Shown here in pieces: positions 1 to 64,000 of a stretch of DNA of 64,000 nt (within the stretch, counting starts at the first letter, position 1; each line of letters opens with the position of its first letter). The notes beneath the pieces were generated by a model that was not told the DNA's origin, searched no databases, and saw only the letters and a program-made list of their open reading frames with translations. Source of the stretch: Segatella baroniae B14. Lineage in GTDB: Bacteria; Bacteroidota; Bacteroidia; Bacteroidales; Bacteroidaceae. The translations under genes were made by a program, and so were the position numbers. Location of the stretch: contig NZ_CP091799.1 in the NCBI RefSeq assembly GCF_022024235.1, positions 1,987,001 through 2,051,000 of the forward strand, written 5' to 3'.

Positions 1-1
1 T

Positions 2-832
2 CATTGGAAGAAAGTTCTAATAATATTCTTTGATATCATACTAGCTGTATATATCGTAGTTGCTTTCACCGCGTTTAACAAACCCGATGAAAGCAATCGC
101 ATATGCACAAAAGTCACGATTGATATACAAGATGAAACGACCAATGGCTTTCTTGACGTCAATGAAATCAAGCATAGACTGAAACAGAATAATATGTATC
201 CATTGGCCAAGCCAATGAAATACATTAGCAGCAGAAATATAGAAGAAATGCTTAAATCAAGCGCATTTGTAAAAACTGCCGAATGTTATAAGACAGAAGA
301 TGGGCACATTTATATCAGTCTGACCCAACGAATGCCTATCGTTCGCATTAAAGCTGCTAATGGTGATGATTATTACGTCGATGATCACCACCAAATTATG
401 CCAAATACTAAATATACAAGCGACATGATCATCGCTACAGGATATATTAGCAAATGGTATGCACAGAAGTATATATCAGTGCTCTGTCAAGAATTAATGA
501 ATAACGATTTGTGGAAAAATTTGGTTGAACAAATCAATGTACTCCCCGATCGTGGAATCGAAATTATTCCGAGAATAGGACACCATATTGTCTTCCTTGG
601 GTATCTTCCTACAAGTAACAAACAAGCAGAAAGAAATCAGCAAATTGCGGAATTTACCAAGACCAAAATGGAACGTCTAGAAAAATTCTACAAATATGGA
701 TTATCTCAGGCTGGATGGAACAAATATTCTCATATAAGCCTCGAATTCGATAATCAGATTATCTGTAAGAAAATACAAGCAAAAGTTGAGGAAAAACCTG
801 AAGTTCAGGATATGAATCAAGTAACAGAATAA
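2..832 (+). CDS. ftsQ: Cell division protein FtsQ (5'-truncated by the window edge)
   Basis: The reading frame is open from the left edge of the window, so the true start lies outside it; the ATG at 194 is internal. The first visible residues (HWKKVLIIFFDIILAVYIVV) are a membrane segment, followed by a periplasmic part with a POTRA-like region and a beta domain, as expected for the bitopic divisome protein FtsQ that links early and late division proteins. Position directly upstream of ftsA and ftsZ supports the call more than sequence does, because Bacteroidota FtsQ is divergent. It ends 27 bp before ftsA and is probably cotranscribed with it. Confidence 0.85.
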   Translation, partial: HWKKVLIIFFDIILAVYIVVAFTAFNKPDESNRICTKVTIDIQDETTNGFLDVNEIKHRLKQNNMYPLAKPMKYISSRNIEEMLKSSAFVKTAECYKTEDGHIYISLTQRMPIVRIKAANGDDYYVDDHHQIMPNTKYTSDMIIATGYISKWYAQKYISVLCQELMNNDLWKNLVEQINVLPDRGIEIIPRIGHHIVFLGYLPTSNKQAERNQQIAEFTKTKMERLEKFYKYGLSQAGWNKYSHISLEFDNQIICKKIQAKVEEKPEVQDMNQVTE

Positions 833-859
833 AGAATAGAAAATCATATAAAAATAAGT

Positions 860-2323
860 ATGGCAAAGGAATTTATCGTAGCTATTGAACTTGGCTCATC
901 TAAGATGACAGGAATTGCAGGGCAAAAAAACCTTGACGGAAGTATTACCGTACTTGCTACCGTCCAGGAAAACGCAGAGTCATGCATTCGTAAAGGTGTG
1001 GTTTATAACATCGACAAGACAGGTCAATGTCTCACACACATCATAACCAAGTTGAAAAATATCCTGAAAGCTGATATTGCTCAAGTCTATGTCGGAGTAG
1101 GCGGCCAATCTATCCGAAGCATGAAAAACGTTATTGTAAAAGACCTTGTTACTGACACTATTGTTTCACAAGAAATGATAGATGAACTCATGGATACCAA
1201 TCGCAATATGAGTTATCCAGATCAGGAAATACTGCATGCTGCTACTCAAGAATATAAAGTAGACTATCAATATCAAGCTGACCCTGTAGGTATCCAATGC
1301 TCTCGATTGGAAGGAAACTTCCTGAACATCCTTTGGCGTAAAAATTTCTATCGTAACCTGAATACTTGCTTCGATAACGCAGGTATTGCTATTGCAGAAA
1401 TGTATCTAGCACCTTTAGCTTTGGCAGATATTGTACTAACAGATGCTGAAAAGCGCTCTGGCTGTATCCTTGTTGACCTCGGTGCAGAAACTACGACTGT
1501 ATCAGTATATTACAAAAATATCCTCCGCCATCTTGCAGTCATTCCGTTAGGAGGCAACAATATCACTAAAGACATCACTTCGCTCCAAATGGACGAGCTC
1601 GATGCAGAAAAGATGAAACTAAAATATGCATGTGCCTATACAGAGAATAGTGCGATTGATGAAACGCTCACCTACTCTATCGATAAGGATCGCAAGATTG
1701 ATAGCAAAACCTTTATCGAGATTATCGAAGGTCGTGTGCAGGAAATCGTTGAGAACGTATGGTTCCAAGTACCAAATGAATACAGTGGCAAACTGTTAGG
1801 TGGCCTCATTCTTACAGGTGGTGGTGCCAATATGCCTAACATAGAGAAAGCTTTCCGCACATTTAACAATCATATTCAGATTGAGAAGATCAGAATAGCA
1901 AAGTTTGTAAACACCACGATTCACTCAACAGATCCACTCATCACAGAAAAAGACGGAAGACTAAATACCGTTCTTGGTCTTTTAGCGAAAGGTGATATGA
2001 ACTGTGCTGGCGATGAAATCAGAAATGATCTCTTTAGCGGAATCGATCAGAAACCGGTAAATGCAAACAATACAGACAATCGCAACACACGTAACATCAA
2101 TGAAACCATAACCACAGGTATCGTTCCAACAGCTGCAGAAAAAAAACAAGCAGAAGAAGATGCCCGAAAGAAAAAAGAAGCTGAGGATGAAGCAAAACGC
2201 ATTGCTGAGGAAGAAGAAGCAAAACGCATCGCTGAAGAGAAAAGAAAAAATAGTTTCACTCATAAGGCTATGAACAATATCAAAGGATTCTTCAAAAAGA
2301 TGATAGAACCCGAAGATGAATAA
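860..2323 (+). CDS. ftsA: Cell division protein FtsA
   Basis: An actin-fold ATPase that tethers FtsZ filaments to the inner membrane. The phosphate-1 loop is seen near the N-terminus (AIELGSSKMTG), phosphate 2 around residue 200 (ILVDLGAETTTVSVY) and the adenosine motif near residue 315 (LILTGGGANMPN). At 487 aa it is longer than E. coli FtsA (420) because of a C-terminal tail: a linker, then a strongly charged Glu/Lys/Arg helix (about residues 425-465) containing the near-repeat AKRIAEEEEAKRIAEE, then a basic amphipathic segment ending in FFKKMIEPEDE that is a good membrane-targeting-helix candidate. It lies between ftsQ and ftsZ on the same strand. Confidence 0.96.
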   Translation: MAKEFIVAIELGSSKMTGIAGQKNLDGSITVLATVQENAESCIRKGVVYNIDKTGQCLTHIITKLKNILKADIAQVYVGVGGQSIRSMKNVIVKDLVTDTIVSQEMIDELMDTNRNMSYPDQEILHAATQEYKVDYQYQADPVGIQCSRLEGNFLNILWRKNFYRNLNTCFDNAGIAIAEMYLAPLALADIVLTDAEKRSGCILVDLGAETTTVSVYYKNILRHLAVIPLGGNNITKDITSLQMDELDAEKMKLKYACAYTENSAIDETLTYSIDKDRKIDSKTFIEIIEGRVQEIVENVWFQVPNEYSGKLLGGLILTGGGANMPNIEKAFRTFNNHIQIEKIRIAKFVNTTIHSTDPLITEKDGRLNTVLGLLAKGDMNCAGDEIRNDLFSGIDQKPVNANNTDNRNTRNINETITTGIVPTAAEKKQAEEDARKKKEAEDEAKRIAEEEEAKRIAEEKRKNSFTHKAMNNIKGFFKKMIEPEDE

Positions 2324-2368
2324 TCTTTCTTCTTGCAGAAATAGTTTAAAACATTTAATAGTACGACA

Positions 2369-3709
2369 ATGGCTGATAATAATATAAATAGTCCGATCGT
2401 TGATTTCGGAGAACCAGAACAGGAACATAGCATCATCAAAGTAATCGGAGTTGGTGGTGGCGGTGGAAACGCTGTTAACCATATGTACCGCGAAGGTATT
2501 CACGATGTATCATTTGTATTGTGTAATACTGATGCACAGGCTCTTAACGACTCACCTGTACCAGTACATCTTCAATTAGGTGCAGAAGGTCTTGGTGCCG
2601 GTAATAAACCAGAAAGAGCAAAAGCTGCTGCCGAAGAAAGTATCGAAGATGTCAAAAACATGCTCAACGATGGCACGAAAATGGCATTCATAACAGCCGG
2701 AATGGGTGGCGGTACTGGTACAGGAGCAGCTCCAGTAATTGCACGTGAATCAAAAGAACTCGGTATCCTTACTGTGGGTATCGTAACCATACCATTCCGA
2801 TTTGAAGGAGACAAGAAAATAGATCAGGCTCTCGACGGCGTAGAACAGATGTCTAAACACGTAGATGCTCTTTTGGTCATCAATAATGAGCGACTCCGCG
2901 AAATATACCCTGCTCTTACTGTACTCGATGCATTTGGCAAAGCAGATGATACTCTAAGTGTAGCTGCAAAAAGTATTGCAGAAATCATCACAAACCATGG
3001 TCTTATCAATCTTGACTTCAATGACGTTAAGACTGTATTAAAAGATGGTGGTGTAGCTATCATGAGTACTGGATACGGTGAAGGCGAAGGCCGCGTTAAA
3101 AAAGCTATCGAAGATGCACTCAACTCTCCTTTGTTGAATGACAACGATATTTTCAATGCCAAGAAAATTTTGTTAAGCATCAACTTTAGCAGCGACAAAA
3201 ATAATGGTGAAGGCGCAGGCTTGATGATGGAAGAAATGAACGATGTAAACGACTTCATGGCGAAGTTTGGCAGCGATTTCGAAATAAAATGGGGACTTGC
3301 TCTTGATCCTGAACTCGGCAAACGCGTAAAAGTAACCATCTTAGCAACAGGTTTTGGCTTGGAAAATGTAGATGGAATGAGTACACGTCTCAATAAATCT
3401 GCTCAAGAAGAAGCAGCTCAACGCGCAGAAGAAGAAGAAAAAGCAGAGCAAATGCGCCAACGTCGTATCCATTATTATGGCAAAGACGGAAAAACAAATC
3501 TATACAAACGCAGACCTAACATCTATCTCTTCCGTCCTGAAGATCTTGATAATGAAGATGTTATCATATCTGTAGAGAATACGCCAACCTACAAGCGTAC
3601 TCACCAAATGCTTGAGGAAATCCGTAAACAAGCAACAGGACTAGTTATGGAAAATAATAACGAAGACAAACCAGATTCACCTACACCAGGAGTTATTAGC
3701 TTTGCTTAA
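2369..3709 (+). CDS. ftsZ: Cell division protein FtsZ
   Basis: Tubulin-like GTPase that forms the cytokinetic ring. The signature GGGTGTGAA lies at residues 113-121, and the N-terminal nucleotide-binding glycines (VIGVGGGGGNAVNHM) at about 25-39. The GTPase and C-terminal domains end near residue 335; a charged linker (AQRAEEEEKAEQMRQRR) and a region containing YKRRPNIYLFRPEDLD follow, as in other Bacteroidota FtsZ proteins of about 430-450 aa. The C-terminus PGVISFA is the likely FtsA-binding tail. It is the last gene of the division run and converges on recO, the two stop codons overlapping by 4 bp. Confidence 0.97.
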   Translation: MADNNINSPIVDFGEPEQEHSIIKVIGVGGGGGNAVNHMYREGIHDVSFVLCNTDAQALNDSPVPVHLQLGAEGLGAGNKPERAKAAAEESIEDVKNMLNDGTKMAFITAGMGGGTGTGAAPVIARESKELGILTVGIVTIPFRFEGDKKIDQALDGVEQMSKHVDALLVINNERLREIYPALTVLDAFGKADDTLSVAAKSIAEIITNHGLINLDFNDVKTVLKDGGVAIMSTGYGEGEGRVKKAIEDALNSPLLNDNDIFNAKKILLSINFSSDKNNGEGAGLMMEEMNDVNDFMAKFGSDFEIKWGLALDPELGKRVKVTILATGFGLENVDGMSTRLNKSAQEEAAQRAEEEEKAEQMRQRRIHYYGKDGKTNLYKRRPNIYLFRPEDLDNEDVIISVENTPTYKRTHQMLEEIRKQATGLVMENNNEDKPDSPTPGVISFA

Positions 3710-4431
3710 GCAAAAAGACTTTTAAGGACATCTATAGATTTTAATTCCGGAAATCCCGGAATATGAAGACGATAATATAAAAGTATCACCTCTGTACAAT
3801 GATTACGCTCCTCGCGTGACATCGTATAGAGGTGCATTGTTTTATAGGACAATCGCATCAATAAAGCTATCAAGCTAGATTCTTTCGAGGATACATAATC
3901 TTTATGAATAGGAACCAAAGAAGAAAAACACGCATTTCTAAGATCAAAGATATCCCCCGGATGGTAATCCTCTAAGTTAGGATAAAAACCCAAAAATAAA
4001 GAAAGCTTCATCATAAACACCAAATGAAAATTTGAAAAAGAAGAAACTGCACCATCAAGCCACCTCATGCTGTTGTGTATATAAGAGAACAAAGGGATAT
4101 TCTGCTGCTCATCACGAGTAGCATATAGCAAAAATTCAGCCATAAACATTGAAATAGCCAACTTGAATGCATCAAAAGGGACTGAACAATAAGGAAATTC
4201 AATGGCAATATCTTGAAGATGCTGCAACTTACTGTTACTTCGATAGTCATATTCAACAACAAGTAGTGTTAAAGGCTGGAAAAATTGCTTTTTATATTTG
4301 CCTTTCTTAGAGGAAGAAACATGGCAAATAAATGAAATTCTGCCCTGCTCCTCAGTCAACATATCCACAATCTGTTGCGAATCCTTAAATTTTATCGAAT
4401 GGAGCACAATTGCTCTAGTTTTTACCAACAT
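3706..4431 (-). CDS. recO: DNA repair protein RecO
   Basis: RecO loads RecA on SSB-coated single-stranded DNA together with RecR in the RecF pathway. The N-terminal OB-fold begins MLVKTRAIVLHSIKFKDSQQIVDMLTEE in register with RecO families (positions given as the first 28 residues; start ATG at 4431). An upstream in-frame ATG at 4467 would add 12 residues before this conserved start and is less likely. The C-terminal helical part lacks an obvious four-cysteine zinc finger. Length is 241 aa, typical for the family. It converges on ftsZ with 4 bp overlap of the ends and stands alone on this strand. Confidence 0.85.
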   Translation of the reverse strand: MLVKTRAIVLHSIKFKDSQQIVDMLTEEQGRISFICHVSSSKKGKYKKQFFQPLTLLVVEYDYRSNSKLQHLQDIAIEFPYCSVPFDAFKLAISMFMAEFLLYATRDEQQNIPLFSYIHNSMRWLDGAVSSFSNFHLVFMMKLSLFLGFYPNLEDYHPGDIFDLRNACFSSLVPIHKDYVSSKESSLIALLMRLSYKTMHLYTMSREERNHCTEVILLYYRLHIPGFPELKSIDVLKSLFA

Positions 4432-4503
4432 CTCGAATAATTCAATTATTTTAGGGCAAAAATACAAAAAAACATCAGTTTTCTAAAATTTTTCGTTCAA
4501 AAG

Positions 4504-4535
4504 TTTGGAGGAATAAAAATAATATCTTAACTTTG
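4504..4535 (+). promoter_or_regulatory. Promoter of tRNA-Glu and rpsT
   Basis: A -33 TTTG (4504-4507), 20 bp, then a -7 TAACTTTG (4528-4535), the Bacteroidota housekeeping consensus. It lies 20 bp before the tRNA-Glu gene. The same 20-bp spacing is seen at the other tRNA promoters in this window. Confidence 0.8.
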
Positions 4536-4555
4536 CACCCGCAAAATAAAGCCAA

Positions 4556-4627
4556 GGTCCCTTCGTCTATCGGTTAGGACGAGAGATTTTCATTCTCTAA
4601 AGAGGAGTTCGACTCTCCTAGGGACTA
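4556..4627 (+). tRNA. tRNA-Glu (anticodon TTC)
   Basis: Cloverleaf of 72 nt. The acceptor arms GGTCCCT and AGGGACT pair with one G-T pair; the anticodon arm is AGAGA, loop TTTTCAT, TCTCT, giving anticodon TTC; the T arm is GGAGTTCGACTCTCC. No CCA is encoded. It is 25 bp upstream of rpsT and most likely on the same transcript. Confidence 0.95.
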
Positions 4628-4652
4628 CGAAAAATAAAAAGAAGAAACAAAG

Positions 4653-4907
4653 ATGGCAAATCACAAATCATCAATCAAGAGAATCCGTCAGGATAAGAAG
4701 AAGGCTTTGCACAATAAGTATTATGCAAAGACTATGCGCAATGCTGTCCGTAAGTTGCGCGCTACTTCTGAAAAGGATGAAGCAGTTAAGCTCTATCCAT
4801 TGGTTCAGAAGATGTTAGATAAGTTGGTTAAAACCAATATTATTCACGCTAATAAGGCTGCAAACCTCAAATCAGGTTTAGCACTTCATATCAACAAATT
4901 AGCTTAA
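4653..4907 (+). CDS. rpsT: 30S ribosomal protein S20
   Basis: An 84-aa, strongly basic protein that binds 16S rRNA in the small subunit. The start [17 protein letters not shown] and the helical Lys/Arg pattern are diagnostic, and length matches S20 (about 84-88 aa). It follows tRNA-Glu by 25 bp without a separate promoter, and ends 17 bp before a strong intrinsic terminator, so tRNA and S20 probably form one transcript that is processed. Confidence 0.97.
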
Positions 4908-4923
4908 TTTAGCTATTTTGTCA

Positions 4924-4966
4924 GAACAAGGCTGAAGTCTTTATAGATTTCAGCCTTGTTCTTTTT
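4924..4966 (+). terminator. Intrinsic terminator of rpsT
   Basis: Perfect 13-bp stem (GAACAAGGCTGAA with TTCAGCCTTGTTC) followed by five T residues. Confidence 0.93.
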
Positions 4967-5076
4967 ACATATCCTTCTATTATCCATATCACGAAGAAAC
5001 CATTTTTAAAGACTTTTTTAGCATATTTTATGGGCTATTTTAGTCGTCTTTTATTCCCTATTTCATTGTTTTTTAG

Positions 5077-5084
5077 TATCTTTG
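5077..5084 (+). promoter_or_regulatory. -7 box of the gyrB promoter
   Basis: TATCTTTG followed by CACG, 26 bp before the gyrB start. No clear -33 TTTG at the usual distance. Confidence 0.65.
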
Positions 5085-5110
5085 CACGTAAATAATACTA
5101 ATCAAAACAA

Positions 5111-7087
5111 ATGGCAGAAAATCAGAATAACGAGGCAAATTACTCGGCCAGTAATATTCAAGTTCTAGAAGGACTTGAAGCTGTACGTAAGCGTCCTGCT
5201 ATGTACATTGGAGACATAAGCGAAAAAGGCCTCCATCACTTGATCAATGAGACGGTAGACAACTCTATTGATGAAGCTATGGCTGGTTATTGTACAGACG
5301 TTCAAGTTACTGTTAACGAAGATGGTTCTATTACTGTAGAAGATAATGGTCGTGGTATTCCTGTTGACGAGCATAAGAAATTACACAAATCTGCCCTTGA
5401 AGTTGTCATGACAGTTCTACACGCTGGAGGTAAATTCGACAAGGGTTCATATAAAGTATCAGGTGGTCTCCATGGTGTAGGTGTAAGTTGTGTTAACGCA
5501 CTTTCTACACACATGAAGTCTCAAGTATTTCGCGACGGTAAGATATATCAGCAAGAATACGAAAAGGGTAAGCCTCTTTATCCTGTAAAAATTGTCGGCG
5601 AAACAGATAAACGTGGTACATGCCAGCAATTTTGGCCAGACCCTACGATTTTCACAACAACAACATTCCAGTGGGACATCATAGCTCGACGTATGCGTGA
5701 ACTTGCTTATCTAAACGCTGGTATCCGCATTACTCTGACTGACCTTCGTCCAAATGCTGAAACAGGAAAAACTCGTCAAGAAGTATTCCACGCTGTCGAA
5801 GGCTTGAAAGAATTCGTTCGCTATGTCGATCGTCATCGTACCCATTTGTTCGATGATGTTATTTATCTGAAAACTGAAAAACAGGGTGTGCCTATCGAAG
5901 TAGCCGTAATGTACAATACTGACTACTCTGAGAATATTCACTCTTATGTTAACAATATCAACACTATCGAGGGTGGTACACACCTCACAGGATTCCGTAC
6001 TGCACTTACTCGAACGCTGAAAGCTTATGCAGATAACGATTCTGCTATCTCAAAACAGATAGAAAAAGCTAAGATTGAAATTGCTGGTGAAGACTTCCGA
6101 GAGGGTTTAACTGCTGTTATCTCTATCAAAGTAGCAGAACCTCAATTCGAAGGTCAGACTAAGACCAAACTTGGTAACAGTGAAGTTGCTGGTGCTGTAC
6201 AGCAAGCTGTAGGAGAAGCATTAAGCGATTATCTTGAAGAACATCCTTCTGAAGCTAAAGCTATCTGCGAAAAGGTGATTCTTGCAGCTACAGCGCGTAT
6301 CGCAGCTAGAAAAGCACGTGAAAGTGTTCAGCGTAAGAATGTAATGACCGGTGGCGGTCTTCCAGGTAAATTAGCAGACTGTTCTAACAAAGACCCAAAA
6401 CAATGTGAGATTTTCCTTGTCGAGGGTGATTCGGCTGGTGGTTCTGCTAAACAGGGCCGTGACCGTTATACACAGGCTATCCTTCCACTACGCGGTAAAA
6501 TTTTGAACGTTGAAAAAGTGCCATGGCACCGAGTATTCGAAGCTGAATCTGTTATGAATATCATTCAGAGCATTGGTGTTCGATTTGGCGTAGAAGGTGA
6601 GGCAGACCGTGAGGCAAACATCGATAAGCTCCGTTATGACAAGATTATTATCATGACCGATGCCGATGTCGATGGTTCTCACATCGACACTCTGATCATG
6701 ACACTATTCTTCCGCTTTATGCCTAAAGTTATCGAGGAGGGACACTTATACATAGCTACTCCACCGCTCTATAAATGTACTTTCAAGAATAAAGTGAGTG
6801 AATATTGCTATACAGACCAACAACGACAAGCATTTATTGACAAATATGGCAATGGTATCGATGATGGCAAGAGTATTCACACACAGCGATACAAAGGTCT
6901 TGGTGAGATGAATCCTGAACAGTTATGGGAAACGACAATGGATCCAACTAGCCGATTACTGAAGCAGGTAACTATTGAAGATGCAGCAGAAGCTGACGAA
7001 ACGTTCTCTATGCTTATGGGCGATGATGTTGAACCACGTCGCGAATTTATTGAGCAGAACGCAACCTATGCAAATATCGACGCATAA
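5111..7087 (+). CDS. gyrB: DNA gyrase subunit B
   Basis: The ATPase subunit of gyrase, which with GyrA introduces negative supercoils. The GHKL ATP-binding motifs are present: the Asn box within NETVDNSIDEA, DNGRGIPVDEHK near residue 77, and GGLHGVGVSCVNALS near 117. The TOPRIM motifs EGDSAGGSAKQGRD (about 437) and DADVDGSHI (about 517) follow, then the GyrA-binding C-terminus with QRYKGLGEMNPEQLW. It is 658 aa, the usual short Bacteroidota type without the Gram-negative insertion. It is monocistronic: its own promoter in front and a strong terminator behind. Confidence 0.97.
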   Translation: MAENQNNEANYSASNIQVLEGLEAVRKRPAMYIGDISEKGLHHLINETVDNSIDEAMAGYCTDVQVTVNEDGSITVEDNGRGIPVDEHKKLHKSALEVVMTVLHAGGKFDKGSYKVSGGLHGVGVSCVNALSTHMKSQVFRDGKIYQQEYEKGKPLYPVKIVGETDKRGTCQQFWPDPTIFTTTTFQWDIIARRMRELAYLNAGIRITLTDLRPNAETGKTRQEVFHAVEGLKEFVRYVDRHRTHLFDDVIYLKTEKQGVPIEVAVMYNTDYSENIHSYVNNINTIEGGTHLTGFRTALTRTLKAYADNDSAISKQIEKAKIEIAGEDFREGLTAVISIKVAEPQFEGQTKTKLGNSEVAGAVQQAVGEALSDYLEEHPSEAKAICEKVILAATARIAARKARESVQRKNVMTGGGLPGKLADCSNKDPKQCEIFLVEGDSAGGSAKQGRDRYTQAILPLRGKILNVEKVPWHRVFEAESVMNIIQSIGVRFGVEGEADREANIDKLRYDKIIIMTDADVDGSHIDTLIMTLFFRFMPKVIEEGHLYIATPPLYKCTFKNKVSEYCYTDQQRQAFIDKYGNGIDDGKSIHTQRYKGLGEMNPEQLWETTMDPTSRLLKQVTIEDAAEADETFSMLMGDDVEPRREFIEQNATYANIDA

Positions 7088-7099
7088 CAATAATAGATA

Positions 7100-7136
7100 T
7101 AGGCGGACGGCTTTCCGTCCGCCTATCATTTTTTTA
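7100..7136 (+). terminator. Intrinsic terminator of gyrB
   Basis: GC-rich stem (TAGGCGGACGG with CCGTCCGCCTA, loop CTTT) followed by a T-rich tract. It sits just before the start of the next gene. Confidence 0.92.
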
Positions 7137-7145
7137 TGCATTCCC

Positions 7146-8066
7146 ATGCGAATTTCATTACTATTATTTTTACTTTTACAACTTACCCACTTACAGGCTC
7201 AAGAATTTAATTGTTACTGGATATGTCATCCAGAAGCTGATGATTCATCGCAAATACAATTTCAGCACACTTACCGATCGATAAAACGCCCCCAACAAGC
7301 ATCACTGACAGTTGCCAGTACAGGACGGTTTCAAGTCTTTGTGAACGAGAGAAATGTATCCAGGGATGTTCTTTTACCATCCATGGCGCATTCTAACAAT
7401 ACTGCACAAGCTATCAGTTTCGACATAACACGCTTTTTAGATGAACAGTATAACACCATCGCTATATGGTATTCACCTATAGAAGGGATTAAGACTGACA
7501 AACAGATATCAGCATGTTATTCAGGCTTGGATTACGATGGCAAACCATTCAGCCATTTTGCTGATGGAAGCTGGAACTGTAAGACAACAGGAATGTATAC
7601 TTTACCGGGCAACGAAGAATATATAGACGGAAGAAGAAAAAATGCCTTATGGAAAAGTACAGATACAGGGAACCTCGATTGGAAAAATCCATGCACTTCC
7701 TCTGATACAACTCACTTTACGTACATCTTAAACACATCCATATATCCATCACAGCACATCGTAAAGCATCTGGAACCTGTAAATATCAGTACTGACAACC
7801 TTGGTACTCACGTAGATTTCGGTCGAACATTCACAGGCTGGATTCGAATTACCTTAAGGGAGGCCAAAATGGGTGAAGAAATCCAAATAGGAGGCCTTAC
7901 CTACATCTGTACAGGTGAAATGGATGAACAAGCTTGTCGAAAATTTACTTATGACACCCAGAAAACTGTATTAATAACGGGTGACAGCGATTTTAAACCA
8001 GAACAAATACAGTCTATAGAAGGTCTGGAAATCGTACCATATATTCATAACAGTTATCTCTATTAA
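7146..8066 (+). CDS. Secreted protein resembling the N-terminal region of GH78 alpha-L-rhamnosidases
   Basis: The start at 7146 gives a typical signal peptide (MRISLLLFLLLQLTHLQAQ); longer in-frame starts would lie inside gyrB and cross its terminator. The mature part of about 285 aa looks all-beta and has rhamnosidase-like features: a tryptophan-containing opening, TASTGRFQVFVNERNVSRDVL-like strand pattern (a ligand-binding jelly roll), and an HVDFGRTFTGWIRI-type segment that in GH78 proteins precedes the catalytic barrel. The (alpha/alpha)6 catalytic domain is absent, so enzymatic activity is unlikely; carbohydrate binding is an inference. The next gene, 29 bp downstream, is an AraC regulator. 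Confidence 0.5.
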   Translation: MRISLLLFLLLQLTHLQAQEFNCYWICHPEADDSSQIQFQHTYRSIKRPQQASLTVASTGRFQVFVNERNVSRDVLLPSMAHSNNTAQAISFDITRFLDEQYNTIAIWYSPIEGIKTDKQISACYSGLDYDGKPFSHFADGSWNCKTTGMYTLPGNEEYIDGRRKNALWKSTDTGNLDWKNPCTSSDTTHFTYILNTSIYPSQHIVKHLEPVNISTDNLGTHVDFGRTFTGWIRITLREAKMGEEIQIGGLTYICTGEMDEQACRKFTYDTQKTVLITGDSDFKPEQIQSIEGLEIVPYIHNSYLY

Positions 8067-8095
8067 AAGAGAAATAAAATAAGATTCTTTTATAA

Positions 8096-8980
8096 ATGAT
8101 ATTGGATAAAATAGAGCCTATTACAATTTTTTCTGCAAAAATAGCCAGTAAAAAGGATTTATATATTGAAAATGACCTCATCCTCTTTGACGAAGTCAAC
8201 GAATTACCGTTGCCTGCAGAAAGCCGTAAAATGGGGTGCATACTATTAGCTTTATGCCTAAAAGGTCATGCGGAATATATTGTAGATACAGATAAACTCA
8301 TTGTTCATCCAAATGACTTGATGATTATCAACGAAGGACAATTAACAGAAGATTATAAACTTTCTGAAGATTGCAGTGGCATTGCAATAATGCTTTCACA
8401 AGACTTTTTACAGGAAATCATCGAAGGAGTTAATGAGATTTCATCTTTATTTTTATTCTCACGCACCCACCCTATCCTCAGCCTGCAACCTGAAGAAGTT
8501 AATGCTATCATTAACTACTTTCAACTGCTCAAAGAGAAAGTTCAAAATAAAAACCATCATTTTCGCAAAGATACTGTCAGAATGCTGATTTCTTCTATGA
8601 TATACGATGTCAGCAACGCTATCTATCGCATACAGCACATCAATATCAAGCGACAATCAAGAGGAGAAATTATACTAGCAAAATTCATTTATTTGGTAGA
8701 ACAGAATTTCAAAAGTGAGAGACGAGTAAGCTGGTATGCACAGAAACTATGTATAACCCCAAAATATCTATCTGAGATTATCAAACAGGTAAGCCATCGC
8801 ACACCTAATGAATGGATAGACTATTACGTCACTAGAGAACTTAAAGTATTACTCAAAAACTCTGGAAAAAGCATAAAAGAAATAACCCTAGAAATGAATT
8901 TTGCTAACCAATCATTTCTTGGAAAGTTCTTCAAAGAACACGTAGGCATGTCACCTACAGAGTATAGAAGGCTCCATTAG
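8096..8980 (+). CDS. AraC family transcriptional regulator
   Basis: 294 aa. The N-terminal 180 residues form a cupin-like sensing domain (LALCLKGHAEYIVDTDKLIVHPNDLMIIN resembles the beta-barrel of AraC sensors). The C-terminal 100 residues contain two helix-turn-helix units, the second with the family signature (TLEMNFANQSFLGKFFKEHVGMSPTEYR). A soluble cytoplasmic DNA-binding protein; the ligand is unknown. It follows the secreted rhamnosidase-like gene by 29 bp and may be cotranscribed with it. Its 3' end and that of the convergent DUF3109 gene lie in one perfect hairpin. Confidence 0.88.
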   Translation: MILDKIEPITIFSAKIASKKDLYIENDLILFDEVNELPLPAESRKMGCILLALCLKGHAEYIVDTDKLIVHPNDLMIINEGQLTEDYKLSEDCSGIAIMLSQDFLQEIIEGVNEISSLFLFSRTHPILSLQPEEVNAIINYFQLLKEKVQNKNHHFRKDTVRMLISSMIYDVSNAIYRIQHINIKRQSRGEIILAKFIYLVEQNFKSERRVSWYAQKLCITPKYLSEIIKQVSHRTPNEWIDYYVTRELKVLLKNSGKSIKEITLEMNFANQSFLGKFFKEHVGMSPTEYRRLH

Positions 8981-8990
8981 CCTTCTATAC
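8962..8990. terminator. Perfect palindrome at the convergent araC/DUF3109 ends
   Basis: A 12-bp perfect stem (GTATAGAAGGCT with AGCCTTCTATAC) with a 5-nt loop. It contains the last codons and stops of both convergent genes. There is no T tract on either strand, so it may protect 3' ends or terminate weakly in both directions. Confidence 0.55.
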
Positions 8991-9593
8991 ATCAATCAAG
9001 CCCTCTTTTTTAAGCTCTGCTGCAATATCTAACAGTTCTTGGTACCATTCTTCACCAAATCTGCGTTTTAAAGGTCCCTCAAGAAATTTATAAAGAGGTA
9101 AATTAAGTTCTCTACCCTTTTTAACAGCATCCTTACAGATTTTCCACTTGTGATAATTAATACCATACAAGTTATTACCAAAATTCTTTTCTCGTATTGG
9201 ATATAATGCACACGAAATAGGCTTTACAAATTTCGTTCTACCCTGTCTAAAAGCGCGTTCTAAACAACAAAGGCACGTACCATTTTCGTAACAAGTAAAG
9301 ACGCAGTCCTTACCATGAACAATACTAGTCACCAAATCGCCTTCTTGGTCTGCATAAGCCACTCCTTGCTTATCTACTACAGATTGAGCAGAAGCTGCCA
9401 TGTCAGCCCATACATCGTCTAAAACATCCTCGATATCTGCAATCTCATCCATAGTTACCGGAGCACCTGCATCCCCTTCGATACAGCATACCCCCTTACA
9501 GGCTTCCAGATCGCAACAAAATTTTTCAGTAAATATATCTGGTGACACCAGCACATTACCTACTTGTAAAATATGAAGTTGTTGATTATCCAT
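8985..9593 (-). CDS. DUF3109 family cysteine-rich protein
   Basis: 202 aa, cytoplasmic, no signal peptide. Two cysteine clusters are conspicuous: FCCDLEACKGVCC near residues 26-38 and FTCYENGTCLCCLERAF near 100-115, followed by PISCALYP. This pattern matches DUF3109 and the related YkgJ-type clusters, thought to bind zinc or an iron-sulfur cluster; no reaction is known. It is last in the run gpmI-ung-DUF3109, and a hairpin with a T tract separates it from ung, which suggests reduced expression compared with the genes before it. Confidence 0.82.
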   Translation of the reverse strand: MDNQQLHILQVGNVLVSPDIFTEKFCCDLEACKGVCCIEGDAGAPVTMDEIADIEDVLDDVWADMAASAQSVVDKQGVAYADQEGDLVTSIVHGKDCVFTCYENGTCLCCLERAFRQGRTKFVKPISCALYPIREKNFGNNLYGINYHKWKICKDAVKKGRELNLPLYKFLEGPLKRRFGEEWYQELLDIAAELKKEGLIDV

Positions 9594-9601
9594 TGCGTAT
9601 A

Positions 9602-9638
9602 TAAAAAAGAAGGTAAACCATAAGAATTCAGGTTTACC
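9602..9638 (-). terminator. Terminator-like hairpin between ung and the DUF3109 gene
   Basis: On the minus strand GGTAAACC and GGTTTACC form an 8-bp stem followed by TTCTTTTTT. No promoter box is seen between it and the downstream gene. Confidence 0.7.
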
Positions 9639-9644
9639 ATTCGA

Positions 9645-10310
9645 TTACCATTCAATAGGTGTTTCTCCCTGCTGTTGCAAGTATTCATTACAACGAGAAA
9701 AATGATGATTACCAAACCAACCTCCACGGTTAGCTGATAATGGCGAGGGATGAACCGACTGTAAAACTAAATTCTTTGAAGAATCGATTAAAGCCGCTTT
9801 GCTTCGTGCATATCCTCCCCAGAGTAAATATACGATATGCTCACGGTCACGGTTAAGAGCCTTGATAGCCGCATCCGTAAACTGGTTCCACCCCAATTTT
9901 TGATGGCTATTCGCCTGATGTTCACGTACCGTTAAAGTAGCATTAAGCAGAAGTACACCTTGTTGAGCCCATCTGGTCAAATCACCATTGGCAGGCATCG
10001 ACTTACCAAGGTCCATCTGGATCTCTTTGAATATATTAATCAGTGAAGGAGGCATAAGGATACCCTCAGGCACAGAGAAACTTAATCCCATAGCCTGTCC
10101 CATCTCATGATAAGGATCTTGACCGATAATGACCACCTTCACTTGATCAAAAGGACAAAGATTGAAGGCATTGAAAATCTTGTTGCCTGGAGGAAAACAA
10201 CGATAATGCAAATACTCCTCACGAACATAATTGGTCAAATTAACAAAGTATTGTTTGTCAAATTCTTCACCAATATGCGCTTTCCAACTGTCTTCAATCT
10301 TTACGTTCAT
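9645..10310 (-). CDS. ung: Uracil-DNA glycosylase
   Basis: Removes uracil from DNA to start base-excision repair. The family 1 motifs are intact: the water-activating loop GQDPYHEMGQAMGLSF (Asp65, His68), the uracil-contacting region near LLNATLTVREHQANSH, and the minor-groove loop HPSPLSANRG (His187). Length 221 aa agrees with E. coli Ung (229). The gene starts 7 bp after the gpmI stop on the same strand, so the two are cotranscribed. Confidence 0.96.
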   Translation of the reverse strand: MNVKIEDSWKAHIGEEFDKQYFVNLTNYVREEYLHYRCFPPGNKIFNAFNLCPFDQVKVVIIGQDPYHEMGQAMGLSFSVPEGILMPPSLINIFKEIQMDLGKSMPANGDLTRWAQQGVLLLNATLTVREHQANSHQKLGWNQFTDAAIKALNRDREHIVYLLWGGYARSKAALIDSSKNLVLQSVHPSPLSANRGGWFGNHHFSRCNEYLQQQGETPIEW

Positions 10311-10317
10311 ATCTTGA

Positions 10318-11838
10318 TTATTTATCTTCTATCAGATTTTCACCTGTCATATCAGCAGGCTTTTCCAAACCCATAATATGGAGAATAGAAGGAGCTACGT
10401 CTGCCAAACGACCATTCTTTACCTTAGCAGAGTTATTGTCTGTGACATAAATGAATGGAACCGGATTCAATGAGTGAGCTGTGTTAGGAGTACCATCAGG
10501 GTTGATAGCATTATCAGCATTACCATGATCAGCGATAATCACTGCCTCATAACCTGTAGACTTAGCAGCTTCTATAACCTCACGTACACACTGGTCTACA
10601 GCATATACTGCTTTAGCAATCGCATTGTATACACCTGTATGACCAACCATATCACCGTTAGCAAAATTAACTACGATGAAGTCATATTTATCTTCCTTGA
10701 TAGCAGCTACCAATTTATCCTTAACTTCAAAGGCACTCATTTCTGGCTTCAAATCGTATGTTGCTACCTTTGGAGAAGGAACAAGAATACGATCCTCACC
10801 CTCATAAGGCTCCTCGCGACCACCATTAAAGAAGAAGGTTACGTGAGCATACTTCTCTGTCTCTGCAGTATGAAGCTGCTTCTTACCCAACTTGCTCAAG
10901 TATTCGCCCAAAGTATCTGCAACATTCTCCTTTGGGAAAAGAACAGTTACATTCTTAAAGTGAGCATCGTATGGAGTCATGGTGTAGAACTTCAAGTCCT
11001 TAATAGTATGCATACCTTCTGCAGTAAGATCTTCTTGAGAAAGCACCTGAGTAAGCTCCTTAGCACGGTCGTTACGGAAGTTCATAAAGATAACAACATC
11101 ACCTTCTTGAATAGTACCATCTACGTTAGCATTATTGATAGCCTTGATAAACTCATCAGTTACACCTTCAGCATAGCTTTCCTCTACAGCTTTAACCATA
11201 TCAGTAGCTTGCTTACCCTTACCCTCAACGAGCAGGTCATAAGCTTCTTTCACACGATCCCAACGCTTATCACGATCCATAGCATAGAAACGGCCGATAA
11301 TAGAAGCGATATTAGCATCGTTCTTTTCACAAACTGCCTGAAGCTGCTCGATGAAACCCTTACCACTCTTAGGGTCTGTATCACGACCATCCATGAAACA
11401 GTGTACGAAGAGATTCTTCAAGCCATATTCCTTGCCAATTTCAACAAACTTGAAGAGATGATCTAAAGATGAGTGAACACCACCTGTAGAAGTTAGTCCC
11501 ATCAAGTGAACTTTCTTACCGGTTTCCTTAGCATAAGAGAAAGCCTCTACAACACCCTTATTCTTAAGGATATCACCGCTTTCACAAGCCTTGTTGATCT
11601 TCACGAGGTCCTGATATACTACACGACCTGCACCGATATTCAAGTGACCTACCTCTGAGTTACCCATCTGTCCGTCAGGAAGACCTACGTTCTCACCAGA
11701 AGCCTGGAGTTCAGAATGAGCTGATACTGCATTCAGATAATCCAAATAAGGAGTAGGAGTTCTGAAGATAACGTCACCAGCACCGTTGTTACCGATTCCC
11801 CATCCATCGAGAATCATCAATAAAGCTTTCTTTGCCAT
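10318..11838 (-). CDS. gpmI: 2,3-bisphosphoglycerate-independent phosphoglycerate mutase
   Basis: Interconverts 3- and 2-phosphoglycerate in glycolysis with two metal ions (manganese in the family). The N-terminal metal motif [10 protein letters not shown] (Asp11) and the phosphoserine loop [16 protein letters not shown] (Ser61) are present, as are the C-terminal metal motifs [13 protein letters not shown] and [10 protein letters not shown]. At 506 aa it has the family length. It heads the gpmI-ung-DUF3109 run with its own -7 box 40 bp upstream. Confidence 0.97.
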
Positions 11839-11878
11839 AACTATATAAAAATTATTATCTTAAGATTTTATTTTCGTG

Positions 11879-11886
11879 CAAAATTA
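11879..11886 (-). promoter_or_regulatory. -7 box of the gpmI promoter
   Basis: TAATTTTG on the minus strand followed by CACG, 40 bp before the gpmI start codon; the -33 box is imperfect. Confidence 0.6.
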
Positions 11887-11925
11887 ACAATAATCACTCA
11901 AATAGCGAAACAAAACGCCTGTTTT

Positions 11926-13122
11926 CTATCGCAGAATTTCAGCAGCATACTGTCCCATCAGTTTATAGCCTTCTGCATTCGGATGTAGCCAGTCACTCTG
12001 ATAGTTTTTCATCATTCTGTCGGTCTCTACCGGATCGCGTAGCAGTTCGTCGAAATCGAGTATACCATCCACCTTACCTCTCTGACTTCTTATCCATTCG
12101 TTCACCGTAAGTCGGGCGGCCTCGTGGAATGGAGAATAGTAGCCAGCTCCCTTAAACGGAGTTATGGTACCTAGATACACTTTCAGTTTACGGGCTTTGC
12201 ATTTTTTTATCATTTCTTCGTAGGTAGCAATAAGCAACGCCGCTACAGCCTCACTATTACCTTTGCTATTGCCGATATCATTCACACCCTCAAAGATTAC
12301 CACGCTCTCTAAGCCCTGCTGCTCTAAAATATCACGATTGAAGCGCAACTTGGCCATTGTTCCGAAGCCACCGGTAGTAGCTACACGATTATTACCAATG
12401 CCCATATTCAGAATACCCACGTTATCTACTTTATGTTTTAACTGTAGATATTCAGAAAGCATATCCGGCCAGCGATTTTGCGCATTATCGGTACTACCCT
12501 TTCCGTCTGTAATCGAATTGCCAATAATACCGATAGCATGAGCTTTGGTAGAATAGACATCTATGGCCGAGATATTAAACCAGTGATTTTCGCGAAAAGA
12601 TGGTGCAAAATTGCTGTGCGCATTGGTTACACCCTTCATGATATAAGAAGTAGTGCGAGACCCCATGTGTACCGTAGGTTTAGAAGGAGCTTTCGTGTAA
12701 TTGATGGTAATAGCAAGTTTTTGCAGTGGGGCCAGTTTAAAGAGCAAAGCATCACTTGTTAAAGTCTTACCTGCAGGAATAACAGCCTTATACTGATTAC
12801 CAAACTTTAGATATTTTGCCGTCTTTGGCAGAATCGTAAAAGAATCTACAGAAGTAGCGACATATACGGAACGTATATATACCGGTTCAGAACTTAATTC
12901 ATTTGACAATTGAAGGCGAATCATATCACCACCTATTGAGACTTTAACGATCTGACGAACCGAACGATTAGACATGTCATTATTGTATGGCATATACGAT
13001 TTTACAGGTATCTGCTGAGCCGTTGCCCAAGTACCTACCCAATGTTCATCAATAGTCGTCTTAACCCGTGCCTGAGTAAACAGGGCACACAACAAAAACC
13101 AAGCTAATAATATTCTTTTCAT
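11926..13122 (-). CDS. Secreted SGNH/GDSL-family hydrolase (esterase)
   Basis: A signal peptide (MKRILLAWFLLCALFTQA) is followed by an N-terminal beta-rich domain of about 170 aa and an SGNH hydrolase domain. Block I is GNSITDG (Ser203, with Asn instead of the usual Asp of GDS), block III has GIGNNRV, and block V is DWLHPNAEGY (Asp377, His380). Such two-domain proteins are extracytoplasmic esterases, often acting on acetylated polysaccharides or lipids; the substrate cannot be read from the sequence. The -7 box lies only 8 bp before the start, so the message would have almost no leader. It lies downstream of the susC1-susD1 pair on the same strand but behind terminators. Confidence 0.87.
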   Translation of the reverse strand: MKRILLAWFLLCALFTQARVKTTIDEHWVGTWATAQQIPVKSYMPYNNDMSNRSVRQIVKVSIGGDMIRLQLSNELSSEPVYIRSVYVATSVDSFTILPKTAKYLKFGNQYKAVIPAGKTLTSDALLFKLAPLQKLAITINYTKAPSKPTVHMGSRTTSYIMKGVTNAHSNFAPSFRENHWFNISAIDVYSTKAHAIGIIGNSITDGKGSTDNAQNRWPDMLSEYLQLKHKVDNVGILNMGIGNNRVATTGGFGTMAKLRFNRDILEQQGLESVVIFEGVNDIGNSKGNSEAVAALLIATYEEMIKKCKARKLKVYLGTITPFKGAGYYSPFHEAARLTVNEWIRSQRGKVDGILDFDELLRDPVETDRMMKNYQSDWLHPNAEGYKLMGQYAAEILR

Positions 13123-13130
13123 AATATATG

Positions 13131-13138
13131 CAAAGTTA
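13131..13138 (-). promoter_or_regulatory. -7 box in front of the SGNH hydrolase
   Basis: TAACTTTG on the minus strand, 8 bp from the start codon; predicts a very short or absent leader. Confidence 0.55.
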
Positions 13139-13182
13139 CTTCTTTTTTTGCGATTATGTGCGACTGTTTATAGATAAATTAA

Positions 13183-13520
13183 GGGCTAGCACGCCTGCTA
13201 GCCCGTGTCGAGAGAGAAATTAGTTAATCATAGAAGATTAACCATATTTCCTTATATAACAACTTACAGATTACAACTGCTGCAATCTGTGTTGTTTTTA
13301 TGTATTTGTAATGTAGTGTACTTAAAAACATAGTCGTCTTTAGAAGTATTTAGCGTGCTTCTTGAAGAAGCAGACTCTGAACACATGATACGACTTCTCC
13401 ACTTTCAATCCCAGAAAATGGTATAACTATGAACTTGTTTTATTGGTAATTTACGAACATCACTCTTATAAATAGATAAATTTTGAATTCTCTCTCTGTA
13501 AGTATTTTGTTTTCTTATTG
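13183..13520 (-). ncRNA. Candidate non-coding or small-protein RNA downstream of susD1
   Basis: The stretch 13139-13714 has no long gene but holds a complete promoter (13525-13556, minus strand) behind the susD1 terminator. A transcript from about 13520 would run some 340 nt to a perfect 8-bp hairpin (GGGCTAGC with GCTAGCCC, 13183-13204). Its first bases (CACTCAATAAGA) and a later ACAGAGAGAGA resemble the susC1 leader. A 40-codon frame (13264-13386, starts MCSESASSRSTLN, ends NTDCSSCNL) has a GGAGAAG sequence shortly upstream; whether it is translated is unknown. Expression and function are inferred from the promoter and hairpin only. Confidence 0.45.
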
Positions 13521-13524
13521 AGTG

Positions 13525-13556
13525 CAAAGATATTAATATTTTTGAAATTACCCAAA
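13525..13556 (-). promoter_or_regulatory. Complete promoter with no recognised gene behind it
   Basis: On the minus strand TTTG (13553-13556), 20 bp, TATCTTTG (13525-13532). Both boxes and the spacing equal those of the tRNA and susC promoters here. Confidence 0.75.
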
Positions 13557-13659
13557 AAAATATAATCAAAAAGCAACTTTTTTACTTATTTTTCTTTCAT
13601 ATTATTGTTTTATTGAACATTTATTCTTCTATTCTGAAAGTATTATAGCAATTTTGTAT

Positions 13660-13687
13660 AAAAAAGGGCTAACCTAAAGGTCAGCCC
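13660..13687 (-). terminator. Intrinsic terminator of susD1
   Basis: On the minus strand GGGCTGACC, loop TTTA, GGTTAGCCC (one mismatch) followed by six T residues, 28 bp after the susD1 stop. Confidence 0.9.
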
Positions 13688-13714
13688 TAAATATCGAGAG
13701 TATTATTATTTTTA

Positions 13715-15208
13715 TTAACGATTGCCACCAGCCCACCATACTGGTTCTGTAAATACATAGTTACCAGCATCATTACCAGTGCCGAATGCAGCAGCAACAT
13801 TAGGATTAGAAACCACGTCACTGTCACCATAAGGCAAACGTAAAGGCCAACGATTGAAACCACCCTGTGTATTCTTAGAGTTAGTCATGGTAACAGCATA
13901 GCTGCCATCTACATAGCTACAACGACGCATGTCATTGTAGGTTTCCAACTGCTCATCACGAGTCTGAGCCAAATACTTCTGAACAAAAATCTCCTTCAGA
14001 GGATTAGCTGTAAAAAGTACCTTCTCTGTTACAAGATATTCTGCAATCTCAGAATCAGAGATTGTTGTTTCTGTTACAGGGCTACAAGCGTCAGAATAAT
14101 CTTCCATAGAAGCAGTAACAGCTGTTTCAAAATCTGCAGTAGCATCCTGACCTAAACGAGCCTTAACCTCTGCGAGGATAAAGTAAAGCTCTGACTTGCT
14201 GAAGATGTGTAAAGAAGCTGCACCATTCTCCAACCACGCAGGAGCATTTACATATTTTGTCTCCTGAGCCATTTTGTCATCACCTGGTGTAGCGATTACA
14301 TCATTTTCAAACATATTGAAGTTATACAGTGCATAACGAGGGTCATTACGGTTCTTCATCAAGTTGCCAACAGTTGTTGAACTTCCAATATAATAACGAC
14401 TCCACCAATAAGCAGACCAAGAATTATCGGCTGTTACACCATTGAATACATTCAAACTGCAACCATCAAAACCTGCCTCTACAGCTGCATTAGCTTCTGC
14501 AAGAACCTGTTTCAGCAAATCATCAGTTTTGTTTACACCATAGGTATGGAGCAAGTAGCGAGCCTTAACTGCGTGAGCCAAGCCCAACCATTTCGCAGTC
14601 TTACCACCAAAAAGAATATCTTGAGAACCAACTTCAGAACCACCCTTAGCCAGATTAACAATAGCATCATCAAGCAGACTAAAAATATGGTCATATACAT
14701 CTTTTTGGCTGTCTATTTTAGGAGCTGCAACTTCGCCAAAAGCCTCAGAATAAGGGATATCTCCATGAAGGTCGGTCAAAACACCCCAATTGATAGCCTC
14801 AAGCACTTCTGCCATACCCATTACATCACTTTGACCAGCATTGATACCGTCTGTAGCTTTCTTACGGATATTAACGATGTTATTCAAACTAGTATAAGTA
14901 GAGTTCCACTCATTGTTGAATACGGAACTACCTGCCAATTCTGAAGCATGACGAAGCTCTACGTTCTTCAACTGGTTATTACCTGTACCAAAGAGTTGCT
15001 CTGTATATGAAGAAACATACCAAGCGTAGTTTCCACAAAGCAAAGAGTAAACGGTAGAAGTTTCAGCCTCTGTGATCTGGAACTTAGCATTCACGATGTC
15101 CACACCAGAGTGAGCCTCATCCTTATTAATGGAATCCAACTGGTTTTCAGAACAAGAAACAAGTCCGAAAAGAGCCAGTGCAAATCCGAGCATATATATT
15201 TTTTTCAT
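13715..15208 (-). CDS. SusD/RagB-family outer membrane lipoprotein (SusD1)
   Basis: Surface lipoprotein that captures a nutrient and closes like a lid over its SusC partner. The lipoprotein signal MKKIYMLGFALALFGLVSC places the lipidated cysteine at residue 19, followed by acidic residues as expected for surface export. The 497-aa protein is rich in helices of TPR type (EVLEAINWGVLTDLHGDIPYSEAF is typical) and is closest in style to the SusD-like_2 branch rather than to starch SusD. It lies 34 bp after susC1 in the same operon and is followed by a strong terminator. No glycosidase or peptidase is in the operon, so the substrate is unknown. Confidence 0.9.
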   Translation of the reverse strand: MKKIYMLGFALALFGLVSCSENQLDSINKDEAHSGVDIVNAKFQITEAETSTVYSLLCGNYAWYVSSYTEQLFGTGNNQLKNVELRHASELAGSSVFNNEWNSTYTSLNNIVNIRKKATDGINAGQSDVMGMAEVLEAINWGVLTDLHGDIPYSEAFGEVAAPKIDSQKDVYDHIFSLLDDAIVNLAKGGSEVGSQDILFGGKTAKWLGLAHAVKARYLLHTYGVNKTDDLLKQVLAEANAAVEAGFDGCSLNVFNGVTADNSWSAYWWSRYYIGSSTTVGNLMKNRNDPRYALYNFNMFENDVIATPGDDKMAQETKYVNAPAWLENGAASLHIFSKSELYFILAEVKARLGQDATADFETAVTASMEDYSDACSPVTETTISDSEIAEYLVTEKVLFTANPLKEIFVQKYLAQTRDEQLETYNDMRRCSYVDGSYAVTMTNSKNTQGGFNRWPLRLPYGDSDVVSNPNVAAAFGTGNDAGNYVFTEPVWWAGGNR

Positions 15209-15242
15209 AATTGAAATCCTTTCTCTTAATTGATAAATTTAA

Positions 15243-18200
15243 TTAGAATGTAATTCTGAAACCACCACCAAAGCTTGAAGTGTTAGGTACAGAGAAACGC
15301 TCGAAATAACCACTCATGTTACCATTACCCTGTGAACTTTCAGGATCAAGGTTAGGCATCTTAGACCACAACAGAATGTTTCTTGCGAAAGCATATACAG
15401 ACATATCAATACCAGCGAACTTAGGCAAATTGTATGACAAGGTTAAGTCGCGAAGTTTCAAATAACTTGTATCGAAGATACCTGCTTCAGTAACATCGTT
15501 GTAAGCCTGGTAGTATTCCTGTTTGCTTACCTCCACGGTATTCTTCTGACCAGTTGCCTCATCGATACCCTCAGCTACCATAGTACCTTCATGGTAAGGA
15601 AGAGATTCTTCTGTTGCACCGAAATAATTCATGGTCAAGATAGTACCGTTGTACATGCGACCACCTTTCTGCCAATCCAATGTAGCAGCAAGATTCAAAC
15701 GCTTGTAGTTTACATTCAGGTTGAAGCCCATGTTAAAGTCTGGAGTACATTCACCCAGGTTTACACTGGCAGAAGTAGCCTGTGGAAGACCATCTACGAG
15801 GAGCAACTGACCATCTTCTGCACGCTTGAATGCGTAACCATAGATATTAGGATAGGTGTAACCTGCCTGAGCACGTATCTGTGGCTCTACGAAACCACCT
15901 AACATGATACTTTCTACACCCTCAGCGAGTTCCTTAACCTTGTTGTTTACTGAAGTAAAGTTAACACCTAAGTCAACATTCCAGTCCTTACTTTCTACAA
16001 TAGCAGCCTTAACAGAAAGCTCGTGAGCCCATGTTGTCATACGACCAGCATTGGTACGAAGATACTGATAGCCTGTAGAACCAGCAGTAGGAACATCAAA
16101 GATCTGGTCTTTTACATCCTGATAACTCAAGGTGTATTCTACCTTTACTCTATTCTTGAGGAGACCTAAGTCGAGGCCCATTTCCCAGTTAGAAGTATTC
16201 TGTGGCTTCAAATTCTCATCAAACTTGACATAGTAAGGAGAATAAGCCGTTGCACCACCAAGAGGATAAGAAATAGGAGTATAGATATACATACCACTAC
16301 CATAAGAAGGTACATACATATAGTTACTGTAGAACTGACCAGCCTGGCCTACCTGAGCATAAGAGGTACGCAATTTACCATAAGAGAGGAAATCACTCTT
16401 TAAAGCAGGAATCTCTGTGAAAATCCAACCCAATGATACAGATGGATAGAAGAAAGAACGGTTGCCACGTGGCATAGTAGAAACAATATCGTTACGTCCT
16501 GTTGTTGTGAAGAACAACATATTCTTCCAAGATAAAGAGAGTTGACCAAAAGTACCAACGGTACGTTCCTGATGGTTGTATTCTGAATGAATATCGATAG
16601 AAGTGGTGTTACCAATAACTGGCTGACCATAGAAAGCCAAACCTGAACCATCGTAATCCCAATAGCGCTTGCTTTCGTGGTTGAACTCGTTACCGAGCAA
16701 GAAACCGAAATCCCATTCTTTATCTGCACCCCACTTAGCTGTGAAATTAGCAGTAAACAAGTTGTTGAAGATATTAACTTGAACACCATAGTTCTCTACT
16801 TCACCCTTATTGTTATAAGCAGAACCGATTTCAGCTACTGTACTGTTGTTGGTAGTATAGACATCAATACCAGCCTGCTCACGGAAAACGAGGTTATATT
16901 TATCTGTATCCCAATTGAACTTAGGGCGATACTCTGCGTATGCATTACCAAATACACGGTTGGTGTGCTGAGAGAACTCATCATTGTCAGCCCACCAGTA
17001 TGGGTTATTAAATGTAGTACTACGGAATAAGACCTGACTGGTAGGGTCACCAGGAACACTGTAAGGAGTACCCTTCAAATTATACTCAGCAGGAGCAGAG
17101 TAAACCACGTTCATAATACCATTGTTAGCACCAGGAGCAGAGGTAATCTTCACTGCACTATAGTTAGCTGAGAAACCCGTCTTCCACTGATCGTTCACCT
17201 TCCAGTCTACAGCACCACGAGCACCAGTACGGGTCATACCTGTAGAAGGGATGATACCATTCTGATAAGTATCGCTGATACTAAATGAGTAGCTTACATC
17301 ATTTTTCATTTGAGAGATGTTGAAGGTAGAGTTCTGGGTGAAACCAGTTCTGAAGAAATCACTTACATTATCATAAGTCTGAGGAGTAGTCCAACCATCT
17401 AAACCGGCAGATGCATATTTAGGATTATAGTACTGACCAGCATGTGAAGTCAAATCACCATTGGTATACTTATTATTAGTATTACCACCATAAGTTGGGT
17501 CATTAGCCAATTCGCTAATCTTAGGTCCCCATGTCATTGAAGCGTTTGGATTATATGCATCTATACTGTTACCCTGAGCATAAACATCCTGATGTTTGAA
17601 CTTACGGCTAACAGTCTGAGCACTCAAATCTGTAGAGAAAGTAATCACTGGCTTGTTAGACTGCTTGTGACCACGCTTAGTAGTAATCAAAACAACACCA
17701 TTAGAAGCACGAATACCATAAAGAGCAGAAGCTGCCTGACCCTTCAAGATATTGATAGACTCTATATCCTCTGGGTTGATATCAATAGTTCGACTTGCCT
17801 GGTCAGCACCGGTTACAGAGTTACCAGTACTATAGTCAGCCTGAGAAGAAATAGGCATACCATCAACTACATACAATGGAGTATTGTTACCATCGAAAGA
17901 ACGTGCACCACGAATTGTAATCTGGGCAGAAGCACCAGGTGCACCTGATGAAGTACGAATATCAACACCAGTAAGTTTACCTTGCATGGCACTTGCCAAA
18001 GAAGATGTACCAGCCTTGTTCAATTCGCTGGCATTCAATGACTGAGCAGCATAGCCTAAGGCTTTCTTGTCGCGTGAAACACCCATAGCTGTAACTACAA
18101 CTTCATCCAACACTTTATTGTCTGGATCAAGTTTGATGGTCATGTTACTAGAAGCAGAAACCACCTTAGTAATCATACCTAAGTAAGATACTTCAAGTTT

Positions 18201-18404
18201 GCTACCTGTAGGCACAACAACTGAGAAGTGACCATCGATATCGGTCACTGCACCTATTTTAGTACCCACAATCTTCAGTGAAGCACCAACAACGGGTTCT
18301 CCATCTTCACTAGAAAGTACGGTACCTGAGGCTTGTGTCTGAGCCAAAGCCATTCCTAAACTAAGGAATAAGCAGGCGAAAAAAGTCATGAGTCTTTTTT
18401 CCAT
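15243..18404 (-). CDS. SusC/RagA-family TonB-linked outer membrane protein (SusC1)
   Basis: TonB-dependent outer membrane importer, 1053 aa. Signal peptide (residues 1-21), then a carboxypeptidase-regulatory-like beta domain (about 25-105, SGTVLSSEDGEPVVGASLKI), the TonB box region (LDEVVVTAMG), the plug (about 115-240, with YVVDGMPIS and SINILKGQAASALYG), and a 22-strand barrel ending in a terminal Phe (FGGGFRITF). There is no N-terminal STN signalling domain, so ECF-type signalling through this receptor is not expected. It leads the susC1-susD1 operon from a strong promoter at 18502-18533. Its first 100 residues are very close to those of SusC2, suggesting an old duplication. Confidence 0.94.
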   Translation of the reverse strand: MEKRLMTFFACLFLSLGMALAQTQASGTVLSSEDGEPVVGASLKIVGTKIGAVTDIDGHFSVVVPTGSKLEVSYLGMITKVVSASSNMTIKLDPDNKVLDEVVVTAMGVSRDKKALGYAAQSLNASELNKAGTSSLASAMQGKLTGVDIRTSSGAPGASAQITIRGARSFDGNNTPLYVVDGMPISSQADYSTGNSVTGADQASRTIDINPEDIESINILKGQAASALYGIRASNGVVLITTKRGHKQSNKPVITFSTDLSAQTVSRKFKHQDVYAQGNSIDAYNPNASMTWGPKISELANDPTYGGNTNNKYTNGDLTSHAGQYYNPKYASAGLDGWTTPQTYDNVSDFFRTGFTQNSTFNISQMKNDVSYSFSISDTYQNGIIPSTGMTRTGARGAVDWKVNDQWKTGFSANYSAVKITSAPGANNGIMNVVYSAPAEYNLKGTPYSVPGDPTSQVLFRSTTFNNPYWWADNDEFSQHTNRVFGNAYAEYRPKFNWDTDKYNLVFREQAGIDVYTTNNSTVAEIGSAYNNKGEVENYGVQVNIFNNLFTANFTAKWGADKEWDFGFLLGNEFNHESKRYWDYDGSGLAFYGQPVIGNTTSIDIHSEYNHQERTVGTFGQLSLSWKNMLFFTTTGRNDIVSTMPRGNRSFFYPSVSLGWIFTEIPALKSDFLSYGKLRTSYAQVGQAGQFYSNYMYVPSYGSGMYIYTPISYPLGGATAYSPYYVKFDENLKPQNTSNWEMGLDLGLLKNRVKVEYTLSYQDVKDQIFDVPTAGSTGYQYLRTNAGRMTTWAHELSVKAAIVESKDWNVDLGVNFTSVNNKVKELAEGVESIMLGGFVEPQIRAQAGYTYPNIYGYAFKRAEDGQLLLVDGLPQATSASVNLGECTPDFNMGFNLNVNYKRLNLAATLDWQKGGRMYNGTILTMNYFGATEESLPYHEGTMVAEGIDEATGQKNTVEVSKQEYYQAYNDVTEAGIFDTSYLKLRDLTLSYNLPKFAGIDMSVYAFARNILLWSKMPNLDPESSQGNGNMSGYFERFSVPNTSSFGGGFRITF

Positions 18405-18501
18405 AAAATCTCTCTCTGTTTTAAAGTTATAATAAATACGAAAAATTTAAATCTGTACAAATCAAAATATCTTAAATAAAATATTTCCCTCTTATTGGGT
18501 G

Positions 18502-18533
18502 CAAAGTTATATTATTTTTTAAATTTAAACAAA
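18502..18533 (-). promoter_or_regulatory. susC1 promoter
   Basis: On the minus strand TTTG (18530-18533), 20 bp, TAACTTTG (18502-18509), then CACCCAATAAGA. The leader ends in ACAGAGAGAGATTTT directly before the start codon. Confidence 0.8.
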
Positions 18534-18649
18534 TTTTATAACCGAAAAGTTACTATTTTGAATAAAAAAGTAATAATCTAATAGGTAAAACGCTATTTTT
18601 ATGTAAATTTTACTACTTATTCACACCAAACGCATGGTACAAATAACAA

Positions 18650-18732
18650 TTACCAACCTTTGGTAACATGATTACCAATATGTGGTAACAACGTTACCAA
18701 AGGTTGGTAACGACATTACCACATAATGGTAA
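18650..18732. repeat. Array of four 17-bp TTACC-N7-GGTAA palindromes with a 22-bp period
   Basis: Units start at 18650, 18672, 18694 and 18716: TTACCAACCTTTGGTAA, TTACCAATATGTGGTAA, TTACCAAAGGTTGGTAA and TTACCACATAATGGTAA, each followed by a 5-bp spacer. Unit 3 is the exact reverse complement of unit 1, and unit 4 is the reverse complement of unit 2 with one change. The period is about two helical turns, so bound dimers would line up on one DNA face. It lies about 120-200 bp upstream of the susC1 -33 box, which fits a cooperative operator or enhancer; the binding protein is unknown. Confidence 0.75.
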
Positions 18733-18816
18733 TAAGATGATTTGTTCTTCTCACTCTACATCAAGATGGAGGATGGAAGGATAAATTAAGGTTTTCAAAT
18801 CAAAGATAGCTACAAC

Positions 18817-19257
18817 TTAGGAGAAGTCATATACATCTTGGTAATGATCAAACTCTAGACATTTCGTATACCCAAAGTTTTTGAACATCGCAAGGATATT
18901 CTCCTGCTGATTAGGAGTAAGCACTCGCTCTCCCCTATTATAGCGATAATAAGTACCATTACCCCCAAGATAAGCCTTCACTCGCCTATGCAAAGTAGCA
19001 CTATCCGCTCGTGTTAACTGTCGGAAGAGTTCATTCATTCCCCAGGCACCACGCATAATACGTATCTGCTTGAAATGTACACAACGCCCATCATGAAGTG
19101 CTGTAGGATAAACAGCAGGACCAAAGGATACGTTAGCAGGAACATGCTCCCCTGCTAAATGACTAATACAGGCTGTAGCCATTGGACAGTCTTGAACGAA
19201 ACATAAAGGCCACGATGGTGGCACCATGTCAAATGTAAATTTCAATTTCTTATCCAT
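18817..19257 (-). CDS. DUF6078-like conserved hypothetical protein
   Basis: 146 aa, no signal peptide or membrane segment. The N-terminal half has closely placed cysteines (LCFVQDCPMATACISHLAG and DGRCVHFKQIR) that could bind a metal. The C-terminal half contains RRVKAYLGGNGTYYRYNRGER and a helical end. It looks like the small DUF6078 proteins common in Prevotella and Bacteroides; no function is established. It stands between the two susCD operons on the same strand, with a -7 box (TATATTTG, 19331-19338) about 75 bp upstream, and no terminator recognised behind it. Confidence 0.6.
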   Translation of the reverse strand: MDKKLKFTFDMVPPSWPLCFVQDCPMATACISHLAGEHVPANVSFGPAVYPTALHDGRCVHFKQIRIMRGAWGMNELFRQLTRADSATLHRRVKAYLGGNGTYYRYNRGERVLTPNQQENILAMFKNFGYTKCLEFDHYQDVYDFS

Positions 19258-19330
19258 GATATGATTTGTGAGTTTTACTTGTACCTTTATATCATATAGG
19301 AGACTTTAGCTGAAGTCATACATACAGATG

Positions 19331-19338
19331 CAAATATA
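19331..19338 (-). promoter_or_regulatory. Possible -7 box of the DUF6078 gene
   Basis: TATATTTG on the minus strand, about 73 bp before the start codon; no good -33 box. Confidence 0.4.
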
Positions 19339-19450
19339 ACAAGAATTCATGAGACAAGTTCATTTTTTCTCTAAAGTACAAGAAGCGTGCACAGTGCATC
19401 GCCATTTTTGCATCATAAAGTGAAAAGTAATCGCAATAACCATTTAAATC

Positions 19451-19482
19451 AAAAAAGAGGATATGTCTATTGACATACCCTC
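19451..19482 (-). terminator. Intrinsic terminator of susD2
   Basis: On the minus strand GAGGGTATGTC, loop AATA, GACATATCCTC with one mismatch, followed by six T residues. Confidence 0.9.
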
Positions 19483-19507
19483 CTTACTATATATTCACTA
19501 TAAAGAA

Positions 19508-21175
19508 TTATTCTGCCTGCTTTGAAGCTGAGTTCGCCGCTTTATTATAGGTAATCTCATCTTCTGGAATTGACCATGTCCAATCGTCATTTGCACTGAC
19601 AGTAATAGCAACTGATGCATTAAAGTTACCACCATGCCCAATGTCATGACGAACAATATCACGCTTCCAACGCTTGAAGTCGCTCCAGTTAAAGCCCTCT
19701 CCCCAAAGTTCAAGACCACGATACTTTACAATTTCCTCGAAGAGATCGTTGCCTGTCTTATTGCAAGAATAAGAAGCATCACGACCAGTAGAAGCATTCA
19801 GCTCTACCAAGTTAGCCTGAGCCTCTGCTGTATTACCCAAGAAATAGTTAGCCTCAGCCTCAATCAATACCATCTCTGAAGAACGGATAAAAGGAATATA
19901 ACTTACACCAGGAGTATCGAATACACGGAACTTCATCTGAGCACCCAAGAAAAATGCCCGTGTGCTTGTCTCTTCGTCGATGAGTCCCTGATAAGCAGGA
20001 GCAAAGTTGATACCAGAGTTTGCCTTAGCGATAGAGTCATTAGCATTAACTACAGAATCACACTCATGGTAAACCTCATCGCTTGACAAACCAAGTATAC
20101 CATAGGTCATATAATAACCATCCTGTGAATCTGCCTTAAATGAAGGCAACTTATCAACAGTCAAGAATAACTGCTTACGAGCATCATTGTCAGGAATCTG
20201 ATCAGTCAAGTCCTTGCTGATAGCACCGGCACCAGCATAGTCATTGCTGGCATTGTAACCATTACAAGCAAACTGAGTACCGAAACTCCAATACCAGTTG
20301 TTCTCAGAAGCATCTCCATAAGAACCCATAATCCACTCACTGGTAGGCTTACAGAAGCCGCTTGCATAACTCTTGTTATCCATCAAAGCATAGCCCTGAC
20401 GTGCCAACTTAGCCTCAGAGAGCGCCTTACTATAATCTTGCCTGGTCAAAGCTGCACGTGCATATACAGCATGAGCTACATTCAAGTTAGGCAACCAAAT
20501 CTTACCCTTCTCACGATCAAGTCCACTTGCTCCAAAGAGTGAGATTGCATCATCCAAATCACTGTAGATTTGAGCATAACACTCTGCCATAGTAGAACGT
20601 GGCATCTCACCAACAGACTCATCCAGACGAAGGACAACACCAGGCTTGGTACCATTGTCAGAATCCTGCCAACGTACGCTGTAATAGTGCAATAGCTTTT
20701 CATAAGCATAGGCACGGAAAGTCAGCGCAGAGGCCTTGATAAACTGAATATCAGCTTGAGAACCTTCAGCAGCATCAATATGAGCAATTACAGTATTAGC
20801 CTGACCAATGATGTTATAGTAATAGAACCAAGGATAAGTAGCATAAGAGGTTGTATAATTCTCAAAATACGTACCATTCATGAGAGTTGCCCATCCCGGT
20901 TCATACATGGTATAGGCAAAATCATTATCCATATAGTTCTCATAAATAGCTATAATACGGTTTTCACCTGCACAGCCCTGACTCCAAGCATGTTGCTGAG
21001 TAGACATAGACTTTGCAATACCATTCAGCACCTTGTAACCATTTGAAGTTGTTGATAATGCGGTAGCTGTACTGACAGACTGAGTTGGAGTTGTATCCAG
21101 GAAATCGCTACTACAAGAAGCGAATGCTGGTAAGCAAAGTGCAGCAATAATATATGATTTGATTAACTTTTTCAT
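19508..21175 (-). CDS. SusD/RagB-family outer membrane lipoprotein (SusD2)
   Basis: Substrate-binding lipoprotein partner of SusC2. The start at 21175 gives a lipoprotein signal (MKKLIKSYIIAALCLPAFASC, Cys21); a longer in-frame start overlapping susC2 would bury it. The mature protein contains the classical SusD N-terminal DFLDTTPTQSVS motif, TPR helices (SALTFRAYAYEKLLHYYSVRW is typical of RagB/SusD) and a C-terminal RGLELWGEGFNWSDFKRWKR region. It is 555 aa. It lies 22 bp after susC2 and is followed by a terminator. Substrate unknown. Confidence 0.92.
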   Translation of the reverse strand: MKKLIKSYIIAALCLPAFASCSSDFLDTTPTQSVSTATALSTTSNGYKVLNGIAKSMSTQQHAWSQGCAGENRIIAIYENYMDNDFAYTMYEPGWATLMNGTYFENYTTSYATYPWFYYYNIIGQANTVIAHIDAAEGSQADIQFIKASALTFRAYAYEKLLHYYSVRWQDSDNGTKPGVVLRLDESVGEMPRSTMAECYAQIYSDLDDAISLFGASGLDREKGKIWLPNLNVAHAVYARAALTRQDYSKALSEAKLARQGYALMDNKSYASGFCKPTSEWIMGSYGDASENNWYWSFGTQFACNGYNASNDYAGAGAISKDLTDQIPDNDARKQLFLTVDKLPSFKADSQDGYYMTYGILGLSSDEVYHECDSVVNANDSIAKANSGINFAPAYQGLIDEETSTRAFFLGAQMKFRVFDTPGVSYIPFIRSSEMVLIEAEANYFLGNTAEAQANLVELNASTGRDASYSCNKTGNDLFEEIVKYRGLELWGEGFNWSDFKRWKRDIVRHDIGHGGNFNASVAITVSANDDWTWSIPEDEITYNKAANSASKQAE

Positions 21176-21197
21176 TTGTATCTTCAATCTTGATGAT

Positions 21198-24100
21198 TTA
21201 GAAATTAAACTGAACACCGAAGTTCCATACACGTGGTGTAACATAAGTATCCTCTGACATACCATCGAAGCTGTACTGAGGATTCATACCCTGACGAGCA
21301 GTAATCGTCAACAAATTCTCAACACCTGCGTTAACAGTCATACCATTGATACCGATCTTCTGAAGATACTTAACCGGTACACGGTAGGTCAAGTTGATGT
21401 TCTTGAATACTAAGTAAGAAGCACTAACCAAGAAACGGTCGCTGACAGCATTATTATAGTTGCTGTTGGTATAGTCAAGTAATGGAGTACCATCAACAAG
21501 GATACGATCTGCAGAAGTTTCTGTCATACCTGCAGGAACACCATTCCATGATTTCAATACATCAACATGGAGAGCAGAAGCAGAAGTGGCAGTAGCTGTA
21601 CTCATTAACTGTCGATAGGTTTCATCAAAGATTTTACCACCGAGGCTGTAAGTTAGCAACATGTTCAAAGTAAAGTTTTTCCAAGTCAAATCAGTATGGA
21701 ATGAACCAAATACAGTAGGCTTAGCAGTACCACGGAAATCCTTCTTACCATAAGTAGAAGCATCATAAGTATAATCTACACCGTTGATGGTGACAAGCAT
21801 GCCCTTACTTGCAGCAGCACTCTTTTTATCAGGATCAATTGTATACAGTGAACGACCTGTCATCTGATCTACACCCTCAAAGTGGTAAGTATACCAGTCA
21901 TAGAGAGAGTGACCCTCAGAATACAAACGCACAGAACTACGTACATAATCCTCATGGTTAACCAACTCATTAATCTTGTTGCTTAAGAATGTAGCATCCA
22001 AACCAACATTCCACTTGAAACCATGACTCTTGACGACAGCCACATCAGCTGTGAACTCAAAACCGCTATTGGTAATAGAACCGATATTGCGGAACACTGT
22101 CATATTACGTGTATCGCCGTAAGAGAAAGATCCAGCAGAAAGTGGCATTTTCACAGCCATCAACAAGTCCTGAGAACGCTTATTGAAATAGCCCAAAGAG
22201 AAATTCAAACGGTCAAAGAGTTTACCCTCTAAAGCTACGTCGATAGTCTTAGTGGTTTCCCACTTGATATCACCGGCATCCAAAGACTGCTTCATCAAAG
22301 CTGGGTCTCCAGCATTCTTATCTATATAATAAAGTGCCTGGTAAGCATAGAAATCCAAAGCCTTGTTGTTACCGACCTCACCATAAGAAGCACGAAGACG
22401 GAGATCATTTACCCAATTATATGGCTTCATGAAGGCTTCACGCTTAATATCCCAGCTACCGCCGAGTGAGAAGAAACTACCCCAACGCTTGCCATCAGCA
22501 AAACGAGAACTGCCATCCCAGCGAATAGAAGCATCCAAAAAATACTTCTGATCATAGTTGTAACGACCACGGAGGAAATATGACTCCTCACGGTCTTCCA
22601 TCGTATATCCTTCAGCCGAAGAGTTGGTCAAGAAGTTACTCATAGCATAAATACCATCAACTGCCATGTTGGTATTCATGGTACGAGTCAACTGACGTTT
22701 ATATTTATAACTCTCATGACCAAACAAAGCATCTATATGATGGATATCAAAATCATGATTCCAGTTCAACAACTGCTGACTGGTTGTAGTATAACGGCGC
22801 AAAGTAGACTGGGTAAAACGACCATTATTAGTTGCACCATCACCAATCAGTGGGTTATCATATTTTTCTTCAGCTGTAACCAAACGGTTTACGTCACCCT
22901 TTACTGTAACACTGAAATCATAAGGAAGATTAACTGTCAAGTAAGCCTGACCACCCAACTGGTTGTTATCCTTATCGTCTGTATTATGGCGCAATACATA
23001 AGCAATGCTATAGTTACCCAAATAAGAAGAAGAAGTATCGTATTGCTTGTTACCATTTGAATCGAAAACATACTCTCCATTGCTATTATGCTTATAATAA
23101 GGATAAATAGGAGCCATGAAACGGGCTGAATGGAATGGGTTAGCATTATAGGTGCCTTCAGCATTACTATTATAGCTCTGCTGGCTGAATGTGGCATTCA
23201 CATTGATACCCATTTCAAAGTATTTGTTTGGCTTAAACATTGAGTTTACACGACCTGTAAATCGCTCATAACCGCTACCTACGATATAACCCTTTTCATT
23301 CAAATAGCCGAAAGAAGAGAATACATTAAACTTGTCAGAACCCATCTGAGCGGTTACATTATAATCTTGGCGATGACCATTACGCTCGATAGCATCGTTC
23401 CAGTCTAAATCATCATAATATGGCAAACGATTAGCGATCAACTTACCATTGGCATCAAACAGAGCATCATCAGCAGCATCATAGATATTACGCTTTGCAT
23501 TTGTACTGATAAGGTTCTTTGTTGCATAAGCAGCTGCATCAGTCTCATTCATAGCCAGTGCACTATTAGTCATAGCATAGTGCTTCAAAGCTTGCCAAGA
23601 AGCCTCCATCCACTGGTCTGCACCCAATCGCTCATATTCTTTAATACCACGGGTATAAATACCTTGGTTAATCTTAACAGAAAAAGTTGGTTTAGAAGCT
23701 GAACGACCGTTCTTTGTGGTAATAATAATCACACCGTTAGCAGCACGGTTACCATACAAAGCAGCAGAAGCGGCATCCTTCAGTACAGACATGCTGGCAA
23801 TATCGTTCGGATTGATATCAGCAATGTTACCATTGTAAGCTACACCGTCAACTACGAACAAAGGTGCAGATGCATCATTACCTTCAGCATCATACTTGGT
23901 CAAAGTACCAATACCACGGATACTAATCTTAGGCGCAGCACCAGGCTCACCATACGTAGAGTTAACCTGAATACCAGGAGCACTACCTTCCAAAGCACCT
24001 GTTACAGATGTACCAATACGCTTCTCAATGTTTTTGGCATCAATAGAAGTAACAGCACCTGTAATACTTTGGCGCTTTGCTGTACCATAAGCTACAACAA

Positions 24101-24410
24101 CCACTTCATCCAAATTCTGACGATCTGCCTGAAGATTGATGTTCATTTTGCCACTCTTAGCAGATACAGTTTGAGAAGTCATACCAATGTATGAAATTTC
24201 CAACTTAGAACCTGCAGGAGCATTCAAAGAAAAGTTACCATCAATATCGGTAACTGTACCCATTTTTGTGCCTACTACTTTTACAGACGCACCAATAACT
24301 GGCTGTCCATCTTCAGCAGAGATCACTGTACCACTAATTTGTGTTTGAGCCATAGCCATCCCTGCAGACAGGACAAGACCAGCTAAAACCATCTTTAGTC
24401 TTTTTTCCAT
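21198..24410 (-). CDS. SusC/RagA-family TonB-linked outer membrane protein (SusC2)
   Basis: TonB-dependent importer of 1070 aa: signal peptide (1-21), carboxypeptidase-regulatory-like domain (about 24-105, SGTVISAEDGQPVIGASVKV), the motif LDEVVVVAYGTAKRQSITGA just before the plug, plug with LFVVDGVAYNG and SMSVLKDAASAALYGNRAANGV, and a barrel ending in GVQFNF. No STN domain. It heads the susC2-susD2 operon. The WYL regulator gene lies immediately upstream on the same strand, and a pair of inverted repeats flanks the spacer between them, which suggests, but does not prove, local control. Confidence 0.94.
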   Translation of the reverse strand: MEKRLKMVLAGLVLSAGMAMAQTQISGTVISAEDGQPVIGASVKVVGTKMGTVTDIDGNFSLNAPAGSKLEISYIGMTSQTVSAKSGKMNINLQADRQNLDEVVVVAYGTAKRQSITGAVTSIDAKNIEKRIGTSVTGALEGSAPGIQVNSTYGEPGAAPKISIRGIGTLTKYDAEGNDASAPLFVVDGVAYNGNIADINPNDIASMSVLKDAASAALYGNRAANGVIIITTKNGRSASKPTFSVKINQGIYTRGIKEYERLGADQWMEASWQALKHYAMTNSALAMNETDAAAYATKNLISTNAKRNIYDAADDALFDANGKLIANRLPYYDDLDWNDAIERNGHRQDYNVTAQMGSDKFNVFSSFGYLNEKGYIVGSGYERFTGRVNSMFKPNKYFEMGINVNATFSQQSYNSNAEGTYNANPFHSARFMAPIYPYYKHNSNGEYVFDSNGNKQYDTSSSYLGNYSIAYVLRHNTDDKDNNQLGGQAYLTVNLPYDFSVTVKGDVNRLVTAEEKYDNPLIGDGATNNGRFTQSTLRRYTTTSQQLLNWNHDFDIHHIDALFGHESYKYKRQLTRTMNTNMAVDGIYAMSNFLTNSSAEGYTMEDREESYFLRGRYNYDQKYFLDASIRWDGSSRFADGKRWGSFFSLGGSWDIKREAFMKPYNWVNDLRLRASYGEVGNNKALDFYAYQALYYIDKNAGDPALMKQSLDAGDIKWETTKTIDVALEGKLFDRLNFSLGYFNKRSQDLLMAVKMPLSAGSFSYGDTRNMTVFRNIGSITNSGFEFTADVAVVKSHGFKWNVGLDATFLSNKINELVNHEDYVRSSVRLYSEGHSLYDWYTYHFEGVDQMTGRSLYTIDPDKKSAAASKGMLVTINGVDYTYDASTYGKKDFRGTAKPTVFGSFHTDLTWKNFTLNMLLTYSLGGKIFDETYRQLMSTATATSASALHVDVLKSWNGVPAGMTETSADRILVDGTPLLDYTNSNYNNAVSDRFLVSASYLVFKNINLTYRVPVKYLQKIGINGMTVNAGVENLLTITARQGMNPQYSFDGMSEDTYVTPRVWNFGVQFNF

Positions 24411-24585
24411 AAATCCCTCTCGATTTTTTTAATTAAAATGTTTATAGTTATAATTTCTTTCTGCGACATATAACACTAATTTATTCTCATAAAATCCTGC
24501 TAATTTCTCTCACAAAAACAGCTCGTATCATATTGTCGTACACTACATTTCAAGATACAATTCACCCATGCAGGCAAACGATTGG

Positions 24586-24617
24586 CAAAATTACCATATA
24601 TTAATAAGGAAAACAAA
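24586..24617 (-). promoter_or_regulatory. susC2 promoter
   Basis: On the minus strand TTTG (24614-24617), 20 bp, TAATTTTG (24586-24593). Confidence 0.75.
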
Positions 24618-24619
24618 TT

Positions 24620-24745
24620 ATTGCGTATAAAACCATAAATATTTAACATTCATTAGCAGTAAAAATCATATAAACTCTTTAAAACTGTTAGAATATCCAT
24701 GAAAAATGTAATAATTAGTATACTATAATTAGGTTTATACGCAAT
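24620..24745. repeat. Inverted repeat pair around the susC2 upstream spacer
   Basis: ATTGCGTATAAAACC at 24620-24634 and GGTTTATACGCAAT at 24732-24745 are reverse complements apart from one extra A. The left copy begins 3 bp from the -33 box of susC2; the arms are 97 bp apart. They could be two operator sites joined by looping. Confidence 0.6.
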
Positions 24746-24770
24746 TTTTACAAAATAAGCAATAGAAGTG

Positions 24771-25676
24771 TCAAAAGCGTTTAACATTTTCCTTCAACTG
24801 ATTCTTCAAATAGTTCTTGAATGCCTCATCGCCGAGGACATCGATATCTGATAAGAGTCCTAAAACAAAACGGCCGATACCAAGATAACTGGCAACATTC
24901 ATTTGCAAATGCCAATGATGTTCGTCTTCTTGCGTTATATACTTGGCTGAAGCTGGATACTCTTCTACTAGCAAATTGTGAGAGAGTTGTCCTAACCGCA
25001 ACTCTATAGGATATATTTTCTCGCCACTAAACATAAATATATCGGTAAACACCTGCTTATGACGCTCTTCGTGCTCCCACGACAAATCATACATCGTAAC
25101 GTTGCCCATCCGGGATATCTTGAAAGTTTTGTTCATCTCCGATTTCAACTCATAACAACGTACGTCATTATTATTATTCATCAACAGAAATGGTTCAACA
25201 ATTCGGTCACATACCGACTGACTATGCGGGGAAGAATATTTTTCTATCTTTACCAATCGTTTATATTTGATAGCCTCATAGAGTACTGTAATATTATGAG
25301 CCGCTTGTAGACGAGCTTCTGGATCTGATAGAATTTTATAGTCGTAAAAATTAGCCAATTTACGATTTATACGGTCTACAATAGCATTATTGCCACCAGC
25401 CACATCAAGTGCCTTACGGATCGTAATAGCTTCATCCTCCGTAAAATTAATGGTTTCATAGAGTTGTTTCAAAAATGGTGATTCGCGATCGATACTATAT
25501 ACACTCGCTTCATCCTTCTCCACTTTAAATCCCCATGTACGAAAACTCTCTAAATAATAATAAAACATACGACGGGAAATATCCATTCTCTCACAAATGG
25601 CATTCACATCAAGTTTATGATTCTCCACCAGAATTAACATCAGGCGGAGCTCCTTTTCCATTTTATCGTGTCGCAT
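24771..25676 (-). CDS. WYL-domain transcriptional regulator
   Basis: 301 aa. An N-terminal winged-helix segment (about residues 6-60, VNAICERMDISRRMFYYYLE is the recognition region), a helical linker, then a WYL domain (about 135-215, with VKIEKYSS and the RIVEPFLLMNNNNDVRCYEL strand pair) and a C-terminal WCX-like extension. WYL domains sense nucleic acids or small ligands in other bacteria. Starts at 25676 or 25661 (MEKELRL) are both possible. The gene follows rnhB by 2 bp and precedes susC2, and may control it. Confidence 0.82.
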   Translation of the reverse strand: MRHDKMEKELRLMLILVENHKLDVNAICERMDISRRMFYYYLESFRTWGFKVEKDEASVYSIDRESPFLKQLYETINFTEDEAITIRKALDVAGGNNAIVDRINRKLANFYDYKILSDPEARLQAAHNITVLYEAIKYKRLVKIEKYSSPHSQSVCDRIVEPFLLMNNNNDVRCYELKSEMNKTFKISRMGNVTMYDLSWEHEERHKQVFTDIFMFSGEKIYPIELRLGQLSHNLLVEEYPASAKYITQEDEHHWHLQMNVASYLGIGRFVLGLLSDIDVLGDEAFKNYLKNQLKENVKRF

Positions 25677-25678
25677 TA

Positions 25679-26290
25679 CTACTCGTCTTTAAAGTCTAAA
25701 CTCAATTCTCCTGTTCCCAAAAGATTGTAACTCTTACGATGATATGGACTTACTCCATGCTCGCGAATACCCAGACGATGTTTCTTGGTAGGATAACCCT
25801 TGTTGCTTGCCCAGTCGTAATAAGGATACTCTTCGGCCAAAGCCTTCATATAGTCATCACGATAGGTCTTGGCAAGAATACTGGCAGCTGCTATTGACTG
25901 GTATTTACTATCTCCCTTGACTATTGTTGTATAAGGAAGATCCTTATATGGATCGAAATGATTACCATCGATAATTAAAGCCTGAGGTTTTACTTGGAGC
26001 TGTTCTATAGCCCGATGCATCGCCAGAAAACTAGCATGCAATATATTGATTTTGTCGATTTCCTCAGGGGTAACAACACCAATAGCCCAAGCTACAGCAT
26101 CTTTCTGAATCTGCTCACGTAGCGCATATCTCTTCTTCAACGATAGTTGTTTACTGTCGTTCAATTCTGGATTGTTATAATCGGCTGGCAAAATCACTGC
26201 TGCTGCATATACACTACCTGCCAAACATCCACGACCAGCCTCATCACAACCGGCCTCAATTAAATCTGTATAGTAATGTGACTCTAACAT
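25679..26290 (-). CDS. rnhB: Ribonuclease HII
   Basis: Cuts RNA in RNA-DNA hybrids and starts removal of misincorporated ribonucleotides. The DEAGRG motif (Asp16, Glu17) opens the catalytic centre; the third acidic residue lies in LIIDGNHFD, and [10 protein letters not shown] and [21 protein letters not shown] are the other conserved blocks. Length 203 aa is normal. The WYL regulator begins 2 bp after its stop, a probable two-gene operon. Confidence 0.96.
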
Positions 26291-26375
26291 TGGGCTATTT
26301 TCTTAATAATTCTTAATAAATTTCGTTTTTAACACACTAATATTTTAAGTGAACTTTTATTGCACAACCATTCTA

Positions 26376-26383
26376 TATCTTTG
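26376..26383 (+). promoter_or_regulatory. -7 box of the small membrane protein gene
   Basis: TATCTTTG followed by CAAA, 29 bp before the start codon at 26413. No clear -33 box. Confidence 0.6.
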
Positions 26384-26412
26384 CAAACAGTAATTAGTTA
26401 AAGACAAAGATT

Positions 26413-26721
26413 ATGGAAAAGAATGTGACTTTATCAGTAAACATGAGCAACCGCGAAACAACTAAAAGCATTTTTAAAAGAATGATTGGGACTTGGACAT
26501 CCATCACTCAAAAAGTTAAAATGCCGGCAGAATGGTTGCGCCTATATTATAGTGGCATACTTGGAAAAAACATAACCATGCAACAGACTTGGTTACTCAT
26601 TAAAGCACAAACAGCTTTCTTTCTCGGTATTTTCCCAGCTGACATGTCTATTCTACTACGCTTCGCACTTGGTATTTGGATGGTTTATACTTTCATACAG
26701 TGCAAAAATGCAGATATCTAA
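26413..26721 (+). CDS. Small hypothetical protein with a hydrophobic C-terminal half
   Basis: 102 aa, family not recognised. Residues 1-50 are polar and basic; residues 63-97 (LIKAQTAFFLGIFPADMSILLRFALGIWMVY region) are hydrophobic enough for one or two membrane segments. It has its own -7 box, an ATG at a plausible distance, and a hairpin behind it, so it looks like a genuine monocistronic gene between convergent and divergent neighbours. Function unknown. Confidence 0.6.
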   Translation: MEKNVTLSVNMSNRETTKSIFKRMIGTWTSITQKVKMPAEWLRLYYSGILGKNITMQQTWLLIKAQTAFFLGIFPADMSILLRFALGIWMVYTFIQCKNADI

Positions 26722-26742
26722 TTCTATTCCTACATGACATAA

Positions 26743-26770
26743 GGGCTGACTATCCCATGATAATCAGCCC
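26743..26770. terminator. Hairpin between the small protein gene and sufS
   Basis: GGGCTGA and TCAGCCC arms with an inner TATC/GATA pair and loop CCAT, placed between convergent genes; T tracts are poor on both sides. Confidence 0.55.
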
Positions 26771-26801
26771 CCTATATGACTTGTTGAGAAATAGCATGAT
26801 A

Positions 26802-28016
26802 TTAAAACATTTTGCTAACACGCTTGATACCTTCTACCAGGATATCTACCTCTTCCTTGGTATTATACAGACCAAAACTAGCACGGACTGTGCCCAGAAT
26901 ACCTAAGCGGTCCATCAATGGCTGCGCACAGTGATGACCTGTGCGGACAGCAATGCCTAAACGATCAAGCAAGGTACCCATATCCATATGATGGATATCG
27001 CCAACAAGAAAGCTTACTACCGCATCCTTATGGTCGGACTGACCAAAGATATGCATTCCCTCTATTTCCTGGAAACGCTCTGTACAATAACGGGTAAGCT
27101 CCTGCTCATGGGCATAGATTGCATCCATACCCAATGCACTCACAAAATCCAAGGCTACAGCCAGACCATGAGAAGCAACATAATCAGGTGTTCCTGCTTC
27201 AAACTTCAAAGGTGGACGCTCAAAAGTAGTATTCTCAAAACTCACGTGATCGATCATCTCACCACCACCTTGGTAAGGGGGTAGCTTGTCTAACCACTCT
27301 TCTTTACCGTAAAGAACACCGATACCTGTAGGACCATATATCTTATGACCACTAAAAACAAAGAAGTCACAATCTAACGCCTGTACATCAACCTTGAAAT
27401 GTGGAGTACTCTGTGCACCATCAACCATTACAGGAATATCGTGCTCATGAGCAATACGAATAATATCTTCTACAGGATTAACTGTACCCAAAACATTACT
27501 GACATGCATCACACTGACCAGTTTGGTTTTAGGTGTTATCAGTTTTTCAAATTCATCCATGATAAGTTCGCCCTTATCTGTCATCGGAATGACTTTGAGC
27601 ACGATACCCTTCTTACGAGCCTGTAACTGCCAAGGTACGATATTAGAGTGATGCTCCATTGTAGATACTATCACTTCATCGCCTTCCTGCATAAACTCAT
27701 CACAGAATGATGATGCAACAAGATTCAAGCCCTCTGTAGTACCTCTGGTGAAGACAATCTCTGTAGTAGATTTTGCATTAATAAATTTGCGCACAGTTTC
27801 ACGAGCTGCTTCATGCAGTTCAGTAGCTTGCTGACTCATCCAATGCACACCACGATGAACATTTGAATTTACATTAAGATACTCGGCACGCATTGCATCG
27901 AGTACACACAAAGGTTTTTGGGTGGTAGCACCATTATCCAGATATACTAAAGGCTTATCATATACTTGACGCGATAGTATTGGAAAATCAGCACGTACCT
28001 GGTTAATATCATACAT
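26802..28016 (-). CDS. sufS: Cysteine desulfurase SufS
   Basis: PLP enzyme that takes sulfur from cysteine for Fe-S cluster assembly. The start at 28016 (MYDINQVRADFPIL) fits the family; a longer frame would overlap sufD. PLP lysine is in FSGHKIYGPTG (Lys225), the PLP-stacking region is STMEHHSNIVPWQ, and the catalytic cysteine is in RTGHHCAQPLM (Cys363). Length 404 aa is that of group II enzymes. It is the last gene of sufB-sufC-sufD-sufS; no sufE or sufU gene is adjacent. Confidence 0.95.
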   Translation of the reverse strand: MYDINQVRADFPILSRQVYDKPLVYLDNGATTQKPLCVLDAMRAEYLNVNSNVHRGVHWMSQQATELHEAARETVRKFINAKSTTEIVFTRGTTEGLNLVASSFCDEFMQEGDEVIVSTMEHHSNIVPWQLQARKKGIVLKVIPMTDKGELIMDEFEKLITPKTKLVSVMHVSNVLGTVNPVEDIIRIAHEHDIPVMVDGAQSTPHFKVDVQALDCDFFVFSGHKIYGPTGIGVLYGKEEWLDKLPPYQGGGEMIDHVSFENTTFERPPLKFEAGTPDYVASHGLAVALDFVSALGMDAIYAHEQELTRYCTERFQEIEGMHIFGQSDHKDAVVSFLVGDIHHMDMGTLLDRLGIAVRTGHHCAQPLMDRLGILGTVRASFGLYNTKEEVDILVEGIKRVSKMF

Positions 28017-28032
28017 TTCAAACTCCTTTCTA

Positions 28033-29376
28033 TTATTTGCAAAGTTTACAACCTTCGCACTTATTAAGCTGGCCACGGAAACGCATTTCTACCAAATGAT
28101 GAAGGCGGTCACGTAGTGGCTCAAGTGTCATTTGATCGATAACTTCATTAATAAAAGCAAATTCTAACAGCATTTTAGCTTCTTTTTGGTCAATACCACG
28201 CTGCTGCATATAGAACATAGCAGCATCATTTAACTGACCTACAGTAGAACCATGTGCACACTTCACATCATCAGCATATATTTCGAGCATAGGCTGTGTA
28301 TACATACGAGCTGTTTTGGTGGCTACCAGATTCTGATTGGTTTCCTGAGATGTTGTCTTCTGCGCTTCCTTACGAACCAGTACTTTACCTGCAAAGGCTC
28401 CTACAGCATTCTCATCAAGCACATACTTATAAAGTTCATGGCTATCACAATGAGGAACTTGATGATCTATCAGCGTATTATTATCAACATGCTGATTCTT
28501 GTCTTCAATGGCACAGCCATTACAATAACACTCTGCACCTTCACCCTTAAATACCAAGTCAAGTTTATTACGAGTAATTCCATTATGCAAAGTAATTACA
28601 TTGTGATAAACTCGACTATTGGCCTGCTGTTCGATGTAGACATTGCTGACACGCGTATTCTTGAGATGAGTTTCTTCCAAACAATTCAGTTCGAGTTTAG
28701 CATTTTCACCTACAAAAGCCTCAATAACCTGAGTAGTCAAGAAATTACGATCATCAGCAGAGTCATCACAGAACAAGAACGTAGCCTCAGCACCCTCTTC
28801 GAGCACAATAAGAACACGACGATTAATCATCAGGTCCACGTCAGATCGAAGGATATTAACAACCTGAACAGCACGATCAATCTTGACATTTTTAGGTACA
28901 TATACCATAAGACCATCCTGTGCCAGCATCGTGTTCAAAGCAGTTATGGCATCTTCTTCTGTCTTAGCTTGCTTACCATAATACTTAGCGACCAACTCAG
29001 GACATGTAGCAGCTACATGGCTCAAAGAGGCGACGATAACACCCTCAGGAAGAGTCGTCTTAGGTTGAGCCTTGGTATAGAAAGCATCATTGACAACAAA
29101 ATAAAGAGAAGTGCTCAAATTTGGCACATCACAACGAAAGGCATCGTACGGATTAACAGGTATTTCCAAACGATTAAGATTCAAACCATAATCAGGTTCA
29201 AACAACTTATCCATATTGGTATACTTGTAGCGTTCTACCTTCTTCGAAGGAAAGCCCTGCTTCTTGAAGTCCTCGAAGGCCTTGTCACGAATAGCATTAA
29301 GAGGCTCTGCAGCATGCTTGCAGATCATCTCTCGGGCTGTCGTATATAATTCTATATATTGTTTCTCGCTTGACAT
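28033..29376 (-). CDS. sufD: Fe-S cluster assembly protein SufD
   Basis: Scaffold partner of SufB in the SufBCD complex. The beta-helix core is recognisable (KLELNCLEETHLKNTRVSNVYIEQ) and the C-terminal SufBD signature region reads YADDVKCAHGSTVGQLN, with the histidine typical of SufD. 447 aa. It lies between sufC and sufS on the minus strand with short gaps (13 and 16 bp), so one transcript. Confidence 0.93.
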   Translation of the reverse strand: MSSEKQYIELYTTAREMICKHAAEPLNAIRDKAFEDFKKQGFPSKKVERYKYTNMDKLFEPDYGLNLNRLEIPVNPYDAFRCDVPNLSTSLYFVVNDAFYTKAQPKTTLPEGVIVASLSHVAATCPELVAKYYGKQAKTEEDAITALNTMLAQDGLMVYVPKNVKIDRAVQVVNILRSDVDLMINRRVLIVLEEGAEATFLFCDDSADDRNFLTTQVIEAFVGENAKLELNCLEETHLKNTRVSNVYIEQQANSRVYHNVITLHNGITRNKLDLVFKGEGAECYCNGCAIEDKNQHVDNNTLIDHQVPHCDSHELYKYVLDENAVGAFAGKVLVRKEAQKTTSQETNQNLVATKTARMYTQPMLEIYADDVKCAHGSTVGQLNDAAMFYMQQRGIDQKEAKMLLEFAFINEVIDQMTLEPLRDRLHHLVEMRFRGQLNKCEGCKLCK

Positions 29377-29389
29377 ATTCTTACCTTAG

Positions 29390-30154
29390 TTAATCACCAT
29401 ACTTAGCATCAGCCTCTTCTTTGATCCACTCGTAGCCTTTTACTTCGATTTCCTTGGCTAGTTCAGGACCTGCTGTCATCACAATTCTACCTTTATAGAG
29501 AACATGGATAACACTTGGCTTGATCATATCGAGCAGACGCTCGTAGTGTGTGATAACAATAGCAGAAGTATGCTCATTATGCATTTTGTTGACTCCATCA
29601 GCTACAATACGCATAGCATCAACATCAAGACCAGAGTCGGTCTCATCAAGGATACTCAGTTTTGGTTCGAGCATAGCCATTTGGAAGATCTCATTACGCT
29701 TTTTCTCACCACCAGAGAAGCCCTCATTTACAGAACGATGTGACAATTTTGCATCGAGTTCTACAAGCTGGCGTTTTTCACGCATCAGCTTCATAAAATC
29801 AGCTGCTTTCAGTGGTTCTTTTCCTTCATATTCTCGTTTTGCATTTACCGCAGCCTTCATGAAATTTGTCATACTGACTCCTGGTATTTCTACAGGATAT
29901 TGGAATGAAAGGAAAAGGCCTTCACGAGCACGATCTTCTGGTTTCATATCGAGCAAATTCTTACCGTTGAAGATAGCCTCACCACCTGTTACGGTATAGA
30001 GCGGGTTACCTGTCAGAACAGCTGACAAGGTTGACTTACCAGAACCATTAGGTCCCATAATGGCATGAATTTCACCATCATTAACTGTAAGGTTGATACC
30101 TTTTAATATTTCTTTGCCCGCGATAGTTGCGTGCAGATCTTTAACTTCTAACAT
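29390..30154 (-). CDS. sufC: Fe-S cluster assembly ATPase SufC
   Basis: ABC-type ATPase that drives conformational change of SufB-SufD. Walker A GPNGSGKST at residues 34-42, the ABC signature GFSGGEKKRNEI near 155, Walker B LSILDETDSGLD near 175, and the H-loop VITHYERLL. It is 254 aa, a cytoplasmic protein without membrane domains, which separates it from transport ATPases. Located between sufB and sufD. Confidence 0.96.
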   Translation of the reverse strand: MLEVKDLHATIAGKEILKGINLTVNDGEIHAIMGPNGSGKSTLSAVLTGNPLYTVTGGEAIFNGKNLLDMKPEDRAREGLFLSFQYPVEIPGVSMTNFMKAAVNAKREYEGKEPLKAADFMKLMREKRQLVELDAKLSHRSVNEGFSGGEKKRNEIFQMAMLEPKLSILDETDSGLDVDAMRIVADGVNKMHNEHTSAIVITHYERLLDMIKPSVIHVLYKGRIVMTAGPELAKEIEVKGYEWIKEEADAKYGD

Positions 30155-30173
30155 AATTCTCTAGTTTTTATGT

Positions 30174-31619
30174 TTATCCTACAGTTCCCTCAAGAGATAC
30201 AGAAAGTAACTTCTGAGCCTCTACAGCAAACTCCATAGGCAACTTATTCAAGACATCCTTAGCATAACCATTCACAATAAGTCCAACTGCCTCCTCGGTT
30301 GGGATACCACGCTGGTTACAATAGAATAACTGATCCTCACTAATCTTAGAGGTTGTAGCCTCATGCTCCACAACAGCTGTATTATTATGAATATCCATAT
30401 ATGGGAAAGTATGAGCACCACAATTGCTACCCAACAATAAACTATCACATGAACTATAGTTACGAGCATTATCTGCTGTTGAAGTAGCACGTACCAAACC
30501 ACGATAAGAATTCTGGCTATGACCTGCAGAGATTCCCTTAGAGATAATAGTACTCTTGGTATTCTTACCCATGTGGATCATCTTAGTACCAGTATCTGCC
30601 TCCTGATAATTATTAGTTACCGCAACTGAATAAAATTCAGCTTGACTATAATCACCTCGAAGAATACAAGAAGGATACTTCCAAGTAATAGCCGAACCAG
30701 TTTCTACCTGCGTCCAACTTAATTTGGAGTTAGTACCACGTAAGTCGCCTCGCTTAGTCACCAGATTGAGCACACCACCTTTACCATTCTCGTCACCAGG
30801 ATACCAGTTTTGAACTGTAGAATACTTCACCTCAGCATTATTCATGACAATGATCTCGACGATAGCTGCATGAAGTTGATTTTCATCACGCATAGGGGCC
30901 GTACATCCCTCAAGATAACTAACATAGGCATCATCTTCGGCAACGATTAATGTACGCTCAAACTGACCTGTATTACGAGCATTGATTCGGAAGTAACTAC
31001 TTAATTCCATCGGACAACGTACTCCCTTAGGAATATACACAAAAGAACCGTCGCTAAACACAGCGCTATTCAATGCTGCAAAATAATTATCGCGATAAGG
31101 TACAACTGTACCTAAATACTTTTGAACCAAATCAGGATGACTCTTCACAGCTTCACCGATACTGCAGAATATAACCCCCTTCTCTGCCAACTTCTCCTTA
31201 AAAGTAGTCTTGACAGACACAGAGTCCATAATTGCATCAACAGCAGTACCACTCAACGCCAAACGTTCTTCCAACGGAATACCAAGCTTATCGAATGTTT
31301 TCTCTAACTCTGGATCGATTTCCTTATTCTTTGGCTTTTTTGCCAAAGGATCGGCATAATAAGATATTGCCTGATAATCTATTTCTGGCACATGAACATG
31401 ACCCCACGAAGGCTGTTCTAATGTCTTCCAATAATTATAGGCTTTCAGTCGAAAGTCGAGCATCCATTCCGGCTCCCCTTTCTTTTGCGAGATCAAACGA
31501 ACTATATCTTCATTGAGTCCGTTAGGGATGATCTCGGTATGCACGTCGGTAGTGAAGCCGTACTCATACTTCTTCTCTGCCACTTCACGTACAAACTCAT
31601 TTTGCTGTGTTTCTGCCAT
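30174..31619 (-). CDS. sufB: Fe-S cluster assembly protein SufB
   Basis: Main scaffold on which Fe-S clusters form. 481 aa; the beta-helix and C-terminal conserved region are present, including [21 protein letters not shown] and the [19 protein letters not shown] segment with the cysteine used for cluster assembly in E. coli SufB. It is the first suf gene and follows infB by 107 bp; I see no -7 box in that gap, so it may be read from the rimP-nusA-infB transcript. Confidence 0.96.
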
Positions 31620-31645
31620 AATATATCAATACCTATTTTTACGTT

Positions 31646-31676
31646 TATAGGGTCGGATGCCACATCCGCCCCTATA
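31646..31676. terminator. Hairpin between infB and sufB
   Basis: A 14-bp stem with one mismatch (TATAGGGTCGGATG with CATCCGCCCCTATA, loop CCA). No T tract follows on the minus strand, so it may be a 3'-end or processing hairpin that allows reading into suf or the reverse; note that transcription runs from infB (right) to suf (left). Confidence 0.5.
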
Positions 31677-31726
31677 ATATATGATAGCAAAAAGTGTACC
31701 ACCCCTAGAGATGGTAACAATTGTTA

Positions 31727-34639
31727 CTATAGTTTCTGTTCAACTTCGATTTCCGTGAAGGTTTCGATAACATCACCCTCAAGGATATCATTATAGTTAA
31801 CGAGGCTGATACCACATTCCATACCCATTGGTACTTCCTTCACATCATCCTTATAGCGCTTCAATGCTGCAATAGGAGCCGTGCGAATAACAATACCATC
31901 ACGTACGACACGGGCTTTATCCTTAGCATGTACCTTACCCTCAGTAACAAGACCACCGGCAATAGTACCCACCTTGGAAATTTTAAATACCTGTTTAACT
32001 TCTACCTGACCTGTAATAACCTCCTTCTTCACCTTATCAAGCATACCTACCATAGCAGCCTTTACATCGTCGATTGCATCATAGATGATAGAGTATGTAT
32101 TGATTTCTACACCTTCGCGATCAGCAAGCTTACGAGCATCAGAAGAAGGACGAACCTGGAAACCTACGATAATCGCATCTGAAGCTGATGCTAACATAAC
32201 ATCGTTTTCTGAAATCTGACCTACGGCCTTGTTGATAACATTTACCTGAACCTTCTCAGTACTCAACTTCAAGAAAGAGTCTGACAGTGCCTCAATAGAA
32301 CCATCAGTATCACCCTTGACAATGATATTAAGTTCATGGAACTCACCACGTGCGATACGATGTGAAATATCACCCAAAGTAAGACGCTTCTGAGTACGTA
32401 AGCCTTGCTCACGCTGTAACTGTTCACGCTTATTAGCAATTTCACGTGCTTCCTGCTCAGTTTCGAGTACATGGAAACTATCACCAGCTGTAGGTGCGCC
32501 ATTGAGACCAAGAATAATACATGGATCTGCAGGACCAGCTGTCTCAATACGAGCATTACGCTCATTGAACATAGCCTTGATACGACCCCATGAAGTTCCG
32601 GCAATCACAATATCACCAATTTTCAAGGTACCATTGCTTACCAACACTGTAGAAACGTAACCACGACCCTTATCCAAAGAAGATTCTATGATATTACCCG
32701 TAGCCTTACGGTTTGGATTTGCTTTGAGTTCGAGCATATCAGCTTCAAGGAGAACCTTATCAAGCAGTTCCTCTACACCAAGCCCCTTCTTGGCACTGAT
32801 TTCCTGGCACTGATACTTACCACCCCACTCTTCAACGAGAAGGTTCATATTAGCCAAGTCCTCACGAATACGATCTGGATTAGCACCAGGTTTATCTATT
32901 TTATTAATTGCAAAAACCATAGGTACACCAGCAGCTTGTGCATGAGCGATAGCCTCCTTAGTTGTAGGCATCACTGAGTCATCGGCAGCAATGATAATGA
33001 TGGCGATATCTGTAACCTGAGTACCACGAGCACGCATCGCAGTAAAGGCCTCATGACCTGGAGTATCCAGGAAGGTTACTTTACGACCATTCTTCAAGGT
33101 TACACTGTAAGCACCGATATGCTGTGTAATACCACCAGCCTCACCAGCAATAACATTAGTATTACGAATATGGTCGAGCAAAGAGGTCTTACCATGGTCA
33201 ACGTGACCCATAACCGTAATAATCGGAGCACGTGAAGTCAGAGATTCTTCATCATCTGGCTCTTCGCTGATAGCTTCCTGTACATCTGCACTAACATACT
33301 CCGTATTGAAGCCGAATTCGCCAGCAACCATATTAATGGTTTCTGCATCAAGGCGCTGATTGATAGATACCATGATACCAACACTCATCAAGGTAGAAAT
33401 AACCTGAGTAACACTGATATCCATCATTGTAGCCAATTCACTTACAGTTACGAACTCGGTAAGCTTCAGAGTCTTACTTTCCTTGTTCATAGCATTAGCC
33501 TCTTTAGCCAATTTCTCCTGAACAGCTTCACGCTTTTCCTTACGATACTTAGCGCCCTTCTTGTTCTGAGTTTTGCTAGTAAGACGTGCAAGTGTCTCTT
33601 TTACCTGACGTGCAACAGCCTCATCATCTACTTCTAAAGGTTTCTGATTACGGTTATTATTGTTATTGCCACGCTTGTTACGATTATTCTTTTTACCACC
33701 GCCGTTATTGTTATTATTGTTGCGGTTGTTGTTAGCATTACCACCCTGCTGATTAGCTGCTGCATTAATGTCAACGCGTTCCTTATTAATACGGACACGC
33801 TTCTTCTTTGACTGACCATTCTGAGCAGCTTTTTCCTCACGCTCTTTACGGCGCTCTTCCTTAGATTTTTTCTTAGGACGAGTACTCTGATTAAGAGCGC
33901 TCAAATCGATTTTACCAAGAACCTTAGGCTCATTAGCTACAATCTTACGCTCGCTCTTGAGGGTAAACACTTCAGACTTTTCTTCAGTCTGATTACTTGC
34001 CTGTACTGGTTTATTTTCTACAGGCTTTTTTTCTACAGGAGTCTGATTTTTTTGTTCCACTGGTTTTGGAGTTGATGCCGAATTCTCTTGCTTCTGAGCA
34101 ACAGGCTGAGTATGAACTGCTGACTGAGCCTTTGGAGCTTCCGATTCCTGAGACTGAGTTTGTTCAACCTTCTGAGCCTTAGGAGTTTCCGTCACTTTAC
34201 TCTCTGGAGCCTTAGGAGCGGCGTTGTTTACAGACGCTTGGCTGACGGCAGCAGCCTGTTTTGAGGACGTCTCTTTATGTTCAGGAGCAGCAGACTTAGC
34301 AGTAGGTTTCTTACCAATACTATCCAAATCGATTTTGCCCAACGGTGTAAATTTCTGTTGTGGCTTATCCGACTTTAGGAAATCTTCAGCATGATGACTC
34401 TTCTGCTCGTTTGAACGCTTCTTTTCTTTTGGTTTTTTCTGGAAAAGTTTCTCCGCCTCACTACGAACTTCAGCATCTTGCTTAAATGCTTTGTTCAGAG
34501 CTTCATACTGCTTATCATTCAGTTTGAAACTCGGTTCAGCTTTGACCTCACCCAGGTCACTTCTTTTTTCTAGGAATTCAACTGCCGTTTGAAGTCCTAT
34601 GTTTAATTCACGTAATGCTTTATTTAATCTGATGCTCAT
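31727..34639 (-). CDS. infB: Translation initiation factor IF-2
   Basis: GTPase that places initiator tRNA on the 30S subunit. 970 aa. The N-terminal domain begins [15 protein letters not shown]; a long low-complexity region follows (about 60-390) rich in Lys, Gln, Glu and, at 295-335, in Asn. The G domain starts with GHVDHGKTS at 478-486, then [15 protein letters not shown] and NKIDKPGAN, and the C-terminal barrel domains follow to an acidic end. It follows nusA by 12 bp, as in most bacteria. Confidence 0.96.
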
Positions 34640-34651
34640 TAATATTCCTTA

Positions 34652-35914
34652 TTATTCAAATTCTGCTTTTAATATGTTTATGACATTATCAACGGTCTCT
34701 TCTTCCAAGTCAGCCTTTTCTACCAACATTTCACGAGGAGCATTCAACACCTGGCGAGCTGTATCAAGACCAATTCCCTTGATGGCATCAATAACCCATT
34801 GATCTATTTCGTCAGAGAACTCATCCAAGTAGATATCGTCTTCTGCCTCATTTTCATCTATCTCGCGGAATACATCAATAGTAAACTCTGTAAGCATAGA
34901 AGCCAACTTGATATTCAAACCGCCACGACCAATAGCAAGACTAACTTCCTCTGGCTGCAAATATACCTCGGCCTTCTTCTCTTCTTCATTAATATTAATA
35001 GAAGAAACCTTTGCTGGGCTCAACGCACGCTGGATAAACAACTTGATGTTAGAAGTATAGTTAATTACATCGATATTTTCATTACAAAGTTCACGTACTA
35101 TACCGTGTACACGACTACCCTTCACACCGACACAGGCACCAACTGGATCAATACGCTCATCGAAGCTCTCAACTGCGATTTTAGCACGTTCACCAGGCAT
35201 ACGAGCAATTTTACGAATAGCAATAAGACCATCGTTAATTTCAGGAACCTCAGCCTCAAGCAAACGCTCAAGGAACATAGGGCTTGTACGGCTCAAAATA
35301 ATCTTAGGATTATTATTTTCATTATCAACACGAGCGATAACTGCACGAACTGTTTCACCCTTACGATACTGGTCTGCAGGTATCTGTTCAGACTTAGGCA
35401 GAATAAGTTCATTATTCTCATCATCAACGATAAGAACTTCACGTTTCCAAATCTGATATACCTCACCTGAGATAATCTGACCTACGCGATCCTTATACTT
35501 ATTATATAATGAATCATGCTCCAATTCCAAAATTTTAGAAGCAAGTGTCTGACGGAGATTCAATACAGCGCGACGACCAAACTTTGAAAAATCTACCTTT
35601 TCACTTACATCCTCGCCTACCTCATAATCAGGTTCTATTTTTCGAGCTTCTGTCAGAGAAATCTGCTTGTTTTCATCTTCAATTTCGCCATCAGCAACAA
35701 CTACACGATTACGGTAAATCTCAAAATCACCCTTATCTGGATTTACTATCACATCGAAATTTTCATCGCTACCGAAAATTTTGGCGAGTACATTACGGAA
35801 GCTTTCCTCCAGTACACTTACCAATGTTGTACGATCGATATTCTTAGTTTCCTTGAACTCTTTGAATGTCGAAATCATACTCATGGTTTCACCTTCATTC
35901 TTTTTAACTGCCAT
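34652..35914 (-). CDS. nusA: Transcription termination/antitermination factor NusA
   Basis: Binds RNA polymerase and modulates pausing, termination and antitermination. 420 aa: N-terminal polymerase-binding domain (LVSVLEESFRNVLAKIFG), an S1 domain (about 145-215, GQIISGEVYQIWKREVLIV), two KH domains (about 250-370, GVKGSRVHGIVREL and IGRGGLNIKLAS). The start at 35914 leads with MAVKKNEGET; ATG at 35884 (MSMISTF) is an alternative. It lies between rimP and infB with 2-12 bp gaps, the classical order. Confidence 0.95.
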   Translation of the reverse strand: MAVKKNEGETMSMISTFKEFKETKNIDRTTLVSVLEESFRNVLAKIFGSDENFDVIVNPDKGDFEIYRNRVVVADGEIEDENKQISLTEARKIEPDYEVGEDVSEKVDFSKFGRRAVLNLRQTLASKILELEHDSLYNKYKDRVGQIISGEVYQIWKREVLIVDDENNELILPKSEQIPADQYRKGETVRAVIARVDNENNNPKIILSRTSPMFLERLLEAEVPEINDGLIAIRKIARMPGERAKIAVESFDERIDPVGACVGVKGSRVHGIVRELCNENIDVINYTSNIKLFIQRALSPAKVSSININEEEKKAEVYLQPEEVSLAIGRGGLNIKLASMLTEFTIDVFREIDENEAEDDIYLDEFSDEIDQWVIDAIKGIGLDTARQVLNAPREMLVEKADLEEETVDNVINILKAEFE

Positions 35915-35917
35915 ATC

Positions 35918-36385
35918 TTATTTGAAACTTATTACGTATTTAGTATATTTCACCTGATCCATGAGGAATGCATAATCTACATCCTGTAGAACAGGACGTT
36001 TTTTACCTTCTACCTTTACCTTTTCTGATACAGAAACGACAAAGTTATTACCATCAACAGATTTCAGGATACCCTTAATCTTTTTACCCGTATTATCAAG
36101 TACCTCAACCTCTTTGCCAATATTATTAACATATTGTTGAGCTACCTTAAAAGGCTGACCGACGCCTGCAGAACCAACTTCCAATTCGTAATCCTCCTGA
36201 TCACGATCCAAATGTTCTTGGACAAATCTACTTAATTCTGCACAATCTTCTATCCACACGCCGTCAGCATGGTCAATTTCAACTACGATTTTATCGTCTG
36301 GACTAATTTGAATGTCAACGAGGAAATACTCTTTATCCTCCAACCATTCATCAACTAACTTTTTTACGACGTTTTTGTCTATCAT
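35918..36385 (-). CDS. rimP: Ribosome maturation factor RimP
   Basis: Needed for maturation of the 30S subunit. 155 aa; N-terminal domain with the VEIDHADGVWIEDCAELSRF segment and the family motif DYELEVGSAGVGQPF, then a C-terminal SH3-like domain. First gene of the rimP-nusA-infB run. A terminator-like hairpin lies within its short leader, 15 bp before the start codon. Confidence 0.92.
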   Translation of the reverse strand: MIDKNVVKKLVDEWLEDKEYFLVDIQISPDDKIVVEIDHADGVWIEDCAELSRFVQEHLDRDQEDYELEVGSAGVGQPFKVAQQYVNNIGKEVEVLDNTGKKIKGILKSVDGNNFVVSVSEKVKVEGKKRPVLQDVDYAFLMDQVKYTKYVISFK

Positions 36386-36399
36386 ATAAATGTTATTAT

Positions 36400-36433
36400 A
36401 AAAAAATGAGGAACTCTTTGTGAGCCCCTCATT
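36400..36433 (-). terminator. Terminator-like hairpin in the rimP leader (possible attenuator)
   Basis: On the minus strand AATGAGGGGCTC, loop ACAAA, GAGTTCCTCATT pair over 12 bp with two G-U pairs, followed by a T tract, only 15 bp before the rimP start. A promoter box lies upstream of it, so the hairpin would be in the rimP-nusA-infB leader; it could also end transcripts from the S41 protease gene. Confidence 0.75.
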
Positions 36434-36446
36434 CCTCTGAACATTG

Positions 36447-36478
36447 CAAAATTACAAAGTTTTTTATTATCAAGCAAG
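36447..36478 (-). promoter_or_regulatory. Probable rimP-nusA-infB promoter
   Basis: On the minus strand TAATTTTG (36447-36454) with CTTG (36475-36478) 20 bp upstream, a near-consensus -33 box. Confidence 0.6.
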
Positions 36479-36576
36479 TATTTTATTAACTTTCTTTGAA
36501 TTTTGACTTAAAAACAAGTATTTTTGATTGTATTTACCTCTACAGGTATCGTCAAACACAATTATTTTTCAACATT

Positions 36577-38250
36577 TTACTTCTTTTTCTTTTCTGTTGG
36601 CTGAAGTAGTTTATTATATTTTTCAGGATTATTCAGCAAATCTACTGCAGCTTTCATCTGCTTATCATAACGAAGTGCATTCTGAATAGCTCCACGTTGA
36701 TAATAATAGGCTGTCACCAAATCATTTTCTATCATTTGCTTTATAGTCGGCTTATGATAATCCAGTTCTTTAGCCACATTATGATTCAATTTCTTCTGCA
36801 AAGCCTCAAACTCCGGTTTAGCATCTTCGTAATAACCTTCAAACTTAGCCAGCTTTACCAAATCTTTCAAATATTTCTCTGTTTCACGATCATACTTAAA
36901 ATTAGAACTTACTACGCGTTGTTTGAACTCTTCATAGTCTGCATCAGTAAGTTCAAACTTTTCAGGTGAGGCTATTGTAGGATGCTTAGCTATATAATCT
37001 AATTCATAATTAAACAAGATTTCAGATGAGTCGCGAGCACCAGCTAGATAGAAAGCTATATTAGGCAAAGAGTCTGGTCTGACCTCTATATCTGGCTTAA
37101 TACCTCCTCCATCACGAACCTCACGGCCATGAGCCGTATAGAACACACGAGTTAGAGAATCAGGTACATGCTCCACATAGCCACCCTTTCCATGTTTATA
37201 ATTTAATGCTTGAACACATCGACCACTTGGAATATAATACTTACTAGTAGTCAACTTGAGATTACCATTATAAGCAATATCTACAGGCATCTGAACTAAG
37301 CCTTTACCATAGGTACGAGTACCCATTACCACTGCACGATCGAGATCTTGCAGACTACCACTAGTAATCTCACTAGCACTTGCCGTATTATTGTTAACGA
37401 GTACCACTATTGGCATAACTGTATCGATAGGCTCCACTGATGTGATATAGTCATGATTGGCACGCTTCAATTTACCCTTTGTTTTCACTAGAGTAATGCC
37501 TTTAGGCACAAACATATTAATGATATTTACAGCTTCTGATAAAGAGCCGCCACCATTATTACGTAAATCGAGCACCAAAGACTGAGCCCCTTGTCGTTTT
37601 AAATCAATAAAAGCACGACGAAAATCCTTTGAGCAATTATCAGTAAACTGACTTAGGTTTATATAGCCGACCTTATTATCCCACATACCATAATAAGGCA
37701 AAAATGGTAGTTGAATGGCTTTACGTGTAATCTTCATCTTCATCGTCTTACCTGTACTTGGTCGCTTTATTTTTATAATAAAACTGGTACCTGCATCGCC
37801 ACGCAGATGATCACTAACATAACTAACATCTTTACCCACCATCGTAGAATCATCAATACTCAAAATGATATCACCTTTTTTCAATCCTGCCTCGTCTGCG
37901 GGCATATCTTTATAAGGCTCATCAATTACCACACGCTGAAGTTGCATATTATAACGAATCAGCGCACCTACACCTGCATACTTTCCGGTAATCATCTGGT
38001 TAAGTTCTTTCACTTTACTTTCTGGATAATATACAGTATAGGGATCAAGACTTCGCAACATGGCATTAATACCATTACCAATGACTTCATTAGCATCGAG
38101 TGTATCGACATACATCAAATCAAGATATTTGTAGATATCGGTAAATACTTCCATGTTTTTGGCCACATCAAAATCGTGTTCCTTGTTTTGCTGTGCTAAA
38201 GTAGGAATAGTAGCCAACCATAATAAGAGATATAATGTTACTTTTTTCAT
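36577..38250 (-). CDS. S41-family C-terminal processing peptidase with PDZ domain
   Basis: Periplasmic serine protease of the CtpA/tail-specific type. The start at 38250 yields a signal peptide (MKKVTLYLLLWLATIPTLAQ). An N-terminal helical part, a PDZ domain (about 95-180, GLKKGDIILSIDD), then the protease core with LVLDLRNNGGGSLSEAV, the catalytic serine in NNTASASEI and the catalytic lysine in GTRTYGKGLVQ. 557 aa, with a C-terminal helical extension ending in basic residues. Substrates unknown; family members process envelope proteins. A -7 box (TATTTTTG) lies about 45 bp upstream. Confidence 0.93.
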   Translation of the reverse strand: MKKVTLYLLLWLATIPTLAQQNKEHDFDVAKNMEVFTDIYKYLDLMYVDTLDANEVIGNGINAMLRSLDPYTVYYPESKVKELNQMITGKYAGVGALIRYNMQLQRVVIDEPYKDMPADEAGLKKGDIILSIDDSTMVGKDVSYVSDHLRGDAGTSFIIKIKRPSTGKTMKMKITRKAIQLPFLPYYGMWDNKVGYINLSQFTDNCSKDFRRAFIDLKRQGAQSLVLDLRNNGGGSLSEAVNIINMFVPKGITLVKTKGKLKRANHDYITSVEPIDTVMPIVVLVNNNTASASEITSGSLQDLDRAVVMGTRTYGKGLVQMPVDIAYNGNLKLTTSKYYIPSGRCVQALNYKHGKGGYVEHVPDSLTRVFYTAHGREVRDGGGIKPDIEVRPDSLPNIAFYLAGARDSSEILFNYELDYIAKHPTIASPEKFELTDADYEEFKQRVVSSNFKYDRETEKYLKDLVKLAKFEGYYEDAKPEFEALQKKLNHNVAKELDYHKPTIKQMIENDLVTAYYYQRGAIQNALRYDKQMKAAVDLLNNPEKYNKLLQPTEKKKK

Positions 38251-38295
38251 GCAAATGTGTATTTCAGGCAGCCATGCCTTGTTAAGTAATAGATG

Positions 38296-38303
38296 CAAAA
38301 ATA
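38296..38303 (-). promoter_or_regulatory. -7 box of the S41 peptidase gene
   Basis: TATTTTTG on the minus strand, 45 bp before the start codon; -33 box not clear. Confidence 0.45.
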
Positions 38304-38384
38304 ATATAATATGTGCAGAAACTGAACGAAATTGGTCAAAAAATTACATATTTCAAAAAAATATTGAATTTTTCTTCTAAAAAA

Positions 38385-38416
38385 TTTGGTAGAATTAAAA
38401 TATATATTTACCTTTG
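38385..38416 (+). promoter_or_regulatory. Promoter of the first tRNA-Asn
   Basis: TTTG (38385-38388), 20 bp, TACCTTTG (38409-38416), then CACTCGC. Confidence 0.82.
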
Positions 38417-38436
38417 CACTCGCAATTAAGCAAATT

Positions 38437-38510
38437 GCTTCAATAGCTCAGTTGGTTAGAGCACCTGACTGTTAATCAGGGGGTCGTTGGTTCAAGCCCA
38501 TCTTGAAGCG
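38437..38510 (+). tRNA. tRNA-Asn (anticodon GTT), copy 1
   Basis: 74-nt cloverleaf: acceptor GCTTCAA with TTGAAGC, anticodon loop CTGTTAA giving GTT, T loop TTCAAGC. No CCA is encoded. A full promoter stands before it and a terminator behind it. Confidence 0.95.
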
Positions 38511-38515
38511 CCTTT

Positions 38516-38542
38516 AGGAATTACGCCAGTGATTCCTTTTTT
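38516..38542 (+). terminator. Intrinsic terminator after tRNA-Asn copy 1
   Basis: AGGAATTAC, loop GCCA, GTGATTCCT (one G-T pair) followed by T residues. Confidence 0.85.
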
Positions 38543-38559
38543 GTTGAGAATTGCAAATT

Positions 38560-38633
38560 GCTTCAATAGCTCAGTTGGTTAGAGCACCTGACTGTTAATC
38601 AGGGGGTCGTTGGTTCAAGCCCATCTTGAAGCG
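38560..38633 (+). tRNA. tRNA-Asn (anticodon GTT), copy 2
   Basis: Identical in sequence to copy 1 over the 74-nt gene; the start points are 123 bp apart. No -7 box is visible in the 49-bp spacer, and a terminator ends copy 1, so this copy depends on read-through or on an unseen promoter. Confidence 0.94.
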
Positions 38634-38638
38634 CAGAA

Positions 38639-38667
38639 AAGGAATTACTTAGGTAATTCCTTTTTTT
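38639..38667 (+). terminator. Intrinsic terminator after tRNA-Asn copy 2
   Basis: AAGGAATTAC, loop TTAG, GTAATTCCTT followed by seven T residues. Confidence 0.9.
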
Positions 38668-38723
38668 ATTTTCTTTTCATCTCATACCCAATAATAGTAA
38701 AATATTAATGGGTCAGTAGAAAT

Positions 38724-38936
38724 TTAGTGGGGATAAACATAAATTATAAAAAGTCTGTATAAGAAGAATTTCTCATCTCTAATTCCCCTTAGTGCAGCTC
38801 TAAAAGCCTTGACCTTTGCATTGAAAGATTCCGCAGCAGCGTTTTATGAATGGGAAAGTTCACTCCAGGTACGGTAGTCGCTCAGTGTTTCTTTGTACCG
38901 CTTCTCAAACGTGTGTGCGTCAATGTAGTAGAAATC
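38724..38936 (-). pseudogene. Transposase remnant: N-terminal and C-terminal ends joined, catalytic centre deleted
   Basis: Reading on the minus strand from just after the N-terminal-region ORF gives DFYYIDAHTFEKRYKETL and SDYRTWSELSHS, an in-frame TAA (38844-38846), then NAAAESFNAKVKAFRAALRG and IRDEKFFLYRL. The first part matches the start of ISAon1/ISL3-like transposases and the last part their C-terminal DDE glutamate region (NAAAESFNAK). The roughly 200 residues with the first two acidic catalytic residues are absent. The stop marks the probable deletion junction. Confidence 0.7.
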
Positions 38937-38937
38937 C

Positions 38938-39315
38938 TCAAGCGTACGGCAGGTCACTGGGGATTTCTCCATACGTCTCTTTTAAAAAAGCCGCAAACTC
39001 CTTCGAGTAGCGGGTGCCATCAGCCGTCACCTTTAGAGGCAGAACGAAGCTCTTACCTGTGCGAGTATCAGCCCATCGGCGACGACGAAGAACCAGTACA
39101 ACCTTGTGGTCACGGATGGGAAAGTCTGTCACCTCAACAGGAGCTATGAAACCTTTGGACTCGAAATGAGAGTCACTCTGCAATTCTACATTCATATTCT
39201 CGTCAAGATGGATGTGCATTTCAGGCTCATCATAAGTCTTTGTGTCAACATACTCGATTTTCACAATAATGAAGTGATCAAGCACCTCCTTAGGCAGTAC
39301 CATACGGGCTAGCAT
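38938..39315 (-). CDS. ISAon1-type transposase N-terminal region protein
   Basis: 125 aa, first ORF of the insertion sequence. It begins MLARMVLPKEVLDHF and contains FIAPVEVTDFPIRDHKVVL followed by LRRRRWADTRTGKS, the pattern of the small N-terminal proteins encoded in front of ISAon1 transposases. The frame is intact, but the following transposase is deleted internally. In complete elements the two products are thought to act together, perhaps through frameshifting or coupled translation; that is knowledge of the group rather than seen here. Confidence 0.7.
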   Translation of the reverse strand: MLARMVLPKEVLDHFIIVKIEYVDTKTYDEPEMHIHLDENMNVELQSDSHFESKGFIAPVEVTDFPIRDHKVVLVLRRRRWADTRTGKSFVLPLKVTADGTRYSKEFAAFLKETYGEIPSDLPYA

Positions 39316-39465
39316 AATCCTTTGTCTTCCATGCGATAAAGGTAAAGAATTTAATCCAAATAAAGGATTACCCCTATAATTTTTCGCTTGAGCCTATTTC
39401 AAATGTATAAATTAGCCGCTTGATGAATGTATATTCACTTGCGAAAGTTCATTAAAGTTATAATA

Positions 39466-39502
39466 TAAAAAAGAGGTGTATCTATTGGAATACACCTCTT
39501 TT
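39466..39502 (-). terminator. Intrinsic terminator of pnp
   Basis: On the minus strand AAGAGGTGTA, loop TTCCAATAGA, TACACCTCTT followed by T residues, 25 bp after the pnp stop. Confidence 0.92.
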
Positions 39503-39526
39503 ACATATATGATCAATCGTTATCGA

Positions 39527-41773
39527 TTATTCAGCACCCTGTGCATCATTGTTATCCTGATGCTCGAAGCGACGATGCTCACCGCCGTTGTTACGACGAT
39601 CGCCACCACGACGAGGACGACGCTCACGCTCTACATACCCTTCTGGCTTTTCAAGAAGAGCACGACGAGACAACTTATACTTACCTGTCTTTGGATCGAT
39701 TTCCATCAATTTAACTTGAATCTTATCACCTTCCTTCAAACCTGCCTCTTCAACAGTTTCAAGACGTTTCCAATCGATCTCTGAAATATGAAGTAAACCA
39801 TCCTTACCAGGAAGAATCTCTACGAAGCAGCCATAAGGCATAATGCTACGAACAGTACCTTCGTATACTTCACCTACCTCAGGAACAGCAACAATTGCTC
39901 TAATCTTCAATAGCGCAGCATCGATACTCTCCTTGTTAGGAGCAGAAACTTGAACGTGACCTTTACCCTCGGTCTCCTCGATAGTAATAGTTGCGCCCGT
40001 CTCTTCCTGCATCTGCTGGATAATCTTACCACCAGGACCGATAACAGCACCAATGAATTCCTTAGGAATATCAAACACCTCGATACGAGGAACCTGTGGT
40101 TTAAGCTCTGCACGTGGTTCAGAGATAGTCTTCATCATCTCATTCAAGATATGCTCACGACCAGCCTTAGCCTGCATCAAAGCCTTTTCCAAGATTTCGA
40201 AAGAAAGACCATCACACTTGATATCCATCTGAGTAGCAGTCAAACCATCACGTGTACCTGTGGTCTTGAAGTCCATATCACCCAAGTGGTCTTCATCACC
40301 AAGAATATCACTCAATATAGCATACTTATCCTCACCTGGGTTCTTAATAAGTCCCATAGCAATACCAGAAACAGGTTTCTTGATAGGCACACCAGCATCC
40401 ATCAAAGCAAGAGTACCAGCACAAGTTGTAGCCATAGAAGAAGAACCATTAGACTCGAGTACCTGACTTACCAAGCGAACAGTATAAGGATAATCAGCAG
40501 GAATCTGATCCTTAAGCGCACGCCATGCCAAGTGACCGTGACCGATCTCTCGACGACCTACACCACGCTGAGCCTTTGCTTCACCAGTAGAGAATGGAGG
40601 GAAATTATAGTGAAGGAGGAAGCGCTGATAACTACGGTTAAGAACACCATCAACCAACTTTTCATCCATCTTGGTACCAAGTGTACAAGTAGAAAGAGAC
40701 ATCGTCTCACCACGCTGGAAGATAGCACTTCCGTGAGGCATTGGCAGAGGAGAAACCTCACACCAAATAGGACGAATATCAGTAGTAGCACGACCATCAA
40801 GACGAAGACCTTCATCAAGGATACAGCGACGCATAGCATCACGCAATACATCATCATAGTAACGCTTAGCCTCAGCATGCTTCTCTTCCAAATCATCTGC
40901 AGAAAGATCTTCGTGAGCAGCATCATACTTCTCAAGGAAATCTGCAAGCAATTTATCGAAAGAATCATTACGCTCCTGCTTAGGCAGAGCCTTATGGTTG
41001 ATATCATAAGCTGGCTGATAAAGCTCGTCCTTAATCTGCTGACGAAGTTCCTCATCATTGATTTCGTCATCATACTCACGCTTAACGTCAGTACCGAGTT
41101 CTTTAGCCAGTTCATCCTGAAGATCACACATAGGTTTGATAGCCTCGTGAGCAGCCTTCAATGCATTAATAAGGTCGAGTTCTGAAACTTCTTTCATCTC
41201 ACCCTCTACCATCATAATATTATCTTTGGTAGCACCAACCATCAAGTCCATATCAGCCTCTTCCATCTGTTGGAATGTAGGATTGATAACAAACTCACCA
41301 TTAATACGGGCAACACGAACTTCAGAAATAGTATAATCGAAAGGTATGTCAGAACAAGCCATTGCAGCTGATGCGGCAAAACCTGCAAGTGCATCAGGCT
41401 GATCTACGCCATCTGCAGAAAGCAACATGACCTGTACATAAACTTCACAATGATAATCCGATGGGAATAAAGGACGAAGAGCACGGTCAACAAGACGTGA
41501 TGTCAAGACCTCCTCGTCACTTGCTTTGCCTTCACGCTTAGTAAAACCACCTGGGAAACGACCTGCAGCACTATACTGCTCACGGTAGTCTACCTGTAAA
41601 GGCATAAAATCTGTACCCGGAACTGCCTCTTTGGCTGCACAAACGGTTGCGAGAAGTACGGTATTTCCGAGTCTCAATACTGCGGAACCGTCAGCCTGTT
41701 TTGCAACCTTTCCGGTCTCAATTGTGATGGTTCTTCCATCAGGCAATTGAACTGTTTTCGTAATTACGTTCAT
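39527..41773 (-). CDS. pnp: Polyribonucleotide nucleotidyltransferase
   Basis: Phosphorolytic 3'-5' exoribonuclease of RNA turnover. 748 aa: first RNase PH domain, helical linker, second RNase PH domain (with [15 protein letters not shown] and [14 protein letters not shown]), a KH domain (about 565-620, [17 protein letters not shown]) and an S1 domain (about 640-705, [18 protein letters not shown]), ending in an Arg-rich tail ([12 protein letters not shown]). It has its own -7 box and a strong terminator, so it is monocistronic; the divergent neighbour is a lipoprotein gene. Confidence 0.97.
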
Positions 41774-41828
41774 CTAAAAAATTAAAACTTTATTGTTTTG
41801 ACTAAACATCAAATAATTTAAATTAGGG

Positions 41829-41836
41829 CAAAGATA
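41829..41836 (-). promoter_or_regulatory. -7 box of the pnp promoter
   Basis: TATCTTTG on the minus strand, 55 bp before the pnp start; a CTTG about 18 bp upstream could be its -33 box. Confidence 0.6.
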
Positions 41837-41928
41837 CCTCTTTTATAATAAAAACAAGCAGAAAAAAGGAAGAATTTTTGTTTTTTAAAGTTTTTAGTCA
41901 ATTCTCTCGACTTTTGTCATAAAATTAC

Positions 41929-41936
41929 TATCTTTG
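41929..41936 (+). promoter_or_regulatory. -7 box of the thioredoxin-fold lipoprotein gene
   Basis: TATCTTTG followed by CAAG, 29 bp before the start at 41966. Divergent from the pnp promoter. Confidence 0.6.
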
Positions 41937-41965
41937 CAAGTAAATTTGCGAAATAATAAAACATC

Positions 41966-43144
41966 ATGAAGATATCAAAATTTTTATCGGTAACTGCGCT
42001 TTTTATCGCATTATTGACCATAACATCTTGCAATAACAAGAAATTTCATGTAAATGGCTCTATTTCAGAGGCTAAGGACTCTACACTATACCTAGAGAAC
42101 ATCAGCCTTAACGGTCCTGTTATCATCGACTCTATAAAACTTGGCGAGGATGGTTCTTTTCAGTTTGAAGAGAATGCTCTCGACACCATTACACCTGAAT
42201 TCTATCGATTACGTATTGCTGATCAAATTATCAATCTGTCTATCGATTCTACAGAAACAGTTACTTTCAAAGCAGCCTACCCTACTATGTCTGCCAAATA
42301 TACAGTAGAAGGTAGCGATAATTGTACTAAGATTCAGCAACTGTCTCAATTACAGATGACCCTACAGGCACAAATTAACGCAATTACCCAAAATCCAAAT
42401 ATTGGTACAGATTCTGCTCAGGTAGTTATCACACAGTTACTCAACAACTACAAAGCCAACGTTAAGCAGAATTATATATTCAAAGAGCCTTACAAAGCCT
42501 ACTCATACTTTGCTTTATTCCAAACCTTATTTATCGGTGGACAGACATCTTTGATTTTTAATCCAAGAAACAACAAGGAAGATGTTCAAGTATTTGCGGC
42601 TGTAGCAACAAGTTGGGACTCATTCTATCCTGGTGCAGAACGTGGCAAAAACTTGCATAATATCGCTATAGAAGGAATGAAGGATGTACGCATCATCGCC
42701 AGCAATAATGCTCAGAAAAATATTGACGCAAGCAAAGTCTCTGTATCAGGAATCATTGACCTTCCTTTGTATGACAATAAGGGTAATTTGAGACATCTTA
42801 CAGAGCTCAAAGGAAAAGTGGTTATGCTCGACTTCCATCTTTTCCAAAATGAGCAGTCTACCAAGCGTATTATGATGTTGCGCGATCTCTATAACAAGTA
42901 TCATGCCAAGGGCTTTGAGATCTATCAAGTTTCTGTAGACCCTAACGAACATTTTTGGAAGACTCAAACTGCTGCTCTACCATGGATTAGTGTCCATGAA
43001 GAAGGAGGACTCGAAGGCCAGAGTCTTGTAAAATATAATGTTCAAAACATTCCTACTTTCTTCTTGATTGATCGTAACAACACACTTCAGAAGAGAGATG
43101 TGCAAATTAGTGATATTGATGCTGAAATACAGGCATTACTATAA
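41966..43144 (+). CDS. DUF4369/thioredoxin-fold lipoprotein without the CXXC motif
   Basis: 392 aa. Lipoprotein signal MKISKFLSVTALFIALLTITSC (Cys22), an N-terminal DUF4369 beta domain (about 27-115, FHVNGSISEAKDSTLYLEN), a helical middle region, and a C-terminal TlpA/AhpC-like thioredoxin fold (about 250-390) with the cis-Pro loop VQNIPTFFLID. Where TlpA proteins have DFWASWCGPC this protein reads VVMLDFHLFQNEQSTKR, so both redox cysteines are missing. It is therefore unlikely to be an oxidoreductase; a binding or structural role is inferred. The next gene (Nudix) overlaps its stop by 1 bp. Confidence 0.85.
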   Translation: MKISKFLSVTALFIALLTITSCNNKKFHVNGSISEAKDSTLYLENISLNGPVIIDSIKLGEDGSFQFEENALDTITPEFYRLRIADQIINLSIDSTETVTFKAAYPTMSAKYTVEGSDNCTKIQQLSQLQMTLQAQINAITQNPNIGTDSAQVVITQLLNNYKANVKQNYIFKEPYKAYSYFALFQTLFIGGQTSLIFNPRNNKEDVQVFAAVATSWDSFYPGAERGKNLHNIAIEGMKDVRIIASNNAQKNIDASKVSVSGIIDLPLYDNKGNLRHLTELKGKVVMLDFHLFQNEQSTKRIMMLRDLYNKYHAKGFEIYQVSVDPNEHFWKTQTAALPWISVHEEGGLEGQSLVKYNVQNIPTFFLIDRNNTLQKRDVQISDIDAEIQALL

Positions 43145-43671
43145 TGAACATTATAGACAAGTGGAAATTCTGTCCACAATGTGGCAGCCATCAATTTAAG
43201 AAAAACAGTTTCAAAAGTTTGCGTTGTGATGCATGCGGCTTCGAATATTTTATGAATCCCAGTTCGGCTAACGCAACTTTTATTCTCAATTCAGCTAACC
43301 AGCTACTTGTTATACGACGCAAGATAGAACCCGCCAAAGGTACATTTGATTTACCTGGCGGTTTTGCTGATATCGAAGAAGGAGCAGAAGAAGGAGCTCT
43401 TCGGGAAGTGAAAGAAGAAACTGGTCTGGAACTGAACAATATACAATATCTTTTTAGTATACCTAACCAATATTATTACTCCGGCATCGATATTCCTACA
43501 CTAGATTTGTTCTACGAAGCACATATCAGTGATAGTAGTAAACTACAGGCCATGGATGATGCCGAAGCCTATTATTGGATGAATTTGGAAGACATCAATC
43601 CAAACCTATTTGGACTAAAATCTGCCAAAGAAGCAGTCACTCGTTTTTTAGCAACACGCAAAAAACAATAA
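43144..43671 (+). CDS. Nudix hydrolase with N-terminal zinc ribbon
   Basis: 175 aa. Residues 9-33 form a zinc ribbon (CPQCGSHQF and CDACGFEYF), as in NudC/NADH-pyrophosphatase-like and other Nudix proteins. The Nudix box GGFADIEEGAEEGALREVKE followed by ETGLEL is complete, so the metal-binding glutamates are present. It would hydrolyse a nucleoside diphosphate-linked compound; substrate not predictable. Its ATG shares one base with the stop of the preceding lipoprotein gene (TAATG), which indicates translational coupling. Confidence 0.9.
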   Translation: MNIIDKWKFCPQCGSHQFKKNSFKSLRCDACGFEYFMNPSSANATFILNSANQLLVIRRKIEPAKGTFDLPGGFADIEEGAEEGALREVKEETGLELNNIQYLFSIPNQYYYSGIDIPTLDLFYEAHISDSSKLQAMDDAEAYYWMNLEDINPNLFGLKSAKEAVTRFLATRKKQ

Positions 43672-43676
43672 AGAGA

Positions 43677-43713
43677 ACGCTTTCCTACTCTACTGAGTAA
43701 GAAAGCGTTTTTG
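43677..43713 (+). terminator. Intrinsic terminator of the Nudix gene
   Basis: AACGCTTTC with GAAAGCGTT, an inner ACTC/GAGT pair, then TTTTT. Confidence 0.9.
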
Positions 43714-43783
43714 TTGAAAGAGCCGTAAAACTTAAAAAAAATAAAAATTTTCCATATAATAAGGTATAAGCAAAAGTTTTAAT

Positions 43784-43791
43784 TATTTTTG
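43784..43791 (+). promoter_or_regulatory. -7 box of the topA promoter
   Basis: TATTTTTG followed by CGCC, 26 bp before the topA start. Confidence 0.55.
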
Positions 43792-43817
43792 CGCCCTAAA
43801 TAAGAAAATATCCGATT

Positions 43818-46151
43818 ATGCAAGAAAATCTAGTTATAGTCGAGAGCCCTGCGAAGGCAAAGACAATCGAAAAGTTCTTAGGAGAAGACTATAAGGTTAT
43901 GTCTTCCTATGGTCACATTCGTGACTTGAAAAAGAAAGAACTAAGCATAGACAAAAAGACACTCGAACCTCATTATGAGATTCCTGAAGAGAAGATCAAA
44001 TTGGTTTCAGAACTAAAGTCGACCGCCAAAAAGGCTAAAAAAGTTTGGTTAGCATCCGATGAGGACCGCGAAGGAGAAGCTATCTCATGGCACCTTTGCG
44101 AAGTATTAGGATTAGATGAAGAAAAAACTAGCCGAATTGTTTTCCACGAAATTACACAACAAGCGATTCTTGATGCAATCAAGACACCAAGACATCTAGA
44201 TATGAATCTTGTCAATGCTCAGCAGGCAAGACGTGTACTCGACCGTTTGGTAGGTTTCAAACTTTCTCCAGTATTATGGAAAAAAGTAAAACCAGCGCTC
44301 TCTGCCGGTCGTGTACAAAGTGTCGCTGTACGACTTATCGTAGAGCGCGAAAGAGATATTCAGCACTTTAACAGCGAACAATACTATCGTGTAAGTGCTA
44401 TTTTTGCACTCATTGCTCCTGACGGGTCAGCTACAGAAGTAAAAGCTGAACTCGATAAGCGCCTGAAGACCCATGCCGAAGTGGTTGCCTTACTTGAGAA
44501 GTGCAAGGATTCAACTTTTACCGTTGAATCAGTTACCAAGAAGCCTTTGAAGCGTTCTCCTGCACCTCCTTTCACCACCTCAACTCTACAACAGGAAGCA
44601 GCACACAAGCTCAATTTTACAGTAAGTCAAACCATGATGATAGCTCAGCACCTCTATGAGGCAGGTAAAATAACCTACATGCGTACTGACTCCGTAAACT
44701 TGTCCACGCTATGTATCAATGCCAGCAAGGACGCTATCATTAAGCATTATGGTAAAGAATACAGTAAACCACGTAATTTCACAACTCATTCTAAAGGTGC
44801 ACAAGAAGCCCACGAGGCCATCCGTCCTACAGATATGAGCAAATCTGAGATTGAAGGTTCTTCCCAGGAGAAACGTCTCTATAATCTAATTTGGAAACGT
44901 ACTGCAGCATCACAGATGGCAGATGCTCAGATTGAAAAGACTACTGTAAATATTACTATTAGCAATGCTGACGATAAATTTGTTGCCAATGGTGAAACTA
45001 TCGCGTTCGACGGCTTCATGAAAGTATATAACGTCACCAATGATGATGAAGAAAATCAGGAAGACTACTTGCGTATACTTCCTTCTCTGAAAGAAGGCGA
45101 CAATTTACAACGTCGTGAAATTACAGCTACCCAGCGCTTCTCACAAGCACCTTCAAGATATACAGAAGCTAGTTTGGTACACAAACTGGAAGAACTCGGT
45201 ATTGGACGTCCATCTACGTATGCACCAACTATAAGTACTATACAACAACGTGAATATGTATTAAGAGGTGACCATCCAGGAACAGAACGCCAATATACAG
45301 TAGATACTCTAAAAGGTATCCAAATTACCCAAAAGACTAAAAAGGAAAATACAGGTTCTGACAAGGGTAAACTCGTTCCTACCGATATCGGTATCGTGGT
45401 TAACGATTTCCTTATAGAAAACTTCCCTGGCATCATGGATTATAACTTCACAGCCAAAGTAGAACAACAGTTCGACTTGATAGCTGAAGGTAAAGAAGAG
45501 TGGACAACCATGATGAAGGACTTCGATACTAAATTCGAGCCAATTGTTGAAAAGGTAATGAAAGCTCGAAGCGAGCACAAAGCAGGTGAACGCGAACTGG
45601 GTACAGACCCTAAGAGTGGAAAGCCTGTATTTGTCAAAATTGGCCGATTCGGACCAGTAGTACAAATAGGTTCTGCTAACGATGAAGAAAAGCCTAAATT
45701 TGCTCAAATGCCAGCAGATAAGAGCATCGAAACCATATCACTAGAGGAAGCATTAGAACTCTTCAAATTACCAAGAGAACTGGGTGAATACGAAGGCGAA
45801 ACCGTAACCATTGGTGCAGGCCGATTCGGACCATACGTTCTCCATATGAAGAAATATGTATCTATACCTAAGACCATTGATCCAATGGAAATCACGTTGG
45901 AAGAAGCAATACAGCTTATCAATGATAAACGTGAACAGGAAAAGAAAAAACATATCAAGAAATTTGAAGAAAACGATAAATTGGAGATTCTTAATGGGCG
46001 CTACGGTCCATATATTGCCTATGACGGCAAAAACTACCGTTTGCCAAAAGAACTTCACGAGAAAGCAGCAGAACTCACCCTCGAGGAATGCATAAAAATC
46101 GTGAACAATGCCCCAGAACCAAAAGCAAGAACCAGAAAAGCTCGCAAGTGA
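43818..46151 (+). CDS. topA: DNA topoisomerase I
   Basis: Type IA topoisomerase that relaxes negative supercoils. 777 aa. TOPRIM domain at the start (VIVESPAKAKTIEKFLG; DEDREGEAISWH near 88), the DNA-binding arch, the active-site tyrosine in KITYMRTDSVNLS near 288, and HEAIRPTDM. The C-terminus has repeats of the type IGRFGPVVQIG, GAGRFGPYVLHM and LNGRYGPYIAYDG instead of the four-cysteine zinc fingers of E. coli TopA, and ends in a basic tail. aroK starts inside its stop codon. Confidence 0.96.
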   Translation: MQENLVIVESPAKAKTIEKFLGEDYKVMSSYGHIRDLKKKELSIDKKTLEPHYEIPEEKIKLVSELKSTAKKAKKVWLASDEDREGEAISWHLCEVLGLDEEKTSRIVFHEITQQAILDAIKTPRHLDMNLVNAQQARRVLDRLVGFKLSPVLWKKVKPALSAGRVQSVAVRLIVERERDIQHFNSEQYYRVSAIFALIAPDGSATEVKAELDKRLKTHAEVVALLEKCKDSTFTVESVTKKPLKRSPAPPFTTSTLQQEAAHKLNFTVSQTMMIAQHLYEAGKITYMRTDSVNLSTLCINASKDAIIKHYGKEYSKPRNFTTHSKGAQEAHEAIRPTDMSKSEIEGSSQEKRLYNLIWKRTAASQMADAQIEKTTVNITISNADDKFVANGETIAFDGFMKVYNVTNDDEENQEDYLRILPSLKEGDNLQRREITATQRFSQAPSRYTEASLVHKLEELGIGRPSTYAPTISTIQQREYVLRGDHPGTERQYTVDTLKGIQITQKTKKENTGSDKGKLVPTDIGIVVNDFLIENFPGIMDYNFTAKVEQQFDLIAEGKEEWTTMMKDFDTKFEPIVEKVMKARSEHKAGERELGTDPKSGKPVFVKIGRFGPVVQIGSANDEEKPKFAQMPADKSIETISLEEALELFKLPRELGEYEGETVTIGAGRFGPYVLHMKKYVSIPKTIDPMEITLEEAIQLINDKREQEKKKHIKKFEENDKLEILNGRYGPYIAYDGKNYRLPKELHEKAAELTLEECIKIVNNAPEPKARTRKARK

Positions 46152-46675
46152 AAAGAATTATTATCATAGGATACATGGGCGCTGGCAAAACTACCGTCGG
46201 CAAAGCCCTGGCTGAAGACCTCGGACTTACATTTTATGACCTAGACTGGTACATCGAGAATCGTATGCGAAAAACTATCAAGCAAATTTTCGATGAATCT
46301 GGAGAAGAAGGATTCCGCAAAATAGAACATAACATGCTCCATGAAGTAGCAGAGTTTGAAAATGTCATCATTAGCTGTGGTGGTGGAACACCATGCTTCT
46401 TCGATAACATGGATTACATGAATGAACAGGGAGAAACACTCTATCTGAAAGCTAGTCCTGAAGTTTTATATGGCCATTTGAGAATGGGAAAAAGCGTTCG
46501 ACCGCTACTCCTTAACAAAACACCTGAAGAAGTAAAAGTGTTTATCCAAGAGCAGTTGCAAAAGCGCGAACCTTTTTACAACAAAGCCAAACATATCCTT
46601 GATGTGAGCCTTATGGACAACTTCGACAAAATAAAGATATCAGTAAAACAAGCAAGAGCATTATTGAATATATAA
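46148..46675 (+). CDS. aroK: Shikimate kinase
   Basis: Phosphorylates shikimate in aromatic amino acid synthesis. 175 aa when started at the GTG at 46148 (MKRIIIIGYMGAGKTT with initiator Met), which matches AroK length (about 173). A longer in-frame ATG at 46088 lies within topA and adds 20 residues before the beta strand, so I reject it. Walker A GYMGAGKTT, the shikimate-binding DLDWYIENR and SCGGGTPCF motifs and the lid RPLL are present. The GTG overlaps the topA stop by 4 bp (GTGA), implying translational coupling. Confidence 0.93.
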   Translation: MKRIIIIGYMGAGKTTVGKALAEDLGLTFYDLDWYIENRMRKTIKQIFDESGEEGFRKIEHNMLHEVAEFENVIISCGGGTPCFFDNMDYMNEQGETLYLKASPEVLYGHLRMGKSVRPLLLNKTPEEVKVFIQEQLQKREPFYNKAKHILDVSLMDNFDKIKISVKQARALLNI

Positions 46676-46685
46676 GCAATCGTAA

Positions 46686-48578
46686 ATGAAGAAATGGACA
46701 ATTGAAGATTCGAAAGAACTCTACAACATTAATGGTTGGGGTACTTCGTATTTTGACATCAACGAAAAAGGTGACGTCTTTGTAACTCCATGCAAGGACA
46801 ATGTACAAATCGACCTCCGTGATGTCATGGATGAATTGGCGCTACGCGATGTGACGCCACCGGTATTGCTTCGTTTCCCGGACATCCTTGACAACCGTAT
46901 CGAAAAAACGGCTAGCTGTTTCGCCAAAGCTAAAAAGGAATATGACTTTAAGGCAGAAAACTTCATCATCTATCCGATTAAGGTTAATCAGATGCAACCT
47001 GTCGTAGAGGAAATTATTTCTCATGGCCGCAAGTTTAATCTAGGTTTGGAAGCAGGCTCTAAACCCGAACTTCATGCTGTCATCGCTGTACAGTGTCAAA
47101 GCGACTCACTAATTATTTGTAACGGATATAAAGATGAAAATTATATCGAATTAGCTTTATTAGCCCAAAAAATGGGCAAGCGAATCTTTATCGTTATCGA
47201 AAAACTAAACGAACTGGAGATTATCGCTCGAATTGCTAAACGACTTCATGTAAAACCAAACATCGGTATCCGTATCAAATTGGCATCTTCTGGCTCTGGT
47301 AAATGGGCAGAAAGTGGTGGTGATGCTTCTAAATTTGGTCTTACCTCTTCAGAATTGCTCGAAGCACTCAATATGCTTGATGAAAAAGGCCTACACGACT
47401 GTCTACGCCTTATTCATTTTCATATTGGTAGCCAAATAACCAAAATTCGTCGTATTCAAACGGCTCTCCGTGAAGCCTCACAGTACTACATCAATCTTCA
47501 CAAAATGGGCTACAATGTAGATTTCGTAGACTGTGGTGGTGGTCTTGGTGTAGATTATGACGGAACCCGCTCATCTAACAGTGAAAGTTCTGTAAACTAC
47601 TCTATTCAAGAATATGTAAATGACTGTGTATACACCTTTGTAGATGCAGCCAACAAGAATAACATACCACATCCTAACATCATTACGGAAAGTGGAAGAA
47701 GTCTTGCAGCTCACCATTCTGTCTTGGTCATCGATGTATTGGAAACAGCATCGTTGCCAGAAATGCCAGAGGAATTTGAGGCTAAAGACAACGATCATCA
47801 ACTGGTAAAAGACTTGTATGAGATTTGGGATAATCTGAGTCCTCGTACGATGCTTGAAAATTGGCACGATGCAGAACAGATTCGAGAAGAATGTTTGGAA
47901 TTATTCTCACATGGTATGGTTGATCTCAAAACTCGTGCTGAAATCGAATCCATGTATTGGAGTGTCTGCCATGAGATTAATAGTCTTTCTAAAGGACTCA
48001 AGCATGTACCTGATGAATTGAGAGGTCTCGATAAATTACTGGCAGATAAATACTTCTGTAACTTCTCTCTGTTCCAAAGCCTACCAGACAGTTGGGCTAT
48101 AGACCAGCTTTTCCCAGTCATGCCTATACAACGTCTTAACGAACGTCCTTCACGAAATGCGACATTACAAGATATCACTTGTGATAGCGATGGTAAAGTT
48201 GCCAACTTCGTTACTAACGGTCATGTGGGCCAGGTATTACCTGTACACTCATTAAAGAAAAACGATCCATATTATTTGGGAGTTTTCCTCGTGGGCGCTT
48301 ATCAGGAAATTTTGGGCGATATGCATAATCTCTTCGGTGACACGAATGCTGCACATATCACCGTGAAAAATGGTCAATACGAAATCAATCAGATTTTCGA
48401 TGGTGAAACAGTTGAAGAAGTACTCGAATACGTTCAATACAATCCGAAAAAACTCGTACGACAACTAGAACAATGGGTTACGAAAAGCGTAAAACTTGGT
48501 AAAATTTCGCTTGAAGAAGGAAAAGAATTCCTCAATAATTATCGTTCGGGACTCTATGGATATACATATCTAGAATAA
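46686..48578 (+). CDS. speA: Biosynthetic arginine decarboxylase
   Basis: PLP enzyme converting arginine to agmatine, the first step of the agmatine route to putrescine and spermidine. 630 aa. The N-terminal segment contains the PLP lysine motif (FIIYPIKVNQM near residue 100), the glycine-rich phosphate-binding stretch VDCGGGLGVDYDG near 283, and TESGRSLAAHHSVL near 340 with the Ser/His contacts. The C-terminal helical insert and the second active-site motif (HNLFGDTNAAH) agree with SpeA rather than ornithine decarboxylase. It follows aroK by 10 bp and is followed by a terminator. Confidence 0.95.
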   Translation: MKKWTIEDSKELYNINGWGTSYFDINEKGDVFVTPCKDNVQIDLRDVMDELALRDVTPPVLLRFPDILDNRIEKTASCFAKAKKEYDFKAENFIIYPIKVNQMQPVVEEIISHGRKFNLGLEAGSKPELHAVIAVQCQSDSLIICNGYKDENYIELALLAQKMGKRIFIVIEKLNELEIIARIAKRLHVKPNIGIRIKLASSGSGKWAESGGDASKFGLTSSELLEALNMLDEKGLHDCLRLIHFHIGSQITKIRRIQTALREASQYYINLHKMGYNVDFVDCGGGLGVDYDGTRSSNSESSVNYSIQEYVNDCVYTFVDAANKNNIPHPNIITESGRSLAAHHSVLVIDVLETASLPEMPEEFEAKDNDHQLVKDLYEIWDNLSPRTMLENWHDAEQIREECLELFSHGMVDLKTRAEIESMYWSVCHEINSLSKGLKHVPDELRGLDKLLADKYFCNFSLFQSLPDSWAIDQLFPVMPIQRLNERPSRNATLQDITCDSDGKVANFVTNGHVGQVLPVHSLKKNDPYYLGVFLVGAYQEILGDMHNLFGDTNAAHITVKNGQYEINQIFDGETVEEVLEYVQYNPKKLVRQLEQWVTKSVKLGKISLEEGKEFLNNYRSGLYGYTYLE

Positions 48579-48582
48579 ATAT

Positions 48583-48618
48583 ATAATCAGACCTCGAACA
48601 AGAGGCCTGATTTTTTAT
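48583..48618 (+). terminator. Intrinsic terminator of speA
   Basis: ATCAG-CCTC and GAGG-CTGAT arms with one mismatch around loop GAACAA, followed by six T residues. Confidence 0.85.
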
Positions 48619-48631
48619 ATTCCTTACTACT

Positions 48632-49408
48632 ATGAAACAGAAAATTACAGTCGTTAAAGTTGGTGGAGCAATTGTAGAAGATCCACAAAGTCTTGATCAG
48701 CTGCTTCAGAATTTTGCAGCCATCGAAGGTCCTAAAGTTTTAGTTCACGGTGGTGGCAGAAGAGCTACCAAAGTCGCTACATCATTAGGCATAGAAAGTA
48801 AGATGGTTAATGGGCGTCGCATTACCGACGCAGAAATGCTTGAAGTAGTAACCATGGTTTATGGTGGACTTGTCAACAAGAATATTATCGCCCAACTTCA
48901 GTCTAAGGGAGTTAACGCATTAGGTCTAACTGGTGCAGATATGGATATTATACATAGCCATAAACGCCCACAAAAAAACGGCGTAGATTATGGGTTTGTT
49001 GGCGATGTAGAACATGTTAATGGGTTTGCACTCCGTAATATCATCGAACAAGGTATTACTCCTGTCATGGCACCCTTAACCCATGATGGTAAAGGCAACA
49101 TGCTGAATACTAACGCAGATACCATTGCCTCAGAAACCGCTAAAGCTCTCGCCCGCTTTTATGATGTAACACTAATTTACAGCTTTGAGAAAAAAGGTGT
49201 TCTCAGCAATCCTGAAGATGATGAAAGCGTGATTCCAACAATTACACGTCAAGATTTTGAGCAATATGTTGCTAATGGTACTGTAGCCGGTGGCATGATT
49301 CCTAAATTAGAAAACGCACTTGCTGCAGTAGACAGTGGTGTGAGTCAAGTTATTATCACACTGGCTTCAGCCATCGATGGCAAACATGGCACTATTATAA
49401 AGAAGTAA
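48632..49408 (+). CDS. argB: Acetylglutamate kinase
   Basis: Phosphorylates N-acetylglutamate in arginine synthesis. 258 aa; N-terminal KVGGAIVEDPQSL and VHGGGRRATKVATSLG (nucleotide-binding glycines), NTNADTIASETAKAL and the C-terminal VAGGMIPKLENAL with the ATP lysine. The length matches E. coli ArgB. It sits 53 bp behind speA, i.e. arginine synthesis next to arginine decarboxylation, although a terminator separates the two. Confidence 0.95.
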   Translation: MKQKITVVKVGGAIVEDPQSLDQLLQNFAAIEGPKVLVHGGGRRATKVATSLGIESKMVNGRRITDAEMLEVVTMVYGGLVNKNIIAQLQSKGVNALGLTGADMDIIHSHKRPQKNGVDYGFVGDVEHVNGFALRNIIEQGITPVMAPLTHDGKGNMLNTNADTIASETAKALARFYDVTLIYSFEKKGVLSNPEDDESVIPTITRQDFEQYVANGTVAGGMIPKLENALAAVDSGVSQVIITLASAIDGKHGTIIKK

Positions 49409-49504
49409 CACCTTCTTAAACGTTAATGAATATTAAATTTGAGAAGAAAGTATGATTTACTGTAACTTTCTTGAAACACAATCGTCAGTTAATATAGAGG
49501 CAAG

Positions 49505-50017
49505 ATGAAAAATATCAGTTTCCGTAACGATGTATTGCCGTTGAAGAATATACTTTATCGGCTAGCTCTTCGAATCACACTTAACCGTGCAGAAGCTGAA
49601 GACATTGTACAGGATACGCTGATTAAAGTTTGGAATAATCGAGATAAATGGGACAAAATAGAATCAATAGAAGCTTATAGTTTAACCATTGCTCGAAATT
49701 TGGCTCTTGACCGAAATAAGAAAATGGGAAATAACAATCCATCTATTGATGAGGAACAAGTAGACAATACAGACCATGCATCCAATCCTTATGATGAAAT
49801 AGACCGAAAAGAAAAGGTTAACATCATCAAAAAATTAGTAAACGAATTGCCAGAGAAACAACGAAGTTGTATGCAACTTAGAGACTTTGAAGGCAAATCG
49901 TATAAAGAAATAGCCGAGATTCTGGCCATTACTGAAGAACAAGTAAAAGTAAATATCTTCAGAGCTAGACAGGCAATAAAAAAAAGATTTCAAGAATTTG
50001 ACAAATATGGATTATAA
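49505..50017 (+). CDS. ECF-type RNA polymerase sigma factor
   Basis: 170 aa. Region 2 (about 10-80) with AEAEDIVQDTLIKVWNNRDKW and region 4 (about 115-165) with LPEKQRSCMQLRDFEGKSYK and the HTH EIAEILAITEEQVKVNIFRARQAIKKRF-type end (given in two parts). There is no long extra domain. It is not next to a SusC with an STN domain, so it is unlikely to be a PUL sigma factor; the regulon is unknown. The gene for a short membrane protein overlaps its 3' end and is the likely anti-sigma partner. Confidence 0.93.
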   Translation: MKNISFRNDVLPLKNILYRLALRITLNRAEAEDIVQDTLIKVWNNRDKWDKIESIEAYSLTIARNLALDRNKKMGNNNPSIDEEQVDNTDHASNPYDEIDRKEKVNIIKKLVNELPEKQRSCMQLRDFEGKSYKEIAEILAITEEQVKVNIFRARQAIKKRFQEFDKYGL

Positions 50018-50498
50018 GTACATCAATCAACTTTTAGATCGCTATTGGAAGTGCGAAACTTCTCTTGAAGAAGAGAAAATACTTCGTGCCTTCTTTAGTC
50101 AAAAGGATGTACCAGCAGAACTGGAAACTTATAAAGAACTGTTTATTTATGAACAGAATGAAAAGGTTACAGATGCGCTGGATGATGACTTTGACCAAAA
50201 GATGATGACTCTTATTGATAACAACGAGCATATTGCTCATCTGCACAAAGCTCGATTTGTTACCATTTCAAACAACTTGAAGCCTTTATTCAAGGCAGCT
50301 GCTATTGTAGCTATATTCCTGACTTTAGGAAATGCATCTCAAGTAGCGTTTAATGAAGAGGATGAAATCATCAATACTGGCACCACAGAACAACTCTATA
50401 AGGGAGCTTCTGTAGCCATGGGTGACTCTGCCGTTATCGATAGCATGCAGCATAGCAGTATCGAAACAACGACTGCAGCCGAAAACATACTAAAGTAG
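50007..50498 (+). CDS. Putative anti-sigma factor (membrane protein)
   Basis: 163 aa from the ATG at 50007 (MDYKYINQLLDRYWKCET), overlapping the end of the sigma gene by 11 bp; a TTG at 49998 is also in frame. The first 85 residues are acidic and helical like cytoplasmic anti-sigma regions (CETSLEEEKILRAFF), one membrane segment lies at about 95-112 (LFKAAAIVAIFLTLGNASQV), and a short extracytoplasmic tail of about 50 residues follows. There is no zinc-binding HXXXCXXC motif. Function is inferred from the overlap with the sigma gene. Confidence 0.7.
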   Translation: MDYKYINQLLDRYWKCETSLEEEKILRAFFSQKDVPAELETYKELFIYEQNEKVTDALDDDFDQKMMTLIDNNEHIAHLHKARFVTISNNLKPLFKAAAIVAIFLTLGNASQVAFNEEDEIINTGTTEQLYKGASVAMGDSAVIDSMQHSSIETTTAAENILK

Positions 50499-50600
50499 AT
50501 TATTTCTATGCTTTCTCTATAAAAATCATTTTTTAGTAAAACAATTACTTGAAACTGTGAAGTTTCTATTCTCTCAAATTTTTCATAACATACTAACGTA

Positions 50601-50638
50601 AAGCCCCGCCACTCTGTCGAGAGTTGCGGGGCTTTTTT
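50601..50638 (+). terminator. Intrinsic terminator of the sigma/anti-sigma pair
   Basis: AAGCCCCGC with GCGGGGCTT, an inner ACTCT/AGAGT pair, then six T residues. Confidence 0.94.
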
Positions 50639-50691
50639 CCTGTCAATCGCTTACAACATACAGTTGCCATATGCCATTATCGTAGGAAACT

Positions 50692-51525
50692 TTACAGTTG
50701 GTCTGCAGATTTCATACGAGTAGCAAGCTGAAACAAACTCGGAATAAAGACACATAATGAGAACAAAAGACCTTCCACCATCATCTTTTCACTACCATGA
50801 AACAGATCTATCAGTTTACCATCCTGCATCTTTGGCATTAAATTAAACATGACATAAGCGACACTATTATTAATCCAATGTAAAACAACACCAGGAATTA
50901 TACTATTGGTACGATAATACATCCATCCCAACAAAATACCCACAGAAAAAGCAAAGACAAACTGAACCAAATTACCATGGACTGCGCCAAACATTAAAGC
51001 TGAAACCAATATAGATACCCAATAATATTTCTTAGGGAATATTTTTAATAATGCATTGAGAATAGCTCCCCGAAATACCACTTCTTCTGCTAAAGGAGCC
51101 AATACACCTATTGCTATAAAACCCCAAGGTTCTTTCATCACACTCTCAAAAATCTTAGTATATGTTGGATCCATTGTCAACTGTAACTTCTCCATAATCC
51201 ATTCCGATGGCAATATCAGTCCAAAAGATAACAATACAGTCCAGATAATAACTGCCCAAGGTCGTGTTTTCAAATAAGAAAGAGAAAATGGAAACCACTT
51301 CAAACGTATAAACAACAGAATAGTCAAAGCACTACTCAAAACTGTACTTATAGCTAATGCTTCTCCGTAAATACCACTAGCCATACCATTAACGACATTT
51401 GCATAACCAACATTCTCAAACTGATTATATATCAAAGCAACAGCTAACTGAACAAACAGCTGTATCAAAACAAAGACAATAGCATATAATATGCTATCAA
51501 GTATACCTTTAGTCGACTTTTTCAT
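50692..51525 (-). CDS. CPBP-family intramembrane metalloprotease
   Basis: 277 aa with about seven or eight membrane segments. The CPBP/Abi (Rce1-like) motifs are present: EEVVFRGAILNALL (the catalytic glutamates), and AVHGNLVQFVFAF and VLHWINNSVAY with histidines. Family members cleave membrane-bound substrates or prenylated peptides; in bacteria the substrate is mostly unknown. It is last in a minus-strand run starting at the P-type ATPase, 9 bp behind ribF. Confidence 0.9.
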   Translation of the reverse strand: MKKSTKGILDSILYAIVFVLIQLFVQLAVALIYNQFENVGYANVVNGMASGIYGEALAISTVLSSALTILLFIRLKWFPFSLSYLKTRPWAVIIWTVLLSFGLILPSEWIMEKLQLTMDPTYTKIFESVMKEPWGFIAIGVLAPLAEEVVFRGAILNALLKIFPKKYYWVSILVSALMFGAVHGNLVQFVFAFSVGILLGWMYYRTNSIIPGVVLHWINNSVAYVMFNLMPKMQDGKLIDLFHGSEKMMVEGLLFSLCVFIPSLFQLATRMKSADQL

Positions 51526-51534
51526 AAAACAATA

Positions 51535-52470
51535 TTAATTTTTATCCAATTTATCATTTACAACACGCTTATCATTCTCTAACTGAGCTTTCAAAGCATC
51601 TATACTTTCAAATTTTTGCTCTGTGCGAATAAAATGCATAAAACTTACAGATACTCGCTTACCATATATATTGCCCGTGAAATCGAAGATATTTACCTCA
51701 TACGAGCGCTTTAAACCACAGAATGTGGGACGATTACCAATATCCATCATACCACGATATACTCTACTGTCACCCTCAATGTGAACTAAAACAGCATAGG
51801 CGCCATTAGCGGGTATTAACTTTTCACAGGCTGAAAGGTCAATATTAGCCGTAGGGAAACCTAAACGACGACCTTCTTGAAAACCACGAACAACCTCACC
51901 TGTAAGAGAATAAGGATAACCTAGACAGGCATGAGCCTCTTCAACCTTACCCTCATACAGCATTTTACGAATTACCGTAGAACTTACGTTTACCTGCTGC
52001 AATTGAAAAACAGAGGTATTAATAACCTCAATACCTAACTGTTTACCATACTTTACATAGTCATTAAATCCCTCTTCCCGATTATGACCAAACCGATTAT
52101 CATAACCAATATAAAGTTTCCTCACATGCAACTGATCGCGAAGCACTTTTTCCATAAAATAAAAAGCCGACATACTTGCAGTTTGCTGATCAAAACGAAG
52201 CAGCCCACAAGTATCCACACCTAAACCTGCCAATAAATTAAGTTTCTCATCGAGGGTACTCAACATTTCAGGCTGATAATCCAGATGCAACACCTTACGT
52301 GGATGACTTTCGAACGTGATAACCATAGACTTAAGTCCACACTTTTTTGCCTCATCAACGACATGATGAAGTAGAAACTGATGCCCACGGTGCACACCAT
52401 CAAAAAAACCTATAGTAGCTACACAAGGTAAATCAGATACGTGTCTAGCACTAATATGAATAATATTCAT
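51535..52470 (-). CDS. ribF: Bifunctional riboflavin kinase/FAD synthetase
   Basis: Makes FMN from riboflavin and FAD from FMN. 311 aa. N-terminal nucleotidyltransferase (about 1-165) with TIGFFDGVHRGHQFLL and YIGYDNRFGHNREEG; C-terminal kinase (about 180-305) with GEVVRGFQEGRRLGFPTANI and the metal/nucleotide motif PANGAYAVLV. Length and domain order match bacterial RibF. No FMN riboswitch is visible upstream, where the HAD gene ends 16 bp away. Confidence 0.95.
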   Translation of the reverse strand: MNIIHISARHVSDLPCVATIGFFDGVHRGHQFLLHHVVDEAKKCGLKSMVITFESHPRKVLHLDYQPEMLSTLDEKLNLLAGLGVDTCGLLRFDQQTASMSAFYFMEKVLRDQLHVRKLYIGYDNRFGHNREEGFNDYVKYGKQLGIEVINTSVFQLQQVNVSSTVIRKMLYEGKVEEAHACLGYPYSLTGEVVRGFQEGRRLGFPTANIDLSACEKLIPANGAYAVLVHIEGDSRVYRGMMDIGNRPTFCGLKRSYEVNIFDFTGNIYGKRVSVSFMHFIRTEQKFESIDALKAQLENDKRVVNDKLDKN

Positions 52471-52486
52471 TTTCGATGAAACCGTA

Positions 52487-53092
52487 TTAAATCTTCAACC
52501 AATCATCTGGATGCTCATTCCAAAATGTCTGAATACCCAATTCGCGCGCTGCAGCAATATTTGCCTCATTATCATCAATAAACAGAGTTTCTTCTGCTTT
52601 AATACCTGCATCAGCTAGCACAGTTGCAAAAATATCTTCCTGAGGCTTAATTTTATGAAGTTCATAAGATAGATAAATTTCATCGAAAAAATCCTGAGCT
52701 ATCCAGCGCTTATAAGGGAATAATTCCTCTGCGCAATAATTCCAATGCATTTCATTGGTATTACTTAACAGGAACAATCTAAACCCTTTATCATGCAATT
52801 CGAGCAATCTCACCTTCTTTTCATTCGGAATAACCGTAAGCAACCGATTCCAAGCCCAAACAATATCTTCATCACGAACGTTGCACGATGCAATACGTCT
52901 TACCTCATTGCAAAATTCATGCTGAGAAATATTACCAACTTCTGTATCATAAAACAAATCCTCTGTACGATGATCTTCTATATACTGAGCTATTTGGGGA
53001 GCACCTATCGCTTTAAAAGCATCAATACAACGCTGATCATCAAGCCCAACTAAGACTCCCCCCAAATCAAATATAATATTTTTTATCAACAT
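52487..53092 (-). CDS. HAD-family hydrolase
   Basis: 201 aa, cytoplasmic. Motif I IIFDLGGVLVGLD (the second conserved Asp of DxD is replaced by Gly, as in the epoxide-hydrolase-like and YihX branches), motif II LFLLSNTNEMHW, the lysine in HKIKPQEDIF, and motif IV FIDDNEANI. It resembles YihX-type sugar phosphatases; the substrate is unknown. It starts 1 bp after the ATPase stop and is cotranscribed. Confidence 0.88.
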   Translation of the reverse strand: MLIKNIIFDLGGVLVGLDDQRCIDAFKAIGAPQIAQYIEDHRTEDLFYDTEVGNISQHEFCNEVRRIASCNVRDEDIVWAWNRLLTVIPNEKKVRLLELHDKGFRLFLLSNTNEMHWNYCAEELFPYKRWIAQDFFDEIYLSYELHKIKPQEDIFATVLADAGIKAEETLFIDDNEANIAAARELGIQTFWNEHPDDWLKI

Positions 53093-53093
53093 C

Positions 53094-55658
53094 TTATTTT
53101 TTATCTATATATCGTTGAATTAAACGTATGCCTTCACCAATCCACATGACAAGCGATGTAGAAGCAATTATTATCCCCCATTCCATCGCTGTAAGCGGTA
53201 CCGTACGAAACATTTTACCACCAAAAGTAACTATCAACCATTGGCCCAATAAAATAATGCAAAGCACCAAGACCAATCCCTGATCTGCATATATTCTTCT
53301 AAATGCAGAAAAATGGCTTCCAAAACTCTTCGCATTAAAAAGATTCCAAAACTGAAGCATGACAAATACGGTAAAAAACATGGTCAGCTCTCGTATATCC
53401 ACTCCCGCACCATGATACTCACAATATACCAAAAAGGTCAGCATTAATACGAAAAAGACTAGTCCCCATGACAATATATATTTTGCCATTTTTGGAGATA
53501 TAATAAAGTCATTACGATCACGTGGTCTGTCTTTCATCACCTCACGAGAAGGAGGCAATGAAGCAAGAGCCATAGCGGCAAATGTATCCATAATCAGATT
53601 TACCCATAGTATCTGCGTTACAGTAAGAGGCATTTCCGTACCCACTAAAGAACCTCCCAGTACCAATAACAAAGCTGTTAAGTTGACAACTAGTTGGAAA
53701 AAGAGGAATCGCTGTATATTCTTATACAGTGAACGCCCCCACATGACAGCATTAGCAATGCTTCCAAACGAATCATCAAGCAATGTCATATCAGAAGCAG
53801 ATTTAGCTACAGATGTACCAGAACCAAGAGATAATCCCACATGTGCATAATGTAAAGCAGGAGCATCATTTGTGCCATCACCTGTTACAGCTACCACTTC
53901 ACCGCGTTTTTGAAGCATCTGCACTAGGCGCTGCTTATCAGTAGGACGTGCTCTCGACATAATACGAATCTCAGTGGCACGCTGATAGGCATCCTCATCG
54001 CTCAAAGCTGCCCATTCAGGACCAGTTATCGAATATCTAACGTCTTTGCTATTTTCGTCAGCAGCAAACAAACCTATCTGCCTACCTATTTCTGCAGCCG
54101 TTGCAGTAGTATCACCCGTAACGATTTTCACCTCAATACCAGCTTCCTGACAGCGCTTTACGGCCTCAGGTACATCCTCGCGAACTGGGTCAAATATTCC
54201 ACATATTGCCACTAATTCCTTACCTATAGCAAAAGCAAGTGTACGCATAGCCTTTTGCTGATATTCCAAAAGCTTCGTTTCCACTTTTTCCCTCATTTCA
54301 TCGGAAATTTCACACATACCGATAACAATTTCTGGAGCACCTTTAATAAATTGATATGTTTTGCCCTCCCAAATAACATCAGTTTCCATATATTTTTTTT
54401 CTGTAGAGAATGGTACTTGATGCTCAACAGGAATAGTTTGACGAATCTTACGATAATCTATTTGTTTTGTCTTCAGCCAACTCAACAGAGCCACCTCTGT
54501 AGGATTACCGATACCTTTATCACCATCAAGATTAGCTGTTGTATTCAGGGCAATTCCAACATTCAACAATTCACTTGTTTCTGATACATTTTTATCCTTC
54601 ATATGGAGAATTACCATATCACTAACGGTCATCTTATTTTGAGTTAGTGTACCTGTTTTATCTGTACAAATTACAGTAACAGCCCCCATCGTTTCACAAG
54701 CATGTAGTTTACGTACTAGATTATTCGACTTTAACATGCGACGCATATTCAAGGCCAAAGCAAGGGTAACAGCCATAGGAAGACCTTCTGGCACAGCCAT
54801 GACTATCAGTGTAACACTCATCATAAAATACCCAAGTACCACCTCAGCCATTTTCAAGTAATCACCAGAATGCCATACAGATTGAGTTAAGATATCATGA
54901 ACCAAAAATATCAAAAAGGCCGCTACAGCTACACCGGAACCAATTTTAGATATCATTGAAGCCAATTTATCCAACTGTACATTCAGAGGTGTCTTAGTAT
55001 TCGTCTCCTCAGTTGATTTTTGTGCCACTTTACCGATCTCCGTATAATCACCGACGGCCACAACTTCAAATACACCACGTCCATTCATAACCATAGTAGA
55101 ACGCAAAAGAAGATTCTTAGGATAAGTTGCATCACCAAAATCTCCGGTTTCATCGAGAACATCCTTATTAATAATAGGCTCACCTGTTAAACTTGATTCA
55201 TCTATTTGTAAATCTATCGACTCAAGAAGTATTCCATCAGCAGGAACCTCATCACCAACCTCTACTAACACGACATCACCAACGACGACTTCATGTCTGG
55301 CAATTTCAATAACATGATCGTTACGACGAACCTTTACCATCTGATCATCATTCATTGCCGTTAACAAACCAAATTTTTTAGCAGCATCACGTTCAAAATA
55401 GAAACCGATAGTAGTAGCTAAAATAACAGCAATAAAGATTCCGATAGTTTCTACAAAATCATTCTCCAGGAAAGCCATAATCAAAGATATGGCAACAGCA
55501 ACAAGAAGTATTTGGATTATCGGATCACGATATTTATCAAGATAAAGCATCCAAAGAGAAGTCTTTCGAGGTGGAGTAAGTCGATTAGAGCCATACTTTG
55601 CTCGACTATCGGCTACTTGCTGGTCGTCAAGACCTGGATTATATGATTCTTTTTTCAT
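53094..55658 (-). CDS. Calcium-type P-type ATPase (PMCA/SERCA-like, P2)
   Basis: Inner membrane cation pump of 854 aa. N-terminal cation ATPase domain (DQQVADSRAKYGSNRLTPP), actuator with SSLTGEP, phosphorylation motif CTDKTGTLTQNKM (near 331), the nucleotide-binding KGAPE, hinge GDGTNDAPAL, and about ten membrane segments with the fourth containing AVPEGLP (calcium-site type) and a C-terminal group of six. The motif and domain layout point to Ca2+ transport out of the cytoplasm. It leads a run with the HAD gene, ribF and the CPBP protease. A -7 box lies 33 bp upstream. Confidence 0.92.
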   Translation of the reverse strand: MKKESYNPGLDDQQVADSRAKYGSNRLTPPRKTSLWMLYLDKYRDPIIQILLVAVAISLIMAFLENDFVETIGIFIAVILATTIGFYFERDAAKKFGLLTAMNDDQMVKVRRNDHVIEIARHEVVVGDVVLVEVGDEVPADGILLESIDLQIDESSLTGEPIINKDVLDETGDFGDATYPKNLLLRSTMVMNGRGVFEVVAVGDYTEIGKVAQKSTEETNTKTPLNVQLDKLASMISKIGSGVAVAAFLIFLVHDILTQSVWHSGDYLKMAEVVLGYFMMSVTLIVMAVPEGLPMAVTLALALNMRRMLKSNNLVRKLHACETMGAVTVICTDKTGTLTQNKMTVSDMVILHMKDKNVSETSELLNVGIALNTTANLDGDKGIGNPTEVALLSWLKTKQIDYRKIRQTIPVEHQVPFSTEKKYMETDVIWEGKTYQFIKGAPEIVIGMCEISDEMREKVETKLLEYQQKAMRTLAFAIGKELVAICGIFDPVREDVPEAVKRCQEAGIEVKIVTGDTTATAAEIGRQIGLFAADENSKDVRYSITGPEWAALSDEDAYQRATEIRIMSRARPTDKQRLVQMLQKRGEVVAVTGDGTNDAPALHYAHVGLSLGSGTSVAKSASDMTLLDDSFGSIANAVMWGRSLYKNIQRFLFFQLVVNLTALLLVLGGSLVGTEMPLTVTQILWVNLIMDTFAAMALASLPPSREVMKDRPRDRNDFIISPKMAKYILSWGLVFFVLMLTFLVYCEYHGAGVDIRELTMFFTVFVMLQFWNLFNAKSFGSHFSAFRRIYADQGLVLVLCIILLGQWLIVTFGGKMFRTVPLTAMEWGIIIASTSLVMWIGEGIRLIQRYIDKK

Positions 55659-55690
55659 CTTCTACTTTTAATAATGGAATATAGTAAATG

Positions 55691-55698
55691 CAAAGATA
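55691..55698 (-). promoter_or_regulatory. -7 box of the P-type ATPase promoter
   Basis: TATCTTTG followed by CATT on the minus strand, 33 bp before the start; -33 box not clear. Confidence 0.55.
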
Positions 55699-55797
55699 CT
55701 CAAAATCAATCTATTTACATCAGCAATCAATAATATTTAACGTCTCCCAACTATTGTATTCAAGAAGAACTAAAAAATTTTAGATTGTAAATGATAA

Positions 55798-55977
55798 ACG
55801 AAAAAGGTGCACCATTCGGTACACCTTTTCATTCGCATTACAATTGAAGTAACTATGCATTCGCTTAACCTATATTCGCATCAAACATCTATTGTACAAA
55901 CTTAAATTGAAATTATTACATAAATTCGATCCGCTATTGTATCAAATCACCTAATTCTTAATTGGACTACAAAAATA
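55798..55977 (-). ncRNA. Candidate small RNA upstream of the P-type ATPase
   Basis: A minus-strand -7 box TATTTTTG (55970-55977) and, about 150 bp later, a 12-bp hairpin (GAAAAGGTGTACC with GGTGCACCTTTT, one mismatch) followed by five T residues (55798-55829). No reading frame of more than a few codons lies between. The sequence GCGAAT occurs three times near the 3' end. A -33 box is missing, so the call is weak. Confidence 0.35.
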
Positions 55978-56230
55978 CGATATGATAAAAAATATATATA
56001 GGAGAAATCGTCATCATGATATGAATAATTACCCATAAAAAATTACATACACCATTTTCTCCCTTAAAATTAACCAAATATACTATATAATCGACTCAAA
56101 TTAAGATCATGAAAAAGAACTTTTATTATTAGAACTAAGCGCCAAAATAAAATAATCACCGTCAATATACTACACTAAAACAAAAAAAATACTTACATTT
56201 AATGAAAAATACACATTTCTAGCCTAAATA

Positions 56231-56262
56231 TTTGGATATTAAAGATAAAAAGATTATCTTTG
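56231..56262 (+). promoter_or_regulatory. Promoter of tRNA-Met
   Basis: TTTG (56231-56234), 20 bp, TATCTTTG (56255-56262), then CACCCG. Confidence 0.82.
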
Positions 56263-56288
56263 CACCCGAAAATAAAAATACAAATATT

Positions 56289-56362
56289 GGACTTGTAGCT
56301 CAGTTGGTTAGAGCAACAGACTCATAATCTGGAGGTCCTAGGTTCAAGCCCTAGCTGGTCCA
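56289..56362 (+). tRNA. tRNA with anticodon CAT, probably elongator tRNA-Met
   Basis: 74-nt cloverleaf: acceptor GGACTTG with CTGGTCC (one T-T mismatch), anticodon loop CTCATAA, T arm CTAGG-TTCAAGC-CCTAG. The acceptor begins G-C, unlike initiator tRNA. A tRNA-Ile with lysidine-modified CAT is the alternative; the deciding bases need comparison with annotated genes. No CCA is encoded. Confidence 0.85.
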
Positions 56363-56374
56363 CACTGAAAATCA

Positions 56375-56406
56375 AGGAGTTACGCAAATTGCGTAACTCC
56401 TTTTTT
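56375..56406 (+). terminator. Intrinsic terminator of tRNA-Met
   Basis: AAGGAGTTACGCAA with TTGCGTAACTCCTT, followed by T residues. Confidence 0.93.
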
Positions 56407-56756
56407 ATGTCTGCATAAACATTTTTATTTCTGTCTTCCCTTTTATGCAACATAGTTGCATAGAGAATCTATGATACATTTTTGTTAGAAGTCAGAGTGC
56501 CTCAGTCCGAAAAATATGTTTTCGAAGAATGACGTTTAGTGGATAAATCCAAAGCCATTACAAGGGAGGTATGGGTGAATACGAACGTTTGAAAAAGGCG
56601 TTCACTACCCATGAGAAAGCCGCAGAAAACTTACATGAAATATAAATAGCAAAAAAGGAAAGGACAAAACCCATATTGAAGTTTTGCCCTTTCTTTGTTA
56701 TAAATAATTATGTATGTACGATATTAATGTCATTTGCCGTCTGGCATATCGTCTTT
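56407..56756. other. Gene-poor stretch between tRNA-Met and the BspA-like fragments
   Basis: 350 bp. It holds a 24-codon frame (56571-56645, MGEYERLKKAFTTHEKAAEN start) with AGGGAGG directly in front but too close to be an ideal ribosome site, and a terminator-like hairpin. Nothing else recognised; it may be the remains of a degraded gene. Confidence 0.4.
56652..56698 (-). terminator. Terminator of the BspA-like gene
   Basis: On the minus strand GGGCAAAAC, loop of about 10 nt, GTTTTGTCC, then a T-rich tract; about 60 bp after the last stop of the BspA-like fragments. Confidence 0.7.
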
Positions 56757-57134
56757 TTACATATTGGTATAACCTAATTCTTTCGCACGTTTGGGATTGC
56801 GCTTAATCCATTCGCGCAGTTTTTTGACATGCTCGGTATCATTTGTTAGTCCAGCCAATCGTCGTAGTCGGAAACATCTATTATTTGACACGGAAATATT
56901 ATCACCACTGGATGTCGTTGCTATGGCATATACCGCATCTCCCTCTTGGCCATTTATACAGACTGCTGTATTTGCAGGAACAACATTAACAGTGGTGTTT
57001 ATACTTGCATTATTACCGCTTACGGATGTACAATAGAAAGGAGTAACATTACCACCTACCTTAAAATTGTAATCAGACCATATCATCTTATTATATTGTG
57101 AAAGGACTCTCTTCCCTTTCAACTGCTCATACAA
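56757..57134 (-). pseudogene. BspA-like surface protein, C-terminal part (separated by a frameshift)
   Basis: A 125-codon frame that continues the upstream BspA-like frame. It begins with YEQLKGKRVLSQYNKMIWSD and runs through beta-strand-rich sequence (NASINTTVNVVPANTAVC, DAVYAIATTSSGDNISVSN) to a basic end (KKLREWIKRNPKRAKELGYT). The start codon is an internal Met just behind the break, so independent translation is doubtful. Adding one T to the T7 run on the minus strand near 57128-57134 joins both frames as PFFLYEQLKGKRV. Confidence 0.65.
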
Positions 57135-57619
57135 AAAAATGGGAAGAATCTGTCTTCTGGATCATCAATATAATTGCTCAAATACTGAATCGGCACGATG
57201 ATCTCGTTCACATAGTTGCAGCCGCCTACAATATCATCGATTTCTCCAAAGTCTATTTCACTAATATTGTTTGTAAACTCCAAAGTAGTAAGGAAGCAAC
57301 AATAATGGAAAGCATTGTCTCTGATAAATCTTAGATGATTTGGCAGACGAATGTATTTTGCATGGCAGTCAAAAAATGCGCCCGTGTTAATGCAAACTAC
57401 ATACTTGTACTGATTATTCTCATAGATATAATCAGGAATGTAAACCGTGTCTCCCTCTTCAGAAGGGAAAAACGTAAGTGATAGACCGATGACACCTGAT
57501 GCTGGATCGTAAAATGGAGAAAAGTTAAAAACACCAGGATCATCAACGATGGTCGCCTTCGTACTCAACGGTATGCTGAACAATACCGAGAGTAGCAGAA
57601 GAAAAGACAGTAAAAACAT
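57119..57619 (-). pseudogene. BspA-like leucine-rich repeat protein, N-terminal part (frameshifted)
   Basis: 166 codons. A signal peptide (MFLLSFLLLLSVLFSIPLSTKA) is followed by a short linker and BspA-type (TpLRR) leucine-rich repeats: YIYENNQYKYVVCINTGAFF, YIRLPNHLRFIRDNAF, TLEFTNNISEIDFGEID. Such proteins are surface or secreted adhesins in Prevotella and Bacteroides. The frame ends in FFPFFCMSS and a stop, next to a run of seven T residues; the missing base makes the downstream frame separate. Either a true pseudogene, a slippage-dependent gene, or a sequencing error. Confidence 0.7.
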
Positions 57620-57635
57620 TGCATAAATAATTTTT

Positions 57636-57673
57636 TAGTACAATTTTGAATAATTTTATTCAAAATTGTACTA
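57636..57673. repeat. Perfect 18-bp-arm palindrome in the TonB receptor promoter region
   Basis: TAGTACAATTTTGAATAA and TTATTCAAAATTGTACTA with a 2-bp centre. It lies between the divergent BspA-like and TonB receptor genes; its right edge is 7 bp from the receptor -7 box, so it covers the expected -33 position. Confidence 0.8.
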
Positions 57674-57680
57674 TTTTTCA

Positions 57681-57688
57681 TACCTTTG
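57681..57688 (+). promoter_or_regulatory. -7 box of the TonB-dependent receptor gene
   Basis: TACCTTTG, 46 bp before the start at 57735. No TTTG at 20 bp; that position is inside the palindrome. Confidence 0.55.
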
Positions 57689-57734
57689 TAACCGTTTTGC
57701 GATAAATGCAGAATATAATTATTAATTAACCAAA

Positions 57735-59822
57735 ATGTACAAACCAATTTTAAACAAGCGCTCCAGCCTGAAGTTTAAACGCTTCTCTAACAAGGGCTAC
57801 TCTCTTTTCTCTGTTTTGGGAAAAGAAGTTCTTGTAGGCACTCTTAGTGTTGCTACACTAAGTCATGCCAAAGCTGAAGGCCTGAGTACTAAGGTAGAGT
57901 TCGCAGAGGTAGACTCTGTGACCAACCAGAAGGTACTGCAGCTTGATGAAGTGAATGTCACTGCATCAAGAGCGCCACTGACCATGAGTCAGCAAGCGAG
58001 AATGGTAACTGTACTGAGTCGCGAAGAAATTGCGGCTGCTCCAGTACAAAGTATTAACGATCTGCTGAAATACGTAGCCAGCGTAGATGTAAGACAGCGC
58101 GGTCCTATCGGAGCCCAAACAGATGTCAGCATCAGAGGTGGTAACTATGAGCAGATTACAGTTCTCCTCAACGGGGTCAACATTAACGACCCACAGACAG
58201 GTCATAACGCTTTCGATTTCCCATGTGATATTAGTGATATCGAACGCATCGAAGTTCTAAAAGGACCTGCTGCTCGTGTTTATGGAACTTCATCTCTCCT
58301 TGGAGCTATCAACATTGTAACCAAACAGCATGACGCATCTTCGGTTTCTGCATACGCAGAAGGCGGAAGCTATGGTTATGGCAAGATGGGAGCACGTCTG
58401 AAACTAAATTACGGCCGATGGAATCACTCTTTTTCTGGTAATTTTACTCGGAGTGATGGCTATAGCAGAAGCAATGCAGGCAATCTCAACATGAATTTCA
58501 ATGGTGGTAAGGCTTTCTATCAGGGAGGATATGAGGACGAACAAGTTATCGTAAGATGGCATGCAGGACTAAGCACAAAGGGGTATGGAAGTAATACCTT
58601 CTACAGTAACTACTCTGATGAGCAGTACGAGCGTACTACAAAAACTTACACGTCTATTCAAGCCGAAAACAAAACGGGTAACTTTCATTTCCATCCATTG
58701 ATTTACTGGAATAGAAATATGGACCGTTTTGAGCTTTTCCACGATAATCCTGATGCCTATCCATATAATTATCATCGCACCGATGTTTTCGGCGTAAATC
58801 TGAACGGCTATTTTGACTGGGGAGCTGGTAGAACTGCATTTGGTGCAGAGATACGCGAGGAAGATTTGGTAAGTGGAAATCTTGGTGAAAAACTATCCCG
58901 AGTACATCATATTGCTGGTACTGACCGCAACTATACTAACGGTATCAACAGAACTAACATTCAGTTTGTACTCGAGCATAATATTCTACTCCACAACTTT
59001 ACCCTATCTTTGGGTCTAACTGCTGTTAAAAATAGCTGGTCTGAAATGAATATGCGCATATATCCGGGTATTGATGCCAATTACCGATTTGGCGAGCACT
59101 GGAAAATATACGCTTCATATAATTCCTCATTGCGAATGCCTTCGGTTACAGAGCTCTATTACAACAGTAAAGGCTATAATGCCAATAAAAATCTGGAACC
59201 AGAAGAATTAACAGCCCTAGAGTTTGGTACCAAATATAATAGTAATGCCCTTCAAGCATCTGCTAGTGTTTTCTATAATCACTATAAGAATCTGATTGAC
59301 TGGATTATCGATGAAAAGGCCGATTCTGCAGTATTGACGACTACTAATTTCGGAAAAATCAACGCTTTTGGCGTAGAGGCAAACCTTACTTTCAACTTTA
59401 GAGAGATTTTGCCAACCCAACATATACTGAAAACATTCAGCCTACAATATGCTTATTTGAACCAAAATCAGAAGCAATATGAAGGCATTACAAGTCGCTA
59501 TGTTTTAGAGTATCTGAAACATAAACTTGTAGCCAACCTACAGATGAATCTTTGGAAAAACCTGGATTTAGGCATCAACTACCGATTTCAAAAGAGAAAT
59601 GGAAGGTATGCTGCAGGTTATGACGAAACGACCAAGACAAATATTCTGAAGAAATATTCGCCATACAGCATTTTGGATGCTCGTCTATCATGGAATAAGC
59701 CTACCTACAGTCTCTATATTGAAGGGAACAACCTCATTTCGCATCGCTATGTAGACTTTGGAAGTCTGAAACAACCAGGTTTCTGGTTTATTGCTGGTGC
59801 AAAAATTAACATTACCCTATAA
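57735..59822 (+). CDS. TonB-dependent outer membrane receptor (BtuB-like)
   Basis: 695 aa. An extended N-terminus (KFKRFSNKGYSLFSVLGKE, then VLVGTLSVATLSHAKA) precedes cleavage; this Bacteroidota-type leader differs from a simple signal peptide. The TonB box region is LDEVNVTASRAPL, the plug (about 75-195) has SINDLLKYVASVDVRQRG, QTDVSIRGGNYEQI and IERIEVLKGPAARVYGTSS, and a 22-strand barrel ends in a terminal Leu (GAKINITL). It is not a SusC and has no SusD partner. Style is closest to BtuB/colicin-type receptors; the ligand is unknown and no cobalamin riboswitch was seen. The next gene starts immediately after its stop. Confidence 0.9.
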   Translation: MYKPILNKRSSLKFKRFSNKGYSLFSVLGKEVLVGTLSVATLSHAKAEGLSTKVEFAEVDSVTNQKVLQLDEVNVTASRAPLTMSQQARMVTVLSREEIAAAPVQSINDLLKYVASVDVRQRGPIGAQTDVSIRGGNYEQITVLLNGVNINDPQTGHNAFDFPCDISDIERIEVLKGPAARVYGTSSLLGAINIVTKQHDASSVSAYAEGGSYGYGKMGARLKLNYGRWNHSFSGNFTRSDGYSRSNAGNLNMNFNGGKAFYQGGYEDEQVIVRWHAGLSTKGYGSNTFYSNYSDEQYERTTKTYTSIQAENKTGNFHFHPLIYWNRNMDRFELFHDNPDAYPYNYHRTDVFGVNLNGYFDWGAGRTAFGAEIREEDLVSGNLGEKLSRVHHIAGTDRNYTNGINRTNIQFVLEHNILLHNFTLSLGLTAVKNSWSEMNMRIYPGIDANYRFGEHWKIYASYNSSLRMPSVTELYYNSKGYNANKNLEPEELTALEFGTKYNSNALQASASVFYNHYKNLIDWIIDEKADSAVLTTTNFGKINAFGVEANLTFNFREILPTQHILKTFSLQYAYLNQNQKQYEGITSRYVLEYLKHKLVANLQMNLWKNLDLGINYRFQKRNGRYAAGYDETTKTNILKKYSPYSILDARLSWNKPTYSLYIEGNNLISHRYVDFGSLKQPGFWFIAGAKINITL

Positions 59823-60467
59823 ATGGAAAAAATTATAGTAAACTGTATTTTGCTGTGTGTAGCCCTCATAGGCTACGCACAGCAACCCACATATAGCCAG
59901 AGCATATACACTGCCGAACAACTCCAAGAAGGCGATTTGCTCTTTTATGCATCAGCAACAGACAATCCAATAACTGATGTTACAAATGGTTTTCAGGGCA
60001 CACTCATTAGTCATGTGTCTATAGTCGTAAAGAATCAAGGTAAACCATATATACTAGAAGCTAACCACAAGGGAGTTATCTTTCAGCCAATTGACAGCAC
60101 TTTTAATCGATTAAATCGCCGAAAAGAGCATATTTATGTCGGCAGAATCCATTCAAAATGGGACATCAAGACATCGATAGACAAGGCCAAAAGATATATC
60201 GGAAAGCCCTATGATTTCTATTTTGAACCCAACGACAGTGCAATCTATTGTAGTGAGCTCGTTCAACTATGCTACCAAGACAAACAAGGACATCTTCTTT
60301 TTGAGCCCATCCCAATGAGTTTTCACGATAAGACCGGTAAAATTACCAATTATTGGAAAGAATACTATCACAAAGTAGGCAAAGAAGTACCAGAAGGAGC
60401 CCCAGGAAGCAATCCTGGTGATCTATCCCGAAATCAAAAAGTAAAAATCATCGGAATGATACTATAA
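59823..60467 (+). CDS. YiiX-like NlpC/P60-superfamily cysteine hydrolase
   Basis: 214 aa with a short signal peptide (MEKIIVNCILLCVALIGYAQ). The permuted papain-like fold of YiiX/YebB proteins shows as EGDLLFYAS, LISHVSIVVKNQGKPYILEA (catalytic His in SHVSI) and DSAIYCSELVQLCY (catalytic Cys in YCSEL). Members act on amide or ester bonds in peptidoglycan or lipids; the substrate is unknown. Its ATG is directly adjacent to the stop of the TonB receptor, so translation is probably coupled and both may serve one function at the envelope. Confidence 0.85.
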   Translation: MEKIIVNCILLCVALIGYAQQPTYSQSIYTAEQLQEGDLLFYASATDNPITDVTNGFQGTLISHVSIVVKNQGKPYILEANHKGVIFQPIDSTFNRLNRRKEHIYVGRIHSKWDIKTSIDKAKRYIGKPYDFYFEPNDSAIYCSELVQLCYQDKQGHLLFEPIPMSFHDKTGKITNYWKEYYHKVGKEVPEGAPGSNPGDLSRNQKVKIIGMIL

Positions 60468-60536
60468 GATGGACAAGCAAAACATGCAAAAAATGAATAA
60501 ATCACTGTAAATGATGGTATTATTCATTATTTTTCG

Positions 60537-60544
60537 TATTTTTG
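60537..60544 (+). promoter_or_regulatory. -7 box in front of the nucleoside-recognition protein
   Basis: TATTTTTG followed by CAAC, 8 bp before the ATG at 60553. It favours that start over an in-frame ATG at 60511, which would put the promoter inside the gene. Confidence 0.5.
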
Positions 60545-60552
60545 CAACCACT

Positions 60553-61782
60553 ATGGTACTAAATTATATCTGGATAGCTTTTTTCGTTATCGCATTTATT
60601 TTTGCGATTATCGGTCTTTTGATGGGAGACACAACTATCTTCCAAAAAATTGTCGATTCAACTTTCGATAGTTCTAAGAATGCCTTCGAGATTTCACTCG
60701 GCCTTACCGGTGTACTTGCCTTATGGCTAGGCATCATGAAGATAGGAGAAAAAGCAGGAGTTGTAAATGTACTGGCACGTATACTTAGTCCTGTTTTCTC
60801 AAAGCTATTTCCAGATATACCGAAAAACCATCCCGTGATGGGCAGTATCTTTATGAATATAGCATCAAACATGCTTGGACTTGATAATGCTGCTACGCCT
60901 ACAGGACTTAAGGCTATGAGCCAGATGCAAGAGCTTAATAACCAGAAAGATACCGCAACCAACCCTATGATTATGTTTCTGGTACTCAATACCAGTGGAC
61001 TTACCATTATTCCAACTACCATTCTTGCTTTCCGTGCTTCTTATGGAGCAGCAACCCCCACCGACGTATTCATCCCTATTCTATTAGCTACAGCCGTAGC
61101 AACCATAGCAGGTATCATCATTACCGCACTATGGCAGAAAATTAATATCTTACAACCCGTATTATTAGCCACATTAGGCAGTATCATCGCTTTTGTAGGT
61201 ATCATCATCTGGGCATTCGGGCAAATGGATAAGGACACTATGGGCCAAGTAACCAGTTTAGCCAGCAACCTCATTTTATTAGGTATTATTTTGAGTTTTA
61301 TCCTTGCTGGTGTATGGAAGAAAATCAATGTATACGATGCATTTATTGAAGGAGCAAAAGAAGGTTTCACCACTGCTGTGAAAATTATTCCGTATCTAGT
61401 TGCTATCCTTGTAGGCATAGGTGTATTCCGCGCTTCTGGAGCTATGGACATGCTGATTAACGGTATAGCTTGGTGCATCGAACAATGCGGACTAAATACC
61501 GATTTCGTAGGTGCTTTACCTACTGCATTCATGAAACCACTCTCTGGAAGCGGTGCTCGTGGATTAATGTTAGAAGCTATGAAAAATTACGGACCGGATA
61601 GTTTTATCGGTCGATTGAGTTGCATTTTCCAAGGATCAACAGACACAACGTTCTATATATTGGCTGTATACTTTGGTAGTGTCAATATCAAGTATACCCG
61701 CCATGCCGTAGCTTGTGGACTGCTGGCTGATTTGGCAGGTGTCATAGCAGCAATCTTTATTGCCTACCTTTTCTTTGCATAA
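60553..61782 (+). CDS. Nucleoside recognition (Gate-domain) membrane protein, SpmA-SpmB fusion type
   Basis: 409 aa from the ATG at 60553 (MVLNYIWIAFFVIAFIFAII); an ATG at 60511 is possible. About ten membrane segments. Two Gate domains in tandem, the first with GLTGVLALWLGIMKIGEKAG and NMLGLDNAATPTGLKAM (as in SpmA), the second with AIKIIPYL-like KIIPYLVAILVGIGVFRASG and KPLSGSGARGLMLEAM (as in SpmB), ending in GLLADLAGVIAAIFIAYLFF. The SpmA/SpmB names come from sporulation, which does not occur here; transport or gating of a nucleoside-like compound is inferred from the family. Confidence 0.88.
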   Translation: MVLNYIWIAFFVIAFIFAIIGLLMGDTTIFQKIVDSTFDSSKNAFEISLGLTGVLALWLGIMKIGEKAGVVNVLARILSPVFSKLFPDIPKNHPVMGSIFMNIASNMLGLDNAATPTGLKAMSQMQELNNQKDTATNPMIMFLVLNTSGLTIIPTTILAFRASYGAATPTDVFIPILLATAVATIAGIIITALWQKINILQPVLLATLGSIIAFVGIIIWAFGQMDKDTMGQVTSLASNLILLGIILSFILAGVWKKINVYDAFIEGAKEGFTTAVKIIPYLVAILVGIGVFRASGAMDMLINGIAWCIEQCGLNTDFVGALPTAFMKPLSGSGARGLMLEAMKNYGPDSFIGRLSCIFQGSTDTTFYILAVYFGSVNIKYTRHAVACGLLADLAGVIAAIFIAYLFFA

Positions 61783-61838
61783 AAGGTATTCATCGTAAAG
61801 AAGCACAAAAAAATAAGATAAAAATAACAATAAAATAA

Positions 61839-63323
61839 ATGGCAAATTTAAAATCTTTAGCGAAGGATACTGCTATCTACGGATTAAGCAGCATTATGGC
61901 ACGATTTATCAACTATCTGCTCGTTCCGATTCAGACCGCAAAATTTAATGCTGCTGGCGGACAATATGGTATTATTACTAACGTATATGCCTATGTAGCT
62001 CTACTTATCATCATTCTGACCTATGGAATGGAAACCACATTCTTCCGTTTTATGAGTAAAGATGGTGAAGAACCTAAAAAAGTATATGCCACAACGCTGA
62101 AAATGGTGGCTACGACTTCCATTCTCTTTGCAGCTATTATCATTCTCTTCAATCAGCAAATAGCAGGGTGGCTAGGATACACAGATCATCCAGAATACAT
62201 TTTGGTAATGTATGTCACTGTGGCTATCGATGCCTTTACCGCTATCCCATTTGCTTATCTGAGATATGCACATCGCCCTATGAAATTTGCAGCATTGAAA
62301 GTACTGAATATCACGTTAAATATAACTTTCAATTTACTCTATCTCATCATTCTACCATACTTCAAGTGGAATTTATTTGGTATCTATGATGCTAACTTTA
62401 CTCTCGATGTAGTATGGGTGTTCTATATCAACCTAGCTTGCTCTACCATCGTATTGCTTATGCTGGGACGAGAATTAAAAGAAATCAAAAACCCATTTGA
62501 TACAGCTACATGCAAGCGCATGCTCAATTATACATGGCCTTTACTCGTAATGGGATTAGCTGGCCAACTTAACCAATGTGCGTCACAAATTATATTCCCT
62601 TACGTATATGACGGTAATGCGGCAGATGCCCGAGTACAACTTGGTATCTATGGCGCCTGCATCAAAATTGCCATGATTATGGTTATGATAACCCAAGCAT
62701 TCCGTTATGCTTATGAACCATTTGTATTCGGTAAATCTAAAGATAAAGATAATAAGGACACCTATGCTTCTGCCATGAAATACTATATTATCTTTACCCT
62801 ATTAGCTTTTCTCTGTGTTATGGGCTATATGGATATTTTACGCTACATCGTAGGAAAAAGTTATTGGGATGGATTGGAAATTGTACCTATCGTCATGGCT
62901 GCAGAAATCATGTTTGGCATCTTCTTCAACCTAAGTTTCTGGTACAAACTCATCGACAAAACGATTTGGGGAGCATACTTTTCAGGTATTGGAGCTGTCA
63001 TTCTGATTGTAGTAGATATTCTACTTATTCCAAGATTCAGCTATTGGGCTTGTGCATGGGCAGGATTTATATCCTATGCCATAAGTATGATTATCAGCTA
63101 TATCTTTGGTCAGAAATATTATCCTATTAAATATCCATTAAAAGATATCGCACTTTATGCTGGTGTAACCCTTATCATTTTTGGAGCTATATCTGCAACC
63201 AATAACTATCTTCCAATGATAGCTGCATTAGCTATCAACACTATACTGATTATGCTTTTTATTGCACTCATTGTGAAGAGAGATCTTCCATTGGGACCTA
63301 TTATAAAAAAAATCAAAAAATAA
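61839..63323 (+). CDS. Polysaccharide/lipid flippase of the MATE-like (Wzx/MurJ-type) superfamily
   Basis: 494 aa with 12-14 membrane segments starting MANLKSLAKDTAIYGLSSIMARFINYLLVP, the standard opening of Wzx-type oligosaccharide flippases (given as about 30 residues of positions 1-30, key motif DTAIYGLSSI). Charged residues in the first and seventh segments and a basic end (LIVKRDLPLGPIIKKIKK) are typical. It probably moves a lipid-linked sugar across the inner membrane; no glycosyltransferases are next to it, so the substrate is not defined. It follows the Gate-domain gene by 56 bp. Confidence 0.85.
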   Translation: MANLKSLAKDTAIYGLSSIMARFINYLLVPIQTAKFNAAGGQYGIITNVYAYVALLIIILTYGMETTFFRFMSKDGEEPKKVYATTLKMVATTSILFAAIIILFNQQIAGWLGYTDHPEYILVMYVTVAIDAFTAIPFAYLRYAHRPMKFAALKVLNITLNITFNLLYLIILPYFKWNLFGIYDANFTLDVVWVFYINLACSTIVLLMLGRELKEIKNPFDTATCKRMLNYTWPLLVMGLAGQLNQCASQIIFPYVYDGNAADARVQLGIYGACIKIAMIMVMITQAFRYAYEPFVFGKSKDKDNKDTYASAMKYYIIFTLLAFLCVMGYMDILRYIVGKSYWDGLEIVPIVMAAEIMFGIFFNLSFWYKLIDKTIWGAYFSGIGAVILIVVDILLIPRFSYWACAWAGFISYAISMIISYIFGQKYYPIKYPLKDIALYAGVTLIIFGAISATNNYLPMIAALAINTILIMLFIALIVKRDLPLGPIIKKIKK

Positions 63324-63351
63324 TATTAATCAAAACAAATTATAACGAGAG

Positions 63352-64000
63352 ATGAAAAAATTAATGATGAAGGGACTGACAATGTCTCTCCTCGTAGCAG
63401 CATCCATACCTGCAGTTCATGCAGACGAAGGTATGTGGACTCTTTACAACCTGCCTCAACAAGTGTATGAGACTATGCAGGCAGAAGGCTTCACTATGCC
63501 TTATAACGATTTGTATAATAGTAAGAATTCACTTAAAAATGCAGTAGTTAACTTTTCGGGCTTTTGCTCTGGTGTCGTTGTATCTCCAGATGGTCTGGTC
63601 TTCACAAACCACCACTGTGGTTTCGAAGCTATCCGTAGCCATTCTACCGTAGAACATGACTACATGCTTAATGGTTTTGTAGCCAATAGCTATGCAGAGG
63701 AATTGCCTAATAAAGATATGTTTGTAAGTTTTATGAAAGAACAGAAAGACATTACAGACTATATCAACGCACAACATATTGACAAATTAAATTCTGACCA
63801 GAAAGCTCTACTTATAGACTCTCTACAGAATGCCATGACAGATTCTATCAAGAAAATCGACTCAACCCTACACATTGATATCGATGCATTCTATGAGGGC
63901 AATAAATGGTATGCTACCACCTACCAAGACTTCACCGACCTCCGATTAGTCTTTACAGTACCTAAGAGTATGGGTAAATTTGGTGGTGAAACAGATAACT
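63352..64000 (+). CDS. S46-family dipeptidyl-peptidase (DPP7/DPP11 type), 3' end outside the window
   Basis: The first 216 codons are visible; the gene runs off the right edge. A signal peptide (MKKLMMKGLTMSLLVAASIP, cleavage near AVHA-DEG) precedes DEGMWTLYNLPQQVYETM, the typical S46 start. The catalytic histidine region is VVSPDGLVFTNHHCGFEAI (His87/His88), which is shared by DPP7 and DPP11. These periplasmic serine exopeptidases release dipeptides from peptide N-termini; specificity is set by residues downstream that are not in the window. Confidence 0.92.
   Translation, partial: MKKLMMKGLTMSLLVAASIPAVHADEGMWTLYNLPQQVYETMQAEGFTMPYNDLYNSKNSLKNAVVNFSGFCSGVVVSPDGLVFTNHHCGFEAIRSHSTVEHDYMLNGFVANSYAEELPNKDMFVSFMKEQKDITDYINAQHIDKLNSDQKALLIDSLQNAMTDSIKKIDSTLHIDIDAFYEGNKWYATTYQDFTDLRLVFTVPKSMGKFGGETDN

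Follow-up and report, generated by a model that had tools for sequence, protein, structure and literature searches.

Organization of the locus

Four palindromic sites of the form TTACCA-N5-TGGTAA were found by sequence match (no strand assigned) at positions 18650..18666, 18672..18688, 18694..18710 and 18716..18732 of the window, i.e., the whole 64-kb stretch of DNA that was analyzed. The array is located between the stop of a minus-strand ORF of 146 aa (18817-19257) and susC1 (15243-18404, minus strand), which encodes a TonB-dependent receptor and, while a neighbor of the array here, is unlinked to it in other genomes. The distance from the array to the start codon of susC1 is 245 bp; the other end of the array lies 84 bp beyond the stop codon of ORF 18817-19257, which was absent from a preceding sequence-only reading of the window.

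The TTACC-N7-GGTAA units described in that reading are spaced exactly 22 bp apart (starts at 18650, 18672, 18694 and 18716), and all four extend to TTACCA-N5-TGGTAA. No further exact TTACC-N7-GGTAA was found in the 64-kb window. Since Markov simulation of the window gave 0.043 expected exact sites per window and no pair of sites at 22 bp in 300 simulated windows, the array is not a product of chance, in agreement with the reading. Each step corresponds to TTACCA-N5-TGGTAA-N5, so that the half-sites flip their orientation every 11 bp. The arrangement supports the earlier proposal of a row of putative sites for a symmetric DNA-binding protein, with a period of about two helical turns.

The order A, B, A', B' that had also been read from the units is literally present (site 3 is the exact reverse complement of site 1, and site 4 that of site 2 except for one base), but the family does not share it: none of 104 other arrays with at least four units has this order, a count on which a long cruciform formed from this order was rejected. 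Within arrays, the identity of the N5 segments in direct orientation was 0.59 for neighboring units vs. 0.28 for random pairs; in inverted orientation it was 0.30-0.35 at unit distances of 1-4, a slight excess only (arrays of one MAG excluded).

The window sequence at 18502..18509 (minus strand) contains a promoter-like element (TAACTTTG) of the Bacteroidota -7 type, assigned to susC1. The susC1 promoter had been placed about 120 bp from the array; a promoter-like site does lie on this side, at 140 bp, but it is not thought to be the target of the array. On the opposite side, the product of ORF 18817..19257 (minus strand) matches the Pfam family DUF6078 (PF19555) over residues 1-145 with an E-value of 5.5e-37 and 127.8 bits (cut-off 27), and is the proposed cognate array-binding protein. 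DUF6078 was named in no paper of the literature searched.

Occurrence of the arrays in other genomes

The strain's own genome (two contigs, 3.63 Mb) contains a second array of four sites with a 22-bp step at C1:1452716-1452798, flanked by GH31-like and GH2-like genes (named by eye). It lies about 33 bp upstream of the GH2-like gene in locus L011:7246-16945, which also holds GH31-like and hybrid two-component-like genes (by eye). Regarding 398 genomes of the same genus (part of a larger genus), a search for two sites with a free spacer of 0-30 bp detected TTACC site pairs in 34, with up to 77 pairs per genome, whereas the reversed-pattern control yielded 0 matches. Among the matches listed, the sites mostly lay 22 bp apart, otherwise 44-45 bp apart around a decayed unit. 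In named genomes, at least 120 stretches were detected, mainly from Prevotella; the matches listed also came from records labelled Bacteroides, Parabacteroides, Tannerellaceae, Leyella and Hoylesella, while Flavobacterium contributed one match of two units. The motif at 22-bp spacing, whose recurrence in related genomes the sequence-only reading had proposed to check, is thus recurrent.

In a set of 121 arrays from 120 loci, arrays of five units (47) and of four units (31) are the most frequent. Gap orientation was readable on both sides for 82 arrays (41 tandem, 24 convergent and 17 divergent), the other 39 of the 121 being dropped because they overlapped a called ORF (11) or had no complete neighbor on one side (28). 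All intergenic gaps of the same loci, a background that includes the array gaps, comprised 135 tandem, 62 convergent and 68 divergent (chi-square p 0.47 vs. the arrays). The arrays are dispersed repeats without a preference for the promoter sides of genes. Four clusters of ORFs occurred near arrays in at least four genomes, namely DUF6078, its antisense frames, sigma-factor-like proteins (57-1183 bp from the arrays) and GH43-like genes (32-86 bp from the array in 4 genomes; L048, L080, L088 and L122).

Linkage of DUF6078 to the arrays

By profile search, DUF6078 was detected in 9 of the 120 array loci, in 9 different genomes, with the array always 3' of the gene; one of these genes (L073) is cut by the end of the locus, and this copy was omitted from the alignment. 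Flanks of 500 bp were scanned for repeat periods of 12 to 40 at 115 DUF6078 loci (not deduplicated) chosen regardless of arrays, of which 65 carried a lag-22 repeat on either side. Downstream of DUF6078 such a repeat was present in 47 of 112 flanks (another period in 17) and upstream in 18 of 114 (another period in 42). For other genes the figures were 19 of 488 flanks downstream (Fisher p 7e-24) and 13 of 444 upstream (Fisher p 2e-6). The control flanks were taken from the 120 array-bearing loci, minus flanks touching known TTACC arrays. The count of 115 omits 31 loci, 25 (out of one set of 116 DUF6078 loci) from TTACC-array genomes and six beside such an array (the window and five others; at least four of the six are second copies of fetched loci). 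DUF6078 loci in TTACC-array genomes had a lag-22 repeat in 24 of 25 cases. The upstream arrays came mostly from one branch of the DUF6078 protein tree. Against the linkage, 50 of the 115 loci had no repeat of period 22 in their 500-bp flanks that passed the threshold.

DUF6078 is present in 26 of the 34 TTACC-array genomes vs. 213 of the 364 others, a weak association that would be compatible with cores differing between genomes, though it is no proof of this. It is missing from eight of the 34, among them G012 (99% complete), whose 13 TTACC pairs occur with no trace of DUF6078, which counts against a strict dependence of the arrays on the gene. In G324 only a DUF6078 tail is left, directly before a TTACC array with decayed units, and the gene looks to have been lost. 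The recurrent partner of the array is likely DUF6078, not susC1.

Half-site diversity

The half-sites found beside DUF6078 included TTACCA, TTACAA, CTACCA, GTTCCA, TTCCCA, GTCCGA, GTACGT, GTTTCT and TGACCA, i.e., the letters vary by lineage and the 22-bp geometry is constant. The palindrome center was odd in 76 of 78 lag-22 repeats beside DUF6078. Against a null of simulated palindromes, 65 of the 78 reached the 95% level and 13 remained below. Regarding the 65 proteins with a passing array, reduced to 61, protein distance and array distance were correlated (Mantel rho 0.44, 0 of 1000 permutations).

Dispersed arrays of the core adjoining DUF6078 were searched in 62 genomes with exact two-unit patterns, with cores assigned by hand and "cognate" defined by the fetched DUF6078 loci. 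They were found in 14 of 20 cognate vs. 23 of 228 other genome-core pairs, and the reversed-pattern control produced a single match, in one genome. The individual cores yielded 4/5 cognate vs. 9/57 other pairs for GTCCG, 5/5 vs. 6/57 for TTACA, 2/2 vs. 3/60 for GTTCC, and 3/8 vs. 5/54 for GTTTC, the weakest core. Three genomes counted as "non-cognate" (G072, G182 and G254) have an additional DUF6078 gene, located 15-280 bp away from an array with the core in question.

Covariation between protein residues and half-site bases

Covariation was evaluated in 67 non-redundant DUF6078/array pairs (from 72 pairs). The strongest associations of alignment column and half-site base were 100/base 1 (z 13.2), 130/base 1 (10.8), 105/base 5 (10.4), 104/base 2 (9.4), 85/base 5 (9.0) and 101/base 4 (8.8); four of these six columns (100, 101, 104 and 105) lie in a predicted helix, 100-107. 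In the training set, N100 occurred with T1 in 19 of 21 called cases and R100 with G1 in 16 of 17, Y/F104 with T2 in 62 of 62, S104 with G or A in 4 of 4, G101 with C4 in 37 of 37, and R105 with C5 in 37 of 40. When permutation was restricted to clades, columns 101, 104 and 100 were the top three, columns 130 and 85 dropped out of the top 15, and column 105 ranked 14th (clade cut 0.6) or 6th (0.65); this control is coarse, the largest cluster holding 34 or 48 of the 67 pairs.

The frozen rules were applied to a hold-out of 53 loci, corresponding to 52 proteins, 37 of which had a usable array. Of the held-out loci, 23 (L298-L320) came from genomes chosen for arrays of unexplained core, and for L303, L311 and L312 the proximity of an array was known beforehand from pattern listings. 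R/K/V100 was accompanied by G1 in 13 of 14 cases, against 1 of 7 for N100; K/R/P101 by T4 in 6 of 8; G/S/T101 by C4 in 24 of 25; and R105 by C5 in 16 of 19. The one protein with S104 was found with TGACC, as predicted, and five proteins with L105 or M105, residues unseen in training, all had A5. The rule E105 to G5 failed (9/13 in training, 1/11 in the hold-out) and the rule N100 to T1 was weak (3/7 in the hold-out). In total, the frozen code gave 97 of 120 bases correctly vs. 86 for a constant TT-CC guess, so that it is of use for positions 1 and 4 but still incomplete for the others. The half-sites were oriented by the family consensus, which favors T2 and C4, so that position 2 is weak evidence. 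In statistical terms, the half-site sequence follows the residues of one helix at columns 100, 101 and 104, and at column 105 in training and partly in the hold-out. For the window protein (N100, G101, Y104, R105) the code gives T T. C C., matching TTACCA.

Predicted structure of DUF6078

An AlphaFold2 model based on nine sequences had a mean pLDDT of 69.5 and was confident only for residues of about 71-140. The top matches in Foldseek and VIA-align were small helix-turn-helix (HTH) regulators (C.Kpn2I, Aca10, Stl, YdaS, MqsA and HigA), with weak scores: the best Foldseek E-value was 0.35 and the best VIA Z 4.9, with unrelated folds (e.g., PBP3) close behind. With respect to the five-helix HTH fold, the best Z was that of Aca10, aligned over 53 residues, and C.Kpn2I reached Z 4.2. 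The XRE/lambda-repressor-like HTH proteins (C.Kpn2I, Aca10, MqsA, HigA) resemble DUF6078 as its top, though weak, fold matches and in having a helix that, as proposed for DUF6078, reads symmetric half-sites. They differ in that DUF6078 has an N-terminal region with conserved cysteines, that its arrays occur in all kinds of intergenic gaps and not at one promoter operator, and that Pfam yields DUF6078 alone above the cut-off. Of 116 aligned DUF6078 proteins, 96-100% retain the cysteines at positions 19, 24, 30 and 59, which suggests that the protein may bind zinc.

Among other Pfam families, PrmC_N was the best match (E 0.0032, in 2 of 9 members). A search of the PADLOC families gave none at E 0.1, PHROGs gave three uncharacterized families only (E 0.039-0.051), and a sequence search of the PDB gave weak matches only (E 0.15-0.57). 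None of the defense or phage families fits convincingly.

Alternative explanations

According to the sequence-only reading, the array could serve susC1; in this explanation, a regulator bound to the array as the susC1 operator controls the downstream SusC/SusD pair. The array does lie upstream of the promoter-like site of susC1, and the GH2-like gene comes immediately downstream of the genome's other array, so that both own arrays are followed by sugar genes. However, just one of 121 arrays had a SusC-like start no more than 600 bp downstream of it, and convergent gaps hold arrays as often as expected. Regarding 11 SusC homologues from 11 other genomes (the nearest with 71% identity over 250 residues), a TTACC array was absent within 700 bp upstream in all cases, including two genomes (G012 and G024) which carry TTACC arrays elsewhere, and a 22-bp repeat of any kind within 500 bp upstream was found in none of the 11. 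Two of the homologues have a 22-bp repeat of a different core 590-750 bp upstream. One of these, in L279, starts at about -752 and has a TTCCCAC core, which recurs in the array adjoining that genome's DUF6078 gene (L257); the other, in L283 (G032), has a TTTACC/TAAAC core (GTTTA/TAAAC-like) of the same geometry and extends from -654 to -588. The site is not conserved upstream of susC-type genes, where the reading had proposed to look for its recurrence, and a role as susC1 operator is considered highly unlikely. An operator of promoters in general was likewise rejected, the arrays showing no bias in gap context. Replication is the second function to be weighed: DUF6078 would be the initiator of an iteron-like origin, the array its iterons, a primase-helicase with a BT4734-like N-terminal domain and/or a VapE-like domain the helicase, and the dispersed arrays relics. 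Such an origin is distinctly unlikely here, as no VapE was found in the own genome, VapE occurs in only two of 120 array loci (both with DUF6078), the repeated sites are palindromic, and a genome may have as many as 247 unit pairs, which is unlike origins. The alternative is kept alive by a VapE-type gene within the fetched flanks of 58 of 169 DUF6078 loci (duplicates included). The matches were downstream on the same strand in 36 of 59 cases, and an array was also present in 34 of the 58 loci. Plasmid iterons with 22-bp steps are known. The iteron origins of R6K and F share with the present system an array at about two helical turns near the gene of a DNA-binding protein, and about a third of the DUF6078 loci have a primase-helicase gene; unlike them, the DUF6078 system has palindromic units, chromosomal dispersal and no VapE in the own genome. 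Genes with a BT4734-like N-terminal and/or VapE-like domain were seen near DUF6078 in L207, L351, L057, L173, L298 and others.

The TTACC arrays are dispersed, intergenic, palindromic, alike within a genome and located beside a co-evolving gene, and in these respects they resemble REP elements and their RAYT transposases. REP/RAYT systems are reported to consist of dispersed, lineage-specific intergenic palindromes, one copy of which adjoins a protein gene; the protein and the repeat co-evolve, and the abundance of the repeats follows the cognate gene (PMC2817692). In the arrays, a repeat with many dispersed copies likewise co-evolves with an adjoining gene, with DUF6078 in the place of RAYT. 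That a RAYT transposase has spread them as classical REP/BIME elements is nevertheless hardly credible. The fold matches did include two IS200/IS605-type transposases at low rank (Z 2.5 and 2.4), but DUF6078, an unrelated HTH-like protein of 146 aa, matched no transposase family in Pfam, and a Y1 transposase (PF01797) yielded 0 matches in the own genome, while controls matched in 5 of 14. In contrast to REP elements, the palindromes are arranged head to tail, mostly four to five at 22 bp, and they have no GTAG head: a constant GTAG/CGTC tag beside the palindrome is absent, positions 18-22 carrying 0.01-0.18 bits in 369 TTACC units. Palindromes with a CGTC tag are reported from Bacteroidetes among other phyla (PMC3733652); the TTACC arrays are without such a tag. 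That the array acts as RNA, its transcript forming successive hairpins to which an RNA-binding protein attaches, is an extremely improbable alternative. Each unit could fold, the array lies 3' of the DUF6078 gene, and double changes are mostly complementary (16 of 19 at positions 1/17 and 8 of 8 at positions 5/13). In tandem arrays, however, the sense strand showed no surplus of G-U (13) relative to A-C mismatches (21), 17 arrays lie between divergent genes, and Rfam gave no match near the gathering score, only irrelevant weak ones. The covarying helix and the lack of a wobble bias favor duplex DNA over RNA.

Proposed role of the array

The array at 18650-18732 is very probably the cluster of cognate sites of the adjoining, putatively HTH-like DNA-binding protein DUF6078, a prediction of binding drawn from comparative sequence evidence. 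Helix 100-107 of the HTH-like C-terminal domain would read the six-base half-site directly, with N100, Y104, G101 and R105 contacting T1, T2, C4 and C5 of TTACCA, respectively, and one DUF6078 dimer would cover each palindrome. With a step of 22 bp, successive dimers would face the same side of the DNA, so that four or five of them could form one cooperative complex, compact along the row.

Because the arrays ignore promoter orientation, a block, insulator or chromosome-organizing role is favored. The bound complex may tentatively be regarded as a promoter-independent nucleoprotein block or chromosome-organizing site of a REP-like repeat family, with a likelihood that falls somewhat short of even; classical promoter regulation is rather unlikely as the role of the array, and replication still less probable. 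The ranking of the promoter-independent block or organizer ahead of the other two is weakly held. Whether DUF6078 and its 22-bp arrays together constitute an undescribed dispersed-repeat system of Bacteroidota is evenly balanced; it would be a transposase-free counterpart of REP/RAYT, in which small, Cys-rich HTH-like proteins, each with its own half-site, seed and occupy from a few to more than 100 intergenic arrays per genome independently of promoters.

If so, the DUF6078 system possibly organizes the chromosome or insulates genes, with a partly readable amino-acid-to-base code. With DUF6078 as the array-binding protein, an uncharacterized family gains a specific role and a site sequence that can partly be read from its own residues, and the presence of one type of intergenic repeat in Prevotella and its relatives is explained. 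Natural protein-DNA pairs that differ in few residues and bases would provide material for recognition studies. The pairing of protein and array also raises the question why genomic sets of sites turn over together with the helix that reads them.

Further observations on individual genomes

In the Prevotella MAG RGIG5162 (L052, L063, L103, L125, L139, L149), the arrays are found inside longer dispersed repeats with flanks conserved on both sides, possibly a MITE-like carrier. A mobile element was rejected as an explanation of the arrays: aligned arrays of one MAG did reveal longer repeats whose flanks are shared, but neither target duplication nor an empty site was established. In the Bacteroidetes MAG RE-18aug17-270 (L050, L053, L083, L097, L134, L148), highly regular arrays reach 13 units and have GTTAC/GTAAC as a conserved spacer; they perhaps represent a separate 22-bp system. 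No integrase or phage genes were recognized in the 20-kb surroundings of DUF6078 in L351 and L354 (by eye, first 70 residues per ORF), while the surroundings available in L353 span 5.7 kb; L351:803-8519 (G024) contains a CRISPR-Cas-looking block (Cas3/Cas6-like, by eye) adjoining the DUF6078-array-virE locus. The most extreme expansion was observed in G097 (DUF6078 locus L188), with 247 GTCCG and 115 GTTTC two-unit matches and three DUF6078 genes.
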